This document shows, in pieces, positions 1-64,000 of a DNA stretch of 64,000 nucleotides (its first letter is position 1; each line of letters begins with the position of its first letter). Under the pieces are notes generated by a model, which saw only the letters and a program-made list of their open reading frames with translations, made no database searches and had not been told where the DNA came from. The DNA is from Methylobacterium sp. C25 (GTDB taxonomy: Bacteria > Pseudomonadota > Alphaproteobacteria > Rhizobiales > Beijerinckiaceae), in assembly GCF_021352225.1 (NCBI RefSeq), contig NZ_JAAUVI010000002.1, positions 62,001-126,000 on the forward strand. Direction: 5' to 3'. The translations under genes and the position numbers were made by a program.

Positions 1-2172
1 GTCGCGCGCGGACGCACCCTGCGAGACGGCCAGCGGCCCCCATTCCCGGCCGGCTCGATCGCGCAATGTCGCCATCTCGCCGGCAGCCAGCACGACGTCG
101 CAATCGAGGTGCAGGGTGTCGCCGTCGTTGTCGACGACGCCGGCCGCCTTGCGCACGTCGATGAACCACGGGTCGACCGAGATGGAGTCGCCGCGCTTGT
201 AGATGCGCCCTTCCATCTCGACGCCGAAGGGCGCGGCCTGCCGCCGGAAGGCACCGGATGAGGCCCGCCAGCGGGTAAGGTGCTGAGCGTGCGCGTAGCT
301 CTTTACGCCCGTCCAGCGCTGCCGCGTCGGCGTCAGCGAGGCCTCGCCGTAGATCGCCAACGTCTGGTTCGGAACGCGGTAGTCGCCGTCCTGATCGAAC
401 TCCCCAATGACGTGGCCGGCGCCCGACTCTGTGTCGAGGTCGAAGGTGATCTGAGATGAGCCCTTGAGCATCTGCCGCCGGGTGATGACGTGACGGCGCA
501 CCGACTTCGGCTCGTCGCGCACGAGGCTCCAGAACCGGCCGAGATGGACAGGCTCGGCGCGCATGGCCAGGAGCACGCTCGCCGCCGCCTCGTAGACCGA
601 GACGGGTCCACGGATCGTCGCGTCGAAGGTGTCGAACTCGCTGAGTGCGCCCGCGTAGTAAAGCGCCGTTCCGAGGTCGAGCTGATTGTCCGAGATCGCG
701 CCGCCGTAATCCTGGTTGCGCATGATATCGAGGAAGGCCCAGACCGCCTTCGAGGTCTCTTGCTCGACCCACTGCGAGCCGGTCCACACGGGGATGATCG
801 CCGCAGCGTCGATCTCGATCTCACCGAAGGCGGACGCTTGGTTGCCCTTCGTGGCGTACATGCGCAGCGCCATTTCGGTGACGCCCGGCCGGATCGCCAC
901 GTCGTTCACCCAACCCGAGGCGCCGTCCCACTGCGCGGCGTTGATGTTGGCCGCCCCCGCACCGGTTGACGCCGTCGTGTCGGCAAGGCGGTTCCGGCCA
1001 CGCACGGCATACCGACCGGCCGGCACGTCGAGGAATTTGGTGTAGCGCAGCGGATGCGTGGCGAAGCGGAAGCCCTCGGTGGCGTCACTGCCGCTGTAGA
1101 GCGTCTGCCAAGGGCCGGTGATCGTCCCGCCAGCGTCGATCGGCGCATACTCGAACAGCACCGACCACGCGCCCACCTGGTTGGAGAGCACCACCTTCGA
1201 TTTGGTGGTGATCGTGCTCGAGATGCCCTGTGGGAACTGGAAGTCGACCTGAAGGCGGTTGATGAGCGCGCCCGTCTGATTGATCAGGAAGGGGCCGGCG
1301 ATGGTCGGATTGTCTTCCGGCCGGGGAAGCTGGCCGCCGACGCCCGCCGCCGAAATGACGTTGCTCGGGACCAGCGTCGACGGCGTGCCGTACAGGAACT
1401 CGATTGCGTTGCGAGCATCGTCGAAGGGCGGGAGGAACCCCGAGCCTTCCTTCCACATCACCTGCTTGCCGGCGCGGACCTGGTAGATGTGATACTTGCC
1501 GAGCCCATTCGTGTGGCGCTTGAGCAGGATCTGATCATCACCGTCGTACTGCGAGAAGTCCGGCTGCGAGAGGTCCGGCTTCATCCACGACCGGCCGTAG
1601 CCGCGCGGGATGCGGTCGCCGGGCTTCGGCAGATTGCCGCCGCCGGAAACGCCATAGATCTGCGTCGTGTCGGTCGGGGTCTTGTTCGCCTTGGCGCGGG
1701 ACGCCAGGGAGAGCAGCGCGGTCCCGCCGATGACAAGGCCGGCTTGTAGGGCGAAGGTCGCCGTCGAGCCGAACACCAGGGACGGCAGCAGCGCGCCCGC
1801 GATCGGGCCAGCGAAGGCGGCGAGCGCGAGCCCGGCAATACCGAGAGCGATGGAAAGCGGCGACTTCCGGCGCGAGCCGGCTGATCCGCCACCGATGCCA
1901 CCGCGCGGCAGGTAGACCACGACGACAACCGCGTCGGCCGGCAGGTAGCGTCGCGGCCAGGGCTTCACGTCTCCGGCCTTGTTTCGGCCGCGCGTAACCC
2001 ACGCCTCGTCGATCGGCTGCAACGGGTCACGCGCCCGCTGGATAGCGATCATATGCGGGCGCGACTTGTCGACGTGCCGACCGACCACCTGCGAGAGGCG
2101 ACGGCGGCGCGGGTCGAGCGTCCGCGGCGGCGCAAGAGACTTGCCCGCTGCATTGAGCGTCAGGAGGTGCAT
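1..2172 (-). CDS. Phage tail tip / host-specificity protein, J-like (partial, runs off left edge)
   Basis: An uninterrupted frame of 724 codons runs from an ATG at 2172 to the window edge, so the C-terminus is missing. Around residues 95-155 there is a long hydrophobic, Gly/Ala-rich stretch, a feature of lambda J-type tip proteins, followed by beta-rich sequence. It is the last gene of the tail order (tape measure, distal proteins, NlpC/P60, then this), which is where the central tail fibre/tip attachment protein lies in siphophages. The start overlaps the NlpC gene end as TGATCATG. The product should form the tail tip and contact the host receptor. Family assignment rests on position and the hydrophobic segment, not on a similarity search. 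Confidence 0.8.
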   Translation of the reverse strand, partial: MHLLTLNAAGKSLAPPRTLDPRRRRLSQVVGRHVDKSRPHMIAIQRARDPLQPIDEAWVTRGRNKAGDVKPWPRRYLPADAVVVVVYLPRGGIGGGSAGSRRKSPLSIALGIAGLALAAFAGPIAGALLPSLVFGSTATFALQAGLVIGGTALLSLASRAKANKTPTDTTQIYGVSGGGNLPKPGDRIPRGYGRSWMKPDLSQPDFSQYDGDDQILLKRHTNGLGKYHIYQVRAGKQVMWKEGSGFLPPFDDARNAIEFLYGTPSTLVPSNVISAAGVGGQLPRPEDNPTIAGPFLINQTGALINRLQVDFQFPQGISSTITTKSKVVLSNQVGAWSVLFEYAPIDAGGTITGPWQTLYSGSDATEGFRFATHPLRYTKFLDVPAGRYAVRGRNRLADTTASTGAGAANINAAQWDGASGWVNDVAIRPGVTEMALRMYATKGNQASAFGEIEIDAAAIIPVWTGSQWVEQETSKAVWAFLDIMRNQDYGGAISDNQLDLGTALYYAGALSEFDTFDATIRGPVSVYEAAASVLLAMRAEPVHLGRFWSLVRDEPKSVRRHVITRRQMLKGSSQITFDLDTESGAGHVIGEFDQDGDYRVPNQTLAIYGEASLTPTRQRWTGVKSYAHAQHLTRWRASSGAFRRQAAPFGVEMEGRIYKRGDSISVDPWFIDVRKAAGVVDNDGDTLHLDCDVVLAAGEMATLRDRAGREWGPLAVSQGASARD

Positions 2173-2174
2173 GA

Positions 2175-2573
2175 TCAGCGCGGGACGTAGAACTCTGTGC
2201 GCCAGTTGCGCAGGTTGAGGCTCGCCGGATCGTCGAAGGTCACGCCCGCCTCCTCATCAGCATGCAGAACGCCGCCGCCGTCGAGGTCGAGGTAGACGCC
2301 GGCATGGATCGCTCGGGCGTGGCTGCCGGGCCGGTGCATCAGGACGATGGCTCCGTGGACCGGCGCCGGCACCTGCTGCCAGCGAGCACGCTCCTGATGG
2401 CCATGGAACGCCCTCACGAGTTCGCGGGCATTCGGCTTGTCATCGATGTCGACGGTCGGCAGGCCGCGCCCGAAGAGATCGCGCTGCACATCCTGGACGA
2501 GGCACCAGCAATGCTGACCGACCGACCAGGGGCGCCCTTGGATCGCCGAGACATAGGCCGCCGGATCCAGCAT
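2175..2573 (-). CDS. NlpC/P60-type cell-wall peptidase, tail assembly/tip
   Basis: 132 aa. An N-terminal GQHCWCLVQDV segment resembles the catalytic-Cys helix of NlpC/P60 peptidases. A later HAGVYLDLDGGGVLHAD segment resembles the catalytic-His strand pair. In siphophages this small peptidase lies just before the J-like tip gene, as here, and is thought to open the murein during DNA entry. The start ATG overlaps the stop of the upstream 90-aa membrane protein as TGATG, so translation is probably coupled. Confidence 0.8.
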   Translation of the reverse strand: MLDPAAYVSAIQGRPWSVGQHCWCLVQDVQRDLFGRGLPTVDIDDKPNARELVRAFHGHQERARWQQVPAPVHGAIVLMHRPGSHARAIHAGVYLDLDGGGVLHADEEAGVTFDDPASLNLRNWRTEFYVPR

Positions 2574-2845
2574 CAGCCAGCAGTCGTGAGGTTCGGAACG
2601 TGCATAGTCGCCCCGTCAAAACGGAACGGATACGTCATGCCGCTGTCGGCGCGGATCTCAAAGGCGCTCGCATCTACGATGACACGACTGGTCCCATCAG
2701 GCATGAGATCCAACGTGAAACTGGCTTGATCGTTGGGAGCGCCAAACGAGCCTGTGATGCGCTCGGGATCACAAATCACAGCCACAGCTACAAGCGCGGC
2801 AACCGGCGCAATGCCAAGCCACCGCATGAAGAAGCGTCGGTTCAT
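2573..2845 (-). CDS. Small protein with Tat-like/membrane N-terminus
   Basis: 90 aa from ATG 2845; a GTG four codons upstream is an alternative start. The N-terminus has Arg-Arg then a hydrophobic helix (residues about 3-25, RRFFMRWLG...ALVAVAVI), which could be a Tat-like signal or a membrane anchor. The remainder looks beta-rich. It is coupled to the downstream NlpC gene by a TGATG overlap, and the plus-strand YadA-like gene starts about 90 bp away, divergently. No family is recognised. It replaces what is often a DUF2163-type tail gene at this point in the order. Confidence 0.6.
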   Translation of the reverse strand: MNRRFFMRWLGIAPVAALVAVAVICDPERITGSFGAPNDQASFTLDLMPDGTSRVIVDASAFEIRADSGMTYPFRFDGATMHVPNLTTAG

Positions 2846-2937
2846 GGGATCTCTCACGATGTGAAGAATGCGGTGTGGCCTGACCGCACTCGACTCTCGG
2901 TTGCGCGGCTGTTTTCAGTGACGCCATGGAGAGCGTC

Positions 2938-3480
2938 ATGAGATTGCTGTTATTTGCCGCGGCTATGCTGCTGAGTGGCGCAGCGCCACAAGCACAGGTG
3001 CTGGATCAGTTTCAGGCAGCCAAGCCAGTTGACCCGGCAAATGTGATAAATCTTCCGATCTATAATGGAACGCAACCTGCGCTTAACGGATATGTTCAGA
3101 CGTACGTCGTGCCAACAAGTGGGGTGACATTCGTCGGCGATGGTATTGGTAACCGGCAGTACATTAGCATTGATCAATTCGCTTCAGCGCAGCAGCTGCG
3201 GGACCAGCAGGCACGCCAGGATCAATTCGCTTTCTTCATGCGCAGAGACTTTGATCGACTGAGCCAAGGCATTGCCCTCGCTTCCGCGCTGACCGTCATG
3301 CCGCCCAACCCAGGCGATCGGTTCGCTGTCACCGTATCGGGCGCCGGCTTTGACGGCCGAGGCGCAGGCTCGATCAGTGGTACTTATCGAGTGCGCGAGG
3401 ACATTCTGGTATTCGGCGGCTACGCGCGCAGCGAGACGCAGAACCTTGTGAAGGGCGGAGCGACGTTCTCGTTCCGCTGA
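2938..3480 (+). CDS. Putative miniature YadA-type trimeric outer-membrane protein (moron)
   Basis: 180 aa. ATG 2938 is chosen because GGAGAGCGTC precedes it. A Sec signal peptide (residues 1-21, hydrophobic core then AQA) is followed by a beta-rich segment and a heptad-like helical stretch at about residues 80-112 rich in Gln, Arg, Asp and Phe. The last 70 residues resemble a YadA C-terminal anchor: an Ala/Leu helix, a Pro-Gly turn, then four alternating beta strands ending in FSFR. It is on the opposite strand to all surrounding tail genes and ends 1 bp from the convergent DUF1833 gene. Export to the lysogen surface is inferred. A virion role is unlikely because of the signal peptide. Confidence 0.65.
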   Translation: MRLLLFAAAMLLSGAAPQAQVLDQFQAAKPVDPANVINLPIYNGTQPALNGYVQTYVVPTSGVTFVGDGIGNRQYISIDQFASAQQLRDQQARQDQFAFFMRRDFDRLSQGIALASALTVMPPNPGDRFAVTVSGAGFDGRGAGSISGTYRVREDILVFGGYARSETQNLVKGGATFSFR

Positions 3481-3984
3481 TCAGGAATTCCACAGACCCG
3501 GATAGGTCTCGATATCGTAGGTCCGGCGCGGGAAGGCCTGTGTCGCGATCTCCTTGAACGAAAGCTCGCCCTGCGCCGACGTGGCCGAGAGGCTGACCTT
3601 CTTCAGTTCGAGACCTTCGATCAGGTCTACCGGGGTCGCGAGGTCGTCGCCGAGATAGGCACGGTACGTGACCTTGATGGAGCCGGCACCGACTGCATCC
3701 TTCAGTACAGGGAAGAGCTTGTAGGACACGCCGTCGATCGAGAGTTGGGCCGGGGTCGGACCGCTATCCTCGAAGCCCGGCGGCGTAAGGTCGAAAGCGC
3801 AGGCGATGGCCGTGACCGACGTTCCGTTCTCCAGCGTGATCGTTACGTCCTCTTCGACGGCGGCCATGAAGTAGAGCGGCGCATCAAAGGACGGGTGATC
3901 GAGTTCCACGACATGGCGGACGACCTGATCGACCGGCCCGGAGGCATAGGCCTCGTCGCGGGATTGCTCGGCGGCTGTCGGCAC
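3481..3984 (-). CDS. Phage tail protein, DUF1833-like
   Basis: 167 aa with a GTG start at 3984, four nt after the preceding gene's stop. Beta-rich; it contains a DHPSFDAPLYF segment and ends in TYPGLWNS, a C-terminal pattern I associate with DUF1833 tail proteins. It lies between the distal tail gene and the peptidase/tip genes, consistent with a distal-tail hub role. No catalytic residues are apparent. Confidence 0.7.
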   Translation of the reverse strand: MPTAAEQSRDEAYASGPVDQVVRHVVELDHPSFDAPLYFMAAVEEDVTITLENGTSVTAIACAFDLTPPGFEDSGPTPAQLSIDGVSYKLFPVLKDAVGAGSIKVTYRAYLGDDLATPVDLIEGLELKKVSLSATSAQGELSFKEIATQAFPRRTYDIETYPGLWNS

Positions 3985-3988
3985 ACGC

Positions 3989-4369
3989 TCACCAGTCCAG
4001 GACGTTGAGGGTGAAAGTCACGATCATCCGATCAGGGCCATCAGGCTTCGCCTGCCAAGTGCCCTTCTCGATGTAGACGATCTTCTGTGGCCAGGGGTCG
4101 GGCGTGTTTGGCCGTCCGACCGGCATCTTGAATCGGGCCGTGCCCTGAACGAGCGTCACGACCACGAAGGTGTCGAGCGTGTCGAACTCTGCGTTCGGCA
4201 TGCTGATCTGGTAGGCCAGCTTCGACCAGATCGCGATCGAGGTGGCCCGCATTCTCTCCGGCCCGTCCTCCATCTCGGTCGCTGCCGGAGGCGCAAACCG
4301 CTGCGGGACGTTGTAGGGATCGCGCAGCGGCCGGTAGCGGACGCCGGCGGGCCAGATGGACAAAGCCAC
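3989..4369 (-). CDS. Phage distal tail-like hypothetical protein
   Basis: 126 aa, GTG start at 4369 overlapping the end of the tape-measure region by a few bases. Mixed alpha/beta composition, no signal peptide or membrane segment. Its position directly after the tape measure matches the distal-tail (lambda gpM-like) slot. No family motif is recognised, so the call is positional. Confidence 0.6.
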   Translation of the reverse strand: MALSIWPAGVRYRPLRDPYNVPQRFAPPAATEMEDGPERMRATSIAIWSKLAYQISMPNAEFDTLDTFVVVTLVQGTARFKMPVGRPNTPDPWPQKIVYIEKGTWQAKPDGPDRMIVTFTLNVLDW

Positions 4370-4372
4370 GGA

Positions 4373-7300
4373 TCAACCCCGAAGCCGACGGCCGCCGGAA
4401 ACCGCTGCCGCCAGCGGCCCCTGCGCGCTTGCCACCCGACTGGCAGAACGTGCCTCGATCTTGTCGAGGATGATGTCCATCGATCCGTCTGATCTCTGCT
4501 TCACCTCGGCGCTGACCGGCTCGCCATTGTTGATGACGTTCACGACGGGCGGCCCAGCGTTTCCGTTGGCGGCAGGCATCCCGACCATGCCGCCATGCGA
4601 CCCATTGCCGACGAAGCCGCCAATCTCGTAGCCTCGAGCACCTCGACGCATCGCCTCAAGCGTGCTCACGCCAATGCGTGCTGTGGCGCGAGCATCGAAG
4701 ACATACTCGTTGCCGTGAACAACGCCGACTGGGACGTGAGGCGCTGCGGGGCCGGTCCAGCCGCCATCAGCGAAGCCGAAGAACTTGCCGATCGAGCCGA
4801 AGAGGTCGCCGCCGCCTCCCTTCGTGAGTATGCCGAAACCTTGGCTGATGACGCTGTCGAGCGCTTTCGAGATCAGCCGATCGGCGGCATTGCCGAAGGC
4901 ATTGGACAGCGCCTCTGCCGCGTCTCCTCCCCGGCGCAGGGCCGTCGCGAACGACGTCACGCCTTCGGTGATCATCGACTTCTGGTCGGCGAGATCGATG
5001 GTCGCGCGAGAGCGCTCGATCACAGACTGCGCGGCCGGGGTCGAGGTGTCGCCGACGAGGCTGCGTGCACGCGCATAAGCCTGCTGATCGGTCGCGTCTC
5101 GACCAAGCTGAGCGCGAGCAAAATCGTCATCTCGCGCGAACTGAACAAGCTTTGCCTGCTGCGCGAGCGTCACCGTCTTGTCGATGAGCCCGCCGAAGGC
5201 GATCGAGGCCGCATCGCTGGCCGAGACGCCACGATCGAGCAACTCGTTGTATTTGGCCTGGCGCTGCTGAATCGTCTCCAGGGCTGCGCCATTGACGCCG
5301 TAGTTGCGGTTGAGGTTGTCGAGCTGCTGGCTCGCATCGCGCTGGGAGCGCGTGAGCGCGTCCTGGTCGCGGATCAGACCTTGCGTGGACGGGTCGCCCA
5401 TCTGGCCGGCGCGCCGCAGGATATCGGCACCGTAGCCGGGGCCGGTCCCATAGTTATTCAGCGCCTTGCCGAGATCGCCGCCGGCATCTTTCAGCTTCAT
5501 CTGAAGCACGCCATAGATGCCCTCGACCATTGTCGAGGTGTCCATCCGATCGAAGTCGCCGGGGAGGAAGCCGCGTCGCACCGCATCCGCCGCCGTCCCG
5601 CGCGTGATCTGACCAAGCCCGTATGCCGTGCCGACCGAGCCGTCCGGGTTGCGCTCCTTGGTGTAGCCGATGTTGAGGTCGCCGGTAGACTCGCGCTCGG
5701 CAATGGCGGCCACGATGCTGGCGGGGATCTGACCGAACTGTGGGTTCTGGGCTGCCGCCAGGATCTGCTGTTGGATTTGCCCGGACAGTCGAGCGAAGGC
5801 TCCTCCGCCTGTCGTCAGGTCCAGCGAGGACTGGCTGGTCAGCGTTTGCAGCTCGAGGCGCTGACGCTCCTTAATCGAATTGATCTGGAAGTCGCGGAGA
5901 AGCGGATCCTCGCGGTTGAGGTTCGCTGAGCGGATGTCGTCCTCGGCGCGCTTGTTGATGTCGGCGGCGGAGCGCCCCTGCGGCGTGAAACCAACCGTCT
6001 TGAGGCCGTACTGGGCATCGCGGACCGCATTGGCGAAGGCGGTCCCGCCTGCCGCCATATCCTCGCGCAACTGCTTCGCCGAGGCGGCCAAACCGTCCAT
6101 CGAGCGCCGGGATGTGCCGTCCTTGTCGATCACGCCGTCGGCGAGATCCTTCCGAATGCGGGACGCGCCATCTTCAAGCTGCTTTAGAGATTGGGTCGTG
6201 GGATTGAGCGATCGGACCAACGCGTCGGTTTGCAGCCCGCGCTGAGCTAGTGAGGCCGTGCTGCTTTGCTTGCTGGCTTTGTCGATCTCGGCCTGCACCT
6301 CGGCGATCTGTCGCTTGATCGTATCGACATCGAAGCCCAGCAGACCGTCAAAGATGCCGCCGGCAGTGCCCATGTTCCGCTGGCGAAAGCTGAGCTGGCT
6401 CTGTAGGGTTTTCAGGCGCTCTTCGGCGTCGCCGCCGCCGAGACCCTTGTCGACGAACCGACCGATCGCGTCGAATTCATTGCTCGTGTTCCGGGAGAAC
6501 TCCTGCCACTGGCGCGAGAAGAACCCCAGCCTTTGATCGGCATTCACGAGGCTCGTCGAGAAGGCGTCGAACAGAGCCTTCTGCGCAGCGAGCCGATTGC
6601 CCTGCGCGTCGAAGCGTTCGATGGTCTCCTTGGTGGTGGCGTCGAGGAATCCTAGCTGTGCGTTCAGCATCTCCGCACCCTTCACAGGGTCGGCGAATGC
6701 TTCGGCGAGCGCCTTGTTGGCGTCCGGTACTTCCTGTCGGGTCGTTGCAGCGTAGTCGCGAGCGGACCCCAGGAGCTTGCCGTACATCTCCGAGCCGATC
6801 CGGCCCGTGGCGGCGTATTCGGCGGCCATGTCGCGCGCGGAAGAGACCGACAGCCCGGCACCCATCGCGGAGCCAAGGGCAGACGAATTGATCTGGCCGA
6901 CGCTGGCACCGCTGGCTCGCCCGATGCCGGACACCGAGAGCTGAAGATCCTTCTGCTGCGCCCGGTAAGATGCGAGCGCGGTGATGCCGAGGCCGGCGGC
7001 CGTCGTCACGACACCGATCGCCCCGCCTACCAGACCGAGCCCGCGGGCAGCGCCGGCCGCGCCGTCGGCGAGGTCCTTCACCTTGCCAGCGATCCCGCCG
7101 ATGACGTCGCCAGCGCCCAGGCCGGCCTGCCCGGCAATCGTCGCCGCCGTTGGTAACTGCATCAGGCCCGCGCGGATCGGCGAGCTGCCCGAGAGAACTT
7201 GCTCGAAGAAGTCCTTTCCCTGGATGCCGATGTTCAGCAGCGCCTGGTTGCGAAACTCCTCGCTGATCTGCCGATTGTTTTGGTTGGCGGCCTGGGGCGC

Positions 7301-8116
7301 GCCGAGCGTCCCGAGACGACGACTCGCCTCGATGTTCGCGAGCGCTGCGCTTCCTTGCGCGCCTAGCTGCCCCCATCCAGCGGCTACATTTTTGGCCGAC
7401 GTCGAGCGCAGGTCGACAATGCGCCGCTGCTGGTCGGCCTCCTCGCGATAGAGCTCCTCAAACACAGCCGCCGAAGCACGGGCGCTCTTAGTGCCGGCAT
7501 CGACACCCAGGCGGCCGTTGATGTCGAACTGAGCCGTTAGCGCGGACTGCTGGGCGCGCGCCGTGGAAATAAACTCCTCACGCGCGGCGACCAGCGCCTC
7601 GGCCGCTTCACGCTCACGCGCGGCCTCTTCGAAAATGGCGGCCGAGGCCCGCGCTGATGATCCGGTCGAGCGATCCACGCCCAGAAGCTGGTTGATGTTG
7701 TACTGAGCCGAGCTCGCAGTCTGCTCGGCACGCGCCCGCGACACCTCGGCAGCCGCTGCGTTCTGCGCAGCGTTCGCGACACTACTGTAGCGCGCCTCCA
7801 ACAGCGCAAGGGTTTGAGCATGGCTCGCGGCGTCCGTGCCGCCCCGCTGAAAGGCCGACCCGAGCTTGAGAGTCTGCTGCTCAAGCTGAAGCTGGGCGCG
7901 ATAGACCGGGTCCACCGACGAACGAATGCGGTCATACGACGTGGTCGCCGAGCCGATGCGACGCGCAGCCTGCTCCGTAGCAACCGCTGCCTTGTCGGCG
8001 GACTGCCCTAGCTTGTCCTGAGAAGCAGCTGCAGCGTCGCCGTCGGCCCGGAACTTCTCCGCACCGGTCGACTCGTAGCTTACCTTCACGGTGCGGATAG
8101 TGGTGAGTGAAGCCAT
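4373..8116 (-). CDS. Tail tape measure protein with lytic transglycosylase domain
   Basis: 1247 aa. Long Ala/Gln/Arg/Glu-rich helical stretches at both ends, with a hydrophobic Gly/Ala-rich region around residues 310-385, are typical of a tape measure. At roughly residues 790-900 there is an SLT-like module: AIAERESTGD with the catalytic Glu, then YGLGQITRGTA and NNYGTGPGYG. The protein sets tail length and is probably ejected to cut peptidoglycan during infection. It is the largest gene of the cluster and follows the tail chaperones, as expected. Its start CATG is shared with the divergent plus-strand gene at 8115. Confidence 0.92.
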   Translation of the reverse strand: MASLTTIRTVKVSYESTGAEKFRADGDAAAASQDKLGQSADKAAVATEQAARRIGSATTSYDRIRSSVDPVYRAQLQLEQQTLKLGSAFQRGGTDAASHAQTLALLEARYSSVANAAQNAAAAEVSRARAEQTASSAQYNINQLLGVDRSTGSSARASAAIFEEAAREREAAEALVAAREEFISTARAQQSALTAQFDINGRLGVDAGTKSARASAAVFEELYREEADQQRRIVDLRSTSAKNVAAGWGQLGAQGSAALANIEASRRLGTLGAPQAANQNNRQISEEFRNQALLNIGIQGKDFFEQVLSGSSPIRAGLMQLPTAATIAGQAGLGAGDVIGGIAGKVKDLADGAAGAARGLGLVGGAIGVVTTAAGLGITALASYRAQQKDLQLSVSGIGRASGASVGQINSSALGSAMGAGLSVSSARDMAAEYAATGRIGSEMYGKLLGSARDYAATTRQEVPDANKALAEAFADPVKGAEMLNAQLGFLDATTKETIERFDAQGNRLAAQKALFDAFSTSLVNADQRLGFFSRQWQEFSRNTSNEFDAIGRFVDKGLGGGDAEERLKTLQSQLSFRQRNMGTAGGIFDGLLGFDVDTIKRQIAEVQAEIDKASKQSSTASLAQRGLQTDALVRSLNPTTQSLKQLEDGASRIRKDLADGVIDKDGTSRRSMDGLAASAKQLREDMAAGGTAFANAVRDAQYGLKTVGFTPQGRSAADINKRAEDDIRSANLNREDPLLRDFQINSIKERQRLELQTLTSQSSLDLTTGGGAFARLSGQIQQQILAAAQNPQFGQIPASIVAAIAERESTGDLNIGYTKERNPDGSVGTAYGLGQITRGTAADAVRRGFLPGDFDRMDTSTMVEGIYGVLQMKLKDAGGDLGKALNNYGTGPGYGADILRRAGQMGDPSTQGLIRDQDALTRSQRDASQQLDNLNRNYGVNGAALETIQQRQAKYNELLDRGVSASDAASIAFGGLIDKTVTLAQQAKLVQFARDDDFARAQLGRDATDQQAYARARSLVGDTSTPAAQSVIERSRATIDLADQKSMITEGVTSFATALRRGGDAAEALSNAFGNAADRLISKALDSVISQGFGILTKGGGGDLFGSIGKFFGFADGGWTGPAAPHVPVGVVHGNEYVFDARATARIGVSTLEAMRRGARGYEIGGFVGNGSHGGMVGMPAANGNAGPPVVNVINNGEPVSAEVKQRSDGSMDIILDKIEARSASRVASAQGPLAAAVSGGRRLRG

Positions 8117-8504
8117 GAAGGACTACCTGACTTCGAGCGTGTGGATCGTCAGCGCACTGGGGCTCGGTCTGTCGACAAGTTCGGCCGACGCAGATCGGCT
8201 CGCAGACGAAATAAATATTGATGCGCAAGTGGTCGCGCGTCTCGCTGCAGTCGGAACCGGGTGCAAAAACGTCTTTTTGGTCAATAAAGAGAAGACCAAT
8301 GCATTGGTCGCCATGAGAATTAAATCGGCAACAAAGAAGGCGAATGGCGACTTGTTTTTTGCGCTGGGCGCTGAATACACTAAGCAATATGCAGAACAGA
8401 TCTCTTATCTGGGCATTGAGGAGTGGTGCGTCAGACAGAAGGCCGACCTGGACTTGATCGGCGTCAATATCCTGGGAGAAAGCTGCTTTAAGGCGCGCTG
8501 TTAG
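8115..8504 (+). CDS. Small secreted cysteine-containing protein (moron)
   Basis: 129 aa, with a Sec signal peptide (about residues 1-26, core VWIVSALGLGL, possible cleavage after SSA). The mature part has four Cys (GCKN, EWCV, SCF, ARC) and Lys-rich segments. Codon use is AT-richer than the flanking tail genes (AATAAATATTGATG), a sign of separate acquisition. It lies on the plus strand between tail chaperone and tape measure. Its ATG shares the 4-bp CATG with the tape measure start, and its 3' end overlaps the end of the frameshifted chaperone. Expression from the lysogen and a periplasmic role are inferred; no family is recognised. Confidence 0.65.
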   Translation: MKDYLTSSVWIVSALGLGLSTSSADADRLADEINIDAQVVARLAAVGTGCKNVFLVNKEKTNALVAMRIKSATKKANGDLFFALGAEYTKQYAEQISYLGIEEWCVRQKADLDLIGVNILGESCFKARC

Positions 8505-9263
8505 TCGCTATCTTCGCCTTCGCCGCTACGTCCTTCAGGTAGACCCGGTCCTGAGCCCCAATGAGCGCTTCGAACCGCTCAAAGGCATCAGGATCGGTGA
8601 TGCCGTGCCTTGCCGCGTACCGCTCAATGCTCGACCAGGGGATATGACCGCATCCGCCAAGAGCACCCAGCGGGCGGTCTGGCGACAGCGACCAGAACGC
8701 ATCACGGGCGAAGACGAGGTGATCTGGCAGGTCCGGCCGGTTCAGAAGCGCTTTCGGCGCCGTACCGTCTTCATCTGCCAGCTCTAACAGCCAAGCAGCG
8801 CGCTCGCCCCACTCCAGATCCCAGGCGAGCGCGTCTGTCAGTTTTTTGCGTCGGCCTTGGCGTCTGCCTCAGCATCGGAGGAAACGACACCCGCCGCCCA
8901 GGTCACCGCATTCCGGAACACGATGTACTCGGGCTCCGAGAGCAGGCGGCGGGCAGTCTCTGCGGAGTACGGCACGGGCCTGTCGAGGTCGCCGACCGCG
9001 CCGTCGCCGGTGAGGTTGTCCCATTCCAGTAGGATGCTCTCCAGCAGGCATTCGGTGTCGATGGCGAATGCGTCGTCATCCGAGAGCCCGCGCAGGCGGT
9101 TCTCGCGCGGCACCCTGGCGACCAGATCGTTCTGCAGGCGATTCCAGTCCTTGTTGCCGGACCCGCGCACTCGGAGGCGGAGATCGCCCATGCCCGGGAT
9201 ATTCTCGATCCACCGCCCCTGCTCGACGGCCGTGGTGTTCCTGCGGATGGCGGAGAGCTTCAC
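8488..9263 (-). CDS. Tail assembly chaperone GT fusion made by -1 frameshift
   Basis: The zero-frame product stops at 8838. A -1 shift on the AAAAAAC at 8841-8847 continues the frame to TAA at 8488, giving about 258 aa. The added segment begins LTDALAWDLEWGERAAWLLE, then reads with W, G and R in positions typical of T-domain proteins, and ends TNSAP. It has no start codon of its own. In lambda-like phages such G/GT pairs coat the tape measure during tail assembly. The heptamer in the right register, next to the stop, and an intact downstream frame without stops are visible directly. Confidence 0.8.
8838..9263 (-). CDS. Tail assembly chaperone G (zero-frame product)
   Basis: 141 aa, acidic, ending ADAKADAKN just before TGA. 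It sits between the tail tube region and the tape measure, the position of lambda gpG-like chaperones. It overlaps the 66-aa gene upstream by 4 nt (ATGA). Its last two sense codons form the slippery heptamer used to make the longer GT form. Confidence 0.8.
   Translation of the reverse strand: MKLSAIRRNTTAVEQGRWIENIPGMGDLRLRVRGSGNKDWNRLQNDLVARVPRENRLRGLSDDDAFAIDTECLLESILLEWDNLTGDGAVGDLDRPVPYSAETARRLLSEPEYIVFRNAVTWAAGVVSSDAEADAKADAKN
8841..8847 (-). promoter_or_regulatory. Programmed -1 frameshift slippery heptamer
   Basis: Minus-strand A AAA AAC, in register with zero-frame codons AAA AAC and followed at once by TGA. This is the classical X XXY YYZ arrangement and joins the G frame to the T frame. 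Confidence 0.8.
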
Positions 9264-9460
9264 GCGTCGGCGTCCTTCTGAGCGGTGGCGGGAATGGCGG
9301 CAGGCACCGGCTTCGGAGCGATCTCCTTCGCCAGTCCCTTCCCGATGATGAGATCGGCGAACTTATCCGACAGCTCCGGCTCGTCGCCGGCCGTGAACCG
9401 GCGCTCGTCCTTGTCGTTCGGGTAGCCGTCGAAGGTTTCTGTGATGCGGACGGTCTTCAT
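9260..9460 (-). CDS. Small phage protein between tail tube and chaperone
   Basis: 66 aa from ATG 9460, overlapping the chaperone start by ATGA. The N-terminal half looks folded (MKTVRITETFDGYPNDKDE...), followed by a Pro/Ala-rich tail. Small genes of this kind commonly sit at this location in HK97-type clusters. Function unknown. Confidence 0.65.
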   Translation of the reverse strand: MKTVRITETFDGYPNDKDERRFTAGDEPELSDKFADLIIGKGLAKEIAPKPVPAAIPATAQKDADA

Positions 9461-9471
9461 CGCGGCGGCCC

Positions 9472-10404
9472 CTATGCGACGTTGCGGGTGAGGACGATGG
9501 TCGCCGCCGAGGTGTCGTCGTAGACGGCACGGAACGGGATCGAGACCATCACGTCGTCGTTGTTGCCGCCCGGCCGACGCTCGCCGTTGCCGAAGATGAT
9601 CTTGGGCAGCGAGAAGGTGTACTTCTTGTTCGGAGCATTCCCGACCGTGAAGGACAGCGCGCCGCTGCCGTGGTCGAGCACCTTCTGATAGAGGTCGTTC
9701 GTCTCGAAGTAGCATTCGAGAGTGCCGGTAACCTCGCAGCGGCCATAGCCGAAGCTGTCGGTGAACAGGCTGCCGACGAGCGGACGGGTCCGCAGGTTGT
9801 TGTTGATCTCGATGTTGAGGCTGCGAACCTTCGGCGGGGTCGCGATGCCAGTCACCGTGAGTGCCGCGACGTTGGCTGAGGCGGTAGAGATCGGCGTCGT
9901 GCCGGGCGCCGCGTAGGTCGCGCCGGTGACGATCGCGGTGTCGAGCGCTTCCTGCTGGCCCATCAAAGTGACAGAGCCGGTGATCGCCGCTCGCGATGCG
10001 ATGGCTAGGCTCAGCATCGAGACCATGCAGCCGTCGAAGCGGGAGAACGACTTGTTGCCGCCGCCGAGGTCAACGGTTTCCTCGAAGGTAAAGCTCTTCG
10101 CGGTCACGCCGTTTTTCAGGACGTCGGTCGCCCAGGCGCCGAACAGGACGCCCTCGAGCAGGTCATCGAGATTGCCGTAGGCGAGCTCGAAGTTGTAGGC
10201 GCCGGCCACGTCCTGTCCGAGCTGAAACTCGTCGCGGACGTTGCGATCGGCCTGGATCTCGTCCGAGGTGCCGGTTGTCTTGTTCGTACGGGGGCCACCG
10301 CCAGTGGCCCGGAACGTCTTGAACGAGGGCGTCGCCGGGGTCGTGCCGAATACCGTCTCCGGCACATAGGCAATCCGGCGGGTCGAACCGCTTGCAATCG
10401 TCAT
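9472..10404 (-). CDS. Major tail tube protein
   Basis: 310 aa, preceded by AGGAGACAGCC. The N-terminus (TIASGSTRRIAYVPETVFGTTPATPSF) and the pattern of TSDEIQADRNVRDEF followed by FELAYGN are typical of tail tube proteins of the Phage_tail_3/tube_2 type. Beta-rich throughout. It lies after the tail terminator and before the chaperones. It polymerises into the tail tube around the tape measure. Confidence 0.85.
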   Translation of the reverse strand: MTIASGSTRRIAYVPETVFGTTPATPSFKTFRATGGGPRTNKTTGTSDEIQADRNVRDEFQLGQDVAGAYNFELAYGNLDDLLEGVLFGAWATDVLKNGVTAKSFTFEETVDLGGGNKSFSRFDGCMVSMLSLAIASRAAITGSVTLMGQQEALDTAIVTGATYAAPGTTPISTASANVAALTVTGIATPPKVRSLNIEINNNLRTRPLVGSLFTDSFGYGRCEVTGTLECYFETNDLYQKVLDHGSGALSFTVGNAPNKKYTFSLPKIIFGNGERRPGGNNDDVMVSIPFRAVYDDTSAATIVLTRNVA

Positions 10405-10436
10405 GGCTGTCTCCTGGATGGTAGGCGCAGCGGCGG

Positions 10437-10889
10437 CTAGCCGAAGAGGTCCGCTTGGTAGGGGACCGCGACCGAAAGGATGAAGTACCGGCCGTTGTCG
10501 TTACGATCGTCGATCGCTGGGGAGGATGGCGCGAAGGTCTGCACGCCTCCGAATTCTTTCCCTCGGAACAGCGCAGCGAGCTGATCGGCCAGTGTGAGGC
10601 CGTCTGCGACACCGCCCGCGCGGCGCGCCATAACATCGAGCTGAAACGTGCCAGTCTCTCGATAGACGTTGCTGCCCGGCGCACCGATCGTAAGCTGTTC
10701 GCCGTTCGCCACCGGGTACGAGACTTGAACGAAGGTGCCGTCCTCGGCCGGCGTGTCGCCCTCGAAATTGACACCGAAGACTGGGCATTCGCCGAGCCCG
10801 GCGTCCAGACGAGCTTGCACTGCAGTCTCTGACGACCAGTCGGCGGCCAGGCGCCCTTCGACAGCGTCGACGACGAGCTTCAGCGGCAT
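10437..10889 (-). CDS. Tail terminator-like protein (DUF4128-like)
   Basis: 150 aa from ATG 10889; a TTG six codons upstream is a less likely start. Contains PVFGVNFEGDTPAEDGTFVQVSYPVANGE-type sequence, followed by an ETGTFQLDVMARRAG strand pair, matching small tail-terminator proteins that cap the tube. It starts 1 nt after the stop of the gp10-like gene. The assignment is by pattern and position. Confidence 0.7.
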   Translation of the reverse strand: MPLKLVVDAVEGRLAADWSSETAVQARLDAGLGECPVFGVNFEGDTPAEDGTFVQVSYPVANGEQLTIGAPGSNVYRETGTFQLDVMARRAGGVADGLTLADQLAALFRGKEFGGVQTFAPSSPAIDDRNDNGRYFILSVAVPYQADLFG

Positions 10890-10890
10890 G

Positions 10891-11571
10891 TCAGCGGCCC
10901 GGATCAATGATGATGGCGGGCTGACGGGTCAGCCAATCTTCGTGCGTCCGCGGGTTTCCACCACGGACCCGCTTGGCGAGTGCCGTAGCGTTGGCCGACT
11001 GCGCCCATTTGCCGACAGCGCCGCCTGGGAACGGTCGGTAGCCGAACCCGACATAGGCGACGTTGCCGAACCGTCGTTTCGCGAGCGTGGCAACGCCTTG
11101 GTAGACGCCGTCGGGCGCTTGGTTGGACTGTCCGCGCTCGATCTTCCGCGCGTACGGAACCTCGTTCAGCACCACGTACTGCTCGGCCGGCGGCGGCTCC
11201 GACGAGTCGAACTCGACATCATCCGCGAACCAGACGTGCGACCGCGCATAAGTGCCGCGCTTCACGGGCGAGTGGATGATCAACTGCTCGTCGACCCATT
11301 CGATGATGTCGGTGAGCAGCTTGAATTCGAACAGCACGCTGCTCTTTGGCATGATGCCGGCGAGCGTCTCGCGGCGCGCCCCGTCAATGAAGGTCTCGTG
11401 TTCCGGGACGTAGCCCAGGGCCTGCCGATTGGTATCCTGCGCCTCAGAGAGCGCGTCCTGCGCGGCCTCGGCGAGAAACGCCTGCTGCGCATCCGGTGAA
11501 AGCTCCTCGTCGAGCATCAGCGCGATGTCGCGAGCGATGGGATCGATGCGGACCGAGGTCCGGCCAGCCAT
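10891..11571 (-). CDS. HK97 gp10-like neck/tail completion protein
   Basis: 226 aa. The central segment SPVKRGTYARSHVWFADD followed by PYARKIERGQS is the signature arrangement of HK97 gp10-type proteins (strand, then 'Y-A-x-x-I-E-x-G'). It is expected at the head-tail interface. It overlaps the upstream head-closure gene by a base and is followed by the tail terminator. Confidence 0.8.
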   Translation of the reverse strand: MAGRTSVRIDPIARDIALMLDEELSPDAQQAFLAEAAQDALSEAQDTNRQALGYVPEHETFIDGARRETLAGIMPKSSVLFEFKLLTDIIEWVDEQLIIHSPVKRGTYARSHVWFADDVEFDSSEPPPAEQYVVLNEVPYARKIERGQSNQAPDGVYQGVATLAKRRFGNVAYVGFGYRPFPGGAVGKWAQSANATALAKRVRGGNPRTHEDWLTRQPAIIIDPGR

Positions 11572-11912
11572 CAGCCCCGCACCCAGAGCTCGATCCTCAC
11601 AACCTGGTCGTTGAGCATCACCGGGTTGGCGACCTCGATGCTTCGAACCCGGCCCGCAACGACAACACGATCCAATCGAACGATGGGTCCAGCGAACCCG
11701 GATTTCGCGAGCTCTGTCGGCGACACGATCACCGTGCTGTCGCCTTGCTGGACACCTCCAGCGAGTTCGTCCGGCTTGTAGCCACGCACGAAGGCCCGAA
11801 GGCCCTTGTCCTGGCTCCCATCCTTCGCCGCGGCCTTCCGCAGCTGGATAGTCTGGCCCTTCCTGGCGACCTGCCGATCGAGCTTCGAGATCTCCTGCGC
11901 GGCGAGGCTCAC
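11571..11912 (-). CDS. Head closure / head-tail adaptor protein
   Basis: 113 aa. Begins with MSLAAQEISKLDRQVARKG and ends with a beta-barrel-like VMLNDQVVRIELWVRG. Size, start pattern and position between the gp6-like connector and the gp10-like gene fit the head-closure (stopper) family. Its ATG overlaps the connector stop by 4 nt. Confidence 0.65.
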   Translation of the reverse strand: MSLAAQEISKLDRQVARKGQTIQLRKAAAKDGSQDKGLRAFVRGYKPDELAGGVQQGDSTVIVSPTELAKSGFAGPIVRLDRVVVAGRVRSIEVANPVMLNDQVVRIELWVRG

Positions 11913-12574
11913 GCGAACATCACCCTGCGGTATGCCGATAGGATGGATTCGGCCTCGGGATGCGGGAGGGCGGCCGACGTACCCTGGACGTAGTAATCGG
12001 TCTGGCCGACGCCCTCGGTTTGCTCGCTCTTGATCATAATGTCCCGGCCTGAGCCCGAGAGGGCGACGCCGACGAGGAGGATCACGGCCCGCTCGACAGC
12101 GGCAGGCAGAAGCGGAACGCCAGCGGGCGCGGAGCCGGAATCGCTCGGCAGAAACCAGCCGGTTTTGTACTCGACTGCAGCGCTGCGTCCGCGCCAGAGG
12201 ATCGGCGTGCCGCTATGCAGGAGTCGGAGATAGAACAGTGAGATCGGATCTGCGGGCTCTTCGTCGAGCCGATAGCCGGACGGATCTAACACCGTACCGT
12301 CGAGCGAGACGCTCGCGACCGAGTTCACTGGAGCGCCCGAGAGTAGCGGCTCTGCACACCAAGTGCCGCGGCGACAGAGGTCGAAGTGCTCCCGCATTGT
12401 CTGTCGACCGAAGATGCGTCGACAGTAGGTTGCGGCTGTCTCCGAGGCTTGGTCGATGAAACGCCTGAGCTGATCGTCAGACGGCGAGTCTGCGGCGAGG
12501 CCGAGGTCGCTACGGACGTTCGCCGGGGTCGTCAGCGCGGTCGCCGTGGCGCGGGTGATGACAACAAGACTCAT
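11909..12574 (-). CDS. Head-tail connector, gp6-like (adaptor)
   Basis: 221 aa. SDDQLRRFIDQASETAATYCRRIFGRQTMRE is the usual N-terminal helix pair of gp6-like adaptors, followed by beta segments (PVNSVASVSLDG, YKTGWFLP) and a C-terminal PEAESILSAYRRVMFA helix. It attaches below the portal. It begins the connector block, separated from the head genes by the exported genes and the plus-strand gene at 12643. Confidence 0.8.
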   Translation of the reverse strand: MSLVVITRATATALTTPANVRSDLGLAADSPSDDQLRRFIDQASETAATYCRRIFGRQTMREHFDLCRRGTWCAEPLLSGAPVNSVASVSLDGTVLDPSGYRLDEEPADPISLFYLRLLHSGTPILWRGRSAAVEYKTGWFLPSDSGSAPAGVPLLPAAVERAVILLVGVALSGSGRDIMIKSEQTEGVGQTDYYVQGTSAALPHPEAESILSAYRRVMFA

Positions 12575-12642
12575 GCGGCACCCACGAATGAGACAAACGC
12601 CCGGATGGTGCGTTGCTCGTCCTCACCAGCGCGGAAATCGCC

Positions 12643-12864
12643 ATGATCCCGATCAAGAAACTCGCCCGAGTTCTCACCGACCAAGTGGAAGGCGGCTTCC
12701 ACCTGACACTTGAGGCCGAAGGTGGGGAGATCTTCCGTGTTTTCCTGACCGAGGGTCAGATGGGGGATCTTGCCGACGAGATCGACGAGGTACTCAGCGA
12801 GGACGACGTCGAAGACAATACGGCTCAAGCCGACGAGCCGACGACGGAAGAACAGCCGTCCTGA
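12643..12864 (+). CDS. Small acidic protein on opposite strand
   Basis: 73 aa from ATG 12643, with GGAAATCGCC before it. An N-terminal alpha/beta part (MIPIKKLARVLTDQVEGGFH) leads to a strongly acidic C-terminus rich in Glu, Asp and Thr. It is plus-strand in a minus-strand cluster, ending 11 bp from the stop of the collagen-like gene. The minus-strand alternative through the same bases is less protein-like. No family is recognised. Confidence 0.5.
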   Translation: MIPIKKLARVLTDQVEGGFHLTLEAEGGEIFRVFLTEGQMGDLADEIDEVLSEDDVEDNTAQADEPTTEEQPS

Positions 12865-12875
12865 CGCGGCCGCCA

Positions 12876-13946
12876 TCAGTTGCAGATCACGCGCACGGTC
12901 AGGCTCGTGCCGCTATCGGCCTGTCGGAAGGGCGTTCCGGACAGGGCAAGCGTGCCTTGCGAGACCTTCACGTTCACGGTTGCGCCGGTCAGGCTTTGCG
13001 AGGCAACGCCGCCGGTCGTCATCTGTTGGGCACCGAGGATGGTAACCCAGCTCGGGATGATATCGACGTCTGGCGTGGAGGTGCAGGCCGACCACGTATA
13101 CGTGGCGATTCCGCTCGCGTTGGCTGCTGCCGTGTAGCGCTCAACCCGCTTCGGTGTGCCGGCAGGGCCGGTGGCTCCGATGGGCCCCTGAGGCCCGGCT
13201 ACTCCTGCGGGTCCGGCGGGTCCTTGCGACCCTTGAGGCCCTGCATCTCCCTTTGGGCCTCCCGGTCCGACCGAGCCCGTTTGGCCTGCTGGACCAGTTG
13301 GACCTGCTGCTCCGTTGGCTCCCGCGGGGCCTGTGGCGCCCGTTTCGCCTTTGGCGCCTTGGGGACCGGCGGCTCCGACATCACCCTTGGATCCTTGTGA
13401 GCCAGATTCGCCTTGCGGGCCTCTGGCTCCGGTCGCTCCTATACCACCCGCGGGTCCTGCCGGGCCAACTGGCCCGGTGTCCCCTTTTTCGCCCTTCAGT
13501 CCTGCGGCTCCCTGGCTGCCTTGAGAGCCTGTATCGCCTTTCGGGCCTGTTGCTCCGACTGCTCCTGCCGGACCCTGGCCGCCCACTGCTCCAGGGTCTC
13601 CTTTGGCGCCCGCCGCTCCTTGTGGTCCTGTCGCTCCGACATCGCCTTTGTCGCCTTTTGCTCCTTGAGCACCGGCAACTCCTTGGGGACCGACATCGCC
13701 CTGCGGCCCTTTCGCGCCGGGCGCGCCTGTGACGCCTGGATCTCCCTGTGCACCGACTACCCGCCCAACATCGGCGCTCGATCCGTCCGAGTAGGTCAGG
13801 ACGAGGTGCCCGGCCCCATTGATCGTACTCGCCGCGACACTGCGCCCAACTGCTGCTGGGCTCATCATCATCGAGCTCTCGTCCTCCGCAGATGCGGGAC
13901 AGGCGAGAAGCGCGAGGGCAGCTCCGATGGCGAGGATCCGGCGCAT
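12876..13946 (-). CDS. Signal-peptide collagen-like protein
   Basis: 356 aa from ATG 13946, which overlaps the preceding stop as ATGA. Residues 1-20 are a Sec signal peptide (LAIGAALALLACPASA). Residues 38-64 (NGAGHLVLTYSDGSSADVG) match the lead-in of phage collagen-like fibres. Residues 65-265 are 67 uninterrupted Gly-X-Y triplets with many GPQ, GDV, GAT, GPA and GPK units. The last 91 residues are a beta-rich domain with two Cys (SACTS, VICN), probably a trimerisation/tip domain. Collagen stalks are common in phage fibres, but an export signal is unusual. A lysogen surface or periplasmic fibre is the inference. Confidence 0.85.
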   Translation of the reverse strand: MRRILAIGAALALLACPASAEDESSMMMSPAAVGRSVAASTINGAGHLVLTYSDGSSADVGRVVGAQGDPGVTGAPGAKGPQGDVGPQGVAGAQGAKGDKGDVGATGPQGAAGAKGDPGAVGGQGPAGAVGATGPKGDTGSQGSQGAAGLKGEKGDTGPVGPAGPAGGIGATGARGPQGESGSQGSKGDVGAAGPQGAKGETGATGPAGANGAAGPTGPAGQTGSVGPGGPKGDAGPQGSQGPAGPAGVAGPQGPIGATGPAGTPKRVERYTAAANASGIATYTWSACTSTPDVDIIPSWVTILGAQQMTTGGVASQSLTGATVNVKVSQGTLALSGTPFRQADSGTSLTVRVICN

Positions 13947-14542
13947 CAGTTGCCGCTCCCGTAATGCATCCGGAAGGCACATGGCGTCGTGCCCGGGTCG
14001 GTGAGTGCCATGATCGAGACGTATCGGGTCTGGCCGCCCATCGGATTGACTGAACTCCCGAGCACGCGCCCGGAACGGGCCATGAACAGCGTGTCCTGGA
14101 ACTTGTTCGCGGTGCCGGTCGCCGAGGTGACGAGCTGCACGTTCCCGATGGTTTCGCCGCCGAGCGTCGCTGGCTGCGTAGTGACGGGCGCCGTCGCCGA
14201 AACCGTCGCGATGACGATGTCGACGTTGCACGGATTGATGCCGCGATAGACCAGCGCGCCGGCAGGCTGCTGGATGGCGTAGGTCTGCGGCGTCGTGCTG
14301 ACCGGCAGCGCGAAAGCCTTCCCGTTGCGCTGGAACGGGGCGGTGAGCGCGTTCAGCGGCGAGGCTGCAACGCCACACGGCGTCGCCACCCGGGTCTCTG
14401 GATCGGCACAGAGCAGCACCTGACCCGGCACATCGGCGCCTCCCGGCTGACTGAAGGGCTGAAACCCTCCCTGATCAGCGGCAGCCGAGTGCGCGGCCGC
14501 GAGCCACAGGCCGGCGACCGCGATCCGGATCAGCTTGCGCAT
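13946..14542 (-). CDS. Exported hypothetical protein coupled to collagen-like gene
   Basis: 198 aa with a clear Sec signal peptide (residues 1-22, RIAVAGLWLAAAHSAAA). The mature part is Thr/Ala/Gly-rich and beta-like with four Cys (LLCAD, TPCGV, NPCNV, TPCAF), suggesting disulfides formed in the periplasm. Its stop overlaps the ATG of the collagen-like gene (ATGA), so the two are probably made together. It lies between capsid and connector genes, where no exported protein is expected. No family is recognised. Confidence 0.7.
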   Translation of the reverse strand: MRKLIRIAVAGLWLAAAHSAAADQGGFQPFSQPGGADVPGQVLLCADPETRVATPCGVAASPLNALTAPFQRNGKAFALPVSTTPQTYAIQQPAGALVYRGINPCNVDIVIATVSATAPVTTQPATLGGETIGNVQLVTSATGTANKFQDTLFMARSGRVLGSSVNPMGGQTRYVSIMALTDPGTTPCAFRMHYGSGN

Positions 14543-14572
14543 GGCGTGCTGTCCTAGGTTCAGCCTGATGGC

Positions 14573-14863
14573 CTACTTGTTCTTGGACTTCTTGGCCGCC
14601 TCGGCAACCTCGTCCTGGTCCATGGTCTCGACGCCCTGCTCGTTGAGAGCGTCGGCGACGGCCTGGTGACCTGGGATGGTCGGATCGTTGAAGTCGATCT
14701 TGTTCTGCAGGACCGACCTACCAGCCCGCGGATTGTCGTCGACCGCCGGATGGCTCATGTCGACGTCCGGAACGAGCTGCTGCGGCGCGCCGGAGGTGTC
14801 GATCGTCTTGGCAGGCGCGATGTCGGCAGCCTGTGAGCCGTCGTTCTGCTTGGTCTCGGCCAT
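14573..14863 (-). CDS. Small acidic phage head-region protein
   Basis: 96 aa from ATG 14863, with a strong GGGAGG five nt upstream. Hydrophilic, acidic in the middle, Lys-rich C-terminus (AAKKSKNK); no signal peptide. It follows the major capsid gene, where decoration or head-accessory proteins are often encoded, but nothing in the sequence proves that role. Confidence 0.65.
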   Translation of the reverse strand: MAETKQNDGSQAADIAPAKTIDTSGAPQQLVPDVDMSHPAVDDNPRAGRSVLQNKIDFNDPTIPGHQAVADALNEQGVETMDQDEVAEAAKKSKNK

Positions 14864-14943
14864 GATGGCCTCCCGTATTCGTGGAGATCTGGACGGCAGG
14901 CCGCGGCAGCCGGTGAGCCGCCGCGACGCTGTGCTGGCCGGCC

Positions 14944-16260
14944 TTAGGAGTTGGCAGCGACCTTCAGGGCCCGCATGGGCTCCGGGTTGTAGACGCCGCC
15001 ACCCACACGCTTGACCGTGTAGAACTGGACGTACGGCTTGCTGGTGTAGGGGTCGCGCAGGACCGAGACACCGATCCGGTCGATCACCTGGTAGGTGGCG
15101 GCCATATCGCCGTAGAGGGCGACGATGTTGCCGGCCGCGACCACCGGCATGTCCGGTACTTCCACGATCGGCGAGCCGTTCAGGGTTTGCGGCTGGCCCT
15201 GCTGGTAGGCCGGCTGCCACAGGTAGTTACCCTGACCGTCCTTCAGCTTGCGCGCGGCGCCGAGCGACAGTCGGTTGATGTAGAGCTTCGCGTTGGCCGC
15301 GAAGTCGCCCGGGAGCGAGTACATCAGATCGATGAAGCCATCGCCCGTAAGAGCGGCTGCAGCCCCGGAGTTGCCGACGGCGATGGCGCCCCAAGGATGC
15401 TTCGCCGCGTTAGCCGCGCCAGTGACGTAGGTGAGGATACCGAACGGCTTATTGGCGCCGTCACCACTTAGGAAGGCGATGCCCTCCTGCCGGGCAAACT
15501 CGAACTCCACCTCCTCGCCGAGCCAGTCTTCGAGATTGATGGCGGAGTCGTCGAGCAGCTGCTGCGAGATCGCCGGGTTCGCGTAGAGCTCACCGGGGAC
15601 GAAATCGAGCGAGCCGATGCCAGGGGTCGAGGTGGCGGGACGCGACGCGGTTTCGCCGACCCAGCCGGAGCCGACTGCGCGGTCAGTGAAAAGCTTCTTG
15701 AAGCCCGCCACCGAGATCCGAACGACGCGCGCGTTGGCGCGGATCGGCGAGACCTGCTTGAGGCGGCCGGTCAGAGAGCGATCCCACTCAATCGGGGTGA
15801 GATAGCCGCCGTTCGAGTCGGTGCCCTTGTCCATGGCAGCGGAGACGCTGCCCTTTCGCATCCAGGCCTTGTAGGCGCCCAGATACTCCGGATCAGCCGG
15901 CACGTCGCCGACACCACCGGCGCCAATCTGCGCAGCCGCCAGCTTTGCGTTCAGCTCGTCGAGCGCAGCCTTCGCATTGACCGTGTACTCGTCGAACTTG
16001 GTCTGGAGTGCGCCGACCGCGGTATTGACGCGCTCGACCTTCTCGGAGGCTACCACGTCAGCCTTGGCCTTGATCGTCTCCTCGTTCGCGGCCTTGAAGT
16101 CCTCGAAGGCCTTCGCAAGGTCTGCGAGCATCTTCTTCGGATCAGTGTTGTCGGCACGGATCACGGGGCTGAGAATGGCTCGAGGCATCGGACGGCTGCC
16201 GAGGTCGAGCAGATGCATCGGGGCGGCCTGTTCGACCGCCGCCGGCGTGACGTTCTTCAT
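14944..16260 (-). CDS. Major capsid protein, HK97 family
   Basis: 438 aa, GGAG ten nt before ATG 16260. Residues about 38-105 form a long charged coiled-coil (the delta/scaffold domain) that the adjacent protease would remove. The mature portion has typical HK97-fold landmarks: GGYLTPIEWDRSL, WVGETASRP, a P-domain segment with SQQLLDDSAINLEDWL, EFARQEGIAFLSGDG, and near the C-terminus VQFYTVKRVGGGVYNPEPMRALK. It is directly downstream of the protease with a 13-nt gap. Confidence 0.95.
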   Translation of the reverse strand: MKNVTPAAVEQAAPMHLLDLGSRPMPRAILSPVIRADNTDPKKMLADLAKAFEDFKAANEETIKAKADVVASEKVERVNTAVGALQTKFDEYTVNAKAALDELNAKLAAAQIGAGGVGDVPADPEYLGAYKAWMRKGSVSAAMDKGTDSNGGYLTPIEWDRSLTGRLKQVSPIRANARVVRISVAGFKKLFTDRAVGSGWVGETASRPATSTPGIGSLDFVPGELYANPAISQQLLDDSAINLEDWLGEEVEFEFARQEGIAFLSGDGANKPFGILTYVTGAANAAKHPWGAIAVGNSGAAAALTGDGFIDLMYSLPGDFAANAKLYINRLSLGAARKLKDGQGNYLWQPAYQQGQPQTLNGSPIVEVPDMPVVAAGNIVALYGDMAATYQVIDRIGVSVLRDPYTSKPYVQFYTVKRVGGGVYNPEPMRALKVAANS

Positions 16261-16273
16261 TGTCTGGATGCTC

Positions 16274-17281
16274 CTATGAGCGGATTGCTGCCATGAGGCC
16301 GGTCAGACCGGACCAGTCGTCTTCGCCAGCGCCCGGCGTGGCGGCGGTATCGAGAGCAGCGCCTGGCGTACCCTTGATTTTGTTGATCCGGTCGCGCGCT
16401 GCGGAGCGCGTCATGCCGGACGCGACGAGCTGAAGCTCCATCGCTCGCAAATCATTGACGTCGCGAGCCTTTGCTCGAGCAGCGTCGTCGACCTTCGTCT
16501 TGTCGGCCGACATCATCTTGTCGGCGAAGCCCTTCTCGATGGCCTGAGACCCGCTCATGTAGGTCTCGTCATCCATCATCTTCACGATAGCCTTGGCGTC
16601 GAGCCCGGTACGTGCCGCGTAGACATCAGCCATAGCCCGGTCGAAAGGCTCCAGGAACGCAGCGGCCTCCAGGAAGTCGTGCCGGTTTCCGCCGGCGAAG
16701 ACCGCGCAGTTGTGGATCATGATGAAGCTGGCGGCGCTGATCTCGACCGTGTCAGCCGCCATCGTGATGATTGAAGCGGCCGAGGCGGCAATGCCCATCA
16801 CCTTGATGGTCACGTCGTAGGGGTGCTCGCGCAGCACGTTGTAGATCGCGATCCCCTCGAACATGTCGCCGCCAAAGGAATTTATGTGCACCTCGACGGG
16901 GCGGCCGCCGATCGCGCGGAGCTGCGCCGTTGTCTTCTTTGCGGTGATGCCGTCGCCGGTCCAGAAATCCTCGCCCACCATGCCGAACATCGTGATCACG
17001 TTGTCGTCGATCTCGACGGCCTGGATTCCCGCAGCTTCGGCATTCCAGCGCTCGATCACTGGCGCGGGCGTGAACGCCGAGACCTTCTTCACGGCGGGCA
17101 TCGGCAGCGCACCAGGACGGGTGCTCGGGTCGTTCTTCACTCGACCAATGATGCCGCGCGGACGCTGAGCCTTCACCAAGCTATTCAGCTCGCGGCTGCC
17201 GACCAGTTCAGGCCGGCCCTTCGTGGCTTCCTCGCCAGAAGGCTTCTGACCCTGGGTCGGCTTGCGGGTGTCTTCAGCCAT
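16274..17281 (-). CDS. Head maturation protease, ClpP-like (S14)
   Basis: 335 aa. ATG 17281 is preferred (GGAG nine nt upstream) over an ATG five codons earlier. The ClpP fold is visible: VHINSFGGDMFEGIAIYN (residues 131-148), GIAASAASIITMAAD with the probable nucleophile Ser167, and FIMIHN with His190. It should cleave the capsid delta domain during head maturation. The gene start precedes the portal stop, a tight overlap. Confidence 0.92.
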   Translation of the reverse strand: MAEDTRKPTQGQKPSGEEATKGRPELVGSRELNSLVKAQRPRGIIGRVKNDPSTRPGALPMPAVKKVSAFTPAPVIERWNAEAAGIQAVEIDDNVITMFGMVGEDFWTGDGITAKKTTAQLRAIGGRPVEVHINSFGGDMFEGIAIYNVLREHPYDVTIKVMGIAASAASIITMAADTVEISAASFIMIHNCAVFAGGNRHDFLEAAAFLEPFDRAMADVYAARTGLDAKAIVKMMDDETYMSGSQAIEKGFADKMMSADKTKVDDAARAKARDVNDLRAMELQLVASGMTRSAARDRINKIKGTPGAALDTAATPGAGEDDWSGLTGLMAAIRS

Positions 17282-18563
17282 TGCCAGGCGCTCCATTGTC
17301 GTTGAGCGGCGGACCGCCGTTGTGGCCCATCATCGGGTTGCTGAGCCGGTTGCCGTCGTCGTGGGCGGGCATATCGAGGGTCTCGCGGACCTCGTTCGGG
17401 GTCATCCAAGGCTGCTGACCGCCGGCGCCGAGCGCCTTCGCGAAATACTCGGCCTGGTCAGCCATCGAGCCGCGCAGTAGAGCGCCGGGATTGAACTTGG
17501 CCTCGTACTGCTCGGCCTCATCGTCATTGAGCAGAGCGACCTCGACCGCCTGCTGCCATGCCTCGAACCAGGGCCCGAGGGCGAAGGCGACGAAGAAGCG
17601 GCCAAGCGCCTCGATGCCCGACCCCCATGAGGTCTCGTCGACCATCAGGAGCGGCCTTGGTACGCCGAAGATCCGGGCGATCTCCTCGACCTGATAGCCC
17701 CGGGTTTCGTGGGACTGGGCGTCCTTCGCGTTCGCGCCGAGCGGCTTGTAGGTCAGCCCCTCTTCGAGGATCGGCGTGCCGCCGGCGTTGTCGGCGCCGG
17801 AGAAGCGGCCATCCCAGTAGCTCCGCAGATGCTTCAGCGCCGTTTCGCTGATCGTCTTCGGATGCTCGAGGGTCCCGTTGACGAAGCTGCCGTTCCGATA
17901 GAGCCGCGAGAGCGCTAGTTCGGCTGCAATCGCCAACCCGATCGCGTCTGCCGCTTGCCGGACCAGCGACATGCCGCACAGGCCGTCTTTCGACATGCTG
18001 CGGAGGTGGAAGACGTCGGGCGGGTCGAAGGTGCTCTGTGGCCCGTTGGTCGGGGTGTAGCGATACGACAGCGTAAGATCCGAGTTCTGGATAGGCCTCA
18101 CGAAGTCGGGATCGAGCGGGATGAGCTGCTCGACAGTCTTGTTGCGCATGCTTCGGTCGCGGGACCGCACGATGCGGGCGTATCCGTTGCCTTTCACCAG
18201 CGCCCGGTGCTGCATCAGCGTCCGGAAATCGTAGGCCGTTTGCCAGACATTCGGCTTGCGATGGAGCACCCTAAACAACGGAACGTCGCGGGCTTTCTCC
18301 TTCGTGGCCTTGTCGACGAGATGCAGCGGAAGCATCCCGATCGACTGAGAGATGAGGCTCACCGACCGAAACACGGCCGGATTGCGCATGGCTCGCTCGA
18401 CGCTGACCGTGATCCCGGACGCGGAGACCTGCCCTCCCCTCAGGTACTCGACGACAGCGGGGTCATCGAGGTCGAGGAACGACGCAGCCGCAAGCGGGAT
18501 CACGGGCATGGATGCCTGAGGTTCCGCCGCAGGGGCCGAGCGGAAGAGATCCAGAAGTCCCAT
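17274..18563 (-). CDS. Portal protein, HK97 family
   Basis: 429 aa. Conserved portal sequence includes NPAVFRSVSLISQSIGMLPLHL near residues 60-82, PLFRVLHRKPNVWQTAYDFR, GNGYARIVR, HLRSMSKDGLCGMS and later RIFGVPRPLLM. It forms the dodecameric DNA portal at the capsid vertex. It lies between TerL and protease, as in HK97 and gene transfer agents. Confidence 0.93.
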   Translation of the reverse strand: MGLLDLFRSAPAAEPQASMPVIPLAAASFLDLDDPAVVEYLRGGQVSASGITVSVERAMRNPAVFRSVSLISQSIGMLPLHLVDKATKEKARDVPLFRVLHRKPNVWQTAYDFRTLMQHRALVKGNGYARIVRSRDRSMRNKTVEQLIPLDPDFVRPIQNSDLTLSYRYTPTNGPQSTFDPPDVFHLRSMSKDGLCGMSLVRQAADAIGLAIAAELALSRLYRNGSFVNGTLEHPKTISETALKHLRSYWDGRFSGADNAGGTPILEEGLTYKPLGANAKDAQSHETRGYQVEEIARIFGVPRPLLMVDETSWGSGIEALGRFFVAFALGPWFEAWQQAVEVALLNDDEAEQYEAKFNPGALLRGSMADQAEYFAKALGAGGQQPWMTPNEVRETLDMPAHDDGNRLSNPMMGHNGGPPLNDNGAPGNG

Positions 18564-18573
18564 CCGCTATCCT

Positions 18574-20280
18574 TCAGACCATAAGGACGCCGCGGTCCTC
18601 GTAAACGGAGCGGGTGTTCACCGGCTCAGGGTTCAGCGACATCGGCACAACGGCGTCGAACAGCGCCATCACGGGATCGATTTTGGCGTCGCCTGCGTTC
18701 TGTTTCGTTGCGCGGATGCCGGTCGCGCTCGGCTCTATTTTCAGGTTCGACACGGACCAGGCCATGAGGCCGAGGCCGGCATGCCGAAGAGTCCCGTTCG
18801 CCAACTTCCGCTCTGCGGTCTTGATGGCGTTCATCATCCAGAGGCCCTGGGGGACACCAACGACCTGCTTCTCGTCTTGCGTCACGCCGATTTCGGCCAG
18901 CGCCTCGATGAACTCGCCGAGACCGGCCGGATCGACGCCCACGGTTGCTAGCAAGCCCGCAGCCTTCACGCGCGCTACGATCTCGACGATGGCGCTGATG
19001 TCGCCGAGTTCGTCATTGACGATCGTCAACTCTCCGGCCGCCCTGAACTCCTGCAGCTTCGTCGCGATCGACTTGCGCCGCGTCAGCACGCCCTCGTGGC
19101 ACCACGCGTGAGACCACGCGAGCCAGTCGCGGGTCACCTTTTCTCGCCCGAGCACGCAAAGCCCGAACAGATCGTCGAGACCGCCGCCGTCGATGCCGAT
19201 GCAGACGACTTCAGAGCGCTCGAGCACCGCATCGAGAGTGATCGTTGGGTCGGCGCCGCGGGACCAGAACTCGGCGCCAGGCCAGCGGTTTGCCCGAAGG
19301 TTCATCCCGATTTCGACGTTGAGATGCTTTGCCAGGAAGGTCCGGCGAGTGTCCTCGCCCTTCGCCTCTTCCTTCCGAAGCTCATCCTCCAGCCACTCCC
19401 GGCTCACTGACCGGTCAATATTCGGGTTCGTGATGTAGAAGTTGTCCGGGTCGAGGTAGGCCTTTGCCTCGATCATCGCCTTCGGGAACTCGTAGAGCAG
19501 GCCGAAGCTCTTCGGGTCGACGATCTTCCCGTCCCGCACGTCGCGGAAGTAGTCGAGCTTTGCCTTGAACACCCCTGCCGGCGGCTCGTCGCTCTGGGTC
19601 GAGAGCGAGATGACGAAGCCCTCGGGCCGAGACACCAGACCGCCCGTCGCCTCCCTTAGCATTGCGTCCGCCTTCGGGCGCTTTCCGAAGATCCAGAGCT
19701 CGTCGATCAGGATGCGGCCGGCCTTCTTGCCAGAGACTGTGTCCGTGTCGGCCGCGACCACCTTCAGCGCCGCGCGGGTGCTGAGATGCGTGATGGTCTT
19801 GAGATGGTCCTGCAGGTGAAGGAATCCGCCCTCGCCCTGCGACGCATCAAGCTCGGGGTCGGCCCGAACCATTGCAGCCGCGGGCTTGTAGGCGTTCTGC
19901 GCCACCTCGATCGTGGGCGCGAGGATCAGCACTTCTTCTTCGTGGCGCCAGTTGATGATGAGCGCCGTGAGCATGATGCCGGCGCCGAGGGTCGATTTGG
20001 TGTTCTTCTTGCTGATCAGCAGGAAGAAGTCCCGGATCAGCTGCTGACCCGTCTCTTCGTCATTGGCGCCGAAGATGGCGGCAACGAAATCGAACACCCA
20101 AGGCTCGCTCACCTCGCCGAAGGTCGGCTTTCCCGGCAGATCCACGACCCGCAGGGACTTGAAGACCCGCAGTGCGTCCTCTGCCGCCGCCGGGAAGAGC
20201 GGCTTGAACGGGATGAGCGACCGTCCGGCGACGATCCGCTTTTCCCAGTCCGGACACGCCGTGGTCCATTCGGGCCGCAT
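18574..20280 (-). CDS. Terminase large subunit
   Basis: 568 aa, ATG overlapping the small-subunit stop. Residues 87-100 (LLISKKNTKSTLGA) form the Walker A-like loop. RILIDELW (189-196) is Walker B with the catalytic Asp-Glu. The C-terminal nuclease half carries GIDGGGLDDLFGLCVLGRE. It is the packaging ATPase/nuclease acting with the portal. Confidence 0.95.
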   Translation of the reverse strand: MRPEWTTACPDWEKRIVAGRSLIPFKPLFPAAAEDALRVFKSLRVVDLPGKPTFGEVSEPWVFDFVAAIFGANDEETGQQLIRDFFLLISKKNTKSTLGAGIMLTALIINWRHEEEVLILAPTIEVAQNAYKPAAAMVRADPELDASQGEGGFLHLQDHLKTITHLSTRAALKVVAADTDTVSGKKAGRILIDELWIFGKRPKADAMLREATGGLVSRPEGFVISLSTQSDEPPAGVFKAKLDYFRDVRDGKIVDPKSFGLLYEFPKAMIEAKAYLDPDNFYITNPNIDRSVSREWLEDELRKEEAKGEDTRRTFLAKHLNVEIGMNLRANRWPGAEFWSRGADPTITLDAVLERSEVVCIGIDGGGLDDLFGLCVLGREKVTRDWLAWSHAWCHEGVLTRRKSIATKLQEFRAAGELTIVNDELGDISAIVEIVARVKAAGLLATVGVDPAGLGEFIEALAEIGVTQDEKQVVGVPQGLWMMNAIKTAERKLANGTLRHAGLGLMAWSVSNLKIEPSATGIRATKQNAGDAKIDPVMALFDAVVPMSLNPEPVNTRSVYEDRGVLMV

Positions 20281-20873
20281 CAGGAGCTGTGAACCAGCCT
20301 CGGCCCGTTACGCTGGGCGAACTTGCCGCCACCCGACAGCGCCTGATCGGCCGCACTCTGGCGCTGCTTCTTCTTGCCGTCGGGCGCCGAGGCCTCCGCA
20401 AAGGTCTTGGCGGCCAGGGCGAGGTTCTTCAGCGTCCCGGCACGGCTCGGCAGGCTGACCGCCTTCAGCATGGCGTCGCGGCGGCGCGCATCGTTCTTCC
20501 CGGTGGTAGCGTCCTCAATCGCTGTTTCGATCTCGCCAATGTTGGCGGTGTCGGCCTCAAGCTCGTCGAGCATGCGAACAGCGAGCTTCTGGCCTCGGCC
20601 GATGATGGCTTCGGGGCTCGCATCGAACTCTGCCGGAGCCGGGCGAATCCGCTCGACGATGGGTTCGACAGCGTCGGAATTGGGCTGTGCGGCCTGCGGA
20701 GCTGCCTGCGGAGCACCCTCGCCCCGGGGCGGCCACTTCTTCTCTTTGGCGCGGAGGCGGATGGCCTTATCCGAGATGCCGTACCAGCGAGCTATCTCCC
20801 TGATGGACTGATCGGTTTTCGAATACTCGCGCTCGACCGCCGCCCAGTCGATAGGTTTTTTTGCCTTGGCCAT
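20280..20873 (-). CDS. Terminase small subunit-like, HTH
   Basis: 197 aa from ATG 20873; an upstream start nine codons earlier is possible. Residues about 7-50 give a helix-turn-helix (WAAVEREYSKTDQSIREIARWYGISDKAIRLRAKE) like DNA-recognising small terminases. A Pro/Ala linker and a helical segment follow, with a basic Gln-Lys-rich C-terminus. Coupled to TerL. It probably recognises the packaging site. Confidence 0.8.
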   Translation of the reverse strand: MAKAKKPIDWAAVEREYSKTDQSIREIARWYGISDKAIRLRAKEKKWPPRGEGAPQAAPQAAQPNSDAVEPIVERIRPAPAEFDASPEAIIGRGQKLAVRMLDELEADTANIGEIETAIEDATTGKNDARRRDAMLKAVSLPSRAGTLKNLALAAKTFAEASAPDGKKKQRQSAADQALSGGGKFAQRNGPRLVHSS

Positions 20874-20979
20874 CACCCGCTGATCCGCGCTACTCCGCAC
20901 CCTTCGAAATCACCCACCAGGAAAAAATCTGCGAATGGGACCCATTGCGGTAGCGGAGGCCCTAGGCTGGGGACTTTCG

Positions 20980-20995
20980 ACCCCCCCAAGGGGGT
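20980..20995. repeat. ACCCCC...GGGGGT dyad upstream of terminase
   Basis: Six-bp arms with a four-base loop (CCAA), about 110 bp upstream of the terminase small subunit. cos or pac sites often lie here, and the nearby HNH gene is typical of cos packaging, but only position supports this. Confidence 0.3.
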
Positions 20996-21033
20996 GTCTT
21001 GGCTGGCCACCAGGGCGCATGTCATAGGGAGGC

Positions 21034-21231
21034 ATGACGACAGAAGTGCCGCACCCCTATTCCATCACCGTCGAACCGCTGACGAAGCCCCAAGGCCACT
21101 ACGGTTGGACGCTTAGGAAGCACGGAAAGCTCACCGAACGCTCAGACCGGGCATTCCCCAGTGAGAGCAAAGCCTTTGAGAGCGCCATGAAGGCAATTGA
21201 GCGCGATCAGGGCGGCTTCGAAATCCGGTAG
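21034..21231 (+). CDS. Small conserved-type hypothetical protein
   Basis: 65 aa with a strong AGGGAGGC directly before ATG 21034. Reads as a small folded domain (YGWTLRKHGKLTERSDRAFPSESKAFESAMKAIERDQ). It is plus-strand, between terminase and HNH genes, so it is transcribed against the packaging genes. No family is recognised. Confidence 0.65.
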   Translation: MTTEVPHPYSITVEPLTKPQGHYGWTLRKHGKLTERSDRAFPSESKAFESAMKAIERDQGGFEIR

Positions 21232-21252
21232 TCCTCAGATTCACCGACTGCA

Positions 21253-21468
21253 TTAGGTGTGAGGCCTCTCCGTCATCCTCTCGGCCCGAGCCCGCGCCGT
21301 CTTCACCTGATGGTGCTTCGGGCAGAGCGCCTGTCCGTTCGCCGGGTCGAGCGCCGCACCGCCGTCCTTCCGCTCAACGATGTGGTCGGCGTACAGCCTG
21401 ACGCCGCCGTTGCCTCCGCGAACGCCGCATCCGTGCCATTGGCACCGCCAGCCAGCACGTCGCTTCAC
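21253..21468 (-). CDS. HNH endonuclease next to terminase (packaging-type)
   Basis: 71 aa from GTG 21468. CQWHGCGV, YADHIVERKDGGAALDPANGQALCPKHHQVKT give the paired Cys, the DH of the HNH core, the Asn and the C-P-K-H-H end. HNH proteins beside terminase are part of cos-cleavage machines in many siphophages. The frame is open and protein-like for about 45 codons further upstream (RPAPKVADTQLQTAEHKAWALE) but without ATG, GTG or TTG. The annotated start may therefore be internal to a longer ancestral gene. Confidence 0.75.
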   Translation of the reverse strand: MKRRAGWRCQWHGCGVRGGNGGVRLYADHIVERKDGGAALDPANGQALCPKHHQVKTARARAERMTERPHT

Positions 21469-21621
21469 CTCTAAAGCCCAGGCTTTGTGTTCAGCCGTCT
21501 GGAGCTGGGTGTCAGCGACCTTCGGCGCCGGTCGAGCCGTCCGCGTGTCCAGCGTCGATAGACGGGAAGCTAAGATGGAGATGCGGGGGATTGTACTGCT
21601 TTCACCTCATTCCAGAGAAAC

Positions 21622-21780
21622 TTATGAGGCCAGGACTTTCGCCTTGCGCTCGCAGCGCTCTGCTACTTCCGCGCATTCTCGTGCTGCGCCATCGTATCCG
21701 CCACGACGCCACAGTCGCGCGGCGCGCCGCCAATGCGCGGCGCAGCGATGACAGGCTTCGAGGGCAGTCTCAGCTACCAT
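21622..21780 (-). CDS. Possible small helical Cys-containing protein
   Basis: 52 aa from ATG 21780: helical, Arg/Ala-rich with four Cys (EACHRCAAHW, ARECAEVAERCERK). Codon pattern is compatible with coding. It lies just downstream of the 3' half of the tRNA-like gene. Function unknown, and the gene could be spurious. The rest of 21,470-21,805 shows only the upstream extension of the HNH frame. Confidence 0.4.
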   Translation of the reverse strand: MVAETALEACHRCAAHWRRAARLWRRGGYDGAARECAEVAERCERKAKVLAS

Positions 21781-21806
21781 CCCATACCAACGGCAGCCAG
21801 CGGGCT

Positions 21807-21857
21807 CGGTTGCGGCGACTGGATTTGAACCAACGACCTTCAGGGTATGAGCCTGAC
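21807..21857 (-). pseudogene. 3' half of initiator tRNA-Met-like gene
   Basis: On the minus strand: anticodon stem TCAGG / CCTGA enclosing loop CTCATAC (CAT anticodon), variable loop AGGTC, T arm GTTGG-TTCAAAT-CCAGT, then CGCCGCA and A73-CC. The bases upstream do not form a D arm or a matching acceptor strand. The matching 5' half lies 296 nt away at 22,148-22,180. Confidence 0.7.
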
Positions 21858-21868
21858 CGGCTGTCAAG

Positions 21869-22081
21869 CTAGCGCAGGAGAAGGAAGGCGCTGGCGCCTA
21901 GGACTGCAAAGCTCAGCCAGAACCAGAACCGCCAGGGGTTTCCCTCTTTTGGGCCTCCGTACCGATCCACTGGCTTCAGGATCGGGCGGCGCTCCTCATA
22001 GCCAACCCCGAAGACGAAACTCACGACAAGCAGCAGGCATCCAAGGGCGGCTGCGAGTTCGATAAGCGATGTAAGGGACAT
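21869..22081 (-). CDS. Small membrane protein lying between tRNA halves
   Basis: 70 aa with two hydrophobic helices (residues about 6-27, LAAALGCLLLVVSFVFGVG; about 50-69, FWFWLSFAVLGASAFLLL), joined by a polar loop with Pro, Arg and Lys. GGGAAGG touches the ATG. The TAG stop is 12 nt from the 3' tRNA half. It is entirely inside the sequence that splits the initiator-tRNA-like gene. No family is recognised; it could be a holin-like or unknown membrane peptide. Confidence 0.6.
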   Translation of the reverse strand: MSLTSLIELAAALGCLLLVVSFVFGVGYEERRPILKPVDRYGGPKEGNPWRFWFWLSFAVLGASAFLLLR

Positions 22082-22099
22082 CCTTCCCGACTGGCGAAA

Positions 22100-22130
22100 G
22101 TGGCAAGCGTCGCATTAAGACGCTTGCCAC
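22100..22130. repeat. 12-bp perfect hairpin in tRNA-splitting segment
   Basis: GTGGCAAGCGTC, loop GCATTAA, GACGCTTGCCAC: a perfect 12-bp stem with a 7-nt loop. It lies between the 5' tRNA half and the membrane-protein ORF. No U-run follows on either strand, so an intrinsic terminator is not clear. Confidence 0.7.
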
Positions 22131-22147
22131 GCTCTCGGTTCCCAAGC

Positions 22148-22180
22148 GCCTGACGAGCTACCGGGCTGCTCTACGCCGAC
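22148..22180 (-). pseudogene. 5' half of initiator tRNA-Met-like gene
   Basis: Minus strand: acceptor strand GTCGGCG, TA, then GAGC-AGCCCGGTA-GCTC D arm with the A11-U24 pair typical of initiators, G26 and TCAGGC. The sequence then leaves tRNA consensus. Acceptor bases 3-7 pair with CGCCG of the 3' half 296 nt downstream, and G1:A72 is unpaired as in initiators; T2:C71 is a mismatch. GTCAGGC occurs at both junctions. Confidence 0.7.
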
Positions 22181-22223
22181 ATGAAGTTGGGGGGGGCAGC
22201 GGACACGAGCCGCCATTTTCGCC

Positions 22224-22239
22224 GCCTGAGACGCCTCAG
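22224..22239. repeat. Small hairpin CCTGAG-ACGC-CTCAGG
   Basis: A six-bp perfect stem with a four-base loop lies in the otherwise gene-free stretch between the HNH gene (stop at 22,359) and the 5' tRNA half. Apart from this hairpin and a run of seven or more G near 22,190, nothing else is recognised there. Confidence 0.5.
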
Positions 22240-22358
22240 GGGCAGGGCCACCAGCTCATCCTTCGACCCGCACGCGGGGAGTACAAGGGGCGTCGTCCTG
22301 CGTGCATACATCCCGCATTGCGGTTGTAAGTCAAGGGTTTCCGCGCGGAGGTAGCGTC

Positions 22359-22955
22359 TCACTTTGAATTTTGCGCCTCTGAGATTCTTTCCTGCAAAGC
22401 CTCAACCGTCAGCGGCGGATCGCTTGTGTGAACCATCCGATGGCAGTTGGAGCACAGAACCGTCACTTCCTCGACGGTCACGACTTTCGGCTGCGCTAAG
22501 CCCTTTGCAACAGGATTTAGGTGGTGGCATTCGATAAAACCGATGCCAATTTTTCCATAGAACTTCTCAAAATTAAACCCGCAAGCACGACATATAGTTT
22601 TGTATTTTTCTTTCGCCGCAGACACTAAGCCTTTATTGCGTGTAATGATTTGCACTTCTGACCATTTACGTCCACCTTCAGTATATTCACTACTTGATTC
22701 GTCTACATCAGAAACGCAAACAAAGCCAAGGCCTTCCAGAATAGTTCTCGAGTCTCTTGTGGTTTTCTCAGAAGGGGCAGCCGGGGGATTGCAGGACGCC
22801 GCATAAATTGCTTTTAAGTCATAAAAGTTGTTATCATACAATACATAATGACTTTTAGCGCCAACGCCGCGGGCGTACTTTTGCAAAAAAGCTTTTTTCT
22901 TAATAACCTTATATTCTTCGATGCGCTCGAGCACGGATTTTCTTGTTGGCGTCAT
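22359..22955 (-). CDS. HNH endonuclease, McrA-like
   Basis: 198 aa from ATG 22955; codons upstream of it belong to a transposase relic. The C-terminal half has CRACGFNFE, then IGFIECHHLNPVAKG, then VLCSNCHRMVH: a complete zinc-binding HNH with the catalytic His pair. The N-terminal part (KSVLERIEEY..., SHYVLYDNNFYDLKAIYAA) resembles a DNA- or target-recognition domain found in McrA-like restriction nucleases. The gene is clearly AT-richer than the phage backbone, suggesting recent transfer. A role in restricting modified or incoming DNA is inferred. Confidence 0.8.
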   Translation of the reverse strand: MTPTRKSVLERIEEYKVIKKKAFLQKYARGVGAKSHYVLYDNNFYDLKAIYAASCNPPAAPSEKTTRDSRTILEGLGFVCVSDVDESSSEYTEGGRKWSEVQIITRNKGLVSAAKEKYKTICRACGFNFEKFYGKIGIGFIECHHLNPVAKGLAQPKVVTVEEVTVLCSNCHRMVHTSDPPLTVEALQERISEAQNSK

Positions 22956-22962
22956 AGAAAAC

Positions 22963-23168
22963 TCAGTGCGCCTCTCGCTTCTTATAAGCTCCCCGCCTCC
23001 CCAGCTTCGGCGCTGCCGCCTCCGCAAGAGCTGCGATATCCTCCACGCTCTACAACCGATCCGACACGCCAACTGCCATAGCCGGGCTCATCCGATGCTT
23101 CTTGCGCAGCTTCACGAAGTTGTACCAGACCGTATAGAGCGCGACCATGTGCGCATGGTTCTTGAACT
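22963..23168 (-). pseudogene. Transposase C-terminal relic
   Basis: A frame reading KFKNHAHMVALYTVWYNFV, KLRKKHRMSPAMAVGVSDRL, stop (TAG at 23,050-23,052), then SVEDIAALAEAAAPKLGRRG ends at a TGA at 22,963. This matches the C-terminus of DDE transposases found widely in Hyphomicrobiales (NHxxxVALYxxxYNFxxxHK, TPAMAxGxSD). The N-terminal part is absent and an internal stop is present, so it is dead. It abuts the HNH gene and the 18-bp palindrome. Confidence 0.7.
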
Positions 23169-23171
23169 TTT

Positions 23172-23189
23172 ATGCTTGGCGCCAAGCAT
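23172..23189. repeat. 18-bp perfect palindrome ATGCTTGGC/GCCAAGCAT
   Basis: A loopless perfect palindrome between the stop of the XRE-ImmA gene (23,199) and the 5' edge of the transposase relic. It may be a transcription end, an operator or an insertion scar. Confidence 0.6.
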
Positions 23190-23198
23190 TGCGGGCAG

Positions 23199-24272
23199 TT
23201 AGCTCACTGCACGCAGATTGCCACGTGGGGATCGCTCAGGCGTCTCAACGACGCCAGCGAGGTTCCAGATAAGTCCCTCTAGCTCGTCGAGCGGTAGCCT
23301 CAACGCCTTCGCGATATCAGTTTTAGTTGTTCGTTCTTGCCATAGCTGCAGCAGTATCTTCTTCCAAACAATGGAAGTCTCCCGTTCTATGCCGACAGGC
23401 TCTTCAGAGCGATATCTTCTTTTTGTTAGTTCAATACAAAGGTTTTTGTACTGCCACTCTGTGACAATGCCAAGATTGTGCAGCCTATAAGCCATTGCCA
23501 TAGCCGAAACGCGCCAACGCATCTTTGCTTTAAGAACTATCTCTAACGATACAGGTCGCGGCATTCGCGCTTTGACGTCATTCTCTGGCATCAGGAATGC
23601 AGAAGCGAAAGCATCGGCTTCTCGCTCCGCCGCGCGAGACTCTTTTGGATCACCATGCTTATGCATAACAAGGTGCCCAAGCTCATGGGCAGTGTCGAAT
23701 ATACTGCTTTCAGCGGTTTTGAAGTTGTTCAGAAATACGAATGGCTTGTTATCTCGCCAAAACGAAAACGCATTAACTGATGCTGTATTTTCGGAGAGAG
23801 AGAAAACGCGGACACCCTGCGTCTCCAAGAGGCCAAGCATATTCCCGATTGGCCTCTCGCCGAGAGACCAATGCTGACGCAACAGCATAGCTGCAACGGA
23901 TGGACTTGTTTCGTAGCTTAGATCGATAAGATTGGCTTTAGGCAGACCAAAACGCGCTTCAACCCAATCGTTTAGCTGTAAGCCCAGCGAGCCAGCCGAG
24001 ATCGCCGCATCGCGTTCCCGCGCACTCATCTTTGAGAAGCTGCGGAAACTCACGGAGGCGGTATCAATCTCCTCGGGGTCTTGTTCGGTGAAAAACTCGA
24101 CGGGGAATCGCGTCGCCTTAGCGAGCTTGGCAATAGTCAGCTCGTCGGGCTCGTTATTGCCCTTCTCCAGGCGCGAGATCGTATCGACGGCAAGCTCTGC
24201 CTTTTCGGCAAGAGCCTTTCCCGTCATCCGCCGCCTTTTTCGGGCGAGGCTGAGTCTTTTCGCATTGAACAT
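23199..24272 (-). CDS. XRE HTH - ImmA/IrrE metallopeptidase fusion
   Basis: 357 aa. Residues 5-60 are an XRE HTH (SLARKRRRMTGKALAEKAE, VDTISRLEKGN). Residues about 110-235 form an ImmA/IrrE-type zinc peptidase: AHELGHLVMHKHG with HELGH at 196-200 and EREADAFASAFLMP supplying the third ligand. A C-terminal region of about 120 residues is winged-helix-like and ends at 23,199. This architecture is typical of regulators that cleave a partner or repressor on a signal, and occurs in toxin-antitoxin and defence loci. It lies 11 nt after the 203-aa gene, in one operon. AT-richer than the phage backbone. Confidence 0.9.
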   Translation of the reverse strand: MFNAKRLSLARKRRRMTGKALAEKAELAVDTISRLEKGNNEPDELTIAKLAKATRFPVEFFTEQDPEEIDTASVSFRSFSKMSARERDAAISAGSLGLQLNDWVEARFGLPKANLIDLSYETSPSVAAMLLRQHWSLGERPIGNMLGLLETQGVRVFSLSENTASVNAFSFWRDNKPFVFLNNFKTAESSIFDTAHELGHLVMHKHGDPKESRAAEREADAFASAFLMPENDVKARMPRPVSLEIVLKAKMRWRVSAMAMAYRLHNLGIVTEWQYKNLCIELTKRRYRSEEPVGIERETSIVWKKILLQLWQERTTKTDIAKALRLPLDELEGLIWNLAGVVETPERSPRGNLRAVS

Positions 24273-24283
24273 GGCTCGGTTCG

Positions 24284-24895
24284 CTAGATGCGGATCACTT
24301 GGGGGTCAAAATCATCAGCTGCATCGTCGGCCTCAAGCAGCGCGGAGCCGTCGTCCTCATCGCCGAAGCAAAGATAGATGCGCTCGATGAAGGCGGAGAA
24401 GGTGCCGGACGAGACGACTGGCCGAGACAGCTCCGCCGCGCCTTTTTCATCGACCATCAGGTAGAAAGTCGCTTCGCCGTCCGACGGGGCTGCTGCGAAG
24501 GTTGGAAGCTCCCCGAACATGTTGCCGATACAGGTCCGCTCGGCTCCTGCGCCCTTGCCGGACCGGGGCTTCGGGGTCGCGCTATAGTCGCACGCTACAT
24601 CGACGTTGCTGAAGACTACCCGAACCTTCTCGTCATCGTTCCAAATTGCTTCGACGCCGTTCGGCCGTTCGACGCGCCATCCTCTACCGACAAACTCGTT
24701 CCGAAGCGCCCACGTGCCGTGCTGGTAGGCGAATGTTCCGGCAGCGTTCGCGCAATGGTGAGGTGTCGCGTTTGCTGCCTCGCTTCTTGCAACCCTAACC
24801 GCCCGAAGAAGACCTTCGCGGGTCAAGGCTAATTGCAGGATCCGCGGCTCAACCTCCCACGGCTTGCGCAGCACCACTGTTTCGATGAGACCCAT
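24284..24895 (-). CDS. Partner protein of XRE-ImmA module, unknown function
   Basis: 203 aa, GGAG before ATG 24895. The N-terminal half has helical segments (EPRILQLALTREGLLRAVRVARSEA). The middle is beta-rich (YQHGTWALRNEFVGRGWRVERPNG), and the C-terminus is very acidic (DEDDGSALLEADDAADDFDPQ). It has no catalytic motif, signal or membrane segment that I can recognise. It is first in a two-gene operon with the HTH-peptidase and lies just after a 48-bp dyad that should be the operator. It could be the effector or target of the peptidase; this is inference only. Confidence 0.75.
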   Translation of the reverse strand: MGLIETVVLRKPWEVEPRILQLALTREGLLRAVRVARSEAANATPHHCANAAGTFAYQHGTWALRNEFVGRGWRVERPNGVEAIWNDDEKVRVVFSNVDVACDYSATPKPRSGKGAGAERTCIGNMFGELPTFAAAPSDGEATFYLMVDEKGAAELSRPVVSSGTFSAFIERIYLCFGDEDDGSALLEADDAADDFDPQVIRI

Positions 24896-24904
24896 CTGCC
24901 AACT

Positions 24905-24952
24905 CCATGTCGATTTTCATTACCTACTTGTAGGTCGCAAAAATCGACATGG
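24905..24952. promoter_or_regulatory. 48-bp hierarchical palindrome, probable operator
   Basis: Outer 13-bp arms CCATGTCGATTTT and AAAATCGACATGG and inner arms ACCTAC and GTAGGT share one centre (24,928.5), so 19 of 24 base pairs match. The dyad lies 10 bp upstream of the 203-aa gene start and overlaps its likely promoter. XRE proteins bind such dyads, so autoregulation by the HTH-ImmA protein is likely. Confidence 0.75.
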
Positions 24953-24955
24953 CAA
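24927..24955 (-). promoter_or_regulatory. Candidate promoter for the XRE-ImmA operon
   Basis: Minus strand TTGCCA (24,950-24,955), 17-bp spacer, TACAAG (24,927-24,932). The -10 sits at the centre of the palindrome, so a bound repressor would block it. The -10 match is weak. Confidence 0.4.
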
Positions 24956-24967
24956 CTAAGGTTTGGC

Positions 24968-25150
24968 CTACCGCTTCGCTGTTGCCTTTTGAGCGATCTC
25001 CGGCCGCCGCCCGCGCCGCGCCGCCCTTCTTACCCATTGCGGATGCGGCTTCATCCTTCTTGGGCTTAGCCGGGCCGTAGTCTTCTTCGTCCTCGCCGGT
25101 CGCGGTCCGCATCACCTTTACGGCGCTGCCGATCGCATTAGCGGGATGGC
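24968..25150 (-). pseudogene. Remnant of small conserved basic protein gene
   Basis: A frame reads NAIGSAVKVMRTATGEDEE, then KDEAASAMGKKGGAARAA, which is the usual start of a small protein common in Hyphomicrobiales (VKVMRIATGE..., ALGRKGG.ARA). It lacks an upstream start codon and then shifts frame: PEIAQKATAKR followed by stop, the expected C-terminus, is found one frame away. It looks like a deletion plus frameshift relic. The in-frame alternative (63 aa from 25,115) is less convincing. Confidence 0.5.
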
Positions 25151-25174
25151 GCTAGACCTCAGGTTCGGTGGCCA

Positions 25175-25489
25175 TCAGCGTGCATTTGCTTTGATTGCTT
25201 GCATAGTTGCAAAGAATGCTCGTACGTCCTCAGGATCGAGCACCCTTTCGCCCACCTTTATCCAGGGCTGCTTCCCATGATTGACTGGATGAATGACAGT
25301 CATAGCATAGATGATAGCTTCACCTAACAACCAGAAAGCTTCTGGATTTGGAGAGGGCGGTGTCTGGATATTTTTTAGATCGAAATTTGTTCTAGCTGGC
25401 GTGATCCCCAAAGGGAGCCAAACCAAGATTGCCGCCTCCTCCAACGAAAGCGAAAGACGATTTCCGGATGCGGTGGTAAAATCAGGCAC
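25175..25489 (-). CDS. Hypothetical phage/cargo protein
   Basis: 104 aa from GTG 25489, chosen because AGGGAG lies 7 nt upstream; a TTG at 25513 is possible. Contains a hydrophobic helix-like segment (LEEAAILVWLPLGITP) and FWLLGEAIIYAMTVIHP, then a KVGERVLDPEDVRAFFATMQAI helix. No membrane topology is certain. No family recognised. It is at the right edge of the cargo zone. Confidence 0.55.
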   Translation of the reverse strand: MPDFTTASGNRLSLSLEEAAILVWLPLGITPARTNFDLKNIQTPPSPNPEAFWLLGEAIIYAMTVIHPVNHGKQPWIKVGERVLDPEDVRAFFATMQAIKANAR

Positions 25490-25614
25490 GTTCAACTCCC
25501 TAATTGACGCCAAGCATACGCCAACGGGACGGCTCGCGCGAGGGATCGGAACGGGATCGTGAGGCCCGACCGTTCGGGATCACATTTCAAACTAAGACAC
25601 TATCCACGCGGATG

Positions 25615-26514
25615 TCACAGCCTCCGGATCTGCTTGAACTCAAGCTCGACGGGCGTCGCGCCACCGAAAATCGACACTGCCACCTTCAAGCGCGAGCGGA
25701 CGTCGTCGACTTCTTCGACTGTGGCATTGAAGCTGGCGAACGGGCCGTCCACGACGCGAACCACCTCACCGATCTCGATGGGGTCCGACAGGTCGAGGAT
25801 CGGCGCCGCGCCTATCACGCAGTTCGCAAAGTTCTGCATTTCCTTCGGTCGAACCAGCGCCACCACCAGTCCGACTAGACCTGCTGCGTCCTTTCCCTCG
25901 ACGCGTTCGTAGCGATCGACATTCCACGGGAACTCGCGCGCCGGCACCTCGACCTTGTCGCCGACCTCGACCTTGTCGAAGCGTGTCTCCAACGCATCTT
26001 GATGCTGGGCATCGGTGAGACGGCCGTACCTCTGGCCGGGAACGCGCTCGCCGAGCCAAGGGAAAGCCTTCTGCAGCTTGGCGAGATGCTCTTCGTTATC
26101 GACGCCCACGAACACCGTGCGTGCGACGAGCGGCACCCTGAGCTTCTGCTGTCGTCCTGAGGCTAGGACGCGCGTTACCTCGTCTTGAGCTCTGAAGTGC
26201 GGGATACCTTCCTGGCGGAGCTTCTGGCACAGCTCGTTTGTCCGGCCGACTGAGGCGCCGGCCATCACCCAGCGCTTGTCGTCGACGAGGTCGTGCTCGG
26301 CCCGGCGCTCGGCGATGCGTGCCGCCTCGCGTTCTAGCTGCTCCCGGACATGGCGTTCGCGCGGGCTCTCCGTCCGCGCGCTCTTCTTGGCCGATCCAGC
26401 AGCACGCGCCGCATCCTGCTCGCGCCGGATTTCTCCGCGCCGCATGAACGCCTTGTGGTCAGCCTCGCGGTCTCGCTTGATCCTGAGCCTCTGTTTCCGG
26501 GTCAATCGGCTCAT
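25615..26514 (-). CDS. Phage NusG paralogue (NGN + KOW), candidate antiterminator
   Basis: 299 aa. Residues about 1-80 are a highly charged Arg/Glu/Ala helix not found in housekeeping NusG. Residues about 82-165 read as an NGN domain ([38 protein letters not shown]). Residues about 245-299 are an excellent KOW match ([47 protein letters not shown]). NusG binds RNA polymerase and ribosomal protein S10 or Rho. A phage paralogue at the end of an early operon suggests processive antitermination of the late genes. Confidence 0.85.
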
Positions 26515-26783
26515 CGGCAGGGTCCGTTTGTCGGTGCTGCGACAGCGACCGCATCCTGTTGCGGTCGAGCGATGCGCTGGCTGGCGTCGAGGTAGGTGAG
26601 CGCGCGGCCGTCGGGACTGACGATGAAGGCCGGCCCGTTGAGCGCACTGGTGCCGGTGAAGTCGCTCAGAGCGCGCTCGACCTCGTCCCGGAGCAACTTG
26701 CGCCAGGTTTCGACGTCGACGCCGTAGGCCCGTTCCATCCAGCGCAGAAGCGCGTGATCGGTGATGGCGAGGGCTACCGTCAT
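26511..26783 (-). CDS. Hypothetical phage protein
   Basis: 90 aa overlapping both neighbours by a few bases (ATGA type). N-terminal [28 protein letters not shown] is helical, then [13 protein letters not shown] is a beta hairpin. No motif recognised. Part of the early operon between the GcrA-like and NusG-like genes. Confidence 0.65.
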
Positions 26784-27373
26784 CGCCAGATCCCGGTGCG
26801 CTCGTTGCCCTTCAGCTTGGTCGGCGTGACGTTGACGCGCTCCTGCCTCGGCTGGAACACTCGGGCTCGGTGCGCTTCACACCAGGATCCGTGAGGATCG
26901 TTTCGGCTGGCCGTAGTCGCCTCACCGCAGAACAGGTGCGGGCTGTGATCCGTGAGGGCGTAGCGGCATTGGAAGAGGCCGAGCTCGTGGAGTGGAATGC
27001 CGGTCGCGGCTGGCTGCTGTGGTTCGATCGGCCGCGGGAAAAGCGCCACCACGCGGGGCTCCGGCGGCCGCGGCGGTGCCCGGCGCTCGACACCGGCACG
27101 TTCTCCGTTCTTCACGCCATGCGGCCGTCCTGTGCTCTGCTGGCGCTTGCCCTTCCCGCATAGCCCCATCCTGGCGATCTTGCCGGAGACGCAGCTTCGG
27201 GAGACGGGCCGATTCAGGATCTCGGTCAGATCATCGGCGATCGCGCCGGCACTCAGGCCATCCTGTGTCCAGAGCTTCACGAAGCGTGCCGTGATTGCCG
27301 GAGACCAGATGCCCTCGGGATTGTAGGGCTCGGAGACGATGTGATGGTCAGTGAGAGGCTTGCACTTGGCCAT
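26780..27373 (-). CDS. GcrA-like cell-cycle regulator, phage-encoded
   Basis: 197 aa from ATG 27373, coupled to the preceding stop (TAATG). The N-terminal helix-turn-helix [28 protein letters not shown], then [17 protein letters not shown], matches the GcrA DNA-binding domain (W-x-RL-W-x-E-G-S-x-x-I, V-x-GK-x-x-RLGL). The C-terminus [30 protein letters not shown] gives the Cys/His cluster of GcrA's sigma70-interacting end. In Caulobacter GcrA acts on promoters bearing GANTC methylation. A phage copy could redirect host or phage transcription. Confidence 0.8.
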
Positions 27374-28101
27374 TAGGCTGCGTCCTCGGTTTCTTTCGTC
27401 TGGGGATTGGGCTCGGCTTCGGCCGCTCGCTCTGCCGCCTCTCGACGGGCGGTGCGCTCGGCGAGCTCCGCCATCGCCGCAGGGTTGCGGTGTGGCCGCT
27501 CGGGTTCGCGTGGTTGGGCTGAACGCATCCGCGAGCGCTCCGCCGTCTCCTTCACGAACTGCGCATGATGCTCGGCGATCTTGGCGTGGTCCGCCTCGGT
27601 CGGGCTTTCGTAGACCTCGGCGTCGAGCACGAGCTTGATGCGCCCGCGCTCGGCCAAGGTGTCGGCGATGGCGAGGCGACATTCGTGCGCGACCTGCGCT
27701 GGCATCGGCGCGTAGGTCCGATCACCAAGGTATCCGTGCATGAACCGTGAGCAGACGTTCTCGACGATGGGCTCGGGAAACGGCGTCAGCATCAGCACGT
27801 AGCCCTCGATCGCGTCGTCGCTAGCGCTGTTCGCGATGACAAGGTTGCCGCGCATCAGCTCGACAGCGCGGACGATGGCGGCGCGGCGCGACGGGCTCAG
27901 CCAGCGGTCGATGTCGTCCACACGGGCCAGCATCAGGGCTCGCTCGCCCTCAGTGGGCGCGAGGCGGGAAGCCAAGGCGCGGCGGCGCCAGTCGGAGCCG
28001 TCCTCCAGGCGGTTCGTGAACGTCCTGATGAGGGTGTCGGTCCTGGGGTCCGCTGGCGCCAAAGTGCCCTTCAGCGTCAGCTTCGCTAGGGTCCTGGTCA
28101 T
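27373..28101 (-). CDS. Hypothetical phage protein next to replication gene
   Basis: 242 aa with a strong GGAGG six nt before ATG 28101. Helical N-terminus with many Arg and Asp (RTFTNRLEDGSDWRRRALASRLAPTEGE), a middle hydrophobic part (VELMRGNLVIANSASDDAIEGYVLMLTPFPEPIVENVCSRF), and a charged C-terminal coil. Its first 152 nt overlap the end of the DUF1376 gene in another frame. No family recognised. The location suggests a replication or loader accessory role. Confidence 0.7.
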   Translation of the reverse strand: MTRTLAKLTLKGTLAPADPRTDTLIRTFTNRLEDGSDWRRRALASRLAPTEGERALMLARVDDIDRWLSPSRRAAIVRAVELMRGNLVIANSASDDAIEGYVLMLTPFPEPIVENVCSRFMHGYLGDRTYAPMPAQVAHECRLAIADTLAERGRIKLVLDAEVYESPTEADHAKIAEHHAQFVKETAERSRMRSAQPREPERPHRNPAAMAELAERTARREAAERAAEAEPNPQTKETEDAA

Positions 28102-28921
28102 GCCTGTCCTCCATCAACTCGAGGTGAGCCTGTCGGGCGCGGTCGAAGGCGCGCTGCTGGGGCGATGAGGCGTGTCCGTTGGGCGAGGCACGGGCCGGCG
28201 GCAGCGGCGGCTCGGCCGGCTGGTCGGCCCAGCGCCCTTGGTTCAGCCACGTCGTGGGGTGGCACCAATCGCGGGTCGGAGGCTTGCTGGCCTTGTAGCG
28301 GGCGAGGCCGTCCACGATCTCGGCGAACGAGACGCGGTCGCTGCGGCGAACGATGTCGAAGGCCCTCCGGGCGGCATCCTTCCCGACCTTGTGGGGGTAG
28401 GCAGCCCAGAACTCGTCGAAAGCCCGCGGAGGAAATGCGGAGTCCGCACGCGGATCAGATAGAGGTTCTGCCTCTATCTGATCTCTATCTCTCCCTCTTA
28501 CTCTTTCTCTGCTTGATTTCGCTCCAACTGGGGTTGGAGCAACCGCTACATCAGCGTCGTTTGTTTTCAGGGACTTGCGGCGATTGTCTTGGGCCTGTGT
28601 TCCACCGATGTGCCCTGCGTCTGCCTGTTGTGTGCGGCGCGTCTCCCTCGCGTCTAGCTCACGTGTCACCCGGGTGTTGGTCAGATGTCCGTCGCGTTCG
28701 ACGACTTTTCCGGCCTCGACGAGGTCCACGAGGAGCTTGCGAGCTTTGTTCGGATGGCACCGCCAGATGCGAGCGAGCGTCGTTGCGGCGCTCGGGATGG
28801 CGGCCTTGCGGCGGTAGAGCTGATGGCAGAGGCGCAGATACGCGGCCTCCTGTTCGAGCGTCAGCTCGTCGGTGCCCTCGTCCCAGGCTTCGAAGTCCAT
28901 CTTGTAGAATTCGCCTGGCAT
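27950..28921 (-). CDS. Replication-associated DUF1376 protein
   Basis: 323 aa. Residues 1-100 are a clear DUF1376/YdaU-type domain (FYKMDFEAWDEGTDELTLEQEAAYLRLCHQLYRR, IWRCHPNKARKLLVDLVEAGKV). A linker follows, then FDEFWAAYPHKVGKDAARRAFDIV, a segment typical of phage replication/loader proteins. The last 50 residues lie over the start of the next gene in another frame and may be dispensable. It is probably the origin-binding or helicase-recruiting protein; no DnaB or polymerase is seen in the window. Confidence 0.8.
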   Translation of the reverse strand: MPGEFYKMDFEAWDEGTDELTLEQEAAYLRLCHQLYRRKAAIPSAATTLARIWRCHPNKARKLLVDLVEAGKVVERDGHLTNTRVTRELDARETRRTQQADAGHIGGTQAQDNRRKSLKTNDADVAVAPTPVGAKSSRERVRGRDRDQIEAEPLSDPRADSAFPPRAFDEFWAAYPHKVGKDAARRAFDIVRRSDRVSFAEIVDGLARYKASKPPTRDWCHPTTWLNQGRWADQPAEPPLPPARASPNGHASSPQQRAFDRARQAHLELMEDRHDQDPSEADAEGHFGASGPQDRHPHQDVHEPPGGRLRLAPPRLGFPPRAH

Positions 28922-28927
28922 GGGCGC

Positions 28928-29305
28928 TTACTCCGCATTCGCGGAGGCGTCGCCGGGCGCGGGCGAGGACGCGACGAGCTTCGCTGCGCGATAGAACGTC
29001 GTGGTGCCCTCACGCTTTCGCTCAACGGTCAGGCTCTCGGCCTTGGCGAGCGTGCTGATTGCGCCTCGGATTGTGTGAGGCTGCCAGCCGAGGGCGGACT
29101 GCAGTCGGTCGGCACGCTGCCAGCCGGCGAGCAGCATCCCGCGCAGGATGGCGCGCTTCGTGTCGGTGGGTGAGGCCTTAATCTTGGGCTTGTTCGATCC
29201 GATGACGAAGCCACCCTCGCAGGCCACGACGGAATCGGGATCGAGCCCCTGTTTGCGCGCGTCACGGCGCGCGTTCGATCTCACGGTGTAGATCTTCGGC
29301 TTCAT
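28928..29305 (-). CDS. Winged-helix hypothetical protein (DUF3489-like)
   Basis: 125 aa. Contains TDTKRAILRGMLLAGWQRADRLQSALGWQPHTIRGAISTLAKAE, the pattern of DUF3489-type winged helices. Its N-terminus is basic. The reading frame starts just inside the end of the methyltransferase gene. DNA-binding is plausible; targets unknown. Confidence 0.6.
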   Translation of the reverse strand: MKPKIYTVRSNARRDARKQGLDPDSVVACEGGFVIGSNKPKIKASPTDTKRAILRGMLLAGWQRADRLQSALGWQPHTIRGAISTLAKAESLTVERKREGTTTFYRAAKLVASSPAPGDASANAE

Positions 29306-30093
29306 GCCGATTCTCCGAAGAGGAAGGATTGATCGGGGCAGAGCTGCTGGCGCTTGAAGCGGCCGGGCGCCTTAAGGGCAGCCTCGATGCGGCGGCAGGA
29401 CAGGTCGAACCAGCGCGTGTCTTGCTCGATGCCGACGAAGCAGCGGCCTGTCTTCACGGCAGCGACGCCGGTGGTGCCGGAGCCCATGAACGGGTCGCAG
29501 ATGAGTTGGTCTGGCTGGCTGTAGAGGCTCACTAGCTCGACCATCAGCGGCACTGGCTTCTCGGTCGGATGCTCGCCCTGGCGATCGGCGTTCACGAGGT
29601 GAGTGAACACGCCGCGCCGGCCGCCGCCGTTCCAGCTACGATGGCCGCGACCGCACCATGCCGTGACCATGCACTCAGCGCCGCGGGCCGCGCCCTGGCC
29701 GTTGAATCGCGGCGAGGCGTCCGGCTTCACCCAGAACAGCGTCGTGTCGTATTTCGCCTTGGCGGCCTGGAGAGCGTCGCGCCAGGCGCGGACGCCCTCT
29801 GCGAGGGTGAAGAGCAGGCACCAGCCGTCAGAGGCGGCGACGCAGGCGGCGGCAACAGCGTCGCGCGTTCCGTTGATGCCGACGAAGCCGAGGTCGCCGT
29901 ACATGGCGCGGCCGTCCGAGCGGACGATGCGCCGCTCCTTGGCGCCCTCGTGCAGCTCGTCCTCGTACGGAGGATCGCTGAAGATGTGCGCGACGGAGCC
30001 GAGGGTCGGCAGGATGTCCAGGCAATCGCCCAGGTGAAGGGTAATGCCGTCGGCGATTTGTTCGGTGCGGAGGCTCAAGCCCGAGCCCTCCAT
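29302..30093 (-). CDS. DNA methyltransferase, beta class (N6-adenine/N4-cytosine)
   Basis: 263 aa from ATG 30093; a TTG at 30078 with GGAGGG upstream is an alternative. SDPPYED (residues 39-45) is catalytic motif IV. The AdoMet motif DPFMGSGTTGVAA is near the C-terminus, so the order IV then I marks the beta class to which CcrM belongs. Between them, GEHPTEKPVPLM is motif X-like. It is a solitary enzyme with no nuclease partner nearby. It may protect phage DNA or alter host epigenetic marks. Specificity cannot be read from sequence. Confidence 0.88.
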   Translation of the reverse strand: MEGSGLSLRTEQIADGITLHLGDCLDILPTLGSVAHIFSDPPYEDELHEGAKERRIVRSDGRAMYGDLGFVGINGTRDAVAAACVAASDGWCLLFTLAEGVRAWRDALQAAKAKYDTTLFWVKPDASPRFNGQGAARGAECMVTAWCGRGHRSWNGGGRRGVFTHLVNADRQGEHPTEKPVPLMVELVSLYSQPDQLICDPFMGSGTTGVAAVKTGRCFVGIEQDTRWFDLSCRRIEAALKAPGRFKRQQLCPDQSFLFGESA

Positions 30094-30275
30094 GCAGCGG
30101 CCTCGGCGATAGTCGCCGCGATGATCTGCTCGGCCGTCAGAGAGATCCGGCCGTCTCCGGCGCATTCATTGCAGCCCGGTCGGATCTTCATCTGCCAATT
30201 GCGCGACCGAGGCTTTCCCTGTGGAAAGCAGCACGAGCACCAGCGGCCATTGCCGATGAGGAAGCGGTCAGGCAT
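30075..30275 (-). CDS. Small Cys-rich hypothetical protein
   Basis: 66 aa; ATG overlaps the previous gene's end and its stop lies inside the methyltransferase start. CSCCFPQ and GCNECAG pairs suggest a small zinc-binding fold, followed by a helix (LTAEQIIAATIAEAAAW). Function unknown. Confidence 0.5.
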   Translation of the reverse strand: MPDRFLIGNGRWCSCCFPQGKPRSRNWQMKIRPGCNECAGDGRISLTAEQIIAATIAEAAAWRARA

Positions 30276-30501
30276 CGCCCTGCCCTTCCTTCTTGCCGAC
30301 CTGCCGCCACGTCTGCTGCCAGGACAGGATCCGATAGACGTCGGCTTCAGTGACCGGCTTGCCGTGGTGGTTTCGGTAGCCTTGGGCCGCGAGGGTTTTC
30401 GCGATGTCGTAGCTGTCGCGCTTCTTCGCCCAGAGGTCGGCGACCTCTCGATGCAGGGCGCTCCCGTCGGATTGGAATGGCGTGCGGGCGGCGGCCATCA
30501 T
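30268..30501 (-). CDS. Small HTH-like hypothetical protein
   Basis: 77 aa. REVADLWAKKRDSYDIAKTLAAQGYRNHHGKPVTEADVYRIL looks like a helix-turn-helix of the recombinase/homeodomain type. It overlaps both neighbours slightly. No clear family. Confidence 0.55.
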   Translation of the reverse strand: MMAAARTPFQSDGSALHREVADLWAKKRDSYDIAKTLAAQGYRNHHGKPVTEADVYRILSWQQTWRQVGKKEGQGDA

Positions 30502-31073
30502 CGGCGCAGCCCCGCGATGACGGTCTCGACCTGACCGAGCGACGCACCGGTGGCGATCGCGATGAGCTTGGGCGCCATGCCGTCGCGATGGCGGAGCTCG
30601 ATCTCGGCCGCGATCTGGTCCTCGACCGGGACGGCCATGAGGACCATGCGGATGTCTTTGGGTTCGGTGCCGGGGTGCGGGCGGACTTCTCTAACGAACC
30701 GCTCTGTGGCTGCCGCGATGATGCCGGCCTGGGCCGCCGCATCGAGGCATGGCGCCGTGCGGTTCTCAGGCTTCCCGGTGAAGGACGGCATGTAGATGTC
30801 GACGTCGCAGAGGCCTGCGATGCGACCGGGTGCCGGAATGGTCGAGCTGATCGCGAGCACGGCGCCCTGCAGCCAGACCTTATAAGCTTGGGTGCAGATC
30901 CGGGTGTCGCCGACGCGGAAGAACGAGGTCGTGGTCTTCGGCGGCAGCGCGAACCGGATCTCTACTTGTCGCACGATGGGGCGACGCATGTAGACGCCGC
31001 GCTGCTCCGGTCGCTTGTGGAGCGCCTCGGTGCGTTTGATGCGCTTCTGTGCTGTCGGGGAGAGCGCGGCCAT
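30498..31073 (-). CDS. RusA-like protein (possibly degenerate Holliday junction resolvase)
   Basis: 191 aa. TQAYKVWLQGAVLAI, then VDIYMPS and PENRTAPCLDAAAQAGIIAA follow the RusA layout (A-Y-x-x-W ... V-x-I ... D-x-D-N-x-x-K-x-x-L-D-A-L-x-x-x-G-I-I). The usual catalytic Asp positions before the Asn and after the Ile are replaced, so activity is doubtful. Located in the early operon between the GapR-like and HTH-like genes. Confidence 0.5.
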   Translation of the reverse strand: MAALSPTAQKRIKRTEALHKRPEQRGVYMRRPIVRQVEIRFALPPKTTTSFFRVGDTRICTQAYKVWLQGAVLAISSTIPAPGRIAGLCDVDIYMPSFTGKPENRTAPCLDAAAQAGIIAAATERFVREVRPHPGTEPKDIRMVLMAVPVEDQIAAEIELRHRDGMAPKLIAIATGASLGQVETVIAGLRR

Positions 31074-31076
31074 GGC

Positions 31077-31358
31077 CTAGACCGCCATCCCGAGGGCTTG
31101 GCAGTAGAGCTCTAGGATTGCCTCCTGCTCCTGGCGTTCGCTGTGGTCCTGCTTCCTGATCTTGAGGATGGCGCGGACAGCCTTCACGTCGAACCCGCGC
31201 CCTTTCAGCTCCGAGAACACCTCGGAGATGTCCTGCTTGATGGCGTCAGCCTCTTCCGCGAGCCGCTCGATGCGCTCGATGAACTGCTTGAGTTCGTCGG
31301 CTGCGACGCCCTCGGCGGAGGAAACAGGGGCTTGTTGCCCGGGACGTCCCGTGCTCAT
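31077..31358 (-). CDS. GapR-like nucleoid-associated protein (DUF2312)
   Basis: 93 aa, close to Caulobacter GapR in length. ADELKQFIERIERLAEEADAIKQDISEVFSELKGRGFDVKAVRAILKIRKQDHSERQEQEAILELYCQALG is a near-complete DUF2312 match, including the coiled-coil and R-Q-E-Q-E-A. GapR wraps overtwisted DNA ahead of forks and RNA polymerase and is required for normal replication in alphaproteobacteria. A phage version may assist phage replication or interfere with host forks. Confidence 0.88.
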   Translation of the reverse strand: MSTGRPGQQAPVSSAEGVAADELKQFIERIERLAEEADAIKQDISEVFSELKGRGFDVKAVRAILKIRKQDHSERQEQEAILELYCQALGMAV

Positions 31359-31441
31359 GTGCGGTTCTCCAAAAGTATCGTGACTGCGACCGCTCGAGCT
31401 TCCGTCTCAGGGAAAAGCTCGGGCGGTTTGCTTTTTGTGGC

Positions 31442-31921
31442 TCAGGCGGCGACGGGCTGCTGGGCTTCGCCGGCCGTGCGGGTGCCGAGGCCGATTCCCT
31501 TGGCGAGCGCGGAGCGGGCCGCCGAATAGCTGGCGGCGACCATCGGATAGTCGGCCGGCAGTCCGAACTGCGCCCGGTAGCTCTCTGGGGTCATCCCGTT
31601 CGTCGAGAGGTGGCGCTTCAACGTCTTGTAGGAGGCGCCGTCGATGAAGGAGATGAGCGCGTCCGGAGTGATGGATTTCCGGATCTGGGCGGGGGTGGCC
31701 TTCTCGCTGAGCTCGGGGCGCGCGGTCTCCGGCGCCGATGGCTGGCCGAGGGTCGTCACCGTTCCGTGCACGCTCTTGATGAGCGACGGCAGAGCTTCGG
31801 CCGTCACCGCGTTGTTCGAGACGTAGGCAGAGACGATGTCGCCAACGATGCTGATGGTCGGATCGAAGCGGGCGCCGGTATCGGTCAGCGGCAGACGGTG
31901 GACGGTCGAGGACTCGGACAT
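31442..31921 (-). CDS. MucR/Ros-family transcriptional regulator
   Basis: 159 aa, GGAG eight nt before ATG 31921. ATPAQIRKSITPDALISFIDGASYKTLKRHLSTNG, then MTPESYRAQFGLPADYPMVAASYSAARSALAKGIGLG is the MucR zinc-finger and C-terminal signature. The usual first Cys of the zinc knot is Ser here (LISFIDG), and the second His position is Asn, so metal binding is doubtful. MucR silences many surface and cell-cycle genes. A phage copy could compete for those sites. Confidence 0.85.
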   Translation of the reverse strand: MSESSTVHRLPLTDTGARFDPTISIVGDIVSAYVSNNAVTAEALPSLIKSVHGTVTTLGQPSAPETARPELSEKATPAQIRKSITPDALISFIDGASYKTLKRHLSTNGMTPESYRAQFGLPADYPMVAASYSAARSALAKGIGLGTRTAGEAQQPVAA

Positions 31922-31968
31922 GGTCGGCACTCCAACAGGGTGACGGGATCCGCCCGTCGGCGGGGAGT

Positions 31969-32229
31969 TCAGGTGCTTGGGCTGACGACCGCCGGGAGAT
32001 CGGCGGATCGCCGCGGCACACGCAGGTCTGAGGAGGTGTCATCCGCGCTCACCTCCGCCTCTCGGCAGGCGCGCAGGATCTGCTCGGCGTAGTGGCGGGC
32101 GCCGTAGACGGGGAGGAGGAGTTCGCCGTGCGGCGCAGTGATTGCGAGGCGGACGTTGCCGGTGTCGGCCGCGACCACGGCGACGCTGGAGTTGATGCGG
32201 ACGGAGCCGCCGGACAGCTCGACCTTCAT
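31969..32229 (-). CDS. Small hypothetical protein
   Basis: 86 aa from ATG 32229, overlapping the TSCPD-like gene stop. Beta-rich N-terminus (VELSGGSVRINSSVAVVAAD) and LLLPVYGARHYAEQILRACREAE. No family recognised. Part of the early operon. Confidence 0.55.
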   Translation of the reverse strand: MKVELSGGSVRINSSVAVVAADTGNVRLAITAPHGELLLPVYGARHYAEQILRACREAEVSADDTSSDLRVPRRSADLPAVVSPST

Positions 32230-32537
32230 GCTGGAATCTCCGCAATGCGATCGAGCGCGACGGAGAGAGCGCCAGCAGGACCGCCGCCCGCGGTACGGGT
32301 CAGAGCAGCGCGAAGATCGTCGGACGGGCATCCGCTCTGAAGCGCGAGCGACGCAGCGATGGCGCTATCGCGAGCGAGGACGTCGGCCTGGGAGTCCAGC
32401 TTGCCGCCATTGAGGAAAACCTCCGCGAGGCGGCCGTCCGAGAAACGGGAGAAGCCGGCGGTGTAGTCGATGTTGTCGTGCTGAAACTCGATGGTGATCG
32501 AGGCGCGACGGGTGGGCAGGCGCTCGCGGTCGATCAT
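32226..32537 (-). CDS. TSCPD-like small protein
   Basis: 103 aa. YTAGFSRFSDGRLAEVFLNGGKL, then DVLARDSAIAASLALQSGCPSDDLRAALTRT matches the TSCPD domain found at the end of ribonucleotide reductases and in small stand-alone phage proteins. A role related to nucleotide metabolism is possible but unproven. ATG overlaps the upstream 41-aa gene's stop. Confidence 0.7.
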   Translation of the reverse strand: MIDRERLPTRRASITIEFQHDNIDYTAGFSRFSDGRLAEVFLNGGKLDSQADVLARDSAIAASLALQSGCPSDDLRAALTRTAGGGPAGALSVALDRIAEIPA

Positions 32538-32659
32538 GCGCGCGCCTCAAACCAGTCGCCGACCCGCGCGAAGAACTTCGGCACGCCGATCGAAGCTTCG
32601 GACAGGCGGTGAAAACGGTCTGCTGCCCAGGCGCAGGCGATGCGGCGATAGCCCGTCAC
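32534..32659 (-). CDS. Tiny basic hypothetical protein
   Basis: 41 aa from GTG 32659, overlapping the HTH gene's TGA as GTGA, and its TGA overlaps the next ATG. Sequence is aromatic- and Arg-rich (RIACAWAADRFHRLSEAS, VPKFFARVGDWFEARA). Tight coupling on both sides is the main support. Confidence 0.5.
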   Translation of the reverse strand: MTGYRRIACAWAADRFHRLSEASIGVPKFFARVGDWFEARA

Positions 32660-33006
32660 GCGGCAGTCTCCTGATAGGCCTGCTCCAGGGCGTTGATCTC
32701 TGTGCGGATGCGCTCGCGACGAATTTCGCGGCAGGCGCGGTCAATCCAGGAAGCGGGATTGTCCATGGTCGCGCAGAGAAGTTCAGGGCCGTAGGCGCCC
32801 AACAGCTTCAGGAAGGCAGCAGAGTTCGGCGCTGAGCCGCGATCCATCCAGCGCGCAACCGTTGCGGCCGCTATACCTGTATCGGCAGCGACGTTCTCAG
32901 CGGTCTTCTGAGGATGAAGCCTGCGAAGAAAATCGATCGTTCGATCTGCAACAACTGTTCGCTCATCTCCCACAACTGTGGGTGCATTCACGCGCGACTG
33001 TTTCAT
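32656..33006 (-). CDS. HTH regulatory protein
   Basis: 116 aa from ATG 33006 (GGGGAAGG upstream); an ATG at 33078 would add 24 residues. IDFLRRLHPQKTAENVAADTGIAAATVARWMDRGSAP is a clear helix-turn-helix, followed by FLKLLGAYGPELL, a pattern of small phage regulators common in Hyphomicrobiales. Likely an early regulator. Confidence 0.7.
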   Translation of the reverse strand: MKQSRVNAPTVVGDERTVVADRTIDFLRRLHPQKTAENVAADTGIAAATVARWMDRGSAPNSAAFLKLLGAYGPELLCATMDNPASWIDRACREIRRERIRTEINALEQAYQETAA

Positions 33007-33079
33007 GACCTTCCCCGATGCTGCGAGCATCGAAAGGCGGTCAGACAGACCCTCGGGAATGAAGGAGACGGCACTCATG

Positions 33080-33349
33080 TCAGGCGGACCCGATGGAAAT
33101 GAGCGGGGACGCGATACGCAGAACGAGAGCGCGGCCGAGGCTTTGGCGAGCAGAGCGGACGCGCGGGAAAGAGATCGAGCCGAAGCTCAGAAGCGCCTGG
33201 CAGCACTGATCCGAGACGGCGTGATCTGGTTTGGAGAAGGAAAGGGCCGAGACCCGAAGGCCTCGGCAGTCAGGGGAGGAACACACGAGGTGTTCGCCCT
33301 TTCGGGCCTGGGAAGCGCCGGAGCGGCGCGAATGGATGCTGGCACTCAT
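33080..33349 (-). CDS. Doubtful small ORF in coupled chain
   Basis: 89 aa starting at ATG 33349, overlapping the 34-aa membrane peptide's stop (ATGA) and ending 1 nt before an ATG at 33078. The sequence is Ser/Arg-rich with several Cys and not convincingly protein-like. A plus-strand frame from 33,077 covers the same bases and is Arg/Glu-rich. Neither can be preferred firmly. Confidence 0.25.
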   Translation of the reverse strand: MSASIHSRRSGASQARKGEHLVCSSPDCRGLRVSALSFSKPDHAVSDQCCQALLSFGSISFPRVRSARQSLGRALVLRIASPLISIGSA

Positions 33350-33454
33350 GGCGCACACCACAGGATGGTGAGCACCGCGATGGGTGCGGCGACGATGAAG
33401 GACCACAGGGCGCCTTCGACCAGTGCGAGAGTTTGGCTCGATGCTGTCATCGGC
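33350..33454 (-). CDS. 34-aa membrane peptide
   Basis: From ATG 33454, overlapping the previous stop as ATGA. One transmembrane helix (LWSFIVAAPIAVLTILW). Second of two adjacent single-helix peptides; function unknown. Confidence 0.55.
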
Positions 33455-33604
33455 CGATCTCCCGCGTCAGAGTGATCAGCTCACCGCGTTGGGCTTTTTC
33501 GTTCGCGACGATGACGGTTAAGACGACAGCGGCGACCCAGATGGTGATGCCCACTGTGATGGCGCCGCGGGTGATGGAATGAGGTTCCGACGCACGCATC
33601 AGGC
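33452..33604 (-). CDS. 50-aa membrane peptide
   Basis: From ATG 33604, coupled (TGATG) to the preceding short frame. One transmembrane helix (ITVGITIWVAAVVLTVIVA), then a charged tail with Glu, Lys, Arg. Could be Rz-like, holin-like or regulatory; nothing decisive. Confidence 0.55.
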
Positions 33605-33676
33605 GACTTCCCGCGTCGTCTGAGGTGACTTTGCTCGCACCTCCGCTTCGATGAGGAACAAGGCGCCCCTAGCCAT
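33599..33676 (-). CDS. Possible 25-aa leader peptide
   Basis: ATG 33676, ends TGATG with the membrane peptide. Sequence MARGALFLIEAEVRAK-like. Supported only by coupling; may be spurious. Confidence 0.3.
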   Translation of the reverse strand: MARGALFLIEAEVRAKSPQTTREVA

Positions 33677-33725
33677 CTCGGGACGCGCTACTCTCGAGCC
33701 GAAGATCGAATCGATAGGGCGAGAA

Positions 33726-33944
33726 ATGAACGATACCGACAGCGCGCGCCTCGACGCGATCGAGACACTGCTAGGCCTGATGCTGAGGCGTGGCCCAAAG
33801 GAAGATGCCGTCGCAATCATCGACGACCTCCGCACGACGATCGCTGGAGCAAAACGGAACCGTCAGCTTCGTAAGCAAGCAGTCCCGGCGCTTGAGCACC
33901 TTGAGCACGTCCTGGCCGAGTGGGCAGATGCGCCGCGCTCTTGA
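33726..33944 (+). CDS. Small helical hypothetical protein
   Basis: 72 aa from ATG 33726 (GGGCGAGAA upstream). Two amphipathic helices (ARLDAIETLLGLMLRRG, DAVAIIDDLRTTIAG) and a basic third. It is plus-strand inside the minus-strand early region and ends 24 bp before the convergent HTH gene. No family recognised. Confidence 0.55.
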   Translation: MNDTDSARLDAIETLLGLMLRRGPKEDAVAIIDDLRTTIAGAKRNRQLRKQAVPALEHLEHVLAEWADAPRS

Positions 33945-33968
33945 AGCGGTGGAGATCGGAAATGGTGC

Positions 33969-34298
33969 TCATGCCGAAGCCCTTGCGGGTTCGGTGGGGG
34001 TGGAGCGCTTGGATGCAGCTCGAGCTGCGATACGGGCGACGACCCGAGCCCACTCGCCTTGGTCGGGCTTCGCGACCTGCTCCGGCCAATCCAGTCCTTC
34101 CGCCGGCCAGTGGGCAGAGAAGTACGCGAGGACCTCGTCGTACTTGCGGGCCGTGAAGCTCTTTGTTGGATCGCGAAGATTGTCGAAAAATCGACCGTCC
34201 CAGGCGGAAAGACGCCCGAGAGTGGAAAGCTTGAGCCCCTTCGCCGCGGCATACGCCTCGGCGATCAAGAGCAGATGGTTGGCGAGCTCGCGTTCCAT
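33969..34298 (-). CDS. Small phage regulator, first gene of early arm
   Basis: 109 aa. N-terminal RELANHLLLIAEAYAAAKGLKLSTLGRLSAWDGRFFDNLRD is HTH-like and matches a family of small regulators seen beside prophage repressors in Hyphomicrobiales. It is divergent from the S24 repressor and directly behind a TTGACT promoter. Probably a Cro-like or early control protein. Confidence 0.7.
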   Translation of the reverse strand: MERELANHLLLIAEAYAAAKGLKLSTLGRLSAWDGRFFDNLRDPTKSFTARKYDEVLAYFSAHWPAEGLDWPEQVAKPDQGEWARVVARIAARAASKRSTPTEPARASA

Positions 34299-34308
34299 GA
34301 TGTGCGAG

Positions 34309-34335
34309 AATGTAGGACGAAACCCACTAAGTCAA
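34309..34335 (-). promoter_or_regulatory. Candidate early promoter (P-early)
   Basis: Minus strand TTGACT (34,330-34,335), 15-bp spacer, TACATT (34,309-34,314). The start ATG at 34298 would leave almost no leader, so the transcript may be leaderless or the start slightly different. Confidence 0.45.
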
Positions 34336-34340
34336 TGGGT
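34322..34340. promoter_or_regulatory. Candidate repressor operator
   Basis: ACCCACT-AAGTC-AATGGGT: seven-bp arms with one mismatch. It covers the -35 of the early promoter and abuts the TATAAT of the repressor promoter, the expected place for a CI-type operator. Confidence 0.55.
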
Positions 34341-34346
34341 TATAAT
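34341..34346 (+). promoter_or_regulatory. TATAAT -10 box of repressor promoter
   Basis: A perfect TATAAT 40 nt before the repressor ATG. The -35 region is poor, so this promoter may be weak or activated by the bound repressor. Confidence 0.5.
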
Positions 34347-34385
34347 CAACTCGCTTTCGGGCGGCCCCTGTTGGAAACAACCAAC

Positions 34386-35123
34386 ATGGCTAACCTCTTG
34401 AAAGAGCGAGTGCTTGCCCGCCTCGCTGCCTTAGAGCTCGGTCCCGTGGAAGCGGCGACGAAGGGTGGGCTTGAGCGCACGTTTATCCGCGACATAACCC
34501 ACAAGGATAAGCAGACGGTCACCGTCCGCATGATGCCGAGACTTGCCGCCGCCCTGGCAACTACGTCAGCCTATCTCAGTGGCGAGATCGACGATCCGGC
34601 CATACCTTCCGAGGCTGCGCTGGAAGCGCGCCCCAGCCACGGAGAGATGATTACGGTGCCGAAGGTTGGGCGAGTGGAGGCAGGTGAGTTCAGAGAGGTG
34701 CTTGAGTTCGACGACTCCGAGCGCGAATTCCTTTTGGAGCACGTCGATGAAGAGTTCCCGCGCGCGCGGATGGTCGCCTTTGAGGTCGTAGGCGACTCAA
34801 TGAACCGCGCCGAACCGGCCATCGCGCCCGGCTCGGTCGTGATCTGTGTGGACTTCGACGATACGGGATTGCCGCTGATGGACGGCATGATCGTCGTACT
34901 GGAGCGAACTCGGAACGGCGGCCTCACCCGAGAGTGGTCGGTAAAGGAGGTGGTGACCTTCAACGACCGAAACGAGTTCCAGCCGCGCTCTTCATCTGCG
35001 AAGCACGAAACGATCGTCGTTCGCGACAAGCCGGATGCGGACAACGGTGTAGAGGTGAAGGTTCTCGGCCTGGTGCGCCGGATATCCACACCCGTCCCGC
35101 GTTTTAAGCAACTGAAGCGCTGA
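34386..35123 (+). CDS. CI-like phage repressor with S24 peptidase domain
   Basis: 245 aa from ATG 34386 (GGAAAC upstream); upstream in-frame ATGs precede the promoter. Residues about 1-65 are HTH-like (FIRDITHKDKQTVTVRMMPRLAAAL). Residues about 90-240 form an S24 peptidase: VGRVEAGEF with the Ala-Gly cleavage site, EVVGDSMNRAEPAIAPGSVV with the nucleophile Ser, and EWSVKEVV with the Lys. It should maintain lysogeny and be inactivated by RecA on DNA damage. Confidence 0.9.
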   Translation: MANLLKERVLARLAALELGPVEAATKGGLERTFIRDITHKDKQTVTVRMMPRLAAALATTSAYLSGEIDDPAIPSEAALEARPSHGEMITVPKVGRVEAGEFREVLEFDDSEREFLLEHVDEEFPRARMVAFEVVGDSMNRAEPAIAPGSVVICVDFDDTGLPLMDGMIVVLERTRNGGLTREWSVKEVVTFNDRNEFQPRSSSAKHETIVVRDKPDADNGVEVKVLGLVRRISTPVPRFKQLKR

Positions 35124-35228
35124 CGCTTTTCTCCTTCAACGCACAAGACCCTACCGTCGCGCGAGAAAGGATTCGACTCAGCGCTCCGAAAGAACAAATG
35201 TGGAACAAACCCACGAACGGAGACGCCC

Positions 35229-35471
35229 GTGTCATTCCAGGTTTCGACGATCCGCGCAGCCTTCACTCTGCGCTTGCGATGCCATCACTGCCTGAAGATC
35301 ACCTGCCGCGAGTTGATTTCGCCAGACGTTGAGGACGCGCCGTCCGACATTGACGAGTTGCTGGGCAGCGCTTGGCTGAGCCGTCAGACTTTCGCCTGCG
35401 GAGAGTGCGAGAATCCCATCGCCACGTTGGTCAGCATCCAGAAAGACGAGCCTCCGTTGGTCATACAGTAG
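35229..35471 (+). CDS. Small zinc-ribbon-like protein
   Basis: 80 aa from GTG 35229 (GGAGA upstream). Two CxxC pairs (RCHHCLK, ACGECEN) separated by about 38 residues indicate a zinc ribbon. First gene after the repressor. Function unknown. Confidence 0.65.
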   Translation: MSFQVSTIRAAFTLRLRCHHCLKITCRELISPDVEDAPSDIDELLGSAWLSRQTFACGECENPIATLVSIQKDEPPLVIQ

Positions 35472-35551
35472 GATTAGGCCAACTTTCTAATTGACAGTAG
35501 GGTATAGCCCACTCTAGGCTTCCTCATCGCCCTTGGTGATGGAGCCTCCCC

Positions 35552-35656
35552 GTGCAATTCACGGCCGACCAATCGATCTGTCTCTGCCTCTGCGCCGGCG
35601 TGATGCTGGTCTCCTGGGTTTGGGGCGTCTTTCACCATCGCTACGGCCGGGGCTGA
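35552..35656 (+). CDS. 34-aa membrane peptide
   Basis: GTG start with GGAG seven nt upstream. One hydrophobic helix rich in Cys, Leu and Trp (ICLCLCAGVMLVSWVWGVF) and a basic end. Ends 3 nt before the ParB-like gene. Function unknown. Confidence 0.5.
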   Translation: MQFTADQSICLCLCAGVMLVSWVWGVFHHRYGRG

Positions 35657-35659
35657 GCG

Positions 35660-36499
35660 ATGGGTGCCGCAAACGTGGTCGCCTTCCCGACGGGCGACAT
35701 CAGCTTCCATCCGTTGGCCGATCTGTTTCCTCTGATCGAGGGTCAGCAGTTCGAGGATCTGGTCGGGTCGATCCGCGAGAACGGCCAGCTCGATGCGATC
35801 ATCCTGCTGGACGGGACGATCCTCGACGGTCGCAACCGGTTTCGTGCCTGCAAGGCGGCGGGCGTTCAGCCGCGCTTCGAAGTGTTCTCGGGAGAGAACC
35901 CGGCGAAGTTTGTCGCCGCCAAGAATGTTCACCGTCGCAATCTGACGACGAACGAGCGCGCTTTGATTGCGGCCAAGATGGCCGGCCTGGCGAATGGTTC
36001 AAACCAGCACGCCAAGCGCGAGAAGTCAGAGGGTGACGTTGAAACGTCACCCTGCGTTTCCCTCAGCCAGGCGGCTGAGCTGATGGGCGTCGCTCGCGAC
36101 ACGGTCGTGAGCGCCAAGACGATCATCGATCACGGCTCCGAGATCGATATCGCGTCTGCTCGAAAGGGGGCGGGTCTCCGGCCAATGGCCGACAAGATCC
36201 GAGCATCTTTCACGCCCGAGCAGCGGGCTGCGCGCGAGCGTGAGCAGGCGGAACGAAACGCCAGCAGCAATCGCGCAAATCCCGACCGCATCCGCACCCA
36301 GCAGATGCATGCAGAAGTCTGGGAACAGCTCAGGATCGCGATGGAAGCGCTAACCGCGCTGCCCTTGCCCTCCGATGTCGTCGGCATCGTGAAAGGCAAT
36401 GCCGCCCGTCGACGGGCCACGGAAAACAAGTGTGCCGCCGCTGCGAAGTGGCTGTCCGATTTCGCTCAGCAGTGGGAGGCGCGCGATGGCCAGCGCTAA
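35660..36499 (+). CDS. ParB/Spo0J-like protein 1
   Basis: 279 aa. Residues about 15-115 form the ParB N-terminal fold (FEDLVGSIRENGQLDAIILLDGTILDGRNRFRACKAAG, KFVAAKNVHRRNLTTNERALIAAKMA). A KorB-like HTH follows (LSQAAELMGVARDTVVSAKTII) and then a coiled C-terminus. Without a ParA partner, a CTP- or nucleotide-dependent regulator or nuclease is more likely than plasmid partition. Confidence 0.8.
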   Translation: MGAANVVAFPTGDISFHPLADLFPLIEGQQFEDLVGSIRENGQLDAIILLDGTILDGRNRFRACKAAGVQPRFEVFSGENPAKFVAAKNVHRRNLTTNERALIAAKMAGLANGSNQHAKREKSEGDVETSPCVSLSQAAELMGVARDTVVSAKTIIDHGSEIDIASARKGAGLRPMADKIRASFTPEQRAAREREQAERNASSNRANPDRIRTQQMHAEVWEQLRIAMEALTALPLPSDVVGIVKGNAARRRATENKCAAAAKWLSDFAQQWEARDGQR

Positions 36500-37352
36500 G
36501 GTTTCGAAGCAGCACGACATGGCATTCGACGGCGTGCGCGTCATGCTCACGCCCGAGCGGGCAACCGAACTTCTGGAGCACAATCAGCTCAACCGTCCGG
36601 TCAAAGATCAGCACGTCAAGCGCATCGCCAGCCAGATCGTCAGCGGCAAGTGGCGCTTTAACGGCGACACCATCAAGATCTCCGACGACGGGGGAATCCT
36701 CGACGGTCAGCACCGCCTCTGGGCCATCATCGAGGCCAAAGTCGCTGTTGAGACGATCATCATTCGCGGCATCGCCCGCGAGGCCTTCGCGACCATCGAC
36801 ACCGTACGGGCGCCGCGGTCTGGCGGAGACACACTTTCGCTGCTCGGCGTCAGCCGTCACCGGAACATCGTTTCTGGCGCCCTGTGCTGGTATCTGCGCC
36901 ACCGCCGCGGCGTCCTGGAGAGCTACCGGGCACCTCAGAACCGGGTCGAGAACTCCGATATCGAAGCGGCGTTCGAACAAAACCGCAACATCGCGAAGGC
37001 GGTCGACAAGGCGATGCGGATTCGCCGTCTCGCCAACCCGTCGGTGATCGGCTTCGTCTACTACGTCGCTTCGACCCGTAACCCGGCCCTGGCCGAGCGC
37101 ATGATGGCCGTGCTGGAGAACCCGGCCGGCGTGTCCGTCACGGACGCATTCTTCATGTTGCGCTCGCACTTCGCCTCAGGCTTCGACCCAAAGAAGCGCG
37201 ACCCGGTCCAGTCTATCGCTCTGGCCTTCAAGGCACTGAACGCCGCGCATAACGACCTCGAGCTGAAGCACCTCAAGTGGCAGTCGCAGGGTCAGGTTGC
37301 GGAGGAGTTCCCGCGTCTCAACATCATGGCCGACAAAGCGGAGGCCGCATGA
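36486..37352 (+). CDS. ParB-like protein 2
   Basis: 288 aa from ATG 36486, overlapping protein 1 by 14 nt. LTPERATELLEHNQLNRPVKDQHVKRIASQIVSGKWRFNGDTIKISDDGGILDGQHRLWAIIEA is a ParB-type core. The rest is a helical domain (RNIAKAVDKAMRIRRLANPSVIGFVYYVAST) common in phage proteins of this type. No HTH of the KorB kind is evident, so the pair is not a simple duplication. Confidence 0.75.
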   Translation: MASAKVSKQHDMAFDGVRVMLTPERATELLEHNQLNRPVKDQHVKRIASQIVSGKWRFNGDTIKISDDGGILDGQHRLWAIIEAKVAVETIIIRGIAREAFATIDTVRAPRSGGDTLSLLGVSRHRNIVSGALCWYLRHRRGVLESYRAPQNRVENSDIEAAFEQNRNIAKAVDKAMRIRRLANPSVIGFVYYVASTRNPALAERMMAVLENPAGVSVTDAFFMLRSHFASGFDPKKRDPVQSIALAFKALNAAHNDLELKHLKWQSQGQVAEEFPRLNIMADKAEAA

Positions 37353-37756
37353 TGTTCGAGCGCCCCCTCACCGTTACCGAGCTCGTCAGCGCCCGCGTTC
37401 GCGGCGAGAGCCGCAAGGCCAGCCGTGGCCGCGTTGCCCGACAGAATGACGTAGCCAAGCGCGAGCGTCTCACCGGAACGCAGGCCTGCTTCATACCGAT
37501 CGCCGAGCGGGACGTACTTGCTAGTCGCCTCCGGGCGCTCGTGGCGCAGTCGCGGCTCGACCTGAACGCGGAACGCGCGCTTCGGCTCATTGTCGATGCC
37601 GAGCCATCCTATCGCCTGCCGGGGTGCGCAGCGCTCCGCCTCACACACCGGGACGCGGTGCTGCTGGGCAACGTCCTGCGTCGCCTGGGTGGCGAGCTGC
37701 CGGGGCTTGCCCGCATCGACGCAATCGCCTGCCGTGACGAGCGGAGGGCTTCGTGA
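37349..37756 (+). CDS. Hypothetical phage protein
   Basis: 135 aa, ATGA-coupled to the previous gene. Basic N-terminus (SARVRGESRKASRGRVARQNDVAKRE) and two helical parts with many Arg and Leu. No family recognised. Confidence 0.6.
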   Translation: MMFERPLTVTELVSARVRGESRKASRGRVARQNDVAKRERLTGTQACFIPIAERDVLASRLRALVAQSRLDLNAERALRLIVDAEPSYRLPGCAALRLTHRDAVLLGNVLRRLGGELPGLARIDAIACRDERRAS

Positions 37757-38061
37757 TGGGGTTCTCCCTCCAGAAGTCCCCTGATGGCTGGGTCGCGCTT
37801 CTCCACGGTGATCAGGCCGCGGAGATCGTCCACGCGCCGCACTTCCGCGCCTGGACCATCGAAGCCGATCGTGTGCGCTACCCGGCGCCGGCGGACCTGC
37901 CGGGCGTGTTCCGTGGCTGCCACTCCCATGAGGTGAAGGCGCTCGGTGACGTGTTCCGGTTCTTCGGTGTCCCGCTGCCGGGCGTCGCCGAGGCCGAGGT
38001 CTCCCTCATCCAGTTCGCGCATCGTCGCGGCATGCAGCTTCTCAGCGAGGAGGCAGCGTGA
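37756..38061 (+). CDS. Hypothetical phage protein
   Basis: 101 aa, starts inside the TGATG overlap. Alpha/beta: FSLQKSPDGWVALLHGDQAAEIVH, then KALGDVFRFFGVPLPGVAEAEVSL. No motif recognised. Confidence 0.55.
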   Translation: MGFSLQKSPDGWVALLHGDQAAEIVHAPHFRAWTIEADRVRYPAPADLPGVFRGCHSHEVKALGDVFRFFGVPLPGVAEAEVSLIQFAHRRGMQLLSEEAA

Positions 38062-38399
38062 TGGGCGCTCAACACACTTCAGGCCCATGGCAGGTCGAGA
38101 CAAGGGGCAACGGCGGCGTCGTGGTTCGCGCGGCCGAGCAGCGGCCCGTCGCCGAGATTTGGTACAATGGCGATGACCCTGTTGCGAACGGTCATCTTGT
38201 TGCAGCCGCTCCCGACATGCTGGCAGCGGCCCAGGCCTTCGTCGCACCGTACGCCGATTTTGATGAAGGGAAGTTGCTTCAGGCCATGCGCCTGACGCCC
38301 GGCGATGTGCTGCGGTTCGGCGAAGTTGTGCTGACCCCGCACGTGGCTGCCTCAATCACCGTGGCGCGCGCAGCCATCGCGAAAGCGGAGGGCTGCTGA
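38061..38399 (+). CDS. Phage protein with 'GPW...AHLVAAAPD' pattern
   Basis: 112 aa, TGATG-coupled. HTSGPWQVE and ANGHLVAAAPDMLAAAQAF are a pattern shared by many small phage proteins of unknown function. A related opening occurs in the 393-aa protein at 39,823. Confidence 0.6.
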   Translation: MGAQHTSGPWQVETRGNGGVVVRAAEQRPVAEIWYNGDDPVANGHLVAAAPDMLAAAQAFVAPYADFDEGKLLQAMRLTPGDVLRFGEVVLTPHVAASITVARAAIAKAEGC

Positions 38400-38400
38400 C

Positions 38401-38673
38401 ATGCGAACCCACGTCTTCAAGACATCCTTCTCCCTCGCGTTCGGCGAAGGCGCGTCGAGCTCGCTGTCGGTTCTCCTGAGCTACCGGATTCGCTTCGGTG
38501 ACGAGGTCGAGATCCTGACGGCTCGGGTTCTCAGCGAAGAGGCGCCGAACTGGCTTCTGCGCCGGATCGAGAATGACCGGGCGCTGATGCGCGCGCTCCT
38601 GGCGCACACAGCCGAGGACGTGAAGTTCGAGCGTCGGCGCGCCGAGCCCCTCGAGATCCGGAGGGCGGCATGA
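38401..38673 (+). CDS. Hypothetical phage protein
   Basis: 90 aa starting 1 nt after the previous stop. Beta-rich N-terminus, basic C-terminus (KFERRRAEPLEIRRAA). No family recognised. Confidence 0.55.
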   Translation: MRTHVFKTSFSLAFGEGASSSLSVLLSYRIRFGDEVEILTARVLSEEAPNWLLRRIENDRALMRALLAHTAEDVKFERRRAEPLEIRRAA

Positions 38674-38801
38674 ACGGCACCGCTCTCGCCCTTGCCAGCT
38701 TCGTCTTCGTCGGCCTCTCGGTCTGCGCGATGATCGCCGTTCCCCTGCTCATTCGTTCGAACGACCAGCGCGAACGCCGCCGCGGAGGCTGGCATGGCTA
38801 A
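38670..38801 (+). CDS. 43-aa membrane peptide
   Basis: ATGA-coupled at both ends. One transmembrane helix (LASFVFVGLSVCAMIAVPLLI) followed by a strongly basic tail (RERRRGG). Function unknown. Confidence 0.6.
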   Translation: MNGTALALASFVFVGLSVCAMIAVPLLIRSNDQRERRRGGWHG

Positions 38802-39087
38802 GGCTGCCGTCTACCTCCCGAAGCCTGTCGAATTCGGCCGCGGTCAGAACGACAGCGTCTGGATCCAATTTGAGACCGCTGCTGGTCAGCGCTGCTCACT
38901 CACATGGCCTGGAGACATCAAGGAGGCTGCGAGCTTTGCTCAGGCGGTCAACGCGATTCCTGGGCTTGTCGACGCCCTGAAGGCCATCCGCGCTGACGTC
39001 CGCGACCCTGACACGGACACGGCTATCTCCGGCGCATCCGGCGAGAAGCTCGACGATGCTCTGGCCGCCATGAGGGTTCGCCCATGA
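38794..39087 (+). CDS. Hypothetical phage protein
   Basis: 97 aa, overlapping the membrane peptide by 8 nt. SVWIQFETAAGQRCSLTWPG is beta-like; the rest is helical. No family recognised. Confidence 0.55.
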   Translation: MAKAAVYLPKPVEFGRGQNDSVWIQFETAAGQRCSLTWPGDIKEAASFAQAVNAIPGLVDALKAIRADVRDPDTDTAISGASGEKLDDALAAMRVRP

Positions 39088-39479
39088 GCCGGACGAACTT
39101 CTCCAAAGCGACCAAGCGCGCCGCGCTCGACCGGGCGAACTGCCGCTGCGAAGGCATCCTCGAGACAGGCATCCGCTGCGATGCCCCGATCGGCCGCGGG
39201 CGCCCCGTCGAGTTCGACCACGTCCTTCAGGACTGGATGGGCGGCGATGCGACCCTCGAGAACTGCGAGGCGCTCTGCCCGCCCTGCCACAAGGTCAAGA
39301 CGGCTGCTGATGCCGCCCGCCGGGCGAAGGCCAAGCGCCAGTTCGACCACCACAACGGGATCAAGGATCCGCACCGGCAGAAGCTGCAGGGACGCAGCTT
39401 CCGGCCGGCGCCGGCGCAGCGCAGCGCGTCTCGGCCCATCGCAAAATTCGCCGGCACGATCATGGAGCGCCGATCGTGA
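39084..39479 (+). CDS. Small HNH endonuclease
   Basis: 131 aa. NCRCEGILETGIRCDAPI, then VEFDHVLQDWMGGDATLENCEALCPPCHKVKT gives the Cys pairs, the DH core and the closing C-x-x-C-H of HNH nucleases. It is far from the terminase genes, so a homing or recombination function is possible. ATGA-coupled upstream. Confidence 0.75.
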   Translation: MSRTNFSKATKRAALDRANCRCEGILETGIRCDAPIGRGRPVEFDHVLQDWMGGDATLENCEALCPPCHKVKTAADAARRAKAKRQFDHHNGIKDPHRQKLQGRSFRPAPAQRSASRPIAKFAGTIMERRS

Positions 39480-39511
39480 GCTATCAGCCCGACACGGCAG
39501 CGGAGTGACCC

Positions 39512-39826
39512 ATGGGCGTCCGCACTACAGAATGCCCCGTCTGGAAAATCCCTGGCGCTGAGGCTCGGCTCGTCGAGCTCTGGACCAAAAGCAACGACAG
39601 CATCGAAGCGATCTGCCGTTGCCTCACCGCCGAGTACCGGATCCCGGTCCGACCTACGGCGCTGTCGAACAAGATCTCACGCATGGGCCTCCAAGGCTCG
39701 AGGCCACAGCCGGCACCGCCGCCCGAGGCCGACGAGGTCGAGACCATCTCCCTTCCCCATGGCTACGCGTATCGGGGCGGTCGCTTGCTCCGGGACGGTG
39801 CCGTTCTGGAGTTCCGGCAGCTATGA
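39512..39826 (+). CDS. Second GcrA-like protein (HTH domain only)
   Basis: 104 aa, GGAG six nt before ATG 39512. VWKIPGAEARLVELWTKSNDSIEAICRCLTAEYRIPVRPTALSNKISRMGLQG repeats the GcrA HTH layout, including the same hydrophobic spacing as the protein at 26,780. It has no C-terminal Cys/His cluster, so it may bind DNA without the sigma factor contact. Confidence 0.65.
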   Translation: MGVRTTECPVWKIPGAEARLVELWTKSNDSIEAICRCLTAEYRIPVRPTALSNKISRMGLQGSRPQPAPPPEADEVETISLPHGYAYRGGRLLRDGAVLEFRQL

Positions 39827-41004
39827 CCCCTCCCCCGGTCTCTCCCACCACACCCGCTCCCCGGACCCTTGAGGCTCTGCGTTCTCTGAGCGAGAGGGCG
39901 ACGCCCGGGCCTTGGGAAGTCGGCGAAGGGCTGCTTCTGAAGAACAGCGTGATGGTCCCGTGCCCCGGCGGCACGGAGCGGCTGTCTATTTTACGGGCCG
40001 ACCTGATCGAAGCTCAGGATGCAGAAGGCCGTAAGTGGTTTGCCCCCGGCGACAGTGAGGCCAATGCCGCCTTCATCGTCGCCCTGGAAAATGCCTACCG
40101 CTCTGGCGAACTCGTCCATCGTAGCGCCTCCACCGCCCCCGGACGGCTTGATCGCGAGGCGGTGGCGCGGGCGATCCGATCGGCTTTGGTCGAGAATTGG
40201 TCCGACGCCGCGAACGCCCGCAGATGGGACGAAGACGTTCTGCTGACGGGTTGCCGCAAGGTTGGTGGCGGCAAGGGCTACGAGAAGCCCGAAGAGGCGG
40301 CACAGAACCTCGCTCTTGAAGCCGCCGACGCCATCCTCGCGCTAGCCCTAGCCTCACCAACTGCTCAGGGCCGCAAGAGGGAGAACGACAAGCCGAACCT
40401 CCGCGCCCGGATCACGAAAACGCTCATGACCCATCTGCCGGTGAGCCGGCCTCTGGCGGAAGAGGCAACGCGCTGGGTCTTCTGGGATTGCCTCTACAAG
40501 GACTACGTGCAGCCGCGTGAGGCCGCCGCCCTCGCCACCGCACCAGCGACGGATGCGGGGTTAGGGGCTGGGGTGCCGCTCAATCGTGACACCGTCACAG
40601 AGATAACGGCTGACGCGCTTCAAGCACTGCGAAAGTGGCAAGCGCAGACACGGGGACTTCGGGAGCCGACGCTCCGTGAGGTTGTCGAAACGATCATCCG
40701 CAAGGCACTCGCCGCATCCCTGTCACAACCGGAGACCGTGGCCGGGGGTGCCTCTCTGGAGCGCGTCCGGCATGTGAAGCGCGGAACCGAGTACGAGGTG
40801 CTGGGCGAGGCCGAGGCTCAGGTCAGCCACAACAAGCTGCCGACCGCAAGCTTCCACAAGCGGCCCATCCAAGATGGCGACGCGATCACCGTCTATCGCT
40901 GCATCAAGACCGGCAAGCTCTGGTGCCGCTTCACCGACGAGTTCCGTGACGGTCGCTTCGAGGCGCTTCCCACCGCTCCGGCTCGTGGCGTGGGAGGCGA
41001 GTGA
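39823..41004 (+). CDS. Hypothetical phage protein
   Basis: 393 aa from ATG 39823 (ATGA-coupled). N-terminal ATPGPWEVGEG and ANAAFIVALENA resemble small phage proteins. The centre is helical with EEATRWVFWDCLYKDYV, and the C-terminus has a beta-rich segment (TEYEVLGEAEAQ, DAITVYRCIKTGKLWCRF). It may be a fusion of several small phage domains. No activity can be assigned. Confidence 0.6.
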   Translation: MTPPPVSPTTPAPRTLEALRSLSERATPGPWEVGEGLLLKNSVMVPCPGGTERLSILRADLIEAQDAEGRKWFAPGDSEANAAFIVALENAYRSGELVHRSASTAPGRLDREAVARAIRSALVENWSDAANARRWDEDVLLTGCRKVGGGKGYEKPEEAAQNLALEAADAILALALASPTAQGRKRENDKPNLRARITKTLMTHLPVSRPLAEEATRWVFWDCLYKDYVQPREAAALATAPATDAGLGAGVPLNRDTVTEITADALQALRKWQAQTRGLREPTLREVVETIIRKALAASLSQPETVAGGASLERVRHVKRGTEYEVLGEAEAQVSHNKLPTASFHKRPIQDGDAITVYRCIKTGKLWCRFTDEFRDGRFEALPTAPARGVGGE

Positions 41005-41411
41005 TGTGCAGCTATTGCGGTCACGAGTTCGGCGCCGGCTATCCCGATAGCGTATGCATCGACGGCTACCTCTGGGACGCCGACTCCGGCGACGAGGACG
41101 GTTTTACGAGTGGCGGCGAGTGGGCCTGTCCCGCTTGCAATACAGTGCAGATGCTCTCCGACGCACTGGAGGAGGCCAAGGAGGGCTCCTGCGGTCAATC
41201 GATGTGGAGGCCTTGGTGTGCGGCCACTCAATGGGAAAGCGCCTGCCAATCCGCTCTACGGAATAGCCGGAAGGAGGCCGAAGCTTTCATCCGCGCTATC
41301 GAGCCATTCCTAATCGTCGATTGGCCCAATCGTGAAGCGGTCTACGAGCGCGAGGCGCCGTGGGGCATCACGATTGAGAGAGTGTGGTCGCCGAGCGAGG
41401 TGCTCACATGA
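41004..41411 (+). CDS. Hypothetical Cys-rich protein
   Basis: 135 aa, start overlapping the previous TGA. CSYCGHE at the N-terminus and WACPACNT later make a zinc-ribbon-like pair. The rest is mixed alpha/beta. No family recognised. Confidence 0.55.
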   Translation: MCSYCGHEFGAGYPDSVCIDGYLWDADSGDEDGFTSGGEWACPACNTVQMLSDALEEAKEGSCGQSMWRPWCAATQWESACQSALRNSRKEAEAFIRAIEPFLIVDWPNREAVYEREAPWGITIERVWSPSEVLT

Positions 41412-42061
41412 CCGCCGCCCCAACCCCCAACGACATGGCCGATCGCGCGCTGCGGGAGGCGATGGCCGAAAAGGTCTATGCGGCGATCGAGAAGGCACAA
41501 TGCCCTGGTCGCGAGGGGCCATACGGCCTCTACGACTACTCCAACTATGAAGGAGCCTCGGCTCCGCATGTCGTCCGGGATTTCCGAGACATGCGCAGCC
41601 CAGACTACGGCAAGTTCATCTTCCGATCGGATGACCCGGCCGTAGCACGAGACGAGTACGACCGGCTGACGCGGCTGCACATCGGCGAGACCGCCCTTGC
41701 TGCCGTAGACCCGTCCATCGCCGCCCTGCGCGCCGAGAACGAGCGGCTGAAGGCTGTCGAGATCGAAGCTCGCCTCAACGACCGGCCTGTCTATTCGCGC
41801 CGGAAGCTCATCGCAGAGCACGACGCTCTCGCCTCAGAACTCGGGCGGGTGAAGGCGGCTCTGAAGATCTCCCTCGACGGAGCGCGCGGCGGTAACGCTG
41901 ACAAGTCGACTTCCGATCTCCTGCGCTGGGCTGCGCACCGTGTCCACGCCACGCACGGGGACGGTGAAGTCCCGACGCCGGCCATCTTCAACGAACGTGC
42001 CGTGATGCTTGATCGAGCTGTCTCGACGGCCCGCGCCGCCCTTCAGGGGCCGAAGCCATGA
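41408..42061 (+). CDS. Hypothetical phage protein
   Basis: 217 aa from ATG 41408 (ATGA-coupled). A long helical part (IAALRAENERLKAVEIEARL) suggests a coiled coil. YGLYDYSNYEG is Tyr-rich. No family recognised. Confidence 0.55.
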   Translation: MTAAPTPNDMADRALREAMAEKVYAAIEKAQCPGREGPYGLYDYSNYEGASAPHVVRDFRDMRSPDYGKFIFRSDDPAVARDEYDRLTRLHIGETALAAVDPSIAALRAENERLKAVEIEARLNDRPVYSRRKLIAEHDALASELGRVKAALKISLDGARGGNADKSTSDLLRWAAHRVHATHGDGEVPTPAIFNERAVMLDRAVSTARAALQGPKP

Positions 42062-42453
42062 GCCGCGCGGATCTGGAAGGGCTGCTGGGCAAGATCGACG
42101 GGGTGTTTGACGACTTCGACGAGAAGCACGTCAACGCCTCGATCGCGGCCTCGGCCATCGGACTGATGATCCTGAACAATCGCGACGCTTTCGCCGCTCT
42201 CCGCTCTTCAGGCGCGGGCGCGGAGATGCGGGACGAAGGACGGTTGATTGCGACAGGATGGCTCACGCGGATGGGTCGCGAGGATGGCGAAGGTCGAGGC
42301 GTCACGGCCACCATGTTGGTGGACATGGAAATGGAGAACGCGGCCCGCTGGTCGGACGTGTGGTCCGGCAAGCGCTTTGAAATACGCGAATGCTCCGACC
42401 AATCCGGCAGAACTCTCCCCCGAGCCCTCCCGCTTGATGGAGGGCGGTCGTGA
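42058..42453 (+). CDS. Hypothetical phage protein
   Basis: 131 aa, ATGA-coupled. Helical N-terminus (DLEGLLGKIDGVFDDFDEKHV) and an acidic middle. No family recognised. Confidence 0.5.
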   Translation: MSRADLEGLLGKIDGVFDDFDEKHVNASIAASAIGLMILNNRDAFAALRSSGAGAEMRDEGRLIATGWLTRMGREDGEGRGVTATMLVDMEMENAARWSDVWSGKRFEIRECSDQSGRTLPRALPLDGGRS

Positions 42454-42692
42454 AGCTGACGGACGATCACCTCGCTTGCCTCGGGGCACTCGAAAAGCTT
42501 GCCCTCGCCGGCTGCCTGACAGGAAATCTGGCAGTGCGCGCCGGAGGCACGACGCGAGCCTCCTGGGCGACAAATCGGATGCGCACGCTTGCTAAGCGCG
42601 GTCTTGTCCAACGGCACGAGAGCAACGCCGAGCGCTGGTTCATCACCGAAGCTGGTCGCCAAGCCCTCGCGGCGCGGGGAGGCGATCAATGA
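42450..42692 (+). CDS. Small winged-helix protein
   Basis: 80 aa. ATNRMRTLAKRGLVQRHESNAERWFITEAGRQAL is a clear winged-helix recognition helix and wing. Likely DNA-binding. Coupled at both ends. Confidence 0.6.
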   Translation: MKLTDDHLACLGALEKLALAGCLTGNLAVRAGGTTRASWATNRMRTLAKRGLVQRHESNAERWFITEAGRQALAARGGDQ

Positions 42693-42892
42693 CACCGATC
42701 ATCGTCTCCGCTGTCGTGTTCCTGGCGCTTGAGGGAACGGCCCACTTCAGCCGCATGCTGGCGTTCGGCGTCGCCATCGGAATGGCGCTGACATCGGCTC
42801 TGTACCTTCTCGCTGAACCGACACCCAAAGAGAAGGCCGACCCCAACAACGCAGCCCGTGTGGACGGGCGGGGTGGTCCGGACCATGGCTAA
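42689..42892 (+). CDS. Small membrane protein
   Basis: 67 aa. Two hydrophobic stretches (PIIVSAVVFLALEG; MLAFGVAIGMALTSALYLLA) and a polar, Gly-rich tail. Function unknown. Confidence 0.55.
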   Translation: MTPIIVSAVVFLALEGTAHFSRMLAFGVAIGMALTSALYLLAEPTPKEKADPNNAARVDGRGGPDHG

Positions 42893-42983
42893 GCGCAAGC
42901 CCGTAGCTGCCGATCGTCTCGAGACCGATCAGCGCCCGCTCTCGAGACCTCTAGCCCTTAAACGACAGACCCAGGAGTCGGTG

Positions 42984-43175
42984 ATGCAGCCCCTTGCCTA
43001 TCGGATCGACCAGGCCGCCGCGATCATCGGCATCGGTCGAACGAAGCTCTACAGCTTGATCAGCAAGGGCAAGCTGAGAGCGCATCGACATGATGGCGTT
43101 ACGCTGATCCACCGGGCCGATCTCGAGAGCTACTTGGCTGCGGGCGATCCCTTGCCGACGAAGGCCGCCCAGTGA
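42984..43175 (+). CDS. Excisionase / AlpA-like HTH
   Basis: 63 aa from ATG 42984 (AGGAG six nt upstream); earlier in-frame starts lack a ribosome site. YRIDQAAAIIGIGRTKLYSLISKGKLRAHRHDGVTLIHRADLESYL is the MerR-like HTH of excisionases. It overlaps the integrase 3' end tail-to-tail by 46 bp, the usual int-xis relation. Confidence 0.8.
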   Translation: MQPLAYRIDQAAAIIGIGRTKLYSLISKGKLRAHRHDGVTLIHRADLESYLAAGDPLPTKAAQ

Positions 43176-44326
43176 TCCATCAGGAGCCTGCGCTTCTCGA
43201 GCGCGTCTCCTCGGCGATAGGCCCGCTCGGTTTCATCGCCGACGAGGTGCGCCAGCGCGGCTTCGATCACCTCTCGAGGGTGGTCGGTCTCGTCGGCTGC
43301 CCAGTCTCGGAAGCTCGAGCGAAATCCGTGCGTGGTGACAGCATCCTTCTCGGCGCGCCGGAGCAGAGCTTCGAAGGCCATGTCGGACAGCATGCCACCG
43401 GTCGGGCTGGCGAACACCAGATCGTCGTCGGTTCGGGCCTCGAGTGCTCTTTCGGCCAGGATGGCGAGCGCGGCGGCCGGAAGCGGAACACGATGCGGTC
43501 GCTTCATCTTCATGCGCTCATCTGGAACGGTCCAAAGCGCGCCGATCGGATCGACCTCCGGCCAGCGCATGCCGCGGACCTCGCCGGATCTCGAGGCAGT
43601 CAGGATGATGAACTCGAGCGCTCGAGCCGTGACGGCTGGCCTCTGTCGCAGGCTAGACACGAACTCCGGCACTTCGGCCCAAGGCATCGCCGGATGGTGG
43701 CCTCTGCTCAGCCGCTTCGCTCGAGGGAGGATCGCCTCGAGGTGACCGCGCCAGCGCGCCGGGTTGTCGCCCGTTCGTTGACCGGCCGCTCGAGCAGCGT
43801 CCAACACACGTTCGATCCGGCCGCGCAGCCGACGCGCCGTCTCCGGCTTGACGTGCCAGATCGGGCGCAGGGCTTTCAGCACTTCATCCGTGCCGACGTC
43901 GGAAACCGGCAAGTCCCACATGCCATCGGTCTGATGCTCGAGCGTCTGGCGCCATTGCCAACGATGCTGTGCATTTCTCCAGACGGATTCGCGGTCATTC
44001 ATGAAACTTTCTGCCGCGGACCCGAAGGTGATGACGGCCGGGGCAGCCTGTTTTGGTGGGGTGCGGCGCGCTTCAATGGGGTCCACCCCACCAGCGATTT
44101 GCTCTCGAGCTTCTGCCGCAACCTCTCGAGCGCGGGCCAGCGAGACGCTGATGACGGAGCCGAGCCCCATCTCGCGTCGGCGCCCATCAATGCGATAGAG
44201 AAGCACCCATCGCTTCGCGCCGGCATCGTCTACGACAAGATAGAGGCCGCCGCCGTCAGCGTGCCGTCCGCGCTCTGTGAGCGTCTGGACGCGACGGGCA
44301 GACAGGCGATTGACGGCTCGAGCCAC
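43130..44326 (-). CDS. int: Tyrosine integrase, P4-like
   Basis: About 398 aa from GTG 44326, chosen because VARAVNRLSARRVQTL with GRHADGGGLYL is the usual start of DUF4102 integrases; an ATG 16 codons upstream exists. C-terminal catalytic landmarks include FIILTASRSGEVRGMRWPEVD (Arg box), THGFRSSFRDWAADETDH (H-x-x-R) and DALEKRRLLMDHWAAF near the nucleophile region. It lies about 150 bp from the tRNA-Ala gene, whose 3' end faces it, as expected for a tRNA-targeting integrase. Confidence 0.93.
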   Translation of the reverse strand: MARAVNRLSARRVQTLTERGRHADGGGLYLVVDDAGAKRWVLLYRIDGRRREMGLGSVISVSLARAREVAAEAREQIAGGVDPIEARRTPPKQAAPAVITFGSAAESFMNDRESVWRNAQHRWQWRQTLEHQTDGMWDLPVSDVGTDEVLKALRPIWHVKPETARRLRGRIERVLDAARAAGQRTGDNPARWRGHLEAILPRAKRLSRGHHPAMPWAEVPEFVSSLRQRPAVTARALEFIILTASRSGEVRGMRWPEVDPIGALWTVPDERMKMKRPHRVPLPAAALAILAERALEARTDDDLVFASPTGGMLSDMAFEALLRRAEKDAVTTHGFRSSFRDWAADETDHPREVIEAALAHLVGDETERAYRRGDALEKRRLLMDHWAAFVGKGSPAAK

Positions 44327-44472
44327 AGCACCCCACCACGCACCCCACCGACGTTTGCGGATTGCCGCGAACACGTGAGAACATTTGCGAACGGATTTGT
44401 GCTAGTTTGGCGGAAGCCCGCAGCGGACGCCAGTCATAGGAGGACGGAAATGAACGCCCGCGAACGCCATCC

Positions 44473-44548
<76 letters not shown>

Positions 44549-44667
44549 GTCGAGGCGCCGGCCTTTTAGGCTTGGGCGTGTCATACTGTCAATTGCCGCG
44601 AGAGCCCCTGGCCGCCCTTGGGACGTGCCTTTGCGGGTGCGCGGACGCGTGGATCAGTAAGCCTCGG

Positions 44668-44958
44668 ATGAACGCTCTTCTCTGGCTCTTCAACACCATC
44701 ATCCAGCTCTACATCTACATCCTGATCGCGAGTGCCGTGCTGAGCTGGCTCATCGCGTTCAACGTCGTCAACGTGCGCTCTCCGGTGGTCTCCCAGATCG
44801 GTGAGTTCCTGTATCAGGTGACCGAGCCCGTTCTGCGCCCGATCCGCAACTTCCTGCCCAATCTCGGCGGTGTGGACGTGTCACCGGTCATCCTCATCCT
44901 GTTGCTGCTCTTCGTGCAGAAACTCGTGACCGATCTGGTGATCCAGCTCGCGTACTGA
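44668..44958 (+). CDS. YggT family membrane protein
   Basis: 96 aa from ATG 44668. Two hydrophobic regions (FNTIIQLYIYILIASAVLSWLIAF and VSPVILILLLLFVQKLV) flank EPVLRPIRNFLPNLGGVDVSP, the YggT signature. Function in alphaproteobacteria is undefined; possibly cell-envelope or osmotic. First host gene beyond the prophage. Confidence 0.88.
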   Translation: MNALLWLFNTIIQLYIYILIASAVLSWLIAFNVVNVRSPVVSQIGEFLYQVTEPVLRPIRNFLPNLGGVDVSPVILILLLLFVQKLVTDLVIQLAY

Positions 44959-45075
44959 GCGCAGGAACGCCCCGTCACAACTTTTCCGGAGACATCGCTG
45001 CGGCCGGATGCTCTATGGGAGCATCGTGAGGCAAGCCTCTCTCCGAGCACCGTAATTCCCAGGACGACGAGACCC

Positions 45076-46122
45076 ATGAAGACCAATCCGGGCCGCTTCT
45101 TCGAGGATTTTCGCCTCGGCGAGACCATCCGCCATGCGACGCCACGGACCGTCACCACTGGTGACGTTGCGCTCTACACGGCGCTCTACGGCCCTCGTTT
45201 CGCGGTGCAGTCCTCGGATGCCTTCGCCAAGGCGATCGGTTACCCGCAGAGCCCGCTCGACGATCTGCTGACCTTCCATGTCGTGTTCGGAAAGACTGTG
45301 CCGGACATCTCGCTGAACGCGCTGGCCAATCTCGGTTACGCCGAGGGCGGGTTCCACCGGCCGGTCTATCCAGGTGAGACGCTCTCCACGGTCTCCGAGG
45401 TCATCGGCCTGAAGGAGAGCTCGAACAAGCAGACCGGTGTGGTCTACGTACGCTCCACCGGCTCGGATTCCGCGGGCAAGACCGTGCTGAGCTATTGCCG
45501 GTGGGTGCTGGTGAAGAAGCGCGACCCCGAGGCGAAGATCGCCGAGGAACGCGTGCCCGATCTCGTCAAGGTGGTCGACCCGGCCGACCTCGCCCATTCG
45601 CTGCCGCCGCTCTCGGCGAAGGCCTACGACCTCGATCTCGCCGGCAGCCCCTATCGGTTCTCCGACTACGTGGCGGGTGAGCGTATCGACCATGTCGATG
45701 GCATGACCGTCGAGGAGGCCGAGCATCAAATCGCGACGCGCCTCTTCCAGAATACCGCGAAGGTGCATTTCGACGCTCACGCCACGAAGGAGACGCGGTT
45801 CGGCCGGCGCTTGATCTATGGCGGTCACGTCATCTCGCTGGCACGTGCGCTGAGCTTCAACGGCCTCGCCAACGCCTTTGCGCTCGCCGGCATCAATGCA
45901 GGGCGTCACGTGGCCCCGCTCTTTGCGGGCGACACGGTCTATGCCTGGAGCGAAGTGCTGGAGACGGCCGAGCTTCCCGGCCGCACGGATATCGGGGCGC
46001 TGCGCCTGCGCACCATCGCAACCAAGAACCAACCCTGCGGCAACTTCCCCGATCGTCAGGGCGACGGCTACGATCCGGCCGTGATCCTCGACTTCGACTA
46101 TTGGGCCTTCATTCCGCGCTAA
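45076..46122 (+). CDS. mcd: Mesaconyl-CoA hydratase (MaoC-type)
   Basis: 348 aa with two hot-dog halves (FFEDFRLGETIRHATPRTVTTGDVALYTALYGPRFAVQSS; IDHVDGMTVEEAEHQIATRLFQNTAKVHFD). RLIYGGHVISLARALSFNGLANAF is the catalytic-half motif. The enzyme hydrates mesaconyl-C1-CoA to methylmalyl-CoA in the ethylmalonyl-CoA pathway used for C2 and C1 assimilation. Its stop overlaps that of the convergent permease. Confidence 0.88.
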   Translation: MKTNPGRFFEDFRLGETIRHATPRTVTTGDVALYTALYGPRFAVQSSDAFAKAIGYPQSPLDDLLTFHVVFGKTVPDISLNALANLGYAEGGFHRPVYPGETLSTVSEVIGLKESSNKQTGVVYVRSTGSDSAGKTVLSYCRWVLVKKRDPEAKIAEERVPDLVKVVDPADLAHSLPPLSAKAYDLDLAGSPYRFSDYVAGERIDHVDGMTVEEAEHQIATRLFQNTAKVHFDAHATKETRFGRRLIYGGHVISLARALSFNGLANAFALAGINAGRHVAPLFAGDTVYAWSEVLETAELPGRTDIGALRLRTIATKNQPCGNFPDRQGDGYDPAVILDFDYWAFIPR

Positions 46123-46919
46123 AACCCAAGCGCGCCAAGAACGGCGCGCCGCAGCGGGTTTCCCGGGTTTGAGAGCAGCTTCACGGCCATCGCGCAGGCG
46201 ATGACGACGAGCAGCGGGCGGATCAGTCGGGCGCCGAGCCTGACTGCGAGCGCCGAGCCGGCCTGAGCGCCGATGAAGGCGCCGATCCCCATGGCGAGAC
46301 CGACGGGCCAGACCACCGAGCCCTGAAGGGCGAAGAGCGCAAGGCTGCCCAGATTGCTGGCCGCGTTGCAGAGCTTGGTATGGGCCGTCGCGCGAACGAC
46401 GCCGAGGCCGAGCAGAGTCACGAAGCCGATCATGTAGAACGAGCCGGCGCCCGGACCGAATACACCGTCGTAGAAGCCGACGGCAGGTGCGAGCGTCATC
46501 GCGAATTGCGCCGGCCTGATCCGCGCCGCGGCGTCCTCGTTGCTGATGCGGCGCGCGGTGGCGAAGTACAGCGCGATGCCGACGAGCAGCAGGGGCACCA
46601 GCGCGTCGAGGGTCCCGCGCGGTAGCAAGCTCACGCAAAGCGCACCGAAGATCGAGGCCGCCCCTGCGGCGAGCGCCGAGGGGAGCACGTCCGGCCAGTG
46701 GATCAGGCGGCGCCGTGCAAAGGCGATGCTCGCAGAAACGGAGCCGCTGCTACCCTGCAGCTTGTTGGTGGCGATGGCGCTGACCGGGTCGAACCCCGCT
46801 AGCAGCAGGGCGGGCAGCGTCAGCAGCCCTCCCCCGCCAGCGATGGCATCGAAGCAGCCTGCGACGACGGCGACTCCAAACAGCCCGGCAAGCGTTCCGG
46901 GATCGACGCTGGCGATCAT
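46119..46919 (-). CDS. TauE/SafE family permease
   Basis: 266 aa from ATG 46919; an upstream start adds 14 residues. Eight hydrophobic segments. Conserved FGVAVVAGCFDAIAGGGGLLTLPALLLAG and GFYDGVFGPGAGSFYMIGFVTLLG are TauE/SafE hallmarks. Sulfonate/sulfite or small organic anion export is typical; the substrate is unknown. Confidence 0.85.
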   Translation of the reverse strand: MIASVDPGTLAGLFGVAVVAGCFDAIAGGGGLLTLPALLLAGFDPVSAIATNKLQGSSGSVSASIAFARRRLIHWPDVLPSALAAGAASIFGALCVSLLPRGTLDALVPLLLVGIALYFATARRISNEDAAARIRPAQFAMTLAPAVGFYDGVFGPGAGSFYMIGFVTLLGLGVVRATAHTKLCNAASNLGSLALFALQGSVVWPVGLAMGIGAFIGAQAGSALAVRLGARLIRPLLVVIACAMAVKLLSNPGNPLRRAVLGALGF

Positions 46920-47028
46920 GCGCAGAGCCGACGGGGTGACGAGACGACGATCACGGGGCAAGGCTCCAGGCCGGACGGGGCGTGCCTGCCTTAGCCGGTG
47001 TCGTGCTGCCGGGAAACGCCGCTTCGGG

Positions 47029-49263
47029 TCAAGAAGCCCGGCGTAGCCGTCGTTTGCTCGCCGAACCTGCGTGGTCGGCAGCCAAACGGGTCGCGAACTC
47101 CGCGGGCTCCATGCCCTTGCCGTAGCGGAAGCCCTGGACGAGACGGCAGCCCATCGCGAGCAGGGCTGCTTCTTGTTCAGCCGTCTCGATCCCCTCGGCG
47201 ATCACCTGCAGGCCGAGGCCACGACCGATATCGAGCAGGCCTTTGACGATCGCCGCGTCAAAGGGGGCCGTAAGGATGTCGCGCACGAAGCTGCGGTCGA
47301 TCTTGAGTTTCGTGAGCGGGAAGCTCTTGAGCATCGAGAGCGAGGCGAAGCCGGTGCCGAAATCGTCGAAAGCGATGCCGACGCCGCTTTCGTTGAGATT
47401 GCGCAGCGGACGTAGCATGTGGTCGTCTGGGCGCAGGGCGATGGTCTCGGTCACCTCGATCTCGAGGTCCTTCGGTTCGAGCCCGTGCCGCTCCAGGGCC
47501 TCCTTGACCACCTCTTCGAGGGTGCCGGCGCGCAGTTGTGCAGCAAACAGATTGACGGCCACCGGCATGGGCGGCAGCCCTGCTTCTCGCCAGGCTGCGG
47601 TCTGGCGGCAGGCCTCTTCGATCGTCCACCAGCCGATCGAGAGCGCGAGCACACTGGACTCGATGGCCGCCAGGAACTCACCGGGCATCACGAGCCCGCG
47701 TTCCGGATCCCGCCAGCGGATCAAGGCTTCTGAGCCGCAGATGCGGCCCGTCTCCAGATCGATCTGGGGCTGGTAGTGCAGTTCCAATTCCTGGCGCTCG
47801 ATCGCAACCCTTACCCGGTCGAGCAGATTACGCCGCGCCGCTTCCGCGCTACGCATGGCAGGTTCGAACAGGCGGAAGCAGCGGCCGCCGTCGCGCCGCG
47901 CCCGGTCGAGCGCGAGGTCCGCACTGGCCAGCACTTCCTCGGCATCGCTACCGTGGCTCGGCGCGAGCGCTGCGCCGATGGCCACGCCGACATGCAGCGG
48001 ATGATCGCCGACCTGGATCGGCTCGGCGAAGGCCAAGACCAGGGATTGCGCACAGGCCTGCGCCGCAAGGGGATCGGCAAGCCCGCGCAGTACCACGGCG
48101 AGTTCGTCGCTATGCAGCCGCGCCAGCAGAGCGCCGGGATCGAGGCGGGCGGTCAGCCGGACGCAGAGGGCTTCGAGCAGAGCGTCGCCGATGGCATGGC
48201 CGAGGTTGTCGTTGGCACCACGGAGACCCTCGACGCCGAGCACCAGGACGGTGGCCTCCCCTTGGCTCGCCTGGATGGCGGTGAGCTCTTCGATGACGCG
48301 ATTGCGGTTCGGCAGGCCCGAACGCGGATCCTGGTGGGCGAGACGCAGCAGCCTGGCATCGCGACTCCGGCGCTCGGAAATATCCCGGATCGTGGCACCG
48401 ATGGCGATGCCGGCGCTGCTTCGCCAGCTCGACAGCGACAGCTCGACGGGGATCTCGACGCCATCACGCTTGACCGCAGTCACTTCGACCGTCTTGCCGG
48501 CGAGACGGGGGGTGCCACCAGCCACCATGGCGGCCATGCCGGCCGTGTGCGGGCCGTGGAACCGCGTCGGCACGATGACGCGGACGTTGAGGCCCAGCAT
48601 TCCGCCCGGCTGATAGCCGAGCATCCGCTCGCAGGCCGGATTGGCGAAGGTGATGGTGCCGACGCCGTCCGAAATCAGCAGCGGCGACTGTGTCGAGCTG
48701 AGGAAGCCGTGGGCTTGGTCGTAGACGGCACCCCGGCTCTCGTCCTCGAGGATCTCGACGACGATCCGTGCGATACGCTTCAACCGCGCCCGAGCGCGGC
48801 TCGGAAAAGCGCTGCGCGCCATGCGGTCGGCGACCGACAGCCAGCCAAGGACATCACCCTTCTGGCCGATCAGCGGGATGCCGACAAAGAACCGAAGGGA
48901 GGGTTCACCCGAGACCAGGGGATGCGTGGAGCGGGTGGGATCAGCGAGTGTATCGTGGACGATCACCGCGCCATCGAGTTCCAGCCCCCGAAGACAGCCG
49001 TCCTGCGCACGGGCGAAACCAGGGATGTTGCAAAGCGAGCTGCAGCCCTTCATCCACTGATGGCCACCGACGAGAGAGATCGCGGCGATCGGTGTGTCCG
49101 CGATGTCTGCTGCCAGACCGAGAAGTCGTTCGACATGCGGTATGTCGACGGCAGCCGGCATCGCGCTGGGCGGGCCATCCGGCTCCTGCAGCTGCGGCGT
49201 TCCGCAAGCTTGGGTAGTCGTCAGACCGGCTGAGCAGCTCGGTCCGGAGGCATCGTCGAGCAT
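47029..49263 (-). CDS. GAF-PAS-GGDEF-EAL cyclic-di-GMP protein
   Basis: 744 aa from ATG 49263 (AGGA ten nt upstream); TTG/GTG options lie 20 codons earlier. Order: GAF (residues about 30-175), PAS (about 185-300, ERMLGYQPGGMLG), GGDEF (about 315-465) and EAL (about 480-735). The GGDEF signature reads HSDEL, so cyclase activity is unlikely. The EAL keeps EALIRWRD, EVTETIAL and FDDFGTGFASL, so phosphodiesterase activity is likely. Soluble sensor; signal unknown. Confidence 0.9.
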   Translation of the reverse strand: MLDDASGPSCSAGLTTTQACGTPQLQEPDGPPSAMPAAVDIPHVERLLGLAADIADTPIAAISLVGGHQWMKGCSSLCNIPGFARAQDGCLRGLELDGAVIVHDTLADPTRSTHPLVSGEPSLRFFVGIPLIGQKGDVLGWLSVADRMARSAFPSRARARLKRIARIVVEILEDESRGAVYDQAHGFLSSTQSPLLISDGVGTITFANPACERMLGYQPGGMLGLNVRVIVPTRFHGPHTAGMAAMVAGGTPRLAGKTVEVTAVKRDGVEIPVELSLSSWRSSAGIAIGATIRDISERRSRDARLLRLAHQDPRSGLPNRNRVIEELTAIQASQGEATVLVLGVEGLRGANDNLGHAIGDALLEALCVRLTARLDPGALLARLHSDELAVVLRGLADPLAAQACAQSLVLAFAEPIQVGDHPLHVGVAIGAALAPSHGSDAEEVLASADLALDRARRDGGRCFRLFEPAMRSAEAARRNLLDRVRVAIERQELELHYQPQIDLETGRICGSEALIRWRDPERGLVMPGEFLAAIESSVLALSIGWWTIEEACRQTAAWREAGLPPMPVAVNLFAAQLRAGTLEEVVKEALERHGLEPKDLEIEVTETIALRPDDHMLRPLRNLNESGVGIAFDDFGTGFASLSMLKSFPLTKLKIDRSFVRDILTAPFDAAIVKGLLDIGRGLGLQVIAEGIETAEQEAALLAMGCRLVQGFRYGKGMEPAEFATRLAADHAGSASKRRLRRAS

Positions 49264-49487
49264 GCCCAGTGCAATCCTCGCCGTATCGTAGGCGGCGATA
49301 CAATCCCTGGTGCACACTTTCAAATGGTTAAGACGTGAGCTCTAATCCTTCGCCGCATTCAAGATTTTCTCGCGCCCATAGCGAGTATTGCCGGGTTTCA
49401 TCTTTCTCAACTCGCGTCGAAGCTTATTGATTGTATTTTGCATACCAGCAAATGCGAATGCTGGTCTGGTTCAGAGGCTAAAGCGTT

Positions 49488-49503
49488 TCGTTTTTCAAAA
49501 CGA
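49488..49503. repeat. Hairpin TCGTTTT-TC-AAAACGA
   Basis: Seven-bp stem in the 300-bp intergenic space between the c-di-GMP gene and the L,D-transpeptidase. The surrounding AAGCGTTTCG...CGATTTGACA looks like an AT-richer intergenic repeat. No gene is seen in 49,264-49,561. Confidence 0.4.
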
Positions 49504-49561
49504 TTTGACACGAGTACGCACGAGCCCCGCGCTCCCTGATGACGTGCGGGGCCCGAGTGCG

Positions 49562-50134
49562 TCAGTTGCGGACGATCACCTTCGTGCCGACGCGGACTCG
49601 ATCATACAGGTCCACGACGTCCTTGTTGGTCATCCGGATGCAGCCCGACGAGACTGCGGCGCCCATCGTCTCGGGCTCGTTCGAGCCGTGGATGCGATAG
49701 AGCGACGAGCCGAGATACATGGCGCGGGCGCCGAGCGGGTTGTCTTGGCCTCCGGCCATGTAGCGCGGCAGATCGGGACGGCGGGCGAGCATCTGCTGGG
49801 GCGGACGCCAATCCGGCCATTCCTTCTTCATGGTCACGGACTTCACGCCGGACCATGAAAAGCCCTCTCGGCCGACGCCGACGCCGTACCGGACCGCCTC
49901 GTGGCCGTGAAGCACATAGTAGAGCCGCCGTTGGCTCGTGGAGACCACGATGGTGCCCGGCTTCTCCTTACCGCGCCAGGCGACGGTCTCGCGCGGGATG
50001 GCCTGCGTCTTGAAAATGTTCATGAAGTCGGCGAGCGGCCCGCTGTCGAGCGGATTGGCGCCAGCTTCGGGCGCGGCGCCCAGGCAGAGCATCGCGGCGA
50101 TGGCAGCCGGTGCGATGGTGTGGCGGAAGGTCAT
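49562..50134 (-). CDS. L,D-transpeptidase (YkuD/ErfK type)
   Basis: 190 aa from ATG 50134 with a signal peptide (AAIAAMLCLGAAPEAGA). The catalytic region reads IHGSNEPETMGAAVSSGCIRM with the active-site Cys and the His. Forms 3-3 peptidoglycan cross-links or attaches proteins, in the periplasm. Standard length for alphaproteobacterial family members. Confidence 0.88.
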   Translation of the reverse strand: MTFRHTIAPAAIAAMLCLGAAPEAGANPLDSGPLADFMNIFKTQAIPRETVAWRGKEKPGTIVVSTSQRRLYYVLHGHEAVRYGVGVGREGFSWSGVKSVTMKKEWPDWRPPQQMLARRPDLPRYMAGGQDNPLGARAMYLGSSLYRIHGSNEPETMGAAVSSGCIRMTNKDVVDLYDRVRVGTKVIVRN

Positions 50135-50375
50135 GCCGATGGTGCTCCTCGTCGGTCCGATGCGCGCAGCCGCTTGGAGGTTGTGCGCGAGCTTCCCTGG
50201 AATGCCAGCCGAGTTGGGGCAGAAGGGAGGCGCCCCTGTGCGCTTCTGGCAACAAGCCCGGCGAAACCGCGTAGCGGCAAGTGGCGATTTGGTTCCGCCG
50301 TGAGCTGAGCGCCGGCTCGGGCAGAATGTCGCAGTGGCTTGCGCCGGGGAAGAATCCTCCCCAGTCTTCGGACCC

Positions 50376-50732
50376 GTGACGGCTACGCTCCTATCAAGAC
50401 GGACGGGCCGGGCATGCTGCGCGCTGTTTGCCCTGCTCTGTCTCCTGACGACGGCCTTGTTCGCTGTAGTCGACGCCTCCGCGTCGAACACCGGCGTCAC
50501 GGGCGACGTTCGTACGACTGCAGCGATCTCGGCGAGCGACCGCCAGGCTCCGCCCGTCTTCGCGGATCGCAATACGTCCGATGCCGACAATCCGTTCGAG
50601 CACGGCCGTCTTCCGGTCGCCGGTGCCGGCGTCACGGTGCCGCAAGCGATCTCGAGCAAGCCCGCATTGGGCAGCGTCGTCGGCTTGATCTCGGCCGAGC
50701 TCTCCTTGCCGGAACGGCCTCCACGGACCTGA
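50376..50732 (+). CDS. Possible exported/membrane hypothetical protein
   Basis: 118 aa from GTG 50376. Residues about 13-38 form a hydrophobic segment (CCALFALLCLLTTALFAVV). The rest is low-complexity Ala/Ser/Asp with a Pro-rich end. Moderate coding appearance; no family. From 50,733 to 51,023 I see nothing. Confidence 0.4.
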   Translation: MTATLLSRRTGRACCALFALLCLLTTALFAVVDASASNTGVTGDVRTTAAISASDRQAPPVFADRNTSDADNPFEHGRLPVAGAGVTVPQAISSKPALGSVVGLISAELSLPERPPRT

Positions 50733-51023
50733 TCCGGTAGCGCTTGGCTTTGGCCGGCAGGTCGGTGTCCCGGCCATGCCGTCGTCGGATCGCCAAGATT
50801 TCTCGTCATTCTGCGACATCAGCCGGTCCATCGACGATGGCACGGTTGACGCATGACGATGCGTCCCGAACGTCCGCCCGGCCATCGCTGGCCTGGCCCA
50901 ACGAGACATCGGCCTCGCGAATGCTCGCGCACTCCCTCAGGAGCGCCGCCCGCGAGTCTCGGCCATTCGGATTTCAGGAGGCTGTGCGCCTCCCACTGAG
51001 CGTATCGCAGGAGCGAACCCATC

Positions 51024-52295
51024 GTGACGTCGTCCAGCCAGAGCCCTCGCCAAGCCGCCCGCAGCGGTTGGACCTGGAGCGCCACGCTCGCCGTGAGCGT
51101 GGTGATGGTCGCCATCTCGGCCTGCAACGAGCAGAAGGCCGGCGCGCCCGTTCCGCTGCCGCCCCCTGAGGTCAGCGTCATCAAGGTGAAGGCGCAGCCG
51201 ATTCCCTACCTGCGCGATCTGCCAGGACGCGTGGCACCCATGCGGATCGCCGAGGTGCGTTCGCGCGTCTCTGGCCTCGTCATCAAGCGCTTGTTCGAGC
51301 AGGGTAGTGCCGTCCATGAGGGCGACATCCTCTACAAGATCGATCCTGCTCCCTATCAGGTCGAACTCGCTAGCGCGGAGGCGGCGCTCGCCCGGACCGA
51401 GGCAGCCCTGGTCCTCGCGACACAGCAGGCCGATCGGCTGGAGACCCTGCTCGCCCGCAACACCGCGAGCCAGGCGCAATACGACGCCGCCGACGCCGCG
51501 CGGAAGCAGGCCGCTGCAGAGGTCGCAGGTGCAAAGGCCACGCGCGACCGCGCCAAGCTCAATCTGTCCTGGACGGACGTACGTGCCCCGATCTCGGGCC
51601 GTATCGGCCGCGCACTTCTGACCGAAGGGACCCTGATCGAGCAGGGCGCGACCGGCGTGCTCGCTACCGTGCAGCAGCTCGACCCGATCTATGTCGACAT
51701 CACCCAGTCGGTCGGCGAGCTGAACAAGCTGCGCCGCGATTTCGCCAGTGGCGAGCTGGCCCGCCTCTCTCACGATGCCGCCAACGTGCACCTGATCATG
51801 GACGATGGCAGCCTCTACGGCTCGGCCGGGCGGCTGCTGTTCTCGGACGTGACCGCCGACCCGAGCACCGGCCAGGTGACGCTGCGCGTGCAGATCCCGA
51901 ACCCGCACGATGAGCTGTTCCCCGGCATGTATGTCCGCGCCCGGATCAAGCAGGGCATCGATTCGGATGGCATCGCCGTGCCGCAGCAGGCGATCCAACG
52001 CACCAACGAGGGCAAGGCCGAGGTCTGGCTGGTGAAGCCGGACGGCCACGTCATGCTGCAGCCGGTCGAGGTCGGCCCGGTGGTCGACGGCAGCTGGGTC
52101 GTGCGCGAGGGGCTCGAGCCCGGGCAGAGCGTCGTGGTCGAGGGCTTCCAGAAGATCGTCGCCGGGATGCAGGTGCAGGCACGTCCCTGGAAGACGGAGG
52201 CGCCGGCCGGCGAGAAGCCGCACGATGCCGACGCGTCCGAGAAGGATTCGGCTTCGATCGACAAGTCGAACCAGCCCGTTGCTCAGGCTCGCTGA
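51024..52295 (+). CDS. RND efflux periplasmic adaptor (MFP), lipoprotein
   Basis: 423 aa from GTG 51024 (AGGAG upstream). Lipobox VAISAC at residues about 29-34. Barrel-sandwich hybrid IAEVRSRVSGLVIKRLFEQGSAVHEGDILYKIDPAPYQ, coiled-coil hairpin, then WTDVRAPISGRIGRALLTEGTLI. It bridges the inner-membrane pump and an outer-membrane channel. Fifteen nt separate it from the pump gene, so it is one operon; no TolC-like gene is nearby. Confidence 0.93.
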   Translation: MTSSSQSPRQAARSGWTWSATLAVSVVMVAISACNEQKAGAPVPLPPPEVSVIKVKAQPIPYLRDLPGRVAPMRIAEVRSRVSGLVIKRLFEQGSAVHEGDILYKIDPAPYQVELASAEAALARTEAALVLATQQADRLETLLARNTASQAQYDAADAARKQAAAEVAGAKATRDRAKLNLSWTDVRAPISGRIGRALLTEGTLIEQGATGVLATVQQLDPIYVDITQSVGELNKLRRDFASGELARLSHDAANVHLIMDDGSLYGSAGRLLFSDVTADPSTGQVTLRVQIPNPHDELFPGMYVRARIKQGIDSDGIAVPQQAIQRTNEGKAEVWLVKPDGHVMLQPVEVGPVVDGSWVVREGLEPGQSVVVEGFQKIVAGMQVQARPWKTEAPAGEKPHDADASEKDSASIDKSNQPVAQAR

Positions 52296-52310
52296 GGACG
52301 CGCGGATACC

Positions 52311-55300
52311 ATGGCTCGCTTCTTCATCGATCGGCCCGTCTTCGCCTGGGTCGTCGCCCTGTTCATCATGCTGGGCGGCGCGCTTGCGATCCCGCAGCTT
52401 CCGGTGGCGCAGTATCCGATCATCGCTCCGCCCGCGATTGCGCTCAACACGCAATATCCCGGTGCCTCGGTGGAGAACCTCTATACGGGCACGACGCGCC
52501 TGATCGAGGACGAGCTGAACGGCGCGGCCAACATCCTCAGCTTCGAGTCGGCCTCCGACAGCTTCGGCGTCATCGAGATCACCGCGAACTTCATGCCGGG
52601 CACCGATCCCGGCTACGCGGGCGTCGAGGTCCAGAATCGTCTGAAGCGCGTCGAGGCGCGCCTGCCGGCCGAAGTGCGTCAGCAGGGTATCCTGGTCGAG
52701 GAAGCCTCGGCCGCCACGCTGAACATCATCACCCTGGTCTCTACGGACGGGAAGACCGACGAGGTCGGTCTCGGCGACTTCCTGATCCGCAACGTCATCA
52801 ACGAGATCCGCCGCATCCCCGGCGTCGGTCGCGCGACGCTCTACTCGACCGAGCGCTCGCTCCGAATCTGGATCGACCCGGACAAGCTGCGCGGCCTCTC
52901 GCTGAACGCTGCCGACGTCACCAAGGCGATTGGCCGTCAGAACGTGCAGATCGCCTCCGGTGCCGTCGGCGCTCAGCCGAGCCCCGAGAGCCACGCGGTC
53001 AACTACCCGATCATCGTCAAGGGTCAGATGACCGAGCCGGACGCCTTCGGCGCCATCGTGCTGCGCGCCAATCCCGATGGGTCGAACGTGCGCCTGCGCG
53101 ACGTCTCGCGGATCGAGCTCGGCGGCGACGACTACAAGTTTACCACGCGCCTCAATGGCGGCCCGGCCGCCGGTATCTCCGTGACGCTGGCGCCCGACGG
53201 CAACGCCATGGAGACCGCCAAGGCCATCCGGAAGAAGATGAACGAGCTGTCCCAGTTCTTCCCGGATACGGTGAAGTGGGACATTCCCTACGACATCACA
53301 CCCGCTGTCGAGGCCTCTATCGAGAAGGTGCTCCACACGCTGGTCGAAGCCGTGGTGCTCGTCTTCATCGTGATGTTCCTGTTCCTCCAGAACATCCGCT
53401 ACACGCTGATCCCGACCATCGTCGTGCCGATTGCGCTGCTCGGCACCTGCACGGTGATGCTGCTCGCCGGCTTCTCGGTGAACGTGCTCACCATGTTCGG
53501 CATGGTGCTCGCCATCGGCATCCTCGTCGACGACGCCATCGTCGTGGTCGAGAACGTCGAGCGCATCATGAACGAGGAGGGTCTCCCGCCGAAGGAGGCC
53601 ACCAAGAAGGCGATGGGCCAGATCACCGGCGCCATCATCGGCATCACGCTGGTGCTCATCGCGGTGTTCATCCCGATGGCGTTCTTCCCCGGCTCCGTGG
53701 GCATCATCTACCGGCAGTTCTCGATCGCGATGGTCACCTCCATCGCCTTCTCGGCGCTGCTCGCCCTCTCGCTGACCCCTGCCCTCTGCGCCACGCTGCT
53801 CAAGCCCATCGAAAAGGGCCATGGCCACGCCAAGGGTGGCTTCTTCGGGTGGTTCAACCGCGTCGTCGACCGTGAGACGGCGCGCTACAGCCGCGGTGTC
53901 GGCTGGTTCATCAAGAAGTCCGGCCGCGTGATGATGATCTACGTCGCGCTGGTCGCCGGCGTTGGATTCGCCTTTGTGCGGATGCCCGAGGGCTTCCTGC
54001 CGCTGGAGGACCAGGGCTTCTTCACCGTCGACATCCAGACCCCGCCGGGCTCCTCCTACAACCGCACCATTTCCGCGGTGAAGAAGGTCGAGGATCACCT
54101 ACTGGCTCAGCCGGGCGTCGCCACCGTGACGATGATCAACGGCTTCTCGTTCTCGGGCCAGGGCCAGATGACGAGCCAGGCCTTCGTGACGCTCAAGCCT
54201 TGGTCGGAGCGCGACGCGAGCCAGTCCGCCGCCAATCTCGTGAAGGGCACCAACGAAGCGATGGCCGGCTATCGCGACGCCGCCTTCGACGCGCAGGAGC
54301 CGCCGCCGATCGACAATCTCGGTAACGCGGCCGGCTTCTCGTTCCGCCTGCAGGACCGGGCGCAGAAGGGCTACACCGCCCTGCTCGCGGCGCAGGACCA
54401 GTTGCTCTCGCTCGCGAAGAAGAGCCCGGTCCTCGTCAAGATGAAGATCGAGGGCCTGCCCCCTGCCCCGCAGGCGGAGCTCGTGATCGATCGTGAGAAG
54501 GCGGCCGCGCTCGGCGTGAACTTCGAGGACATCAACGAGACGATCCAGGTCAATCTCGGCTCGGTCTACGTCAACGACTTCCCGAACCGGGGCAAGATGC
54601 AGCGCGTGATCGTCCAGTCGGACGATCTGCAGCGTCTCGGAGCGGCGGATCTGCTGAACTACGCGGTGAAGAACGCGCAGGGTACCATGGTGCCGATGTC
54701 GTCTTTCGCCGACCTGAAATGGAGTGTCGGCCCGGCCCAGATCGTCGGCTTCAACGGCTACCAGTCGGTGCGCTTCACGGGCGAGCCGGCCCCTGGCTAC
54801 ACGACCGGCGACACCATCAAGGAGATGGAACGGCTGATGACCTTCCTGCCGAAGGGCTTCGGCTACGCCTGGACGGGTCAGTCGCTGCAGGAAAAGGAGG
54901 CCGGGTCGCAGGCGACGCTTCTGCTCGCCTTGTCGGTGCTGATCGTCTTCCTATGTCTCGCGGCGCTCTACGAGAGTTGGGCGATCCCATTCTCGGTGCT
55001 GCTCGTGATCCCGCTCGGCGTGATCGGCTCCGTCGCGGCGGTCTATCTGCGCGGCATGCCGAACGACGTCTATTTCAAGATCGGGCTCATCACGATCATC
55101 GGCCTCTCGGCCAAGAACGCGATCCTGATCGTGGAATTCGCCAAGGACCTCTGGAAGCCGGGCACCTCGATCGTCGAGGCGACAATCACGGCGGCGCGCC
55201 TGCGCTTCCGCCCGATCGTGATGACCTCGCTGGCTTTCATCTTCGGCGTCGTGCCGCTCGCGATCGCGACCGGCGCCGCCTCGAAGAGCCAGCAGGCCAT

Positions 55301-55469
55301 CGGCACCGGCGTGATGGGCGGCATGATCTCGGCCACCCTGCTCGCGGTGATGTTCGTGCCGGTGTTCTTCGTGGTGGTGATGCGTATCTTCAAGCGGAAG
55401 CAGGTCGCCGCTGGGGAGGAGGCTCAGGGCGAGCCGACGCCTGCCGGGCATCCGGCGCCGGCGGAGTGA
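52311..55469 (+). CDS. RND multidrug efflux pump, HAE-1 (AcrB-like)
   Basis: 1052 aa. MARFFIDRPVFAWVVALFIMLGG start, twelve hydrophobic segments, GILVDDAIVVVENVERIMNEEG in TM4 with the paired Asp needed for proton coupling, and LSAKNAILIVEFAKDL in TM10. Proton-driven export of drugs or hydrophobic compounds. Works with the adaptor encoded just upstream. Confidence 0.95.
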   Translation: MARFFIDRPVFAWVVALFIMLGGALAIPQLPVAQYPIIAPPAIALNTQYPGASVENLYTGTTRLIEDELNGAANILSFESASDSFGVIEITANFMPGTDPGYAGVEVQNRLKRVEARLPAEVRQQGILVEEASAATLNIITLVSTDGKTDEVGLGDFLIRNVINEIRRIPGVGRATLYSTERSLRIWIDPDKLRGLSLNAADVTKAIGRQNVQIASGAVGAQPSPESHAVNYPIIVKGQMTEPDAFGAIVLRANPDGSNVRLRDVSRIELGGDDYKFTTRLNGGPAAGISVTLAPDGNAMETAKAIRKKMNELSQFFPDTVKWDIPYDITPAVEASIEKVLHTLVEAVVLVFIVMFLFLQNIRYTLIPTIVVPIALLGTCTVMLLAGFSVNVLTMFGMVLAIGILVDDAIVVVENVERIMNEEGLPPKEATKKAMGQITGAIIGITLVLIAVFIPMAFFPGSVGIIYRQFSIAMVTSIAFSALLALSLTPALCATLLKPIEKGHGHAKGGFFGWFNRVVDRETARYSRGVGWFIKKSGRVMMIYVALVAGVGFAFVRMPEGFLPLEDQGFFTVDIQTPPGSSYNRTISAVKKVEDHLLAQPGVATVTMINGFSFSGQGQMTSQAFVTLKPWSERDASQSAANLVKGTNEAMAGYRDAAFDAQEPPPIDNLGNAAGFSFRLQDRAQKGYTALLAAQDQLLSLAKKSPVLVKMKIEGLPPAPQAELVIDREKAAALGVNFEDINETIQVNLGSVYVNDFPNRGKMQRVIVQSDDLQRLGAADLLNYAVKNAQGTMVPMSSFADLKWSVGPAQIVGFNGYQSVRFTGEPAPGYTTGDTIKEMERLMTFLPKGFGYAWTGQSLQEKEAGSQATLLLALSVLIVFLCLAALYESWAIPFSVLLVIPLGVIGSVAAVYLRGMPNDVYFKIGLITIIGLSAKNAILIVEFAKDLWKPGTSIVEATITAARLRFRPIVMTSLAFIFGVVPLAIATGAASKSQQAIGTGVMGGMISATLLAVMFVPVFFVVVMRIFKRKQVAAGEEAQGEPTPAGHPAPAE

Positions 55470-55693
55470 TGGTGGGGAGTGGGCGCTCGGTCGCCCACTC
55501 CACCACGCTTCCCAGGGTTCCCCTGGCCTCTCGACTACGGTGGTCGGCCGTCGCCGGGCGCGCGCCCAGCTTAACCTTCCGCAAACCATTCCGCAGCCGA
55601 ATGGTGCGCTGCAGCGATCCATGTGCGCCAGCGCAAGTCCGCCCCATAAAGCCAAGCCTATGACCGCCACTCCTCGACGAGTGAAACAAGGTC

Positions 55694-55840
55694 ATGCGGT
55701 ACAAGGTTCTTCTGGTGCTCACGCTGCTCGCATTCGTGCTCGGCGGTCGCGCTCCGGGCATGCGCGAACTGCGCAATCCCGATGCCGAGCATGTCGGAGT
55801 GGGCCGTGCCGCCGTGGCGCTCAAACGCCACGTCGTCTGA
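55694..55840 (+). CDS. Small secreted peptide
   Basis: 48 aa: signal-like MRYKVLLVLTLLAFVLGGRAP, then a short polar part ending LKRHVV. AAGG lies two nt before ATG. Ends 48 bp before recO. Function unknown. Confidence 0.45.
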   Translation: MRYKVLLVLTLLAFVLGGRAPGMRELRNPDAEHVGVGRAAVALKRHVV

Positions 55841-55888
55841 GGCCTTGGGGCTCTCGGCTTTTCCGGCCGGCGGCCCTAATCCTCGGTC

Positions 55889-56614
55889 ATGCAATGGTCC
55901 GACGACGGCCTGGTGCTCGGCCTACGCAAGCATGGCGAGACGGGTGTCATCCTCGAACTCATGACCGCCGAGCACGGGCGCCATCTCGGCCTCGTGCATG
56001 GCGGCCGCTCGCGCCGGATGCAGCCGATGCTGCAGCCGGGCAACACGCTGCACGCAACCTGGCGGGCGCGGATCGACGAGTCGCTCGGCTCCTACACCGT
56101 GGAGCCAGCGAGCCTCGTCGCCTCGCGGCTGATGGGGTCGGCGCTGGCGCTCTACGGTATTGGTCATATCGGTGCGCTGCTGCGGCTGCTGCCCGAGCGC
56201 GATCCGCATCTCGGTCTCTACGATGCGGCCCAAGTGCTGGTGGAGCATCTGGGCGATCGCAGTATCGCGCCGGCCCTCATGGTGCGCTTCGAGTTGGCCC
56301 TGCTGACCGAGCTGGGATTCGGCCTCGATCTCTCGAATTGCGCCGCCACCGGCGTGAACGATGCGCTGATCTACGTCTCGCCCAAGACCGGGCGCGCGGT
56401 CAGCGCCTCGGCCGGCGAGCCCTATCGCGACCGTCTTCTCAAGCTTCCCGCTTTCCTAAGGGACCGCAGCGGCGTACCGAGTGACGAGGAGATCGCTCAC
56501 GGCTTCCGCCTGACCGGCTATTTCCTGTCCCAGCACATCTGGGAGCCACGTGGGCTGCAGCCCGCCGAGGAACGGGCACGATTCATCGCCAGCGGGACCG
56601 AGACCGAGGTATGA
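55889..56614 (+). CDS. recO: DNA repair protein RecO
   Basis: 241 aa. N-terminal OB-fold with GLVLGLRKHGETGVILELMTAEHGRHLGLVHGGRSRRMQPMLQPGN, the RecO signature. The helical zinc-finger-like C-terminal region keeps NCAATG. Loads RecA with RecR at gaps. Followed by parC, an order seen in other Hyphomicrobiales. Confidence 0.93.
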   Translation: MQWSDDGLVLGLRKHGETGVILELMTAEHGRHLGLVHGGRSRRMQPMLQPGNTLHATWRARIDESLGSYTVEPASLVASRLMGSALALYGIGHIGALLRLLPERDPHLGLYDAAQVLVEHLGDRSIAPALMVRFELALLTELGFGLDLSNCAATGVNDALIYVSPKTGRAVSASAGEPYRDRLLKLPAFLRDRSGVPSDEEIAHGFRLTGYFLSQHIWEPRGLQPAEERARFIASGTETEV

Positions 56615-56657
56615 TGTTCGTGTTATGTTCTATGTGAAACATCGACTGGGGTGAAGG

Positions 56658-58913
56658 ATGGGCGAGGCTTTCGAGCCGCCGAGCAGTGATGGCAACGATG
56701 GCATCCAGAGCGTCGAGCTGAAGTCGGCTCTGGAGGACCGCTACTACGCCTATGCGCTCTCCACGATCATGCACCGGGCGCTGCCGGATGCCCGCGACGG
56801 GCTGAAGCCGGTGCATCGGCGCATCCTCTACGGCATGCGCCTGCTGCGGCTCGATCCGACCGCGGCCTTCAAGAAATGCGCAAAAATCGTCGGCGACGTG
56901 ATGGGTGACTTCCACCCCCACGGCGACCAGGCGATCTACGACGCGCTGGTGCGCCTCAGCCAGGATTTCGCGCAGCGCTATCCGCTGGTCGACGGCCAGG
57001 GCAATTTCGGAAACATCGACGGCGATGGGCCGGCGGCCTACCGCTATACCGAGGCCCGGCTCACCGAGGTCGCCCGCCTGCTGCTCGACGGCATCGACGA
57101 GGACACGGTCGATTTCCGCGCCTCCTACAACGGCGAGAAGGAGGAGCCCGTCGTCCTGCCGGCGGCCTTCCCGAACCTGCTGGCTAACGGCTCGCAGGGC
57201 ATCGCGGTCGGCATGGCGACCTCGATCCCGCCGCACAACGCCGCCGAATTGTGCGACGCCGCGCTCTACCTGATCCAGAACCGCGAGGCGTCGTCCGAGC
57301 AGCTCTGCACCTTCGTACAGGGCCCGGATTTCCCGACTGGCGGCGTGCTCATCGACAGCCCGGAATCGATCCGCGAAGCCTATCGCACCGGCCGCGGCGG
57401 CTTCCGCGTGCGCGCCCGCTGGATGAAAGAGGATCTCGGCCGCGGCACCTGGAACATCGTCGTCACCGAGATCCCCTACGGCGTGCCGAAGAGCCGGCTC
57501 ATCGAGAAGATGGCCGAGCTTCTCCAGGAGAAGAAGCTGCCGCTGCTCGCCGACGTGCGTGACGAATCGGCCGAGGACGTGCGCGTGGTGCTGGAGCCAC
57601 GCTCGCGCAGCGTCGACCCGGTCACGTTGATGGAATCGCTATTCCGGCTCACCGAGCTCGAAGCGCGTATCCCGCTGAACCTCAATGTGCTCGTCGGCGG
57701 CCTCGTGCCGCGCGTGATCGGGCTCGCCGAGTGCCTGCGCGAATGGATCGACCATCGCCGCGTCGTCCTGCAGCGCCGCTCGACCTTCCGCCTCGGTCAG
57801 ATCGACCGCCGCCTCGAAATCCTCGGCGGCCTGCTCATCGTCTATCTCGATCTCGACGAGGTCATCCGCATCATCCGTGAGGAAGACGAGCCGAGGCCCG
57901 CGCTGCAGAAGCGCTTCGAACTCACCGAGCTCCAGGCCAACGCCATCCTCGACACGCGCCTGCGCAGCTTGCGCAAGCTCGAAGAGATGGAGCTGAAGCG
58001 CGAGTTCGACGACCTTACCAAGGAGAAGGCGGGGATCGACGAGCTTCTCGGATCCGAGAAGCTGCAATGGGCCGACATCACCAAGCAGATCCGCGCGGTG
58101 AAGAAGACCTTCGGGCCTGACACCAAGATCGGCAAGCGCCGCACCACGCTCGAAATCCCGCCCGACACCGCTGGCATCGACTTCACCGCCGCCATGGTCG
58201 AGCGCGAGCCGGTGACGGTGATCGTCTCGCAAAAGGGCTGGATCCGCGCACTGAAGGGCCATGTCGCCGACCTGTCGGGCGTGGCCTTCAAGGGCGACGA
58301 TGCGCTGAAGGTCGCCTTCCCGAGCGAAACGACGGCCAAGGTCCTGGTGCTCGCCTCGAACGGCAAGGTCTTTACGCTGGAAGCCTCGAAGCTGCCGGGC
58401 GGCCGCGGCTTCGGCGATCCGATCCGGTTGATGGTCGATCTCGACGACGGCACCGAGATCGTCGCCGCCCTGCCCTACAAGCCGGAGAGCAAGCTGCTCA
58501 TCGCCGGCACGGATGGGCGCGGCTTCGTCGCGCCGGCCGACGCGCTGATCGCCAACACCCGCAAGGGCAAGGGCATTCTCGGCCTCGACGACGGCGCCAG
58601 GGCAGCGTTCATCGTCCCGGCCGAGGGAACCCACGTTGCGGTGTGCAACTCGGCGAAGCTGATGCTGGTCTTCCCGATCTCCGAACTGCCGGAACTCGCC
58701 CGCGGCAAGGGCGTGCGGCTGCAGCGCTGTCGCCAGAGCGAGCTGACGGATGGCTGCGTGTTCCCGCTCACCGAGGGTCTGCCCTGGCGCGAGGTCGGCG
58801 GCGCGGTGCGGCTCGCCAACGCACAGGTGTTGGAGAAGTGGCTCGGCCACCGCGCCGAGGTCGGCACGCTGATGACGCGCAGCTTCCCGAAATTCGAGCG
58901 CTTCGGGAAATAG
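56658..58913 (+). CDS. parC: DNA topoisomerase IV subunit A
   Basis: 751 aa. [32 protein letters not shown] start, the catalytic Tyr within [10 protein letters not shown], and [13 protein letters not shown]. The C-terminal beta-pinwheel lacks a canonical GyrA box, consistent with ParC. Decatenates chromosomes with ParE. Confidence 0.93.
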
Positions 58914-59021
58914 CCGCCGATCGTCGGCAGGGCCGCCCCATGTGCCACCGAGCACGGCGGCCCGGTCGAGCTAAAGGTTAAGCCTTCGTTCATGGCAGGA
59001 CGCGAACCGCGGAGGGGCGCC

Positions 59022-59195
59022 ATGAACAAGAGCTTGAAGGTCATCGTCGCCGGGTTGGTGCTGGCTGGAACCGTATCGGTTCCGGTGGCCCATGCAGCCA
59101 AGAGCCCGCGCGAATTGGCGCGCACTGAAGTCCCGGCCAAGGCCGATACGTGTAAGCCGAAATGGCCCTACATCGTTCTGACCTGCGTCGCCTGA
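59022..59195 (+). CDS. Small periplasmic protein with two Cys
   Basis: 57 aa from ATG 59022 with a Sec signal (IVAGLVLAGTVSVPVAHA). Mature part is about 32 residues, ending DTCKPKWPYIVLTCVA with two Cys. Looks like a small secreted protein; function unknown. Confidence 0.65.
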   Translation: MNKSLKVIVAGLVLAGTVSVPVAHAAKSPRELARTEVPAKADTCKPKWPYIVLTCVA

Positions 59196-59267
59196 TCGTC
59201 CTTCGTCATTGCTTCGCTGCGCTCGCAGTGGCGGGATCAATCTGTCCTCTTTGAGCCCGAGGCCGGA

Positions 59268-61076
59268 TCAGTCCGGCAGGCCGAACACGATCACCGCGCC
59301 TCCCTGGCGGAAGCCCCAGATCTGGCTGCCGCCGGCGGCGACGGCCACGAATTGCTTCCCGTCCAAGGCGAACGAGATCGGCGGCGCGTTCACGCCGGCT
59401 CCACAATTGAAGCGCCACAGCTTCTCACCGCTCTTCGCATCGTAGGCTGCGAAATCGCCGTTGCCCTCGCCGTTGAAGACGAGGCCGCCCTTGGTGGCGA
59501 GCACGCCGCCGACGAGCGGGTCCGGCGTCTTCTGCTGCCAGAGGATCTTGCCGTTCGCCTTCAGGTCGATGGCGGAGAGCAGGCCGTACTGGCCCGAGGC
59601 TGCCGGCTCGATGTTGAAATAGTGGACCGGCGGTTTGCCATCGACAGGCGGGAGCACCTGCGCCCGATAGGTCGAGGGCCAGTGCATGGCGGCGAGATAG
59701 ACGACACCCTTCTCGGCATCGACGGAGGTCGGCGACCAGTTCACGCCACCGCCTACTCCGGGCGCGATCACGGTGCCTTCCAGGCTCGGCTGCTGGAAGA
59801 GGTTGGTCTGCGGCACGAAGGGCTCGGACTTGAAGAGCAGCTTGCCCGTTGCCCGATCGTGGACGAAGTACCAGCCGATCTTGCTGGCCTGCCCGACGAC
59901 GGGCGTCGACTTGCCACCGATGTCGAGGTCGAACAGGGCGGGAGGGCTGGCGACGTCATAGCCCCAGAGGTCATGCGGCACCTGCTGGTAGTGCCAGACG
60001 ATCTTGCCGGTCTTCGCATCCAGCGCGACGAGGGAAGAGGTGTAGAGGTTGTCGCCCGGCCGGCTCTCGCCGGCCGCTTGCGGCGACGGGTTGCCAATCC
60101 CGAAGAACAGCAAGCCAGTCTGCGAGTCGAGGGCTGGCGCGTGCCAGATCGAGCCGCCGCCGTAGCGCCAGGCATCCTTGTGCTCGGAGACGGCGGCCTT
60201 CTCGGCGGCGACGTCCCTGTGCATCGGGGTGCCGTAAGCGGTCGTCTCGACGAAGCTGCCTTCCCAGTCCTGCCGGGTCGTATCGAATTGCCAGGCGAGT
60301 TTGCCTGTCTGCGCGTCGAAGGCGGCAAGGAAACCGGGGCGACCGTAGCGTCCGGCGACGCCGATGACCGCGCCGAGCGGCGCTCCGGGCCTGTCGCTGT
60401 CGAGGTGCAGGCCGTAGCCGACACCGGTGATGCCGACGATCACCTTGCCGTCGAAGACCAGCGGCGCGGAGTTCGCACCGAGGCCAGTGGCGCCCGAGAC
60501 CTTGCCCTTGAGGGCCGGGTCGGAGCCGGTCAGCGTGCTGCGGTCCTCGCTCGGGCCATCAGGCTCGGAGGCATCGGCGAGCGGGATGTCCCACGCCACC
60601 TTGCCGGTCGCCTGGTCCAGGGCAACGAGGCGCGCATCGACGGTGGCGACGAAGACTTTGCCGTAACCGAGTGCTGCGCCGCGATTGGCCGGTCCGCAGC
60701 AGAGCTTCTTCGTCCGAGGCTTGTGCTCGTAGCGCCAGATCTCCCGGCCGGTCCGGGCATCGACCGCCATGACGTGCGAGAACGGGGCGGTGACGTACAT
60801 TACCCCATCGGCGACGAGGGGTGTGGTCTGGAAGGTCGCCGCAGTGCCGGTCTGGTAGATCCACTTCGGAACCAGCGTCTTCACGTTGTCCGTGCTGATC
60901 TGGTCGAGGGGCGAGAACCGGCGATCGGCGTAATCGCGGCCCGGCAGCAGCCAGTCCGACGAGTCCTTGTCGGCGCCGATGAGCCGCGCGTCGTCGACGG
61001 GCGCAGCGACGGCGGGCAAGGTCAGAAGCAGGATGGCAGCGAACAGACTCGCGAGCCGGTCGGCGAGGCGTGGCAC
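59268..61076 (-). CDS. PQQ-dependent dehydrogenase (type I quinoprotein)
   Basis: 602 aa with a signal peptide (LASLFAAILLLTLPAVAA). Beta-propeller W-motifs throughout, KKLCCGP vicinal Cys pair near residue 130, and RPGDNLYTSSLVALDAKTG. Where methanol-dehydrogenase relatives have W-D-Y-A or W-D-Y-D, this protein reads HDLWGYDVA, so one acidic residue of that pair is Gly. No cytochrome domain. A periplasmic alcohol or sugar oxidation role is likely; the substrate is unknown. Confidence 0.85.
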   Translation of the reverse strand: MPRLADRLASLFAAILLLTLPAVAAPVDDARLIGADKDSSDWLLPGRDYADRRFSPLDQISTDNVKTLVPKWIYQTGTAATFQTTPLVADGVMYVTAPFSHVMAVDARTGREIWRYEHKPRTKKLCCGPANRGAALGYGKVFVATVDARLVALDQATGKVAWDIPLADASEPDGPSEDRSTLTGSDPALKGKVSGATGLGANSAPLVFDGKVIVGITGVGYGLHLDSDRPGAPLGAVIGVAGRYGRPGFLAAFDAQTGKLAWQFDTTRQDWEGSFVETTAYGTPMHRDVAAEKAAVSEHKDAWRYGGGSIWHAPALDSQTGLLFFGIGNPSPQAAGESRPGDNLYTSSLVALDAKTGKIVWHYQQVPHDLWGYDVASPPALFDLDIGGKSTPVVGQASKIGWYFVHDRATGKLLFKSEPFVPQTNLFQQPSLEGTVIAPGVGGGVNWSPTSVDAEKGVVYLAAMHWPSTYRAQVLPPVDGKPPVHYFNIEPAASGQYGLLSAIDLKANGKILWQQKTPDPLVGGVLATKGGLVFNGEGNGDFAAYDAKSGEKLWRFNCGAGVNAPPISFALDGKQFVAVAAGGSQIWGFRQGGAVIVFGLPD

Positions 61077-61226
61077 GAAGGCGCTCTCCCTGTTGCGGCT
61101 TGGAGCGCCTGCCCGATCCGGACCAGAGCGCGCCGCTCGGGCGCGATCATCGGCGGTGACCGCCGTGCGTCAATTCTATCTTTGGTCCACCACGGCCCGC
61201 GACGGGCCGATCGGTGGTGGTACGGC

Positions 61227-61502
61227 TCAGCGGCGGCGGAACTGCTGGCCGCGCTGCGGCGGACGTGGGCCCGAGGCGCGCTCGTCCTTGTGGCGGAACA
61301 CGAGGCGGCCCTTCTCGAGGTCGTAGGGCGACATCTCGACGGTCACGCGGTCGCCCGCCAGGGTCTTGATGCGGTTCTTCTTCATCTTGCCCGCCGTGTA
61401 GGCCACGATCTCGTGTCCCTGGTCGAGCTGCACGCGGTAGCGCGCGTCCGGAAGGATCTCGATCACGAGACCGTCGAACTGCATCAATTCTTCTTTCGCC
61501 AT
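61227..61502 (-). CDS. infA: Translation initiation factor IF-1
   Basis: 91 aa. [70 protein letters not shown] is the full IF-1 OB fold, with a basic Arg/Gln tail common in Hyphomicrobiales. The 150-bp gap to the dehydrogenase and the 215-bp gap to the next gene show no gene. Confidence 0.95.
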
Positions 61503-61717
61503 TCAACCTGTCTCCGGCCGGATCGCCGTCACGGGCGCATCGGCTGCATCGAAACCATCACTGCAATCTAGAACACTCGACCGTGCGGGTCCGATCCGCG
61601 GAGGCGCAGCCAGGACGAGCGAAAGCGTGATCTAGTCTTCGCGCCCTTCGCGCGCAACCTATCCACACCCTGAGGCGGCGACTTATCGACCGCCAAGGGC
61701 CGGATTATGCCGCGAGA

Positions 61718-62854
61718 TCAGCGCGGAAGCTCGTTCCCCGCGTAGTCGATCCGGCCATCCGGCGTCTTGCGCCAGACGACGAGACCGTAGGGCGGATTTT
61801 TCAGGTCACCCCTGGCATCGAAAGCCACGTCGCCGAGGAGCGTGCGCAGCGGACGCCCGGAATGGAGGAATTCGGCGACGCGACGCGCATCGGCGGATTT
61901 CGTCGCCTCGATCGCGCCTTTCAACACTTCGACCGCCGCGTAGGAGCGCGCCGCGAAGGCCTCCGCCTCGGGTGGGCGTGATGCGGCTGGTTTGCGATCC
62001 TTGCCGTCGGGCAATTTGCGGGGCTCGGGGGCCAGCGTCATCACCGTCCCGTCGGCGCCGGGGCCGGCAATCTGCGCGAAATCCTTTTCGAGAATGCCGT
62101 CGCTGCCGATGAAAGTGCCGGCGAAGCCGCCGTCGCGCATTGCGCGCACCAGCAATGCGGCCTCGGCGGAACCTCCCCCGAAATAGACAGCGTCGACCTT
62201 GGCGGCCTTCATCCGCGCGACGAGGCCGGAAAAATCCTTGTCGCCCCGGCTGATGCCTTCGAACAGTGCTTCGCGCCCGCCGCGCTCCTTCAGCGCCCGC
62301 GTGGCCTCGTCGGCGAGCCCGCGGCCGAAGGCGGTCTTGTCGTTTATCAGGGCGACGGGCTTCCCGGCGAAGTGCTCCGCCAGCCAGGAACCGGCGAGCG
62401 CACCCTGCTGCGCATCGCTGCCGCAAAGGCGAAACACGTTCCACGCGCCGCGCGATGTCAGAGAGGTCCAGGCCGCGGCGGGCGTGATGGCAACGATCCC
62501 TGCATCCTCGTAGACGCCGAGGGCGGCCGCACTGGCGCCGGAATTCAGATGGCCGACGACGAGCGTTACGCCATCCGTTGCAAAGCTCTTGGCGACGATG
62601 GCGGCCTGTTTCGGATCGCCGGCATCGTCACGCACGACGAGCTGCAGCTTCTGTCCGTTGACGCCGCCGCCGCGGTTGATGTCGGCAACCGCCTGCTCGG
62701 CCCCGGCCTGCATGCCCTGGCCGAAGCCGGCATCCGGCCCCGTGAGCGGCGCGGCAAGGCCGATCCGAATCGGCGCCGGCGCAGCCGAGGCTGCGGCGGG
62801 CCAAGCCAGCAGAGCCGCCGCTGCAAGTGCGCGAAGCCGCCTGATCGCTGTCAT
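61718..62854 (-). CDS. Branched-chain amino acid/amide-type ABC substrate-binding protein (Liv-like)
   Basis: 378 aa from ATG 62854 with a signal peptide (ALAAAALLAWPAAASA). IRIGLAAPLTGPDAGFGQGMQAGAEQAVADINRGGGVNGQKLQLVVRDDAGDPKQA is the Peripla_BP_6 signature. No permease or ATPase genes are next to it, so it is an orphan receptor; ligand unknown. Confidence 0.88.
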   Translation of the reverse strand: MTAIRRLRALAAAALLAWPAAASAAPAPIRIGLAAPLTGPDAGFGQGMQAGAEQAVADINRGGGVNGQKLQLVVRDDAGDPKQAAIVAKSFATDGVTLVVGHLNSGASAAALGVYEDAGIVAITPAAAWTSLTSRGAWNVFRLCGSDAQQGALAGSWLAEHFAGKPVALINDKTAFGRGLADEATRALKERGGREALFEGISRGDKDFSGLVARMKAAKVDAVYFGGGSAEAALLVRAMRDGGFAGTFIGSDGILEKDFAQIAGPGADGTVMTLAPEPRKLPDGKDRKPAASRPPEAEAFAARSYAAVEVLKGAIEATKSADARRVAEFLHSGRPLRTLLGDVAFDARGDLKNPPYGLVVWRKTPDGRIDYAGNELPR

Positions 62855-63030
62855 GTCTGCCGCATCGCAGATCGCCGGATCCCCTGGCCGTTGGGTCAAC
62901 GTGATAGCGCCGGGCGGCACGGCCCGGAAGCCAGCTTCGATTCCGCATTGCGAAATACAGCGCGGCGACTACCTCATTGACGAGACGCCTTCTCTCGCTG
63001 ACCGGGGCAGCGCCCCTGGAGCTCAACACG

Positions 63031-63354
63031 ATGCTTGCCACTGACCAGACCATCCTGCGCGAGGCCGAGGCCTGGCGCCGCGAGGGACGCGGCGTCGCAT
63101 TGGCGACGGTGATCGAGACATGGGGCTCGGCGCCCCGGCCGGTCGGCAGCCATCTCGTGATCGAGCGCGACGGCAACTTCCTCGGTTCCGTTTCGGGGGG
63201 CTGCGTCGAGGGTGACGTGATCGCTGAGAGCCTCGACATCATCGAGAATGGAGGCTCCCGCGTGCTGGAATTCGGCGTTGCGGACGAGACGGCTTGGCGG
63301 GCCGGCCTGTCCTGCGGCGGACGTATCCGCGTCTTTGTCGAGCGGATCGACTGA
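63031..63354 (+). CDS. XdhC/CoxI-like protein, N-terminal half
   Basis: 107 aa from ATG 63031. GVALATVIETWGSAPRPVGSHLVIERDGNFLGSVSGGCVEGDVI is the XdhC N-terminal domain. The usual C-terminal Rossmann domain is on the next gene, 10 nt downstream. Assists insertion of modified molybdenum cofactor into xanthine dehydrogenase-type enzymes. Confidence 0.85.
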   Translation: MLATDQTILREAEAWRREGRGVALATVIETWGSAPRPVGSHLVIERDGNFLGSVSGGCVEGDVIAESLDIIENGGSRVLEFGVADETAWRAGLSCGGRIRVFVERID

Positions 63355-63364
63355 GGCCGGCGCC

Positions 63365-64000
63365 ATGAAGCTCGATCATCTCGCCGCCCTGAACGCCGAG
63401 CGCGACGCGCGCCGCCCGGCTATTCTCGTCACCGACACCGCAAACGGGACGCAGCGCCTGGTGCGTGAGATCGACATTGACGGCGACCCGCTCGCCGAGA
63501 CGCTGCGGGAGCGTCTGCTGAGCGGCAAGAGTGGGATCGTCGAGGTAGAGGGGCGTTCGCTCTTCCTGACCGTGCAGGTGCCGCCGGTGCGGCTGCTGGT
63601 GGTTGGCGCAGTCCACATTTCGCAGGCCCTCTGCCCGATGGCCGCCGCGTTGGAACTCGACGTCACCGTGATCGATCCGCGCACGGCCTTCGCGACGCCG
63701 GAGCGGTTTCCCGACGTCGCCCTTCTGGCGGAATGGCCGGACGATGCCTTTGGCCGCCTCGCGCCGCTCGACCGTTACACGGCGCTCGCCGCGCTGACCC
63801 ACGATCCGAAGATCGACGATCCCGCGTTGCTCGCGGCGCTGAAGGCGGAGTGCTTCTACGTCGGTGCCTTGGGCTCACGGAAATCGCATGCACGCCGGCT
63901 CGATCGCCTGCACGAGGCCGGGCTCGGCCCCGAGGCCACGGCTCGCATCCATGGGCCGATTGGCCTGGACATCGGCGCCATCACGCCGGCCGAGATCGCA
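63365..64000 (+). CDS. XdhC-like Rossmann half (partial, runs off right edge)
   Basis: 212 codons from ATG 63365 to the edge. RLLVVGAVHISQALCPMAAALELDVTVIDPR is the XdhC_C Rossmann motif, with TALAALTHDPKIDDPALLAALKAECFYVGALGSRKSHARRLDRL following. The C-terminus is missing. Probably pairs with the 107-aa gene to rebuild a split XdhC. Confidence 0.85.
   Translation, partial: MKLDHLAALNAERDARRPAILVTDTANGTQRLVREIDIDGDPLAETLRERLLSGKSGIVEVEGRSLFLTVQVPPVRLLVVGAVHISQALCPMAAALELDVTVIDPRTAFATPERFPDVALLAEWPDDAFGRLAPLDRYTALAALTHDPKIDDPALLAALKAECFYVGALGSRKSHARRLDRLHEAGLGPEATARIHGPIGLDIGAITPAEIA

Follow-up and report, generated by a model that had tools for sequence, protein, structure and literature searches.

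How does an initiator tRNA gene come to lie in two pieces, with a segment bearing an open reading frame between them, and could such a gene still yield a tRNA? The question is raised by a stretch of 64,000 nucleotides of Methylobacterium sp. C25 (assembly GCF_021352225.1, contig NZ_JAAUVI010000002.1, positions 62,001 to 126,000), here called the window, to which coordinates refer unless another contig or locus is named.

An initiator-type tRNA in two pieces

The interrupted gene and its parts are as follows:

22148..22180, minus strand: 5' half of an initiator-type tRNA, comprising the D arm and the 5' strands of acceptor and anticodon stem, with 33 nt of identity to the contiguous tRNA of viral contig L103
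21807..21857, minus strand: the corresponding 3' half, comprising the complete anticodon stem-loop (CAT), the T arm and the 3' strand of the acceptor, 44/49 to G025 and L103
22148..22154, minus strand: GTCAGGC, copy 1 of a 7-nt junction duplication, ending the 5' half
21851..21857, minus strand: GTCAGGC, copy 2 of the duplication, beginning the 3' half
21858..22147, minus strand: inserted segment of 290 nt, second copy not found

Read together, the two pieces form 19 of the 21 pairs of the cloverleaf, and they offer the CAU-anticodon cloverleaf and the open 1:72 pair of an initiator tRNA, in a gene that is not contiguous. The 5' half matches the phage tRNA of L103 at 33/33 positions, that of L133 at 29/33, that of genome G025 at 28/33 and a host-type gene at 29/33; the 3' half matches L103 and G025 at 44/49 each, L133 (genome G079) at 43/49 and the host-type gene L052 at 45/49. 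The encoded end of the tRNA is CCG, not CCA. Joining the two flanks produces a sequence that ARAGORN calls as tRNA-Met(cat) of 76 nt, and the locus as it stands is called as a tRNA neither by ARAGORN nor by Rfam at its gathering score. These pieces are hard to ascribe to chance, given that an exact 27-mer of the 5' half is common to 26 viral contigs, and from sequence comparison we judge the halves at 22180-22148 and 21857-21807 to be one initiator-type tRNA, interrupted.

The first-pass annotation of this DNA, made from the letters alone, had both halves at the correct coordinates and on the correct strand, and our analysis bears out its observation of GTCAGGC at both junctions (22154-22148 and 21857-21851) and of pairing between acceptor bases 3-7, five pairs in all, across the gap. 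It had described 1:72 as unpaired; the position is indeed open, but two acceptor pairs are open rather than one (1:73 G.A and 2:72 U.C in alignment numbering). Its sizes for the insert, 289 and 296 nt, are each one short, since 290 nt lie strictly between the halves and 297 nt are extra relative to the contiguous gene. The covariance-model search that it proposed for the locus detected no tRNA above threshold (21.7 bits against a cut-off of 29, over the 3' half plus some insert sequence) and no group I or II intron.

Contiguous relatives and selection on the tRNA

Related prophages carry the uninterrupted gene, a check that had been set beforehand and that supports the initial proposal of a tRNA-like gene interrupted by an insertion. 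The 26 IMG/VR contigs with the exact 27-mer represent 23 distinct sites, three contigs repeating the 200-nt neighborhood of another. At 19 of the 23 sites the 3' half stands directly behind the 5' half, with one extra base in two sites and two in one; ARAGORN calls tRNA-Met in 18 of these 19, and the remaining one (L099) has a changed anticodon. The other four sites (L091, L093, L097 and L109) are degenerate, the remainder of the gene being truncated or too altered for the search pattern, and among them L093 is still called tRNA-Met by ARAGORN. At L091 (about 953-900, minus strand) the reading frame of an ORF continues into the tRNA 5' half, which is truncated at the anticodon region.

A degenerate pattern applied to 111 genomes of the host genus matched 30 genomes at 31 places. 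Of eleven places inspected besides the window, two proved to be unrelated sequence and nine to be phage-type copies in contiguous form; one other sequence, which we take to be tRNA-Pro, is common to the remaining 19. By this one pattern, the phage initiator-type family occurs in 10 of the 111 genomes, the split copy included. Six of the nine contiguous copies are tRNA-Met by ARAGORN, and those of G005, G025 and G085 are uncalled, although the G085 copy scores above the Rfam cut-off (37.5 bits). These decayed contiguous copies keep fewer cloverleaf pairs (15 in G025, 15 in G005, 16 in G085) than the 19 of 21 in the window.

Covariation was assessed over 17 contiguous phage copies (16 distinct). 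In this alignment 96.9% of 320 cells pair, a percentage made favorable by the choice of better-preserved copies and above that of all 500 shuffles, and sliding the partners by one to three columns lowers pairing to 25-52%. Two-sided changes occur at 9 of 20 pairs, a level that 0 of 500 shuffles attained, and the count of further pair types was reached by 24 of 500. The two-sided changes are confined to the D, anticodon and T stems; the acceptor stem has none, and its pair 2:72 is unformed in 7 of the 16. On the strength of these compensatory changes, the contiguous family is a real phage tRNA under selection for its cloverleaf. Copies of a GTCGGCG type (viral contigs L092-L116 and L213) that have the usual 3' end show U.C at the second acceptor pair; in L213, where the partner is changed, the pair is A:U, and the GTCGGCG rows were themselves chosen by the search pattern. 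Several intact phage copies retain the host anticodon loop.

A wider survey covered 138 distinct sites of the 5' core, host tRNAs and tRNA-Pro among them. The 3' core lies directly behind, or up to two bases off, in 105 of them, is absent within 3 kb in 30, and is found elsewhere in three: the window, L107 and L206. The 5' cores of L107 and L206 each have their own contiguous tRNA by ARAGORN, and no second case of separated halves was found among the 138 sites within the 3 kb range. L107 carries two tandem initiator-like tRNAs (328-405 and 734-811, minus strand) 328 nt apart, and L180 (about 1871) and L190 (about 1225) show apparent relics in which two tRNA-like sequences are fused, as a deletion between neighboring copies would leave them.

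The inserted segment

Two features lie within the insert, and both had been described correctly at first pass, including the hydrophobic character of the predicted protein:

21869..22081, minus strand: orphan ORF of 70 aa with two hydrophobic stretches, from hydropathy and codon-position G+C
22100..22130, minus strand: perfect inverted repeat of 12 bp around a 7-nt loop, which the terminator scan does not pick out

The best 19-residue hydropathy means of the ORF are 2.56 and 1.66, and its codon-position G+C (0.65/0.45/0.70) falls inside the range of seven neighboring phage genes. No relative was found in Pfam, PHROGs, PADLOC, IMG/VR, GTDB contigs or phage records, and none that convinces in the 111 genus genomes, where the best other match has an E value of 0.0137; these weak loci reappear in the collected set of 348 loci, which they entered through this query. 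A terminator scan of 21500-22500 reported no terminator-like site, the hairpin included.

The search for further copies of the insert that the first-pass annotation had suggested came back empty throughout. In the own genome and the 111 genus genomes, with up to six first-look candidates scored per genome, insert DNA produced only matches of about 19-37 nt; the 348 collected loci hold no second copy; and exact scans for the hairpin in IMG/VR viral contigs, and for part of it in genome contigs, returned nothing. Among phage DNA records (the best 20 of 147) and plasmid records (the best 20 of 275), each match covers at most 16% of the query and a copy of the insert is absent; the annotated phage matches are mostly to tRNA-Met. 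The junctions carry no terminal inverted repeats, by reading and by repeat search, the internal 12-bp hairpin being the only such structure. Measured by what defines an insertion sequence or MITE, the segment has a target-site duplication (GTCAGGC) and lacks both terminal inverted repeats and multiple copies. The pieces and insert together fold with a z score of -1.23, 8 of 100 shuffles being at least as stable.

The phage late region and the presumed integration site

The split gene lies among genes of a prophage late region:

25615..26514, minus strand: NusG/KOW-type antiterminator of 299 aa (phrog_6386 transcription antiterminator, 6.1e-18; Pfam KOW above cut-off, NusG N-domain below)
22359..24895, minus strand: cargo between antiterminator and leader, comprising an HNH protein, an RmrA-like protein (HTH and IrrE-like) and an RmrT-like protein
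21253..21468, minus strand: HNH endonuclease, downstream of the tRNA pieces
18574..20900, minus strand: terminase small and large subunits

The order antiterminator, tRNA, HNH, TerS, TerL is the same in the window, in G025 and in G034, other loci showing one side only, and the contiguous orthologue of G025 is found in the corresponding position, next to a TerS with 90% identity to that of the window. PADLOC matches in the cargo are strong for the RmrA-like (1.6e-177) and RmrT-like (3.5e-79) defense proteins; the cargo HNH protein resembles a type IV restriction model (5.9e-09). Where the window has this RmrTA cargo, the G025 locus (L117, 4960-5949, plus strand) has an ORF of 329 aa on the opposite strand. 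Since the window and G025 hold different genes between antiterminator and terminase, the region is prone to taking up cargo and does so differently in different phages. In the viral-contig copies, flanks of several unrelated kinds meet at the tRNA ends, as judged by eye. The segment that interrupts the tRNA would seem to be a further newcomer to this region.

The presumed point of integration is marked by two further features:

43130..44374, minus strand: tyrosine integrase of the prophage, beside tRNA-Ala(CGC) at 44473-44548
44471..44489, unstranded: presumed attachment repeat of 19 bp, one copy, the other at contig C12:44987-45005

About 100 bp separate the end of the integrase gene from tRNA-Ala(CGC), and the 19-bp repeat corresponds to the 3' end of that tRNA (search E value 5e-4), its second copy lying about 61 kb away. 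The prophage appears to sit in tRNA-Ala(CGC); bounded by these repeats, it would measure about 61 kb. The split tRNA was also considered as an attachment site. Integrase and repeat both point instead to tRNA-Ala(CGC), and the candidate was rejected.

A leader RNA beside the antiterminator

In relatives, a structured leader stands between the stop codon of the antiterminator gene and the tRNA. Its counterpart in the window is:

22203..22304, minus strand: probable divergent copy of the conserved leader RNA element, from alignment with relatives only (model R1 without a match)

The covariance model R1, built from seven sequences, matches 37 places in 26 of the 111 genus genomes; six of these are the model's own sequences, leaving 31 new places and 20 new genomes. 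Leader copies in loci L326-L355 lie mostly around 1501-1597. R1 has no match in the own genome, the window leader included, or in 23 further loci, including L117 (G025) and L086, and Rfam calls nothing at the leader in the 20 loci scanned. Over 33 aligned matches, seven of which are the model's own and all of which are in an alignment fitted to the model, two-sided changes are found at 15 of 24 pairs; on each of five measures the alignment exceeds all 500 shuffles, and every slid control falls below it.

In 15 of 29 inspected loci the leader is preceded, at a distance of 3-16 nt, by the stop of an ORF with a KOW-like C-terminus recognized by eye, and a tRNA-Met called by ARAGORN stands close downstream in 4 of the 30 model-found loci (L326, L327, L328 and L330). 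By these counts, the leader is often accompanied by the antiterminator, and the tRNA may be present or absent. The leader could be the recognition element of the phage NusG-like antiterminator, and this side result may matter more than the split tRNA itself.

Host initiator tRNA in the assembly

Whether the cell has another source of initiator tRNA bears on how the split gene is understood. No whole initiator tRNA appears among 41 of the 42 tRNA matches in the own assembly. A host-type initiator query recovers nothing beyond the two pieces, one fragment of 28 nt (C34:173688-173715) and weaker matches 22-31 nt long; the fragment is 96% identical to the host type, ends in the anticodon loop and lies about 1.5 kb from a contig end. 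16S rRNA is likewise absent from the assembly by a search that detects it in only 9 of 14 control genomes. Several host initiator copies of relatives stand at contig ends and are probably located in rRNA operons. Since no 16S rRNA was found and the copies of relatives lie at contig ends, the rRNA operons, and host initiator genes with them, were likely lost in assembly, a reading that is not firm because the 16S search misses controls.

Origin and fate of the split gene

We hold it highly probable that one lineage-specific insertion, with a 7-nt duplication, disabled a phage-borne initiator-type tRNA gene in a cargo-prone late region. According to this explanation, a tRNA gene placed between the NusG-like antiterminator and the terminase genes, contiguous in relatives, would have received in a single event the 290-nt segment with its hairpin and orphan ORF; the observed anatomy puts the segment at the end of the 5' anticodon-stem strand, and the repeated heptamer would be the duplication that the insertion left. 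Transposition-like insertion, template switching or site-specific recombination could each leave such a mark. The intact gene would probably be transcribed with the late region and processed to extra initiator tRNA in lytic growth. Because the acceptor strands now lie about 300 nt apart and seven bases are repeated, the transcript should no longer fold or be processed to a tRNA in the normal way, which would make this a recently disabled copy, and the 70-aa ORF may be expressed as new late-region cargo. Decay is common in the family (three of the nine contiguous genus copies are uncalled by ARAGORN and four of the 23 viral sites are degenerate), which speaks for disabling. Against it stand the window pieces themselves, better kept than the contiguous decayed copies of G025, G005 and G085, and an own assembly that lacks a whole initiator tRNA, as it also lacks 16S rRNA. 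The good preservation of both pieces fits a recent insertion, and continued use would look alike.

Continued use would mean that the insert is removed at the RNA level, by an undescribed type of intron or by cleavage at the pieces followed by ligation, so that the split gene still yields initiator tRNA. The 19 kept pairs, five of them acceptor pairs across the gap, and the call of joined flanks as tRNA-Met agree with such removal, which we nonetheless regard as very unlikely. The intron-like insert envisaged at first pass is not borne out: Rfam intron families have no match in the window at the gathering score, nor in 21700-22300 up to an E value of 1, the pieces and insert are not unusually structured, and among the 138 5'-core sites there is no other whose own 3' half stands apart from it inside a range of 3 kb, in which 30 have no 3' core at all. 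Moreover, the 7-nt repeat stands at both junctions, so that splicing must drop one copy, and the encoded CCA is lost. It is correspondingly very doubtful that the late transcript is cut at the pieces, with the acceptor strands pairing to form a joined or two-piece initiator tRNA, and there is just as slight a prospect that the membrane-protein ORF is an intron-like passenger of such a gene. If true, the tRNA of a bacterial virus would here be built from halves that are encoded apart.

The other readings concern where the segment came from. It may itself be mobile though non-autonomous, a MITE-like element or the cassette of a recombinase, with the initiator tRNA as its target and a 7-nt duplication as its mark; we treat this as a possibility of modest weight, one compatible with the disabling insertion. 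The junction duplication and the combination of a hairpin with a single ORF suggest it, and the absence of terminal inverted repeats at the junctions, of a second copy (in the own genome, in the 111 genus genomes with few first-look candidates scored, and in 348 loci) and of any exact hairpin match in IMG/VR, or of part of the hairpin in genome contigs, argues the other way. The inserted mini-element of the first-pass annotation is thus upheld as an insertion with a 7-nt duplication and, with modest probability, as a mobile one. It is unlikely that the pieces descend from a tandem pair of tRNAs flanking a small ORF, each of which lost one half, as might be imagined from the paired tRNAs of L107 and the fused relics of L180 and L190: such a history would require two deletions that share an end point at one hexamer, and the missing halves leave no trace in the insert. 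A second tRNA copy hidden there was ruled out by 12 alignment tests against shuffles (lowest p 0.087). Fragments of tRNA genes often mark attachment sites, which favors the remaining idea, of a decayed attachment site as raised at first pass, here one that lay in an initiator tRNA of the host; we give this hardly any credence, with the integrase about 100 bp from tRNA-Ala(CGC), the 19-bp copy of its 3' end about 61 kb off, and contiguous relatives that share the same late-region position.

If the copy is broken by insertion, as we prefer to think, it offers a clear example of phage tRNA gene erosion and shows small genes entering the antiterminator-terminase hotspot. Of greater value is the intact family, an initiator-type tRNA under selection in prophages, detected by one pattern in 10 of 111 genus genomes with the split copy counted, for which we know of no tested function.

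Comparison with known systems

In the literature searched, we recognized neither a split initiator tRNA in a phage nor the leader RNA. Bacterial tRNA genes with group I introns and archaeal split or intron-containing tRNAs provide precedents in which tRNA halves are separated in the genome, as they are here; the present case differs in that no intron family matches and the relatives share no insert.

Closer in setting are the phiLM21-like prophages of Sinorhizobium meliloti, which contain single Met/fMet(CAU) tRNA genes found by tRNAscan-SE (PMC12429752). They resemble the prophage described here in having one CAU tRNA inside, different from the tRNA of the integration site, and in their predicted antiterminators; in the portions of that report on which we draw, no split copy is described and the place of the tRNA relative to antiterminator and terminase is not given (PMC12429752). 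In tRNA-dependent lysogeny, a tRNA encoded by the phage replaces the isotype destroyed at attB (PMC10865867). The likeness is that of a temperate phage with a tRNA gene, but here the tRNA is initiator-type and integration is apparently at tRNA-Ala. Why a phage should have an initiator tRNA at all might be explained by the hypothesis that phage tRNAs evade anticodon nucleases, initiator tRNA being a known target of VapC (PMC10264068). Where the anticodon itself is targeted, as by VapC of Shigella, phages are stated to avoid generally the encoding of tRNA-fMet (PMC10264068); in the family described here, several intact copies retain the host anticodon loop.
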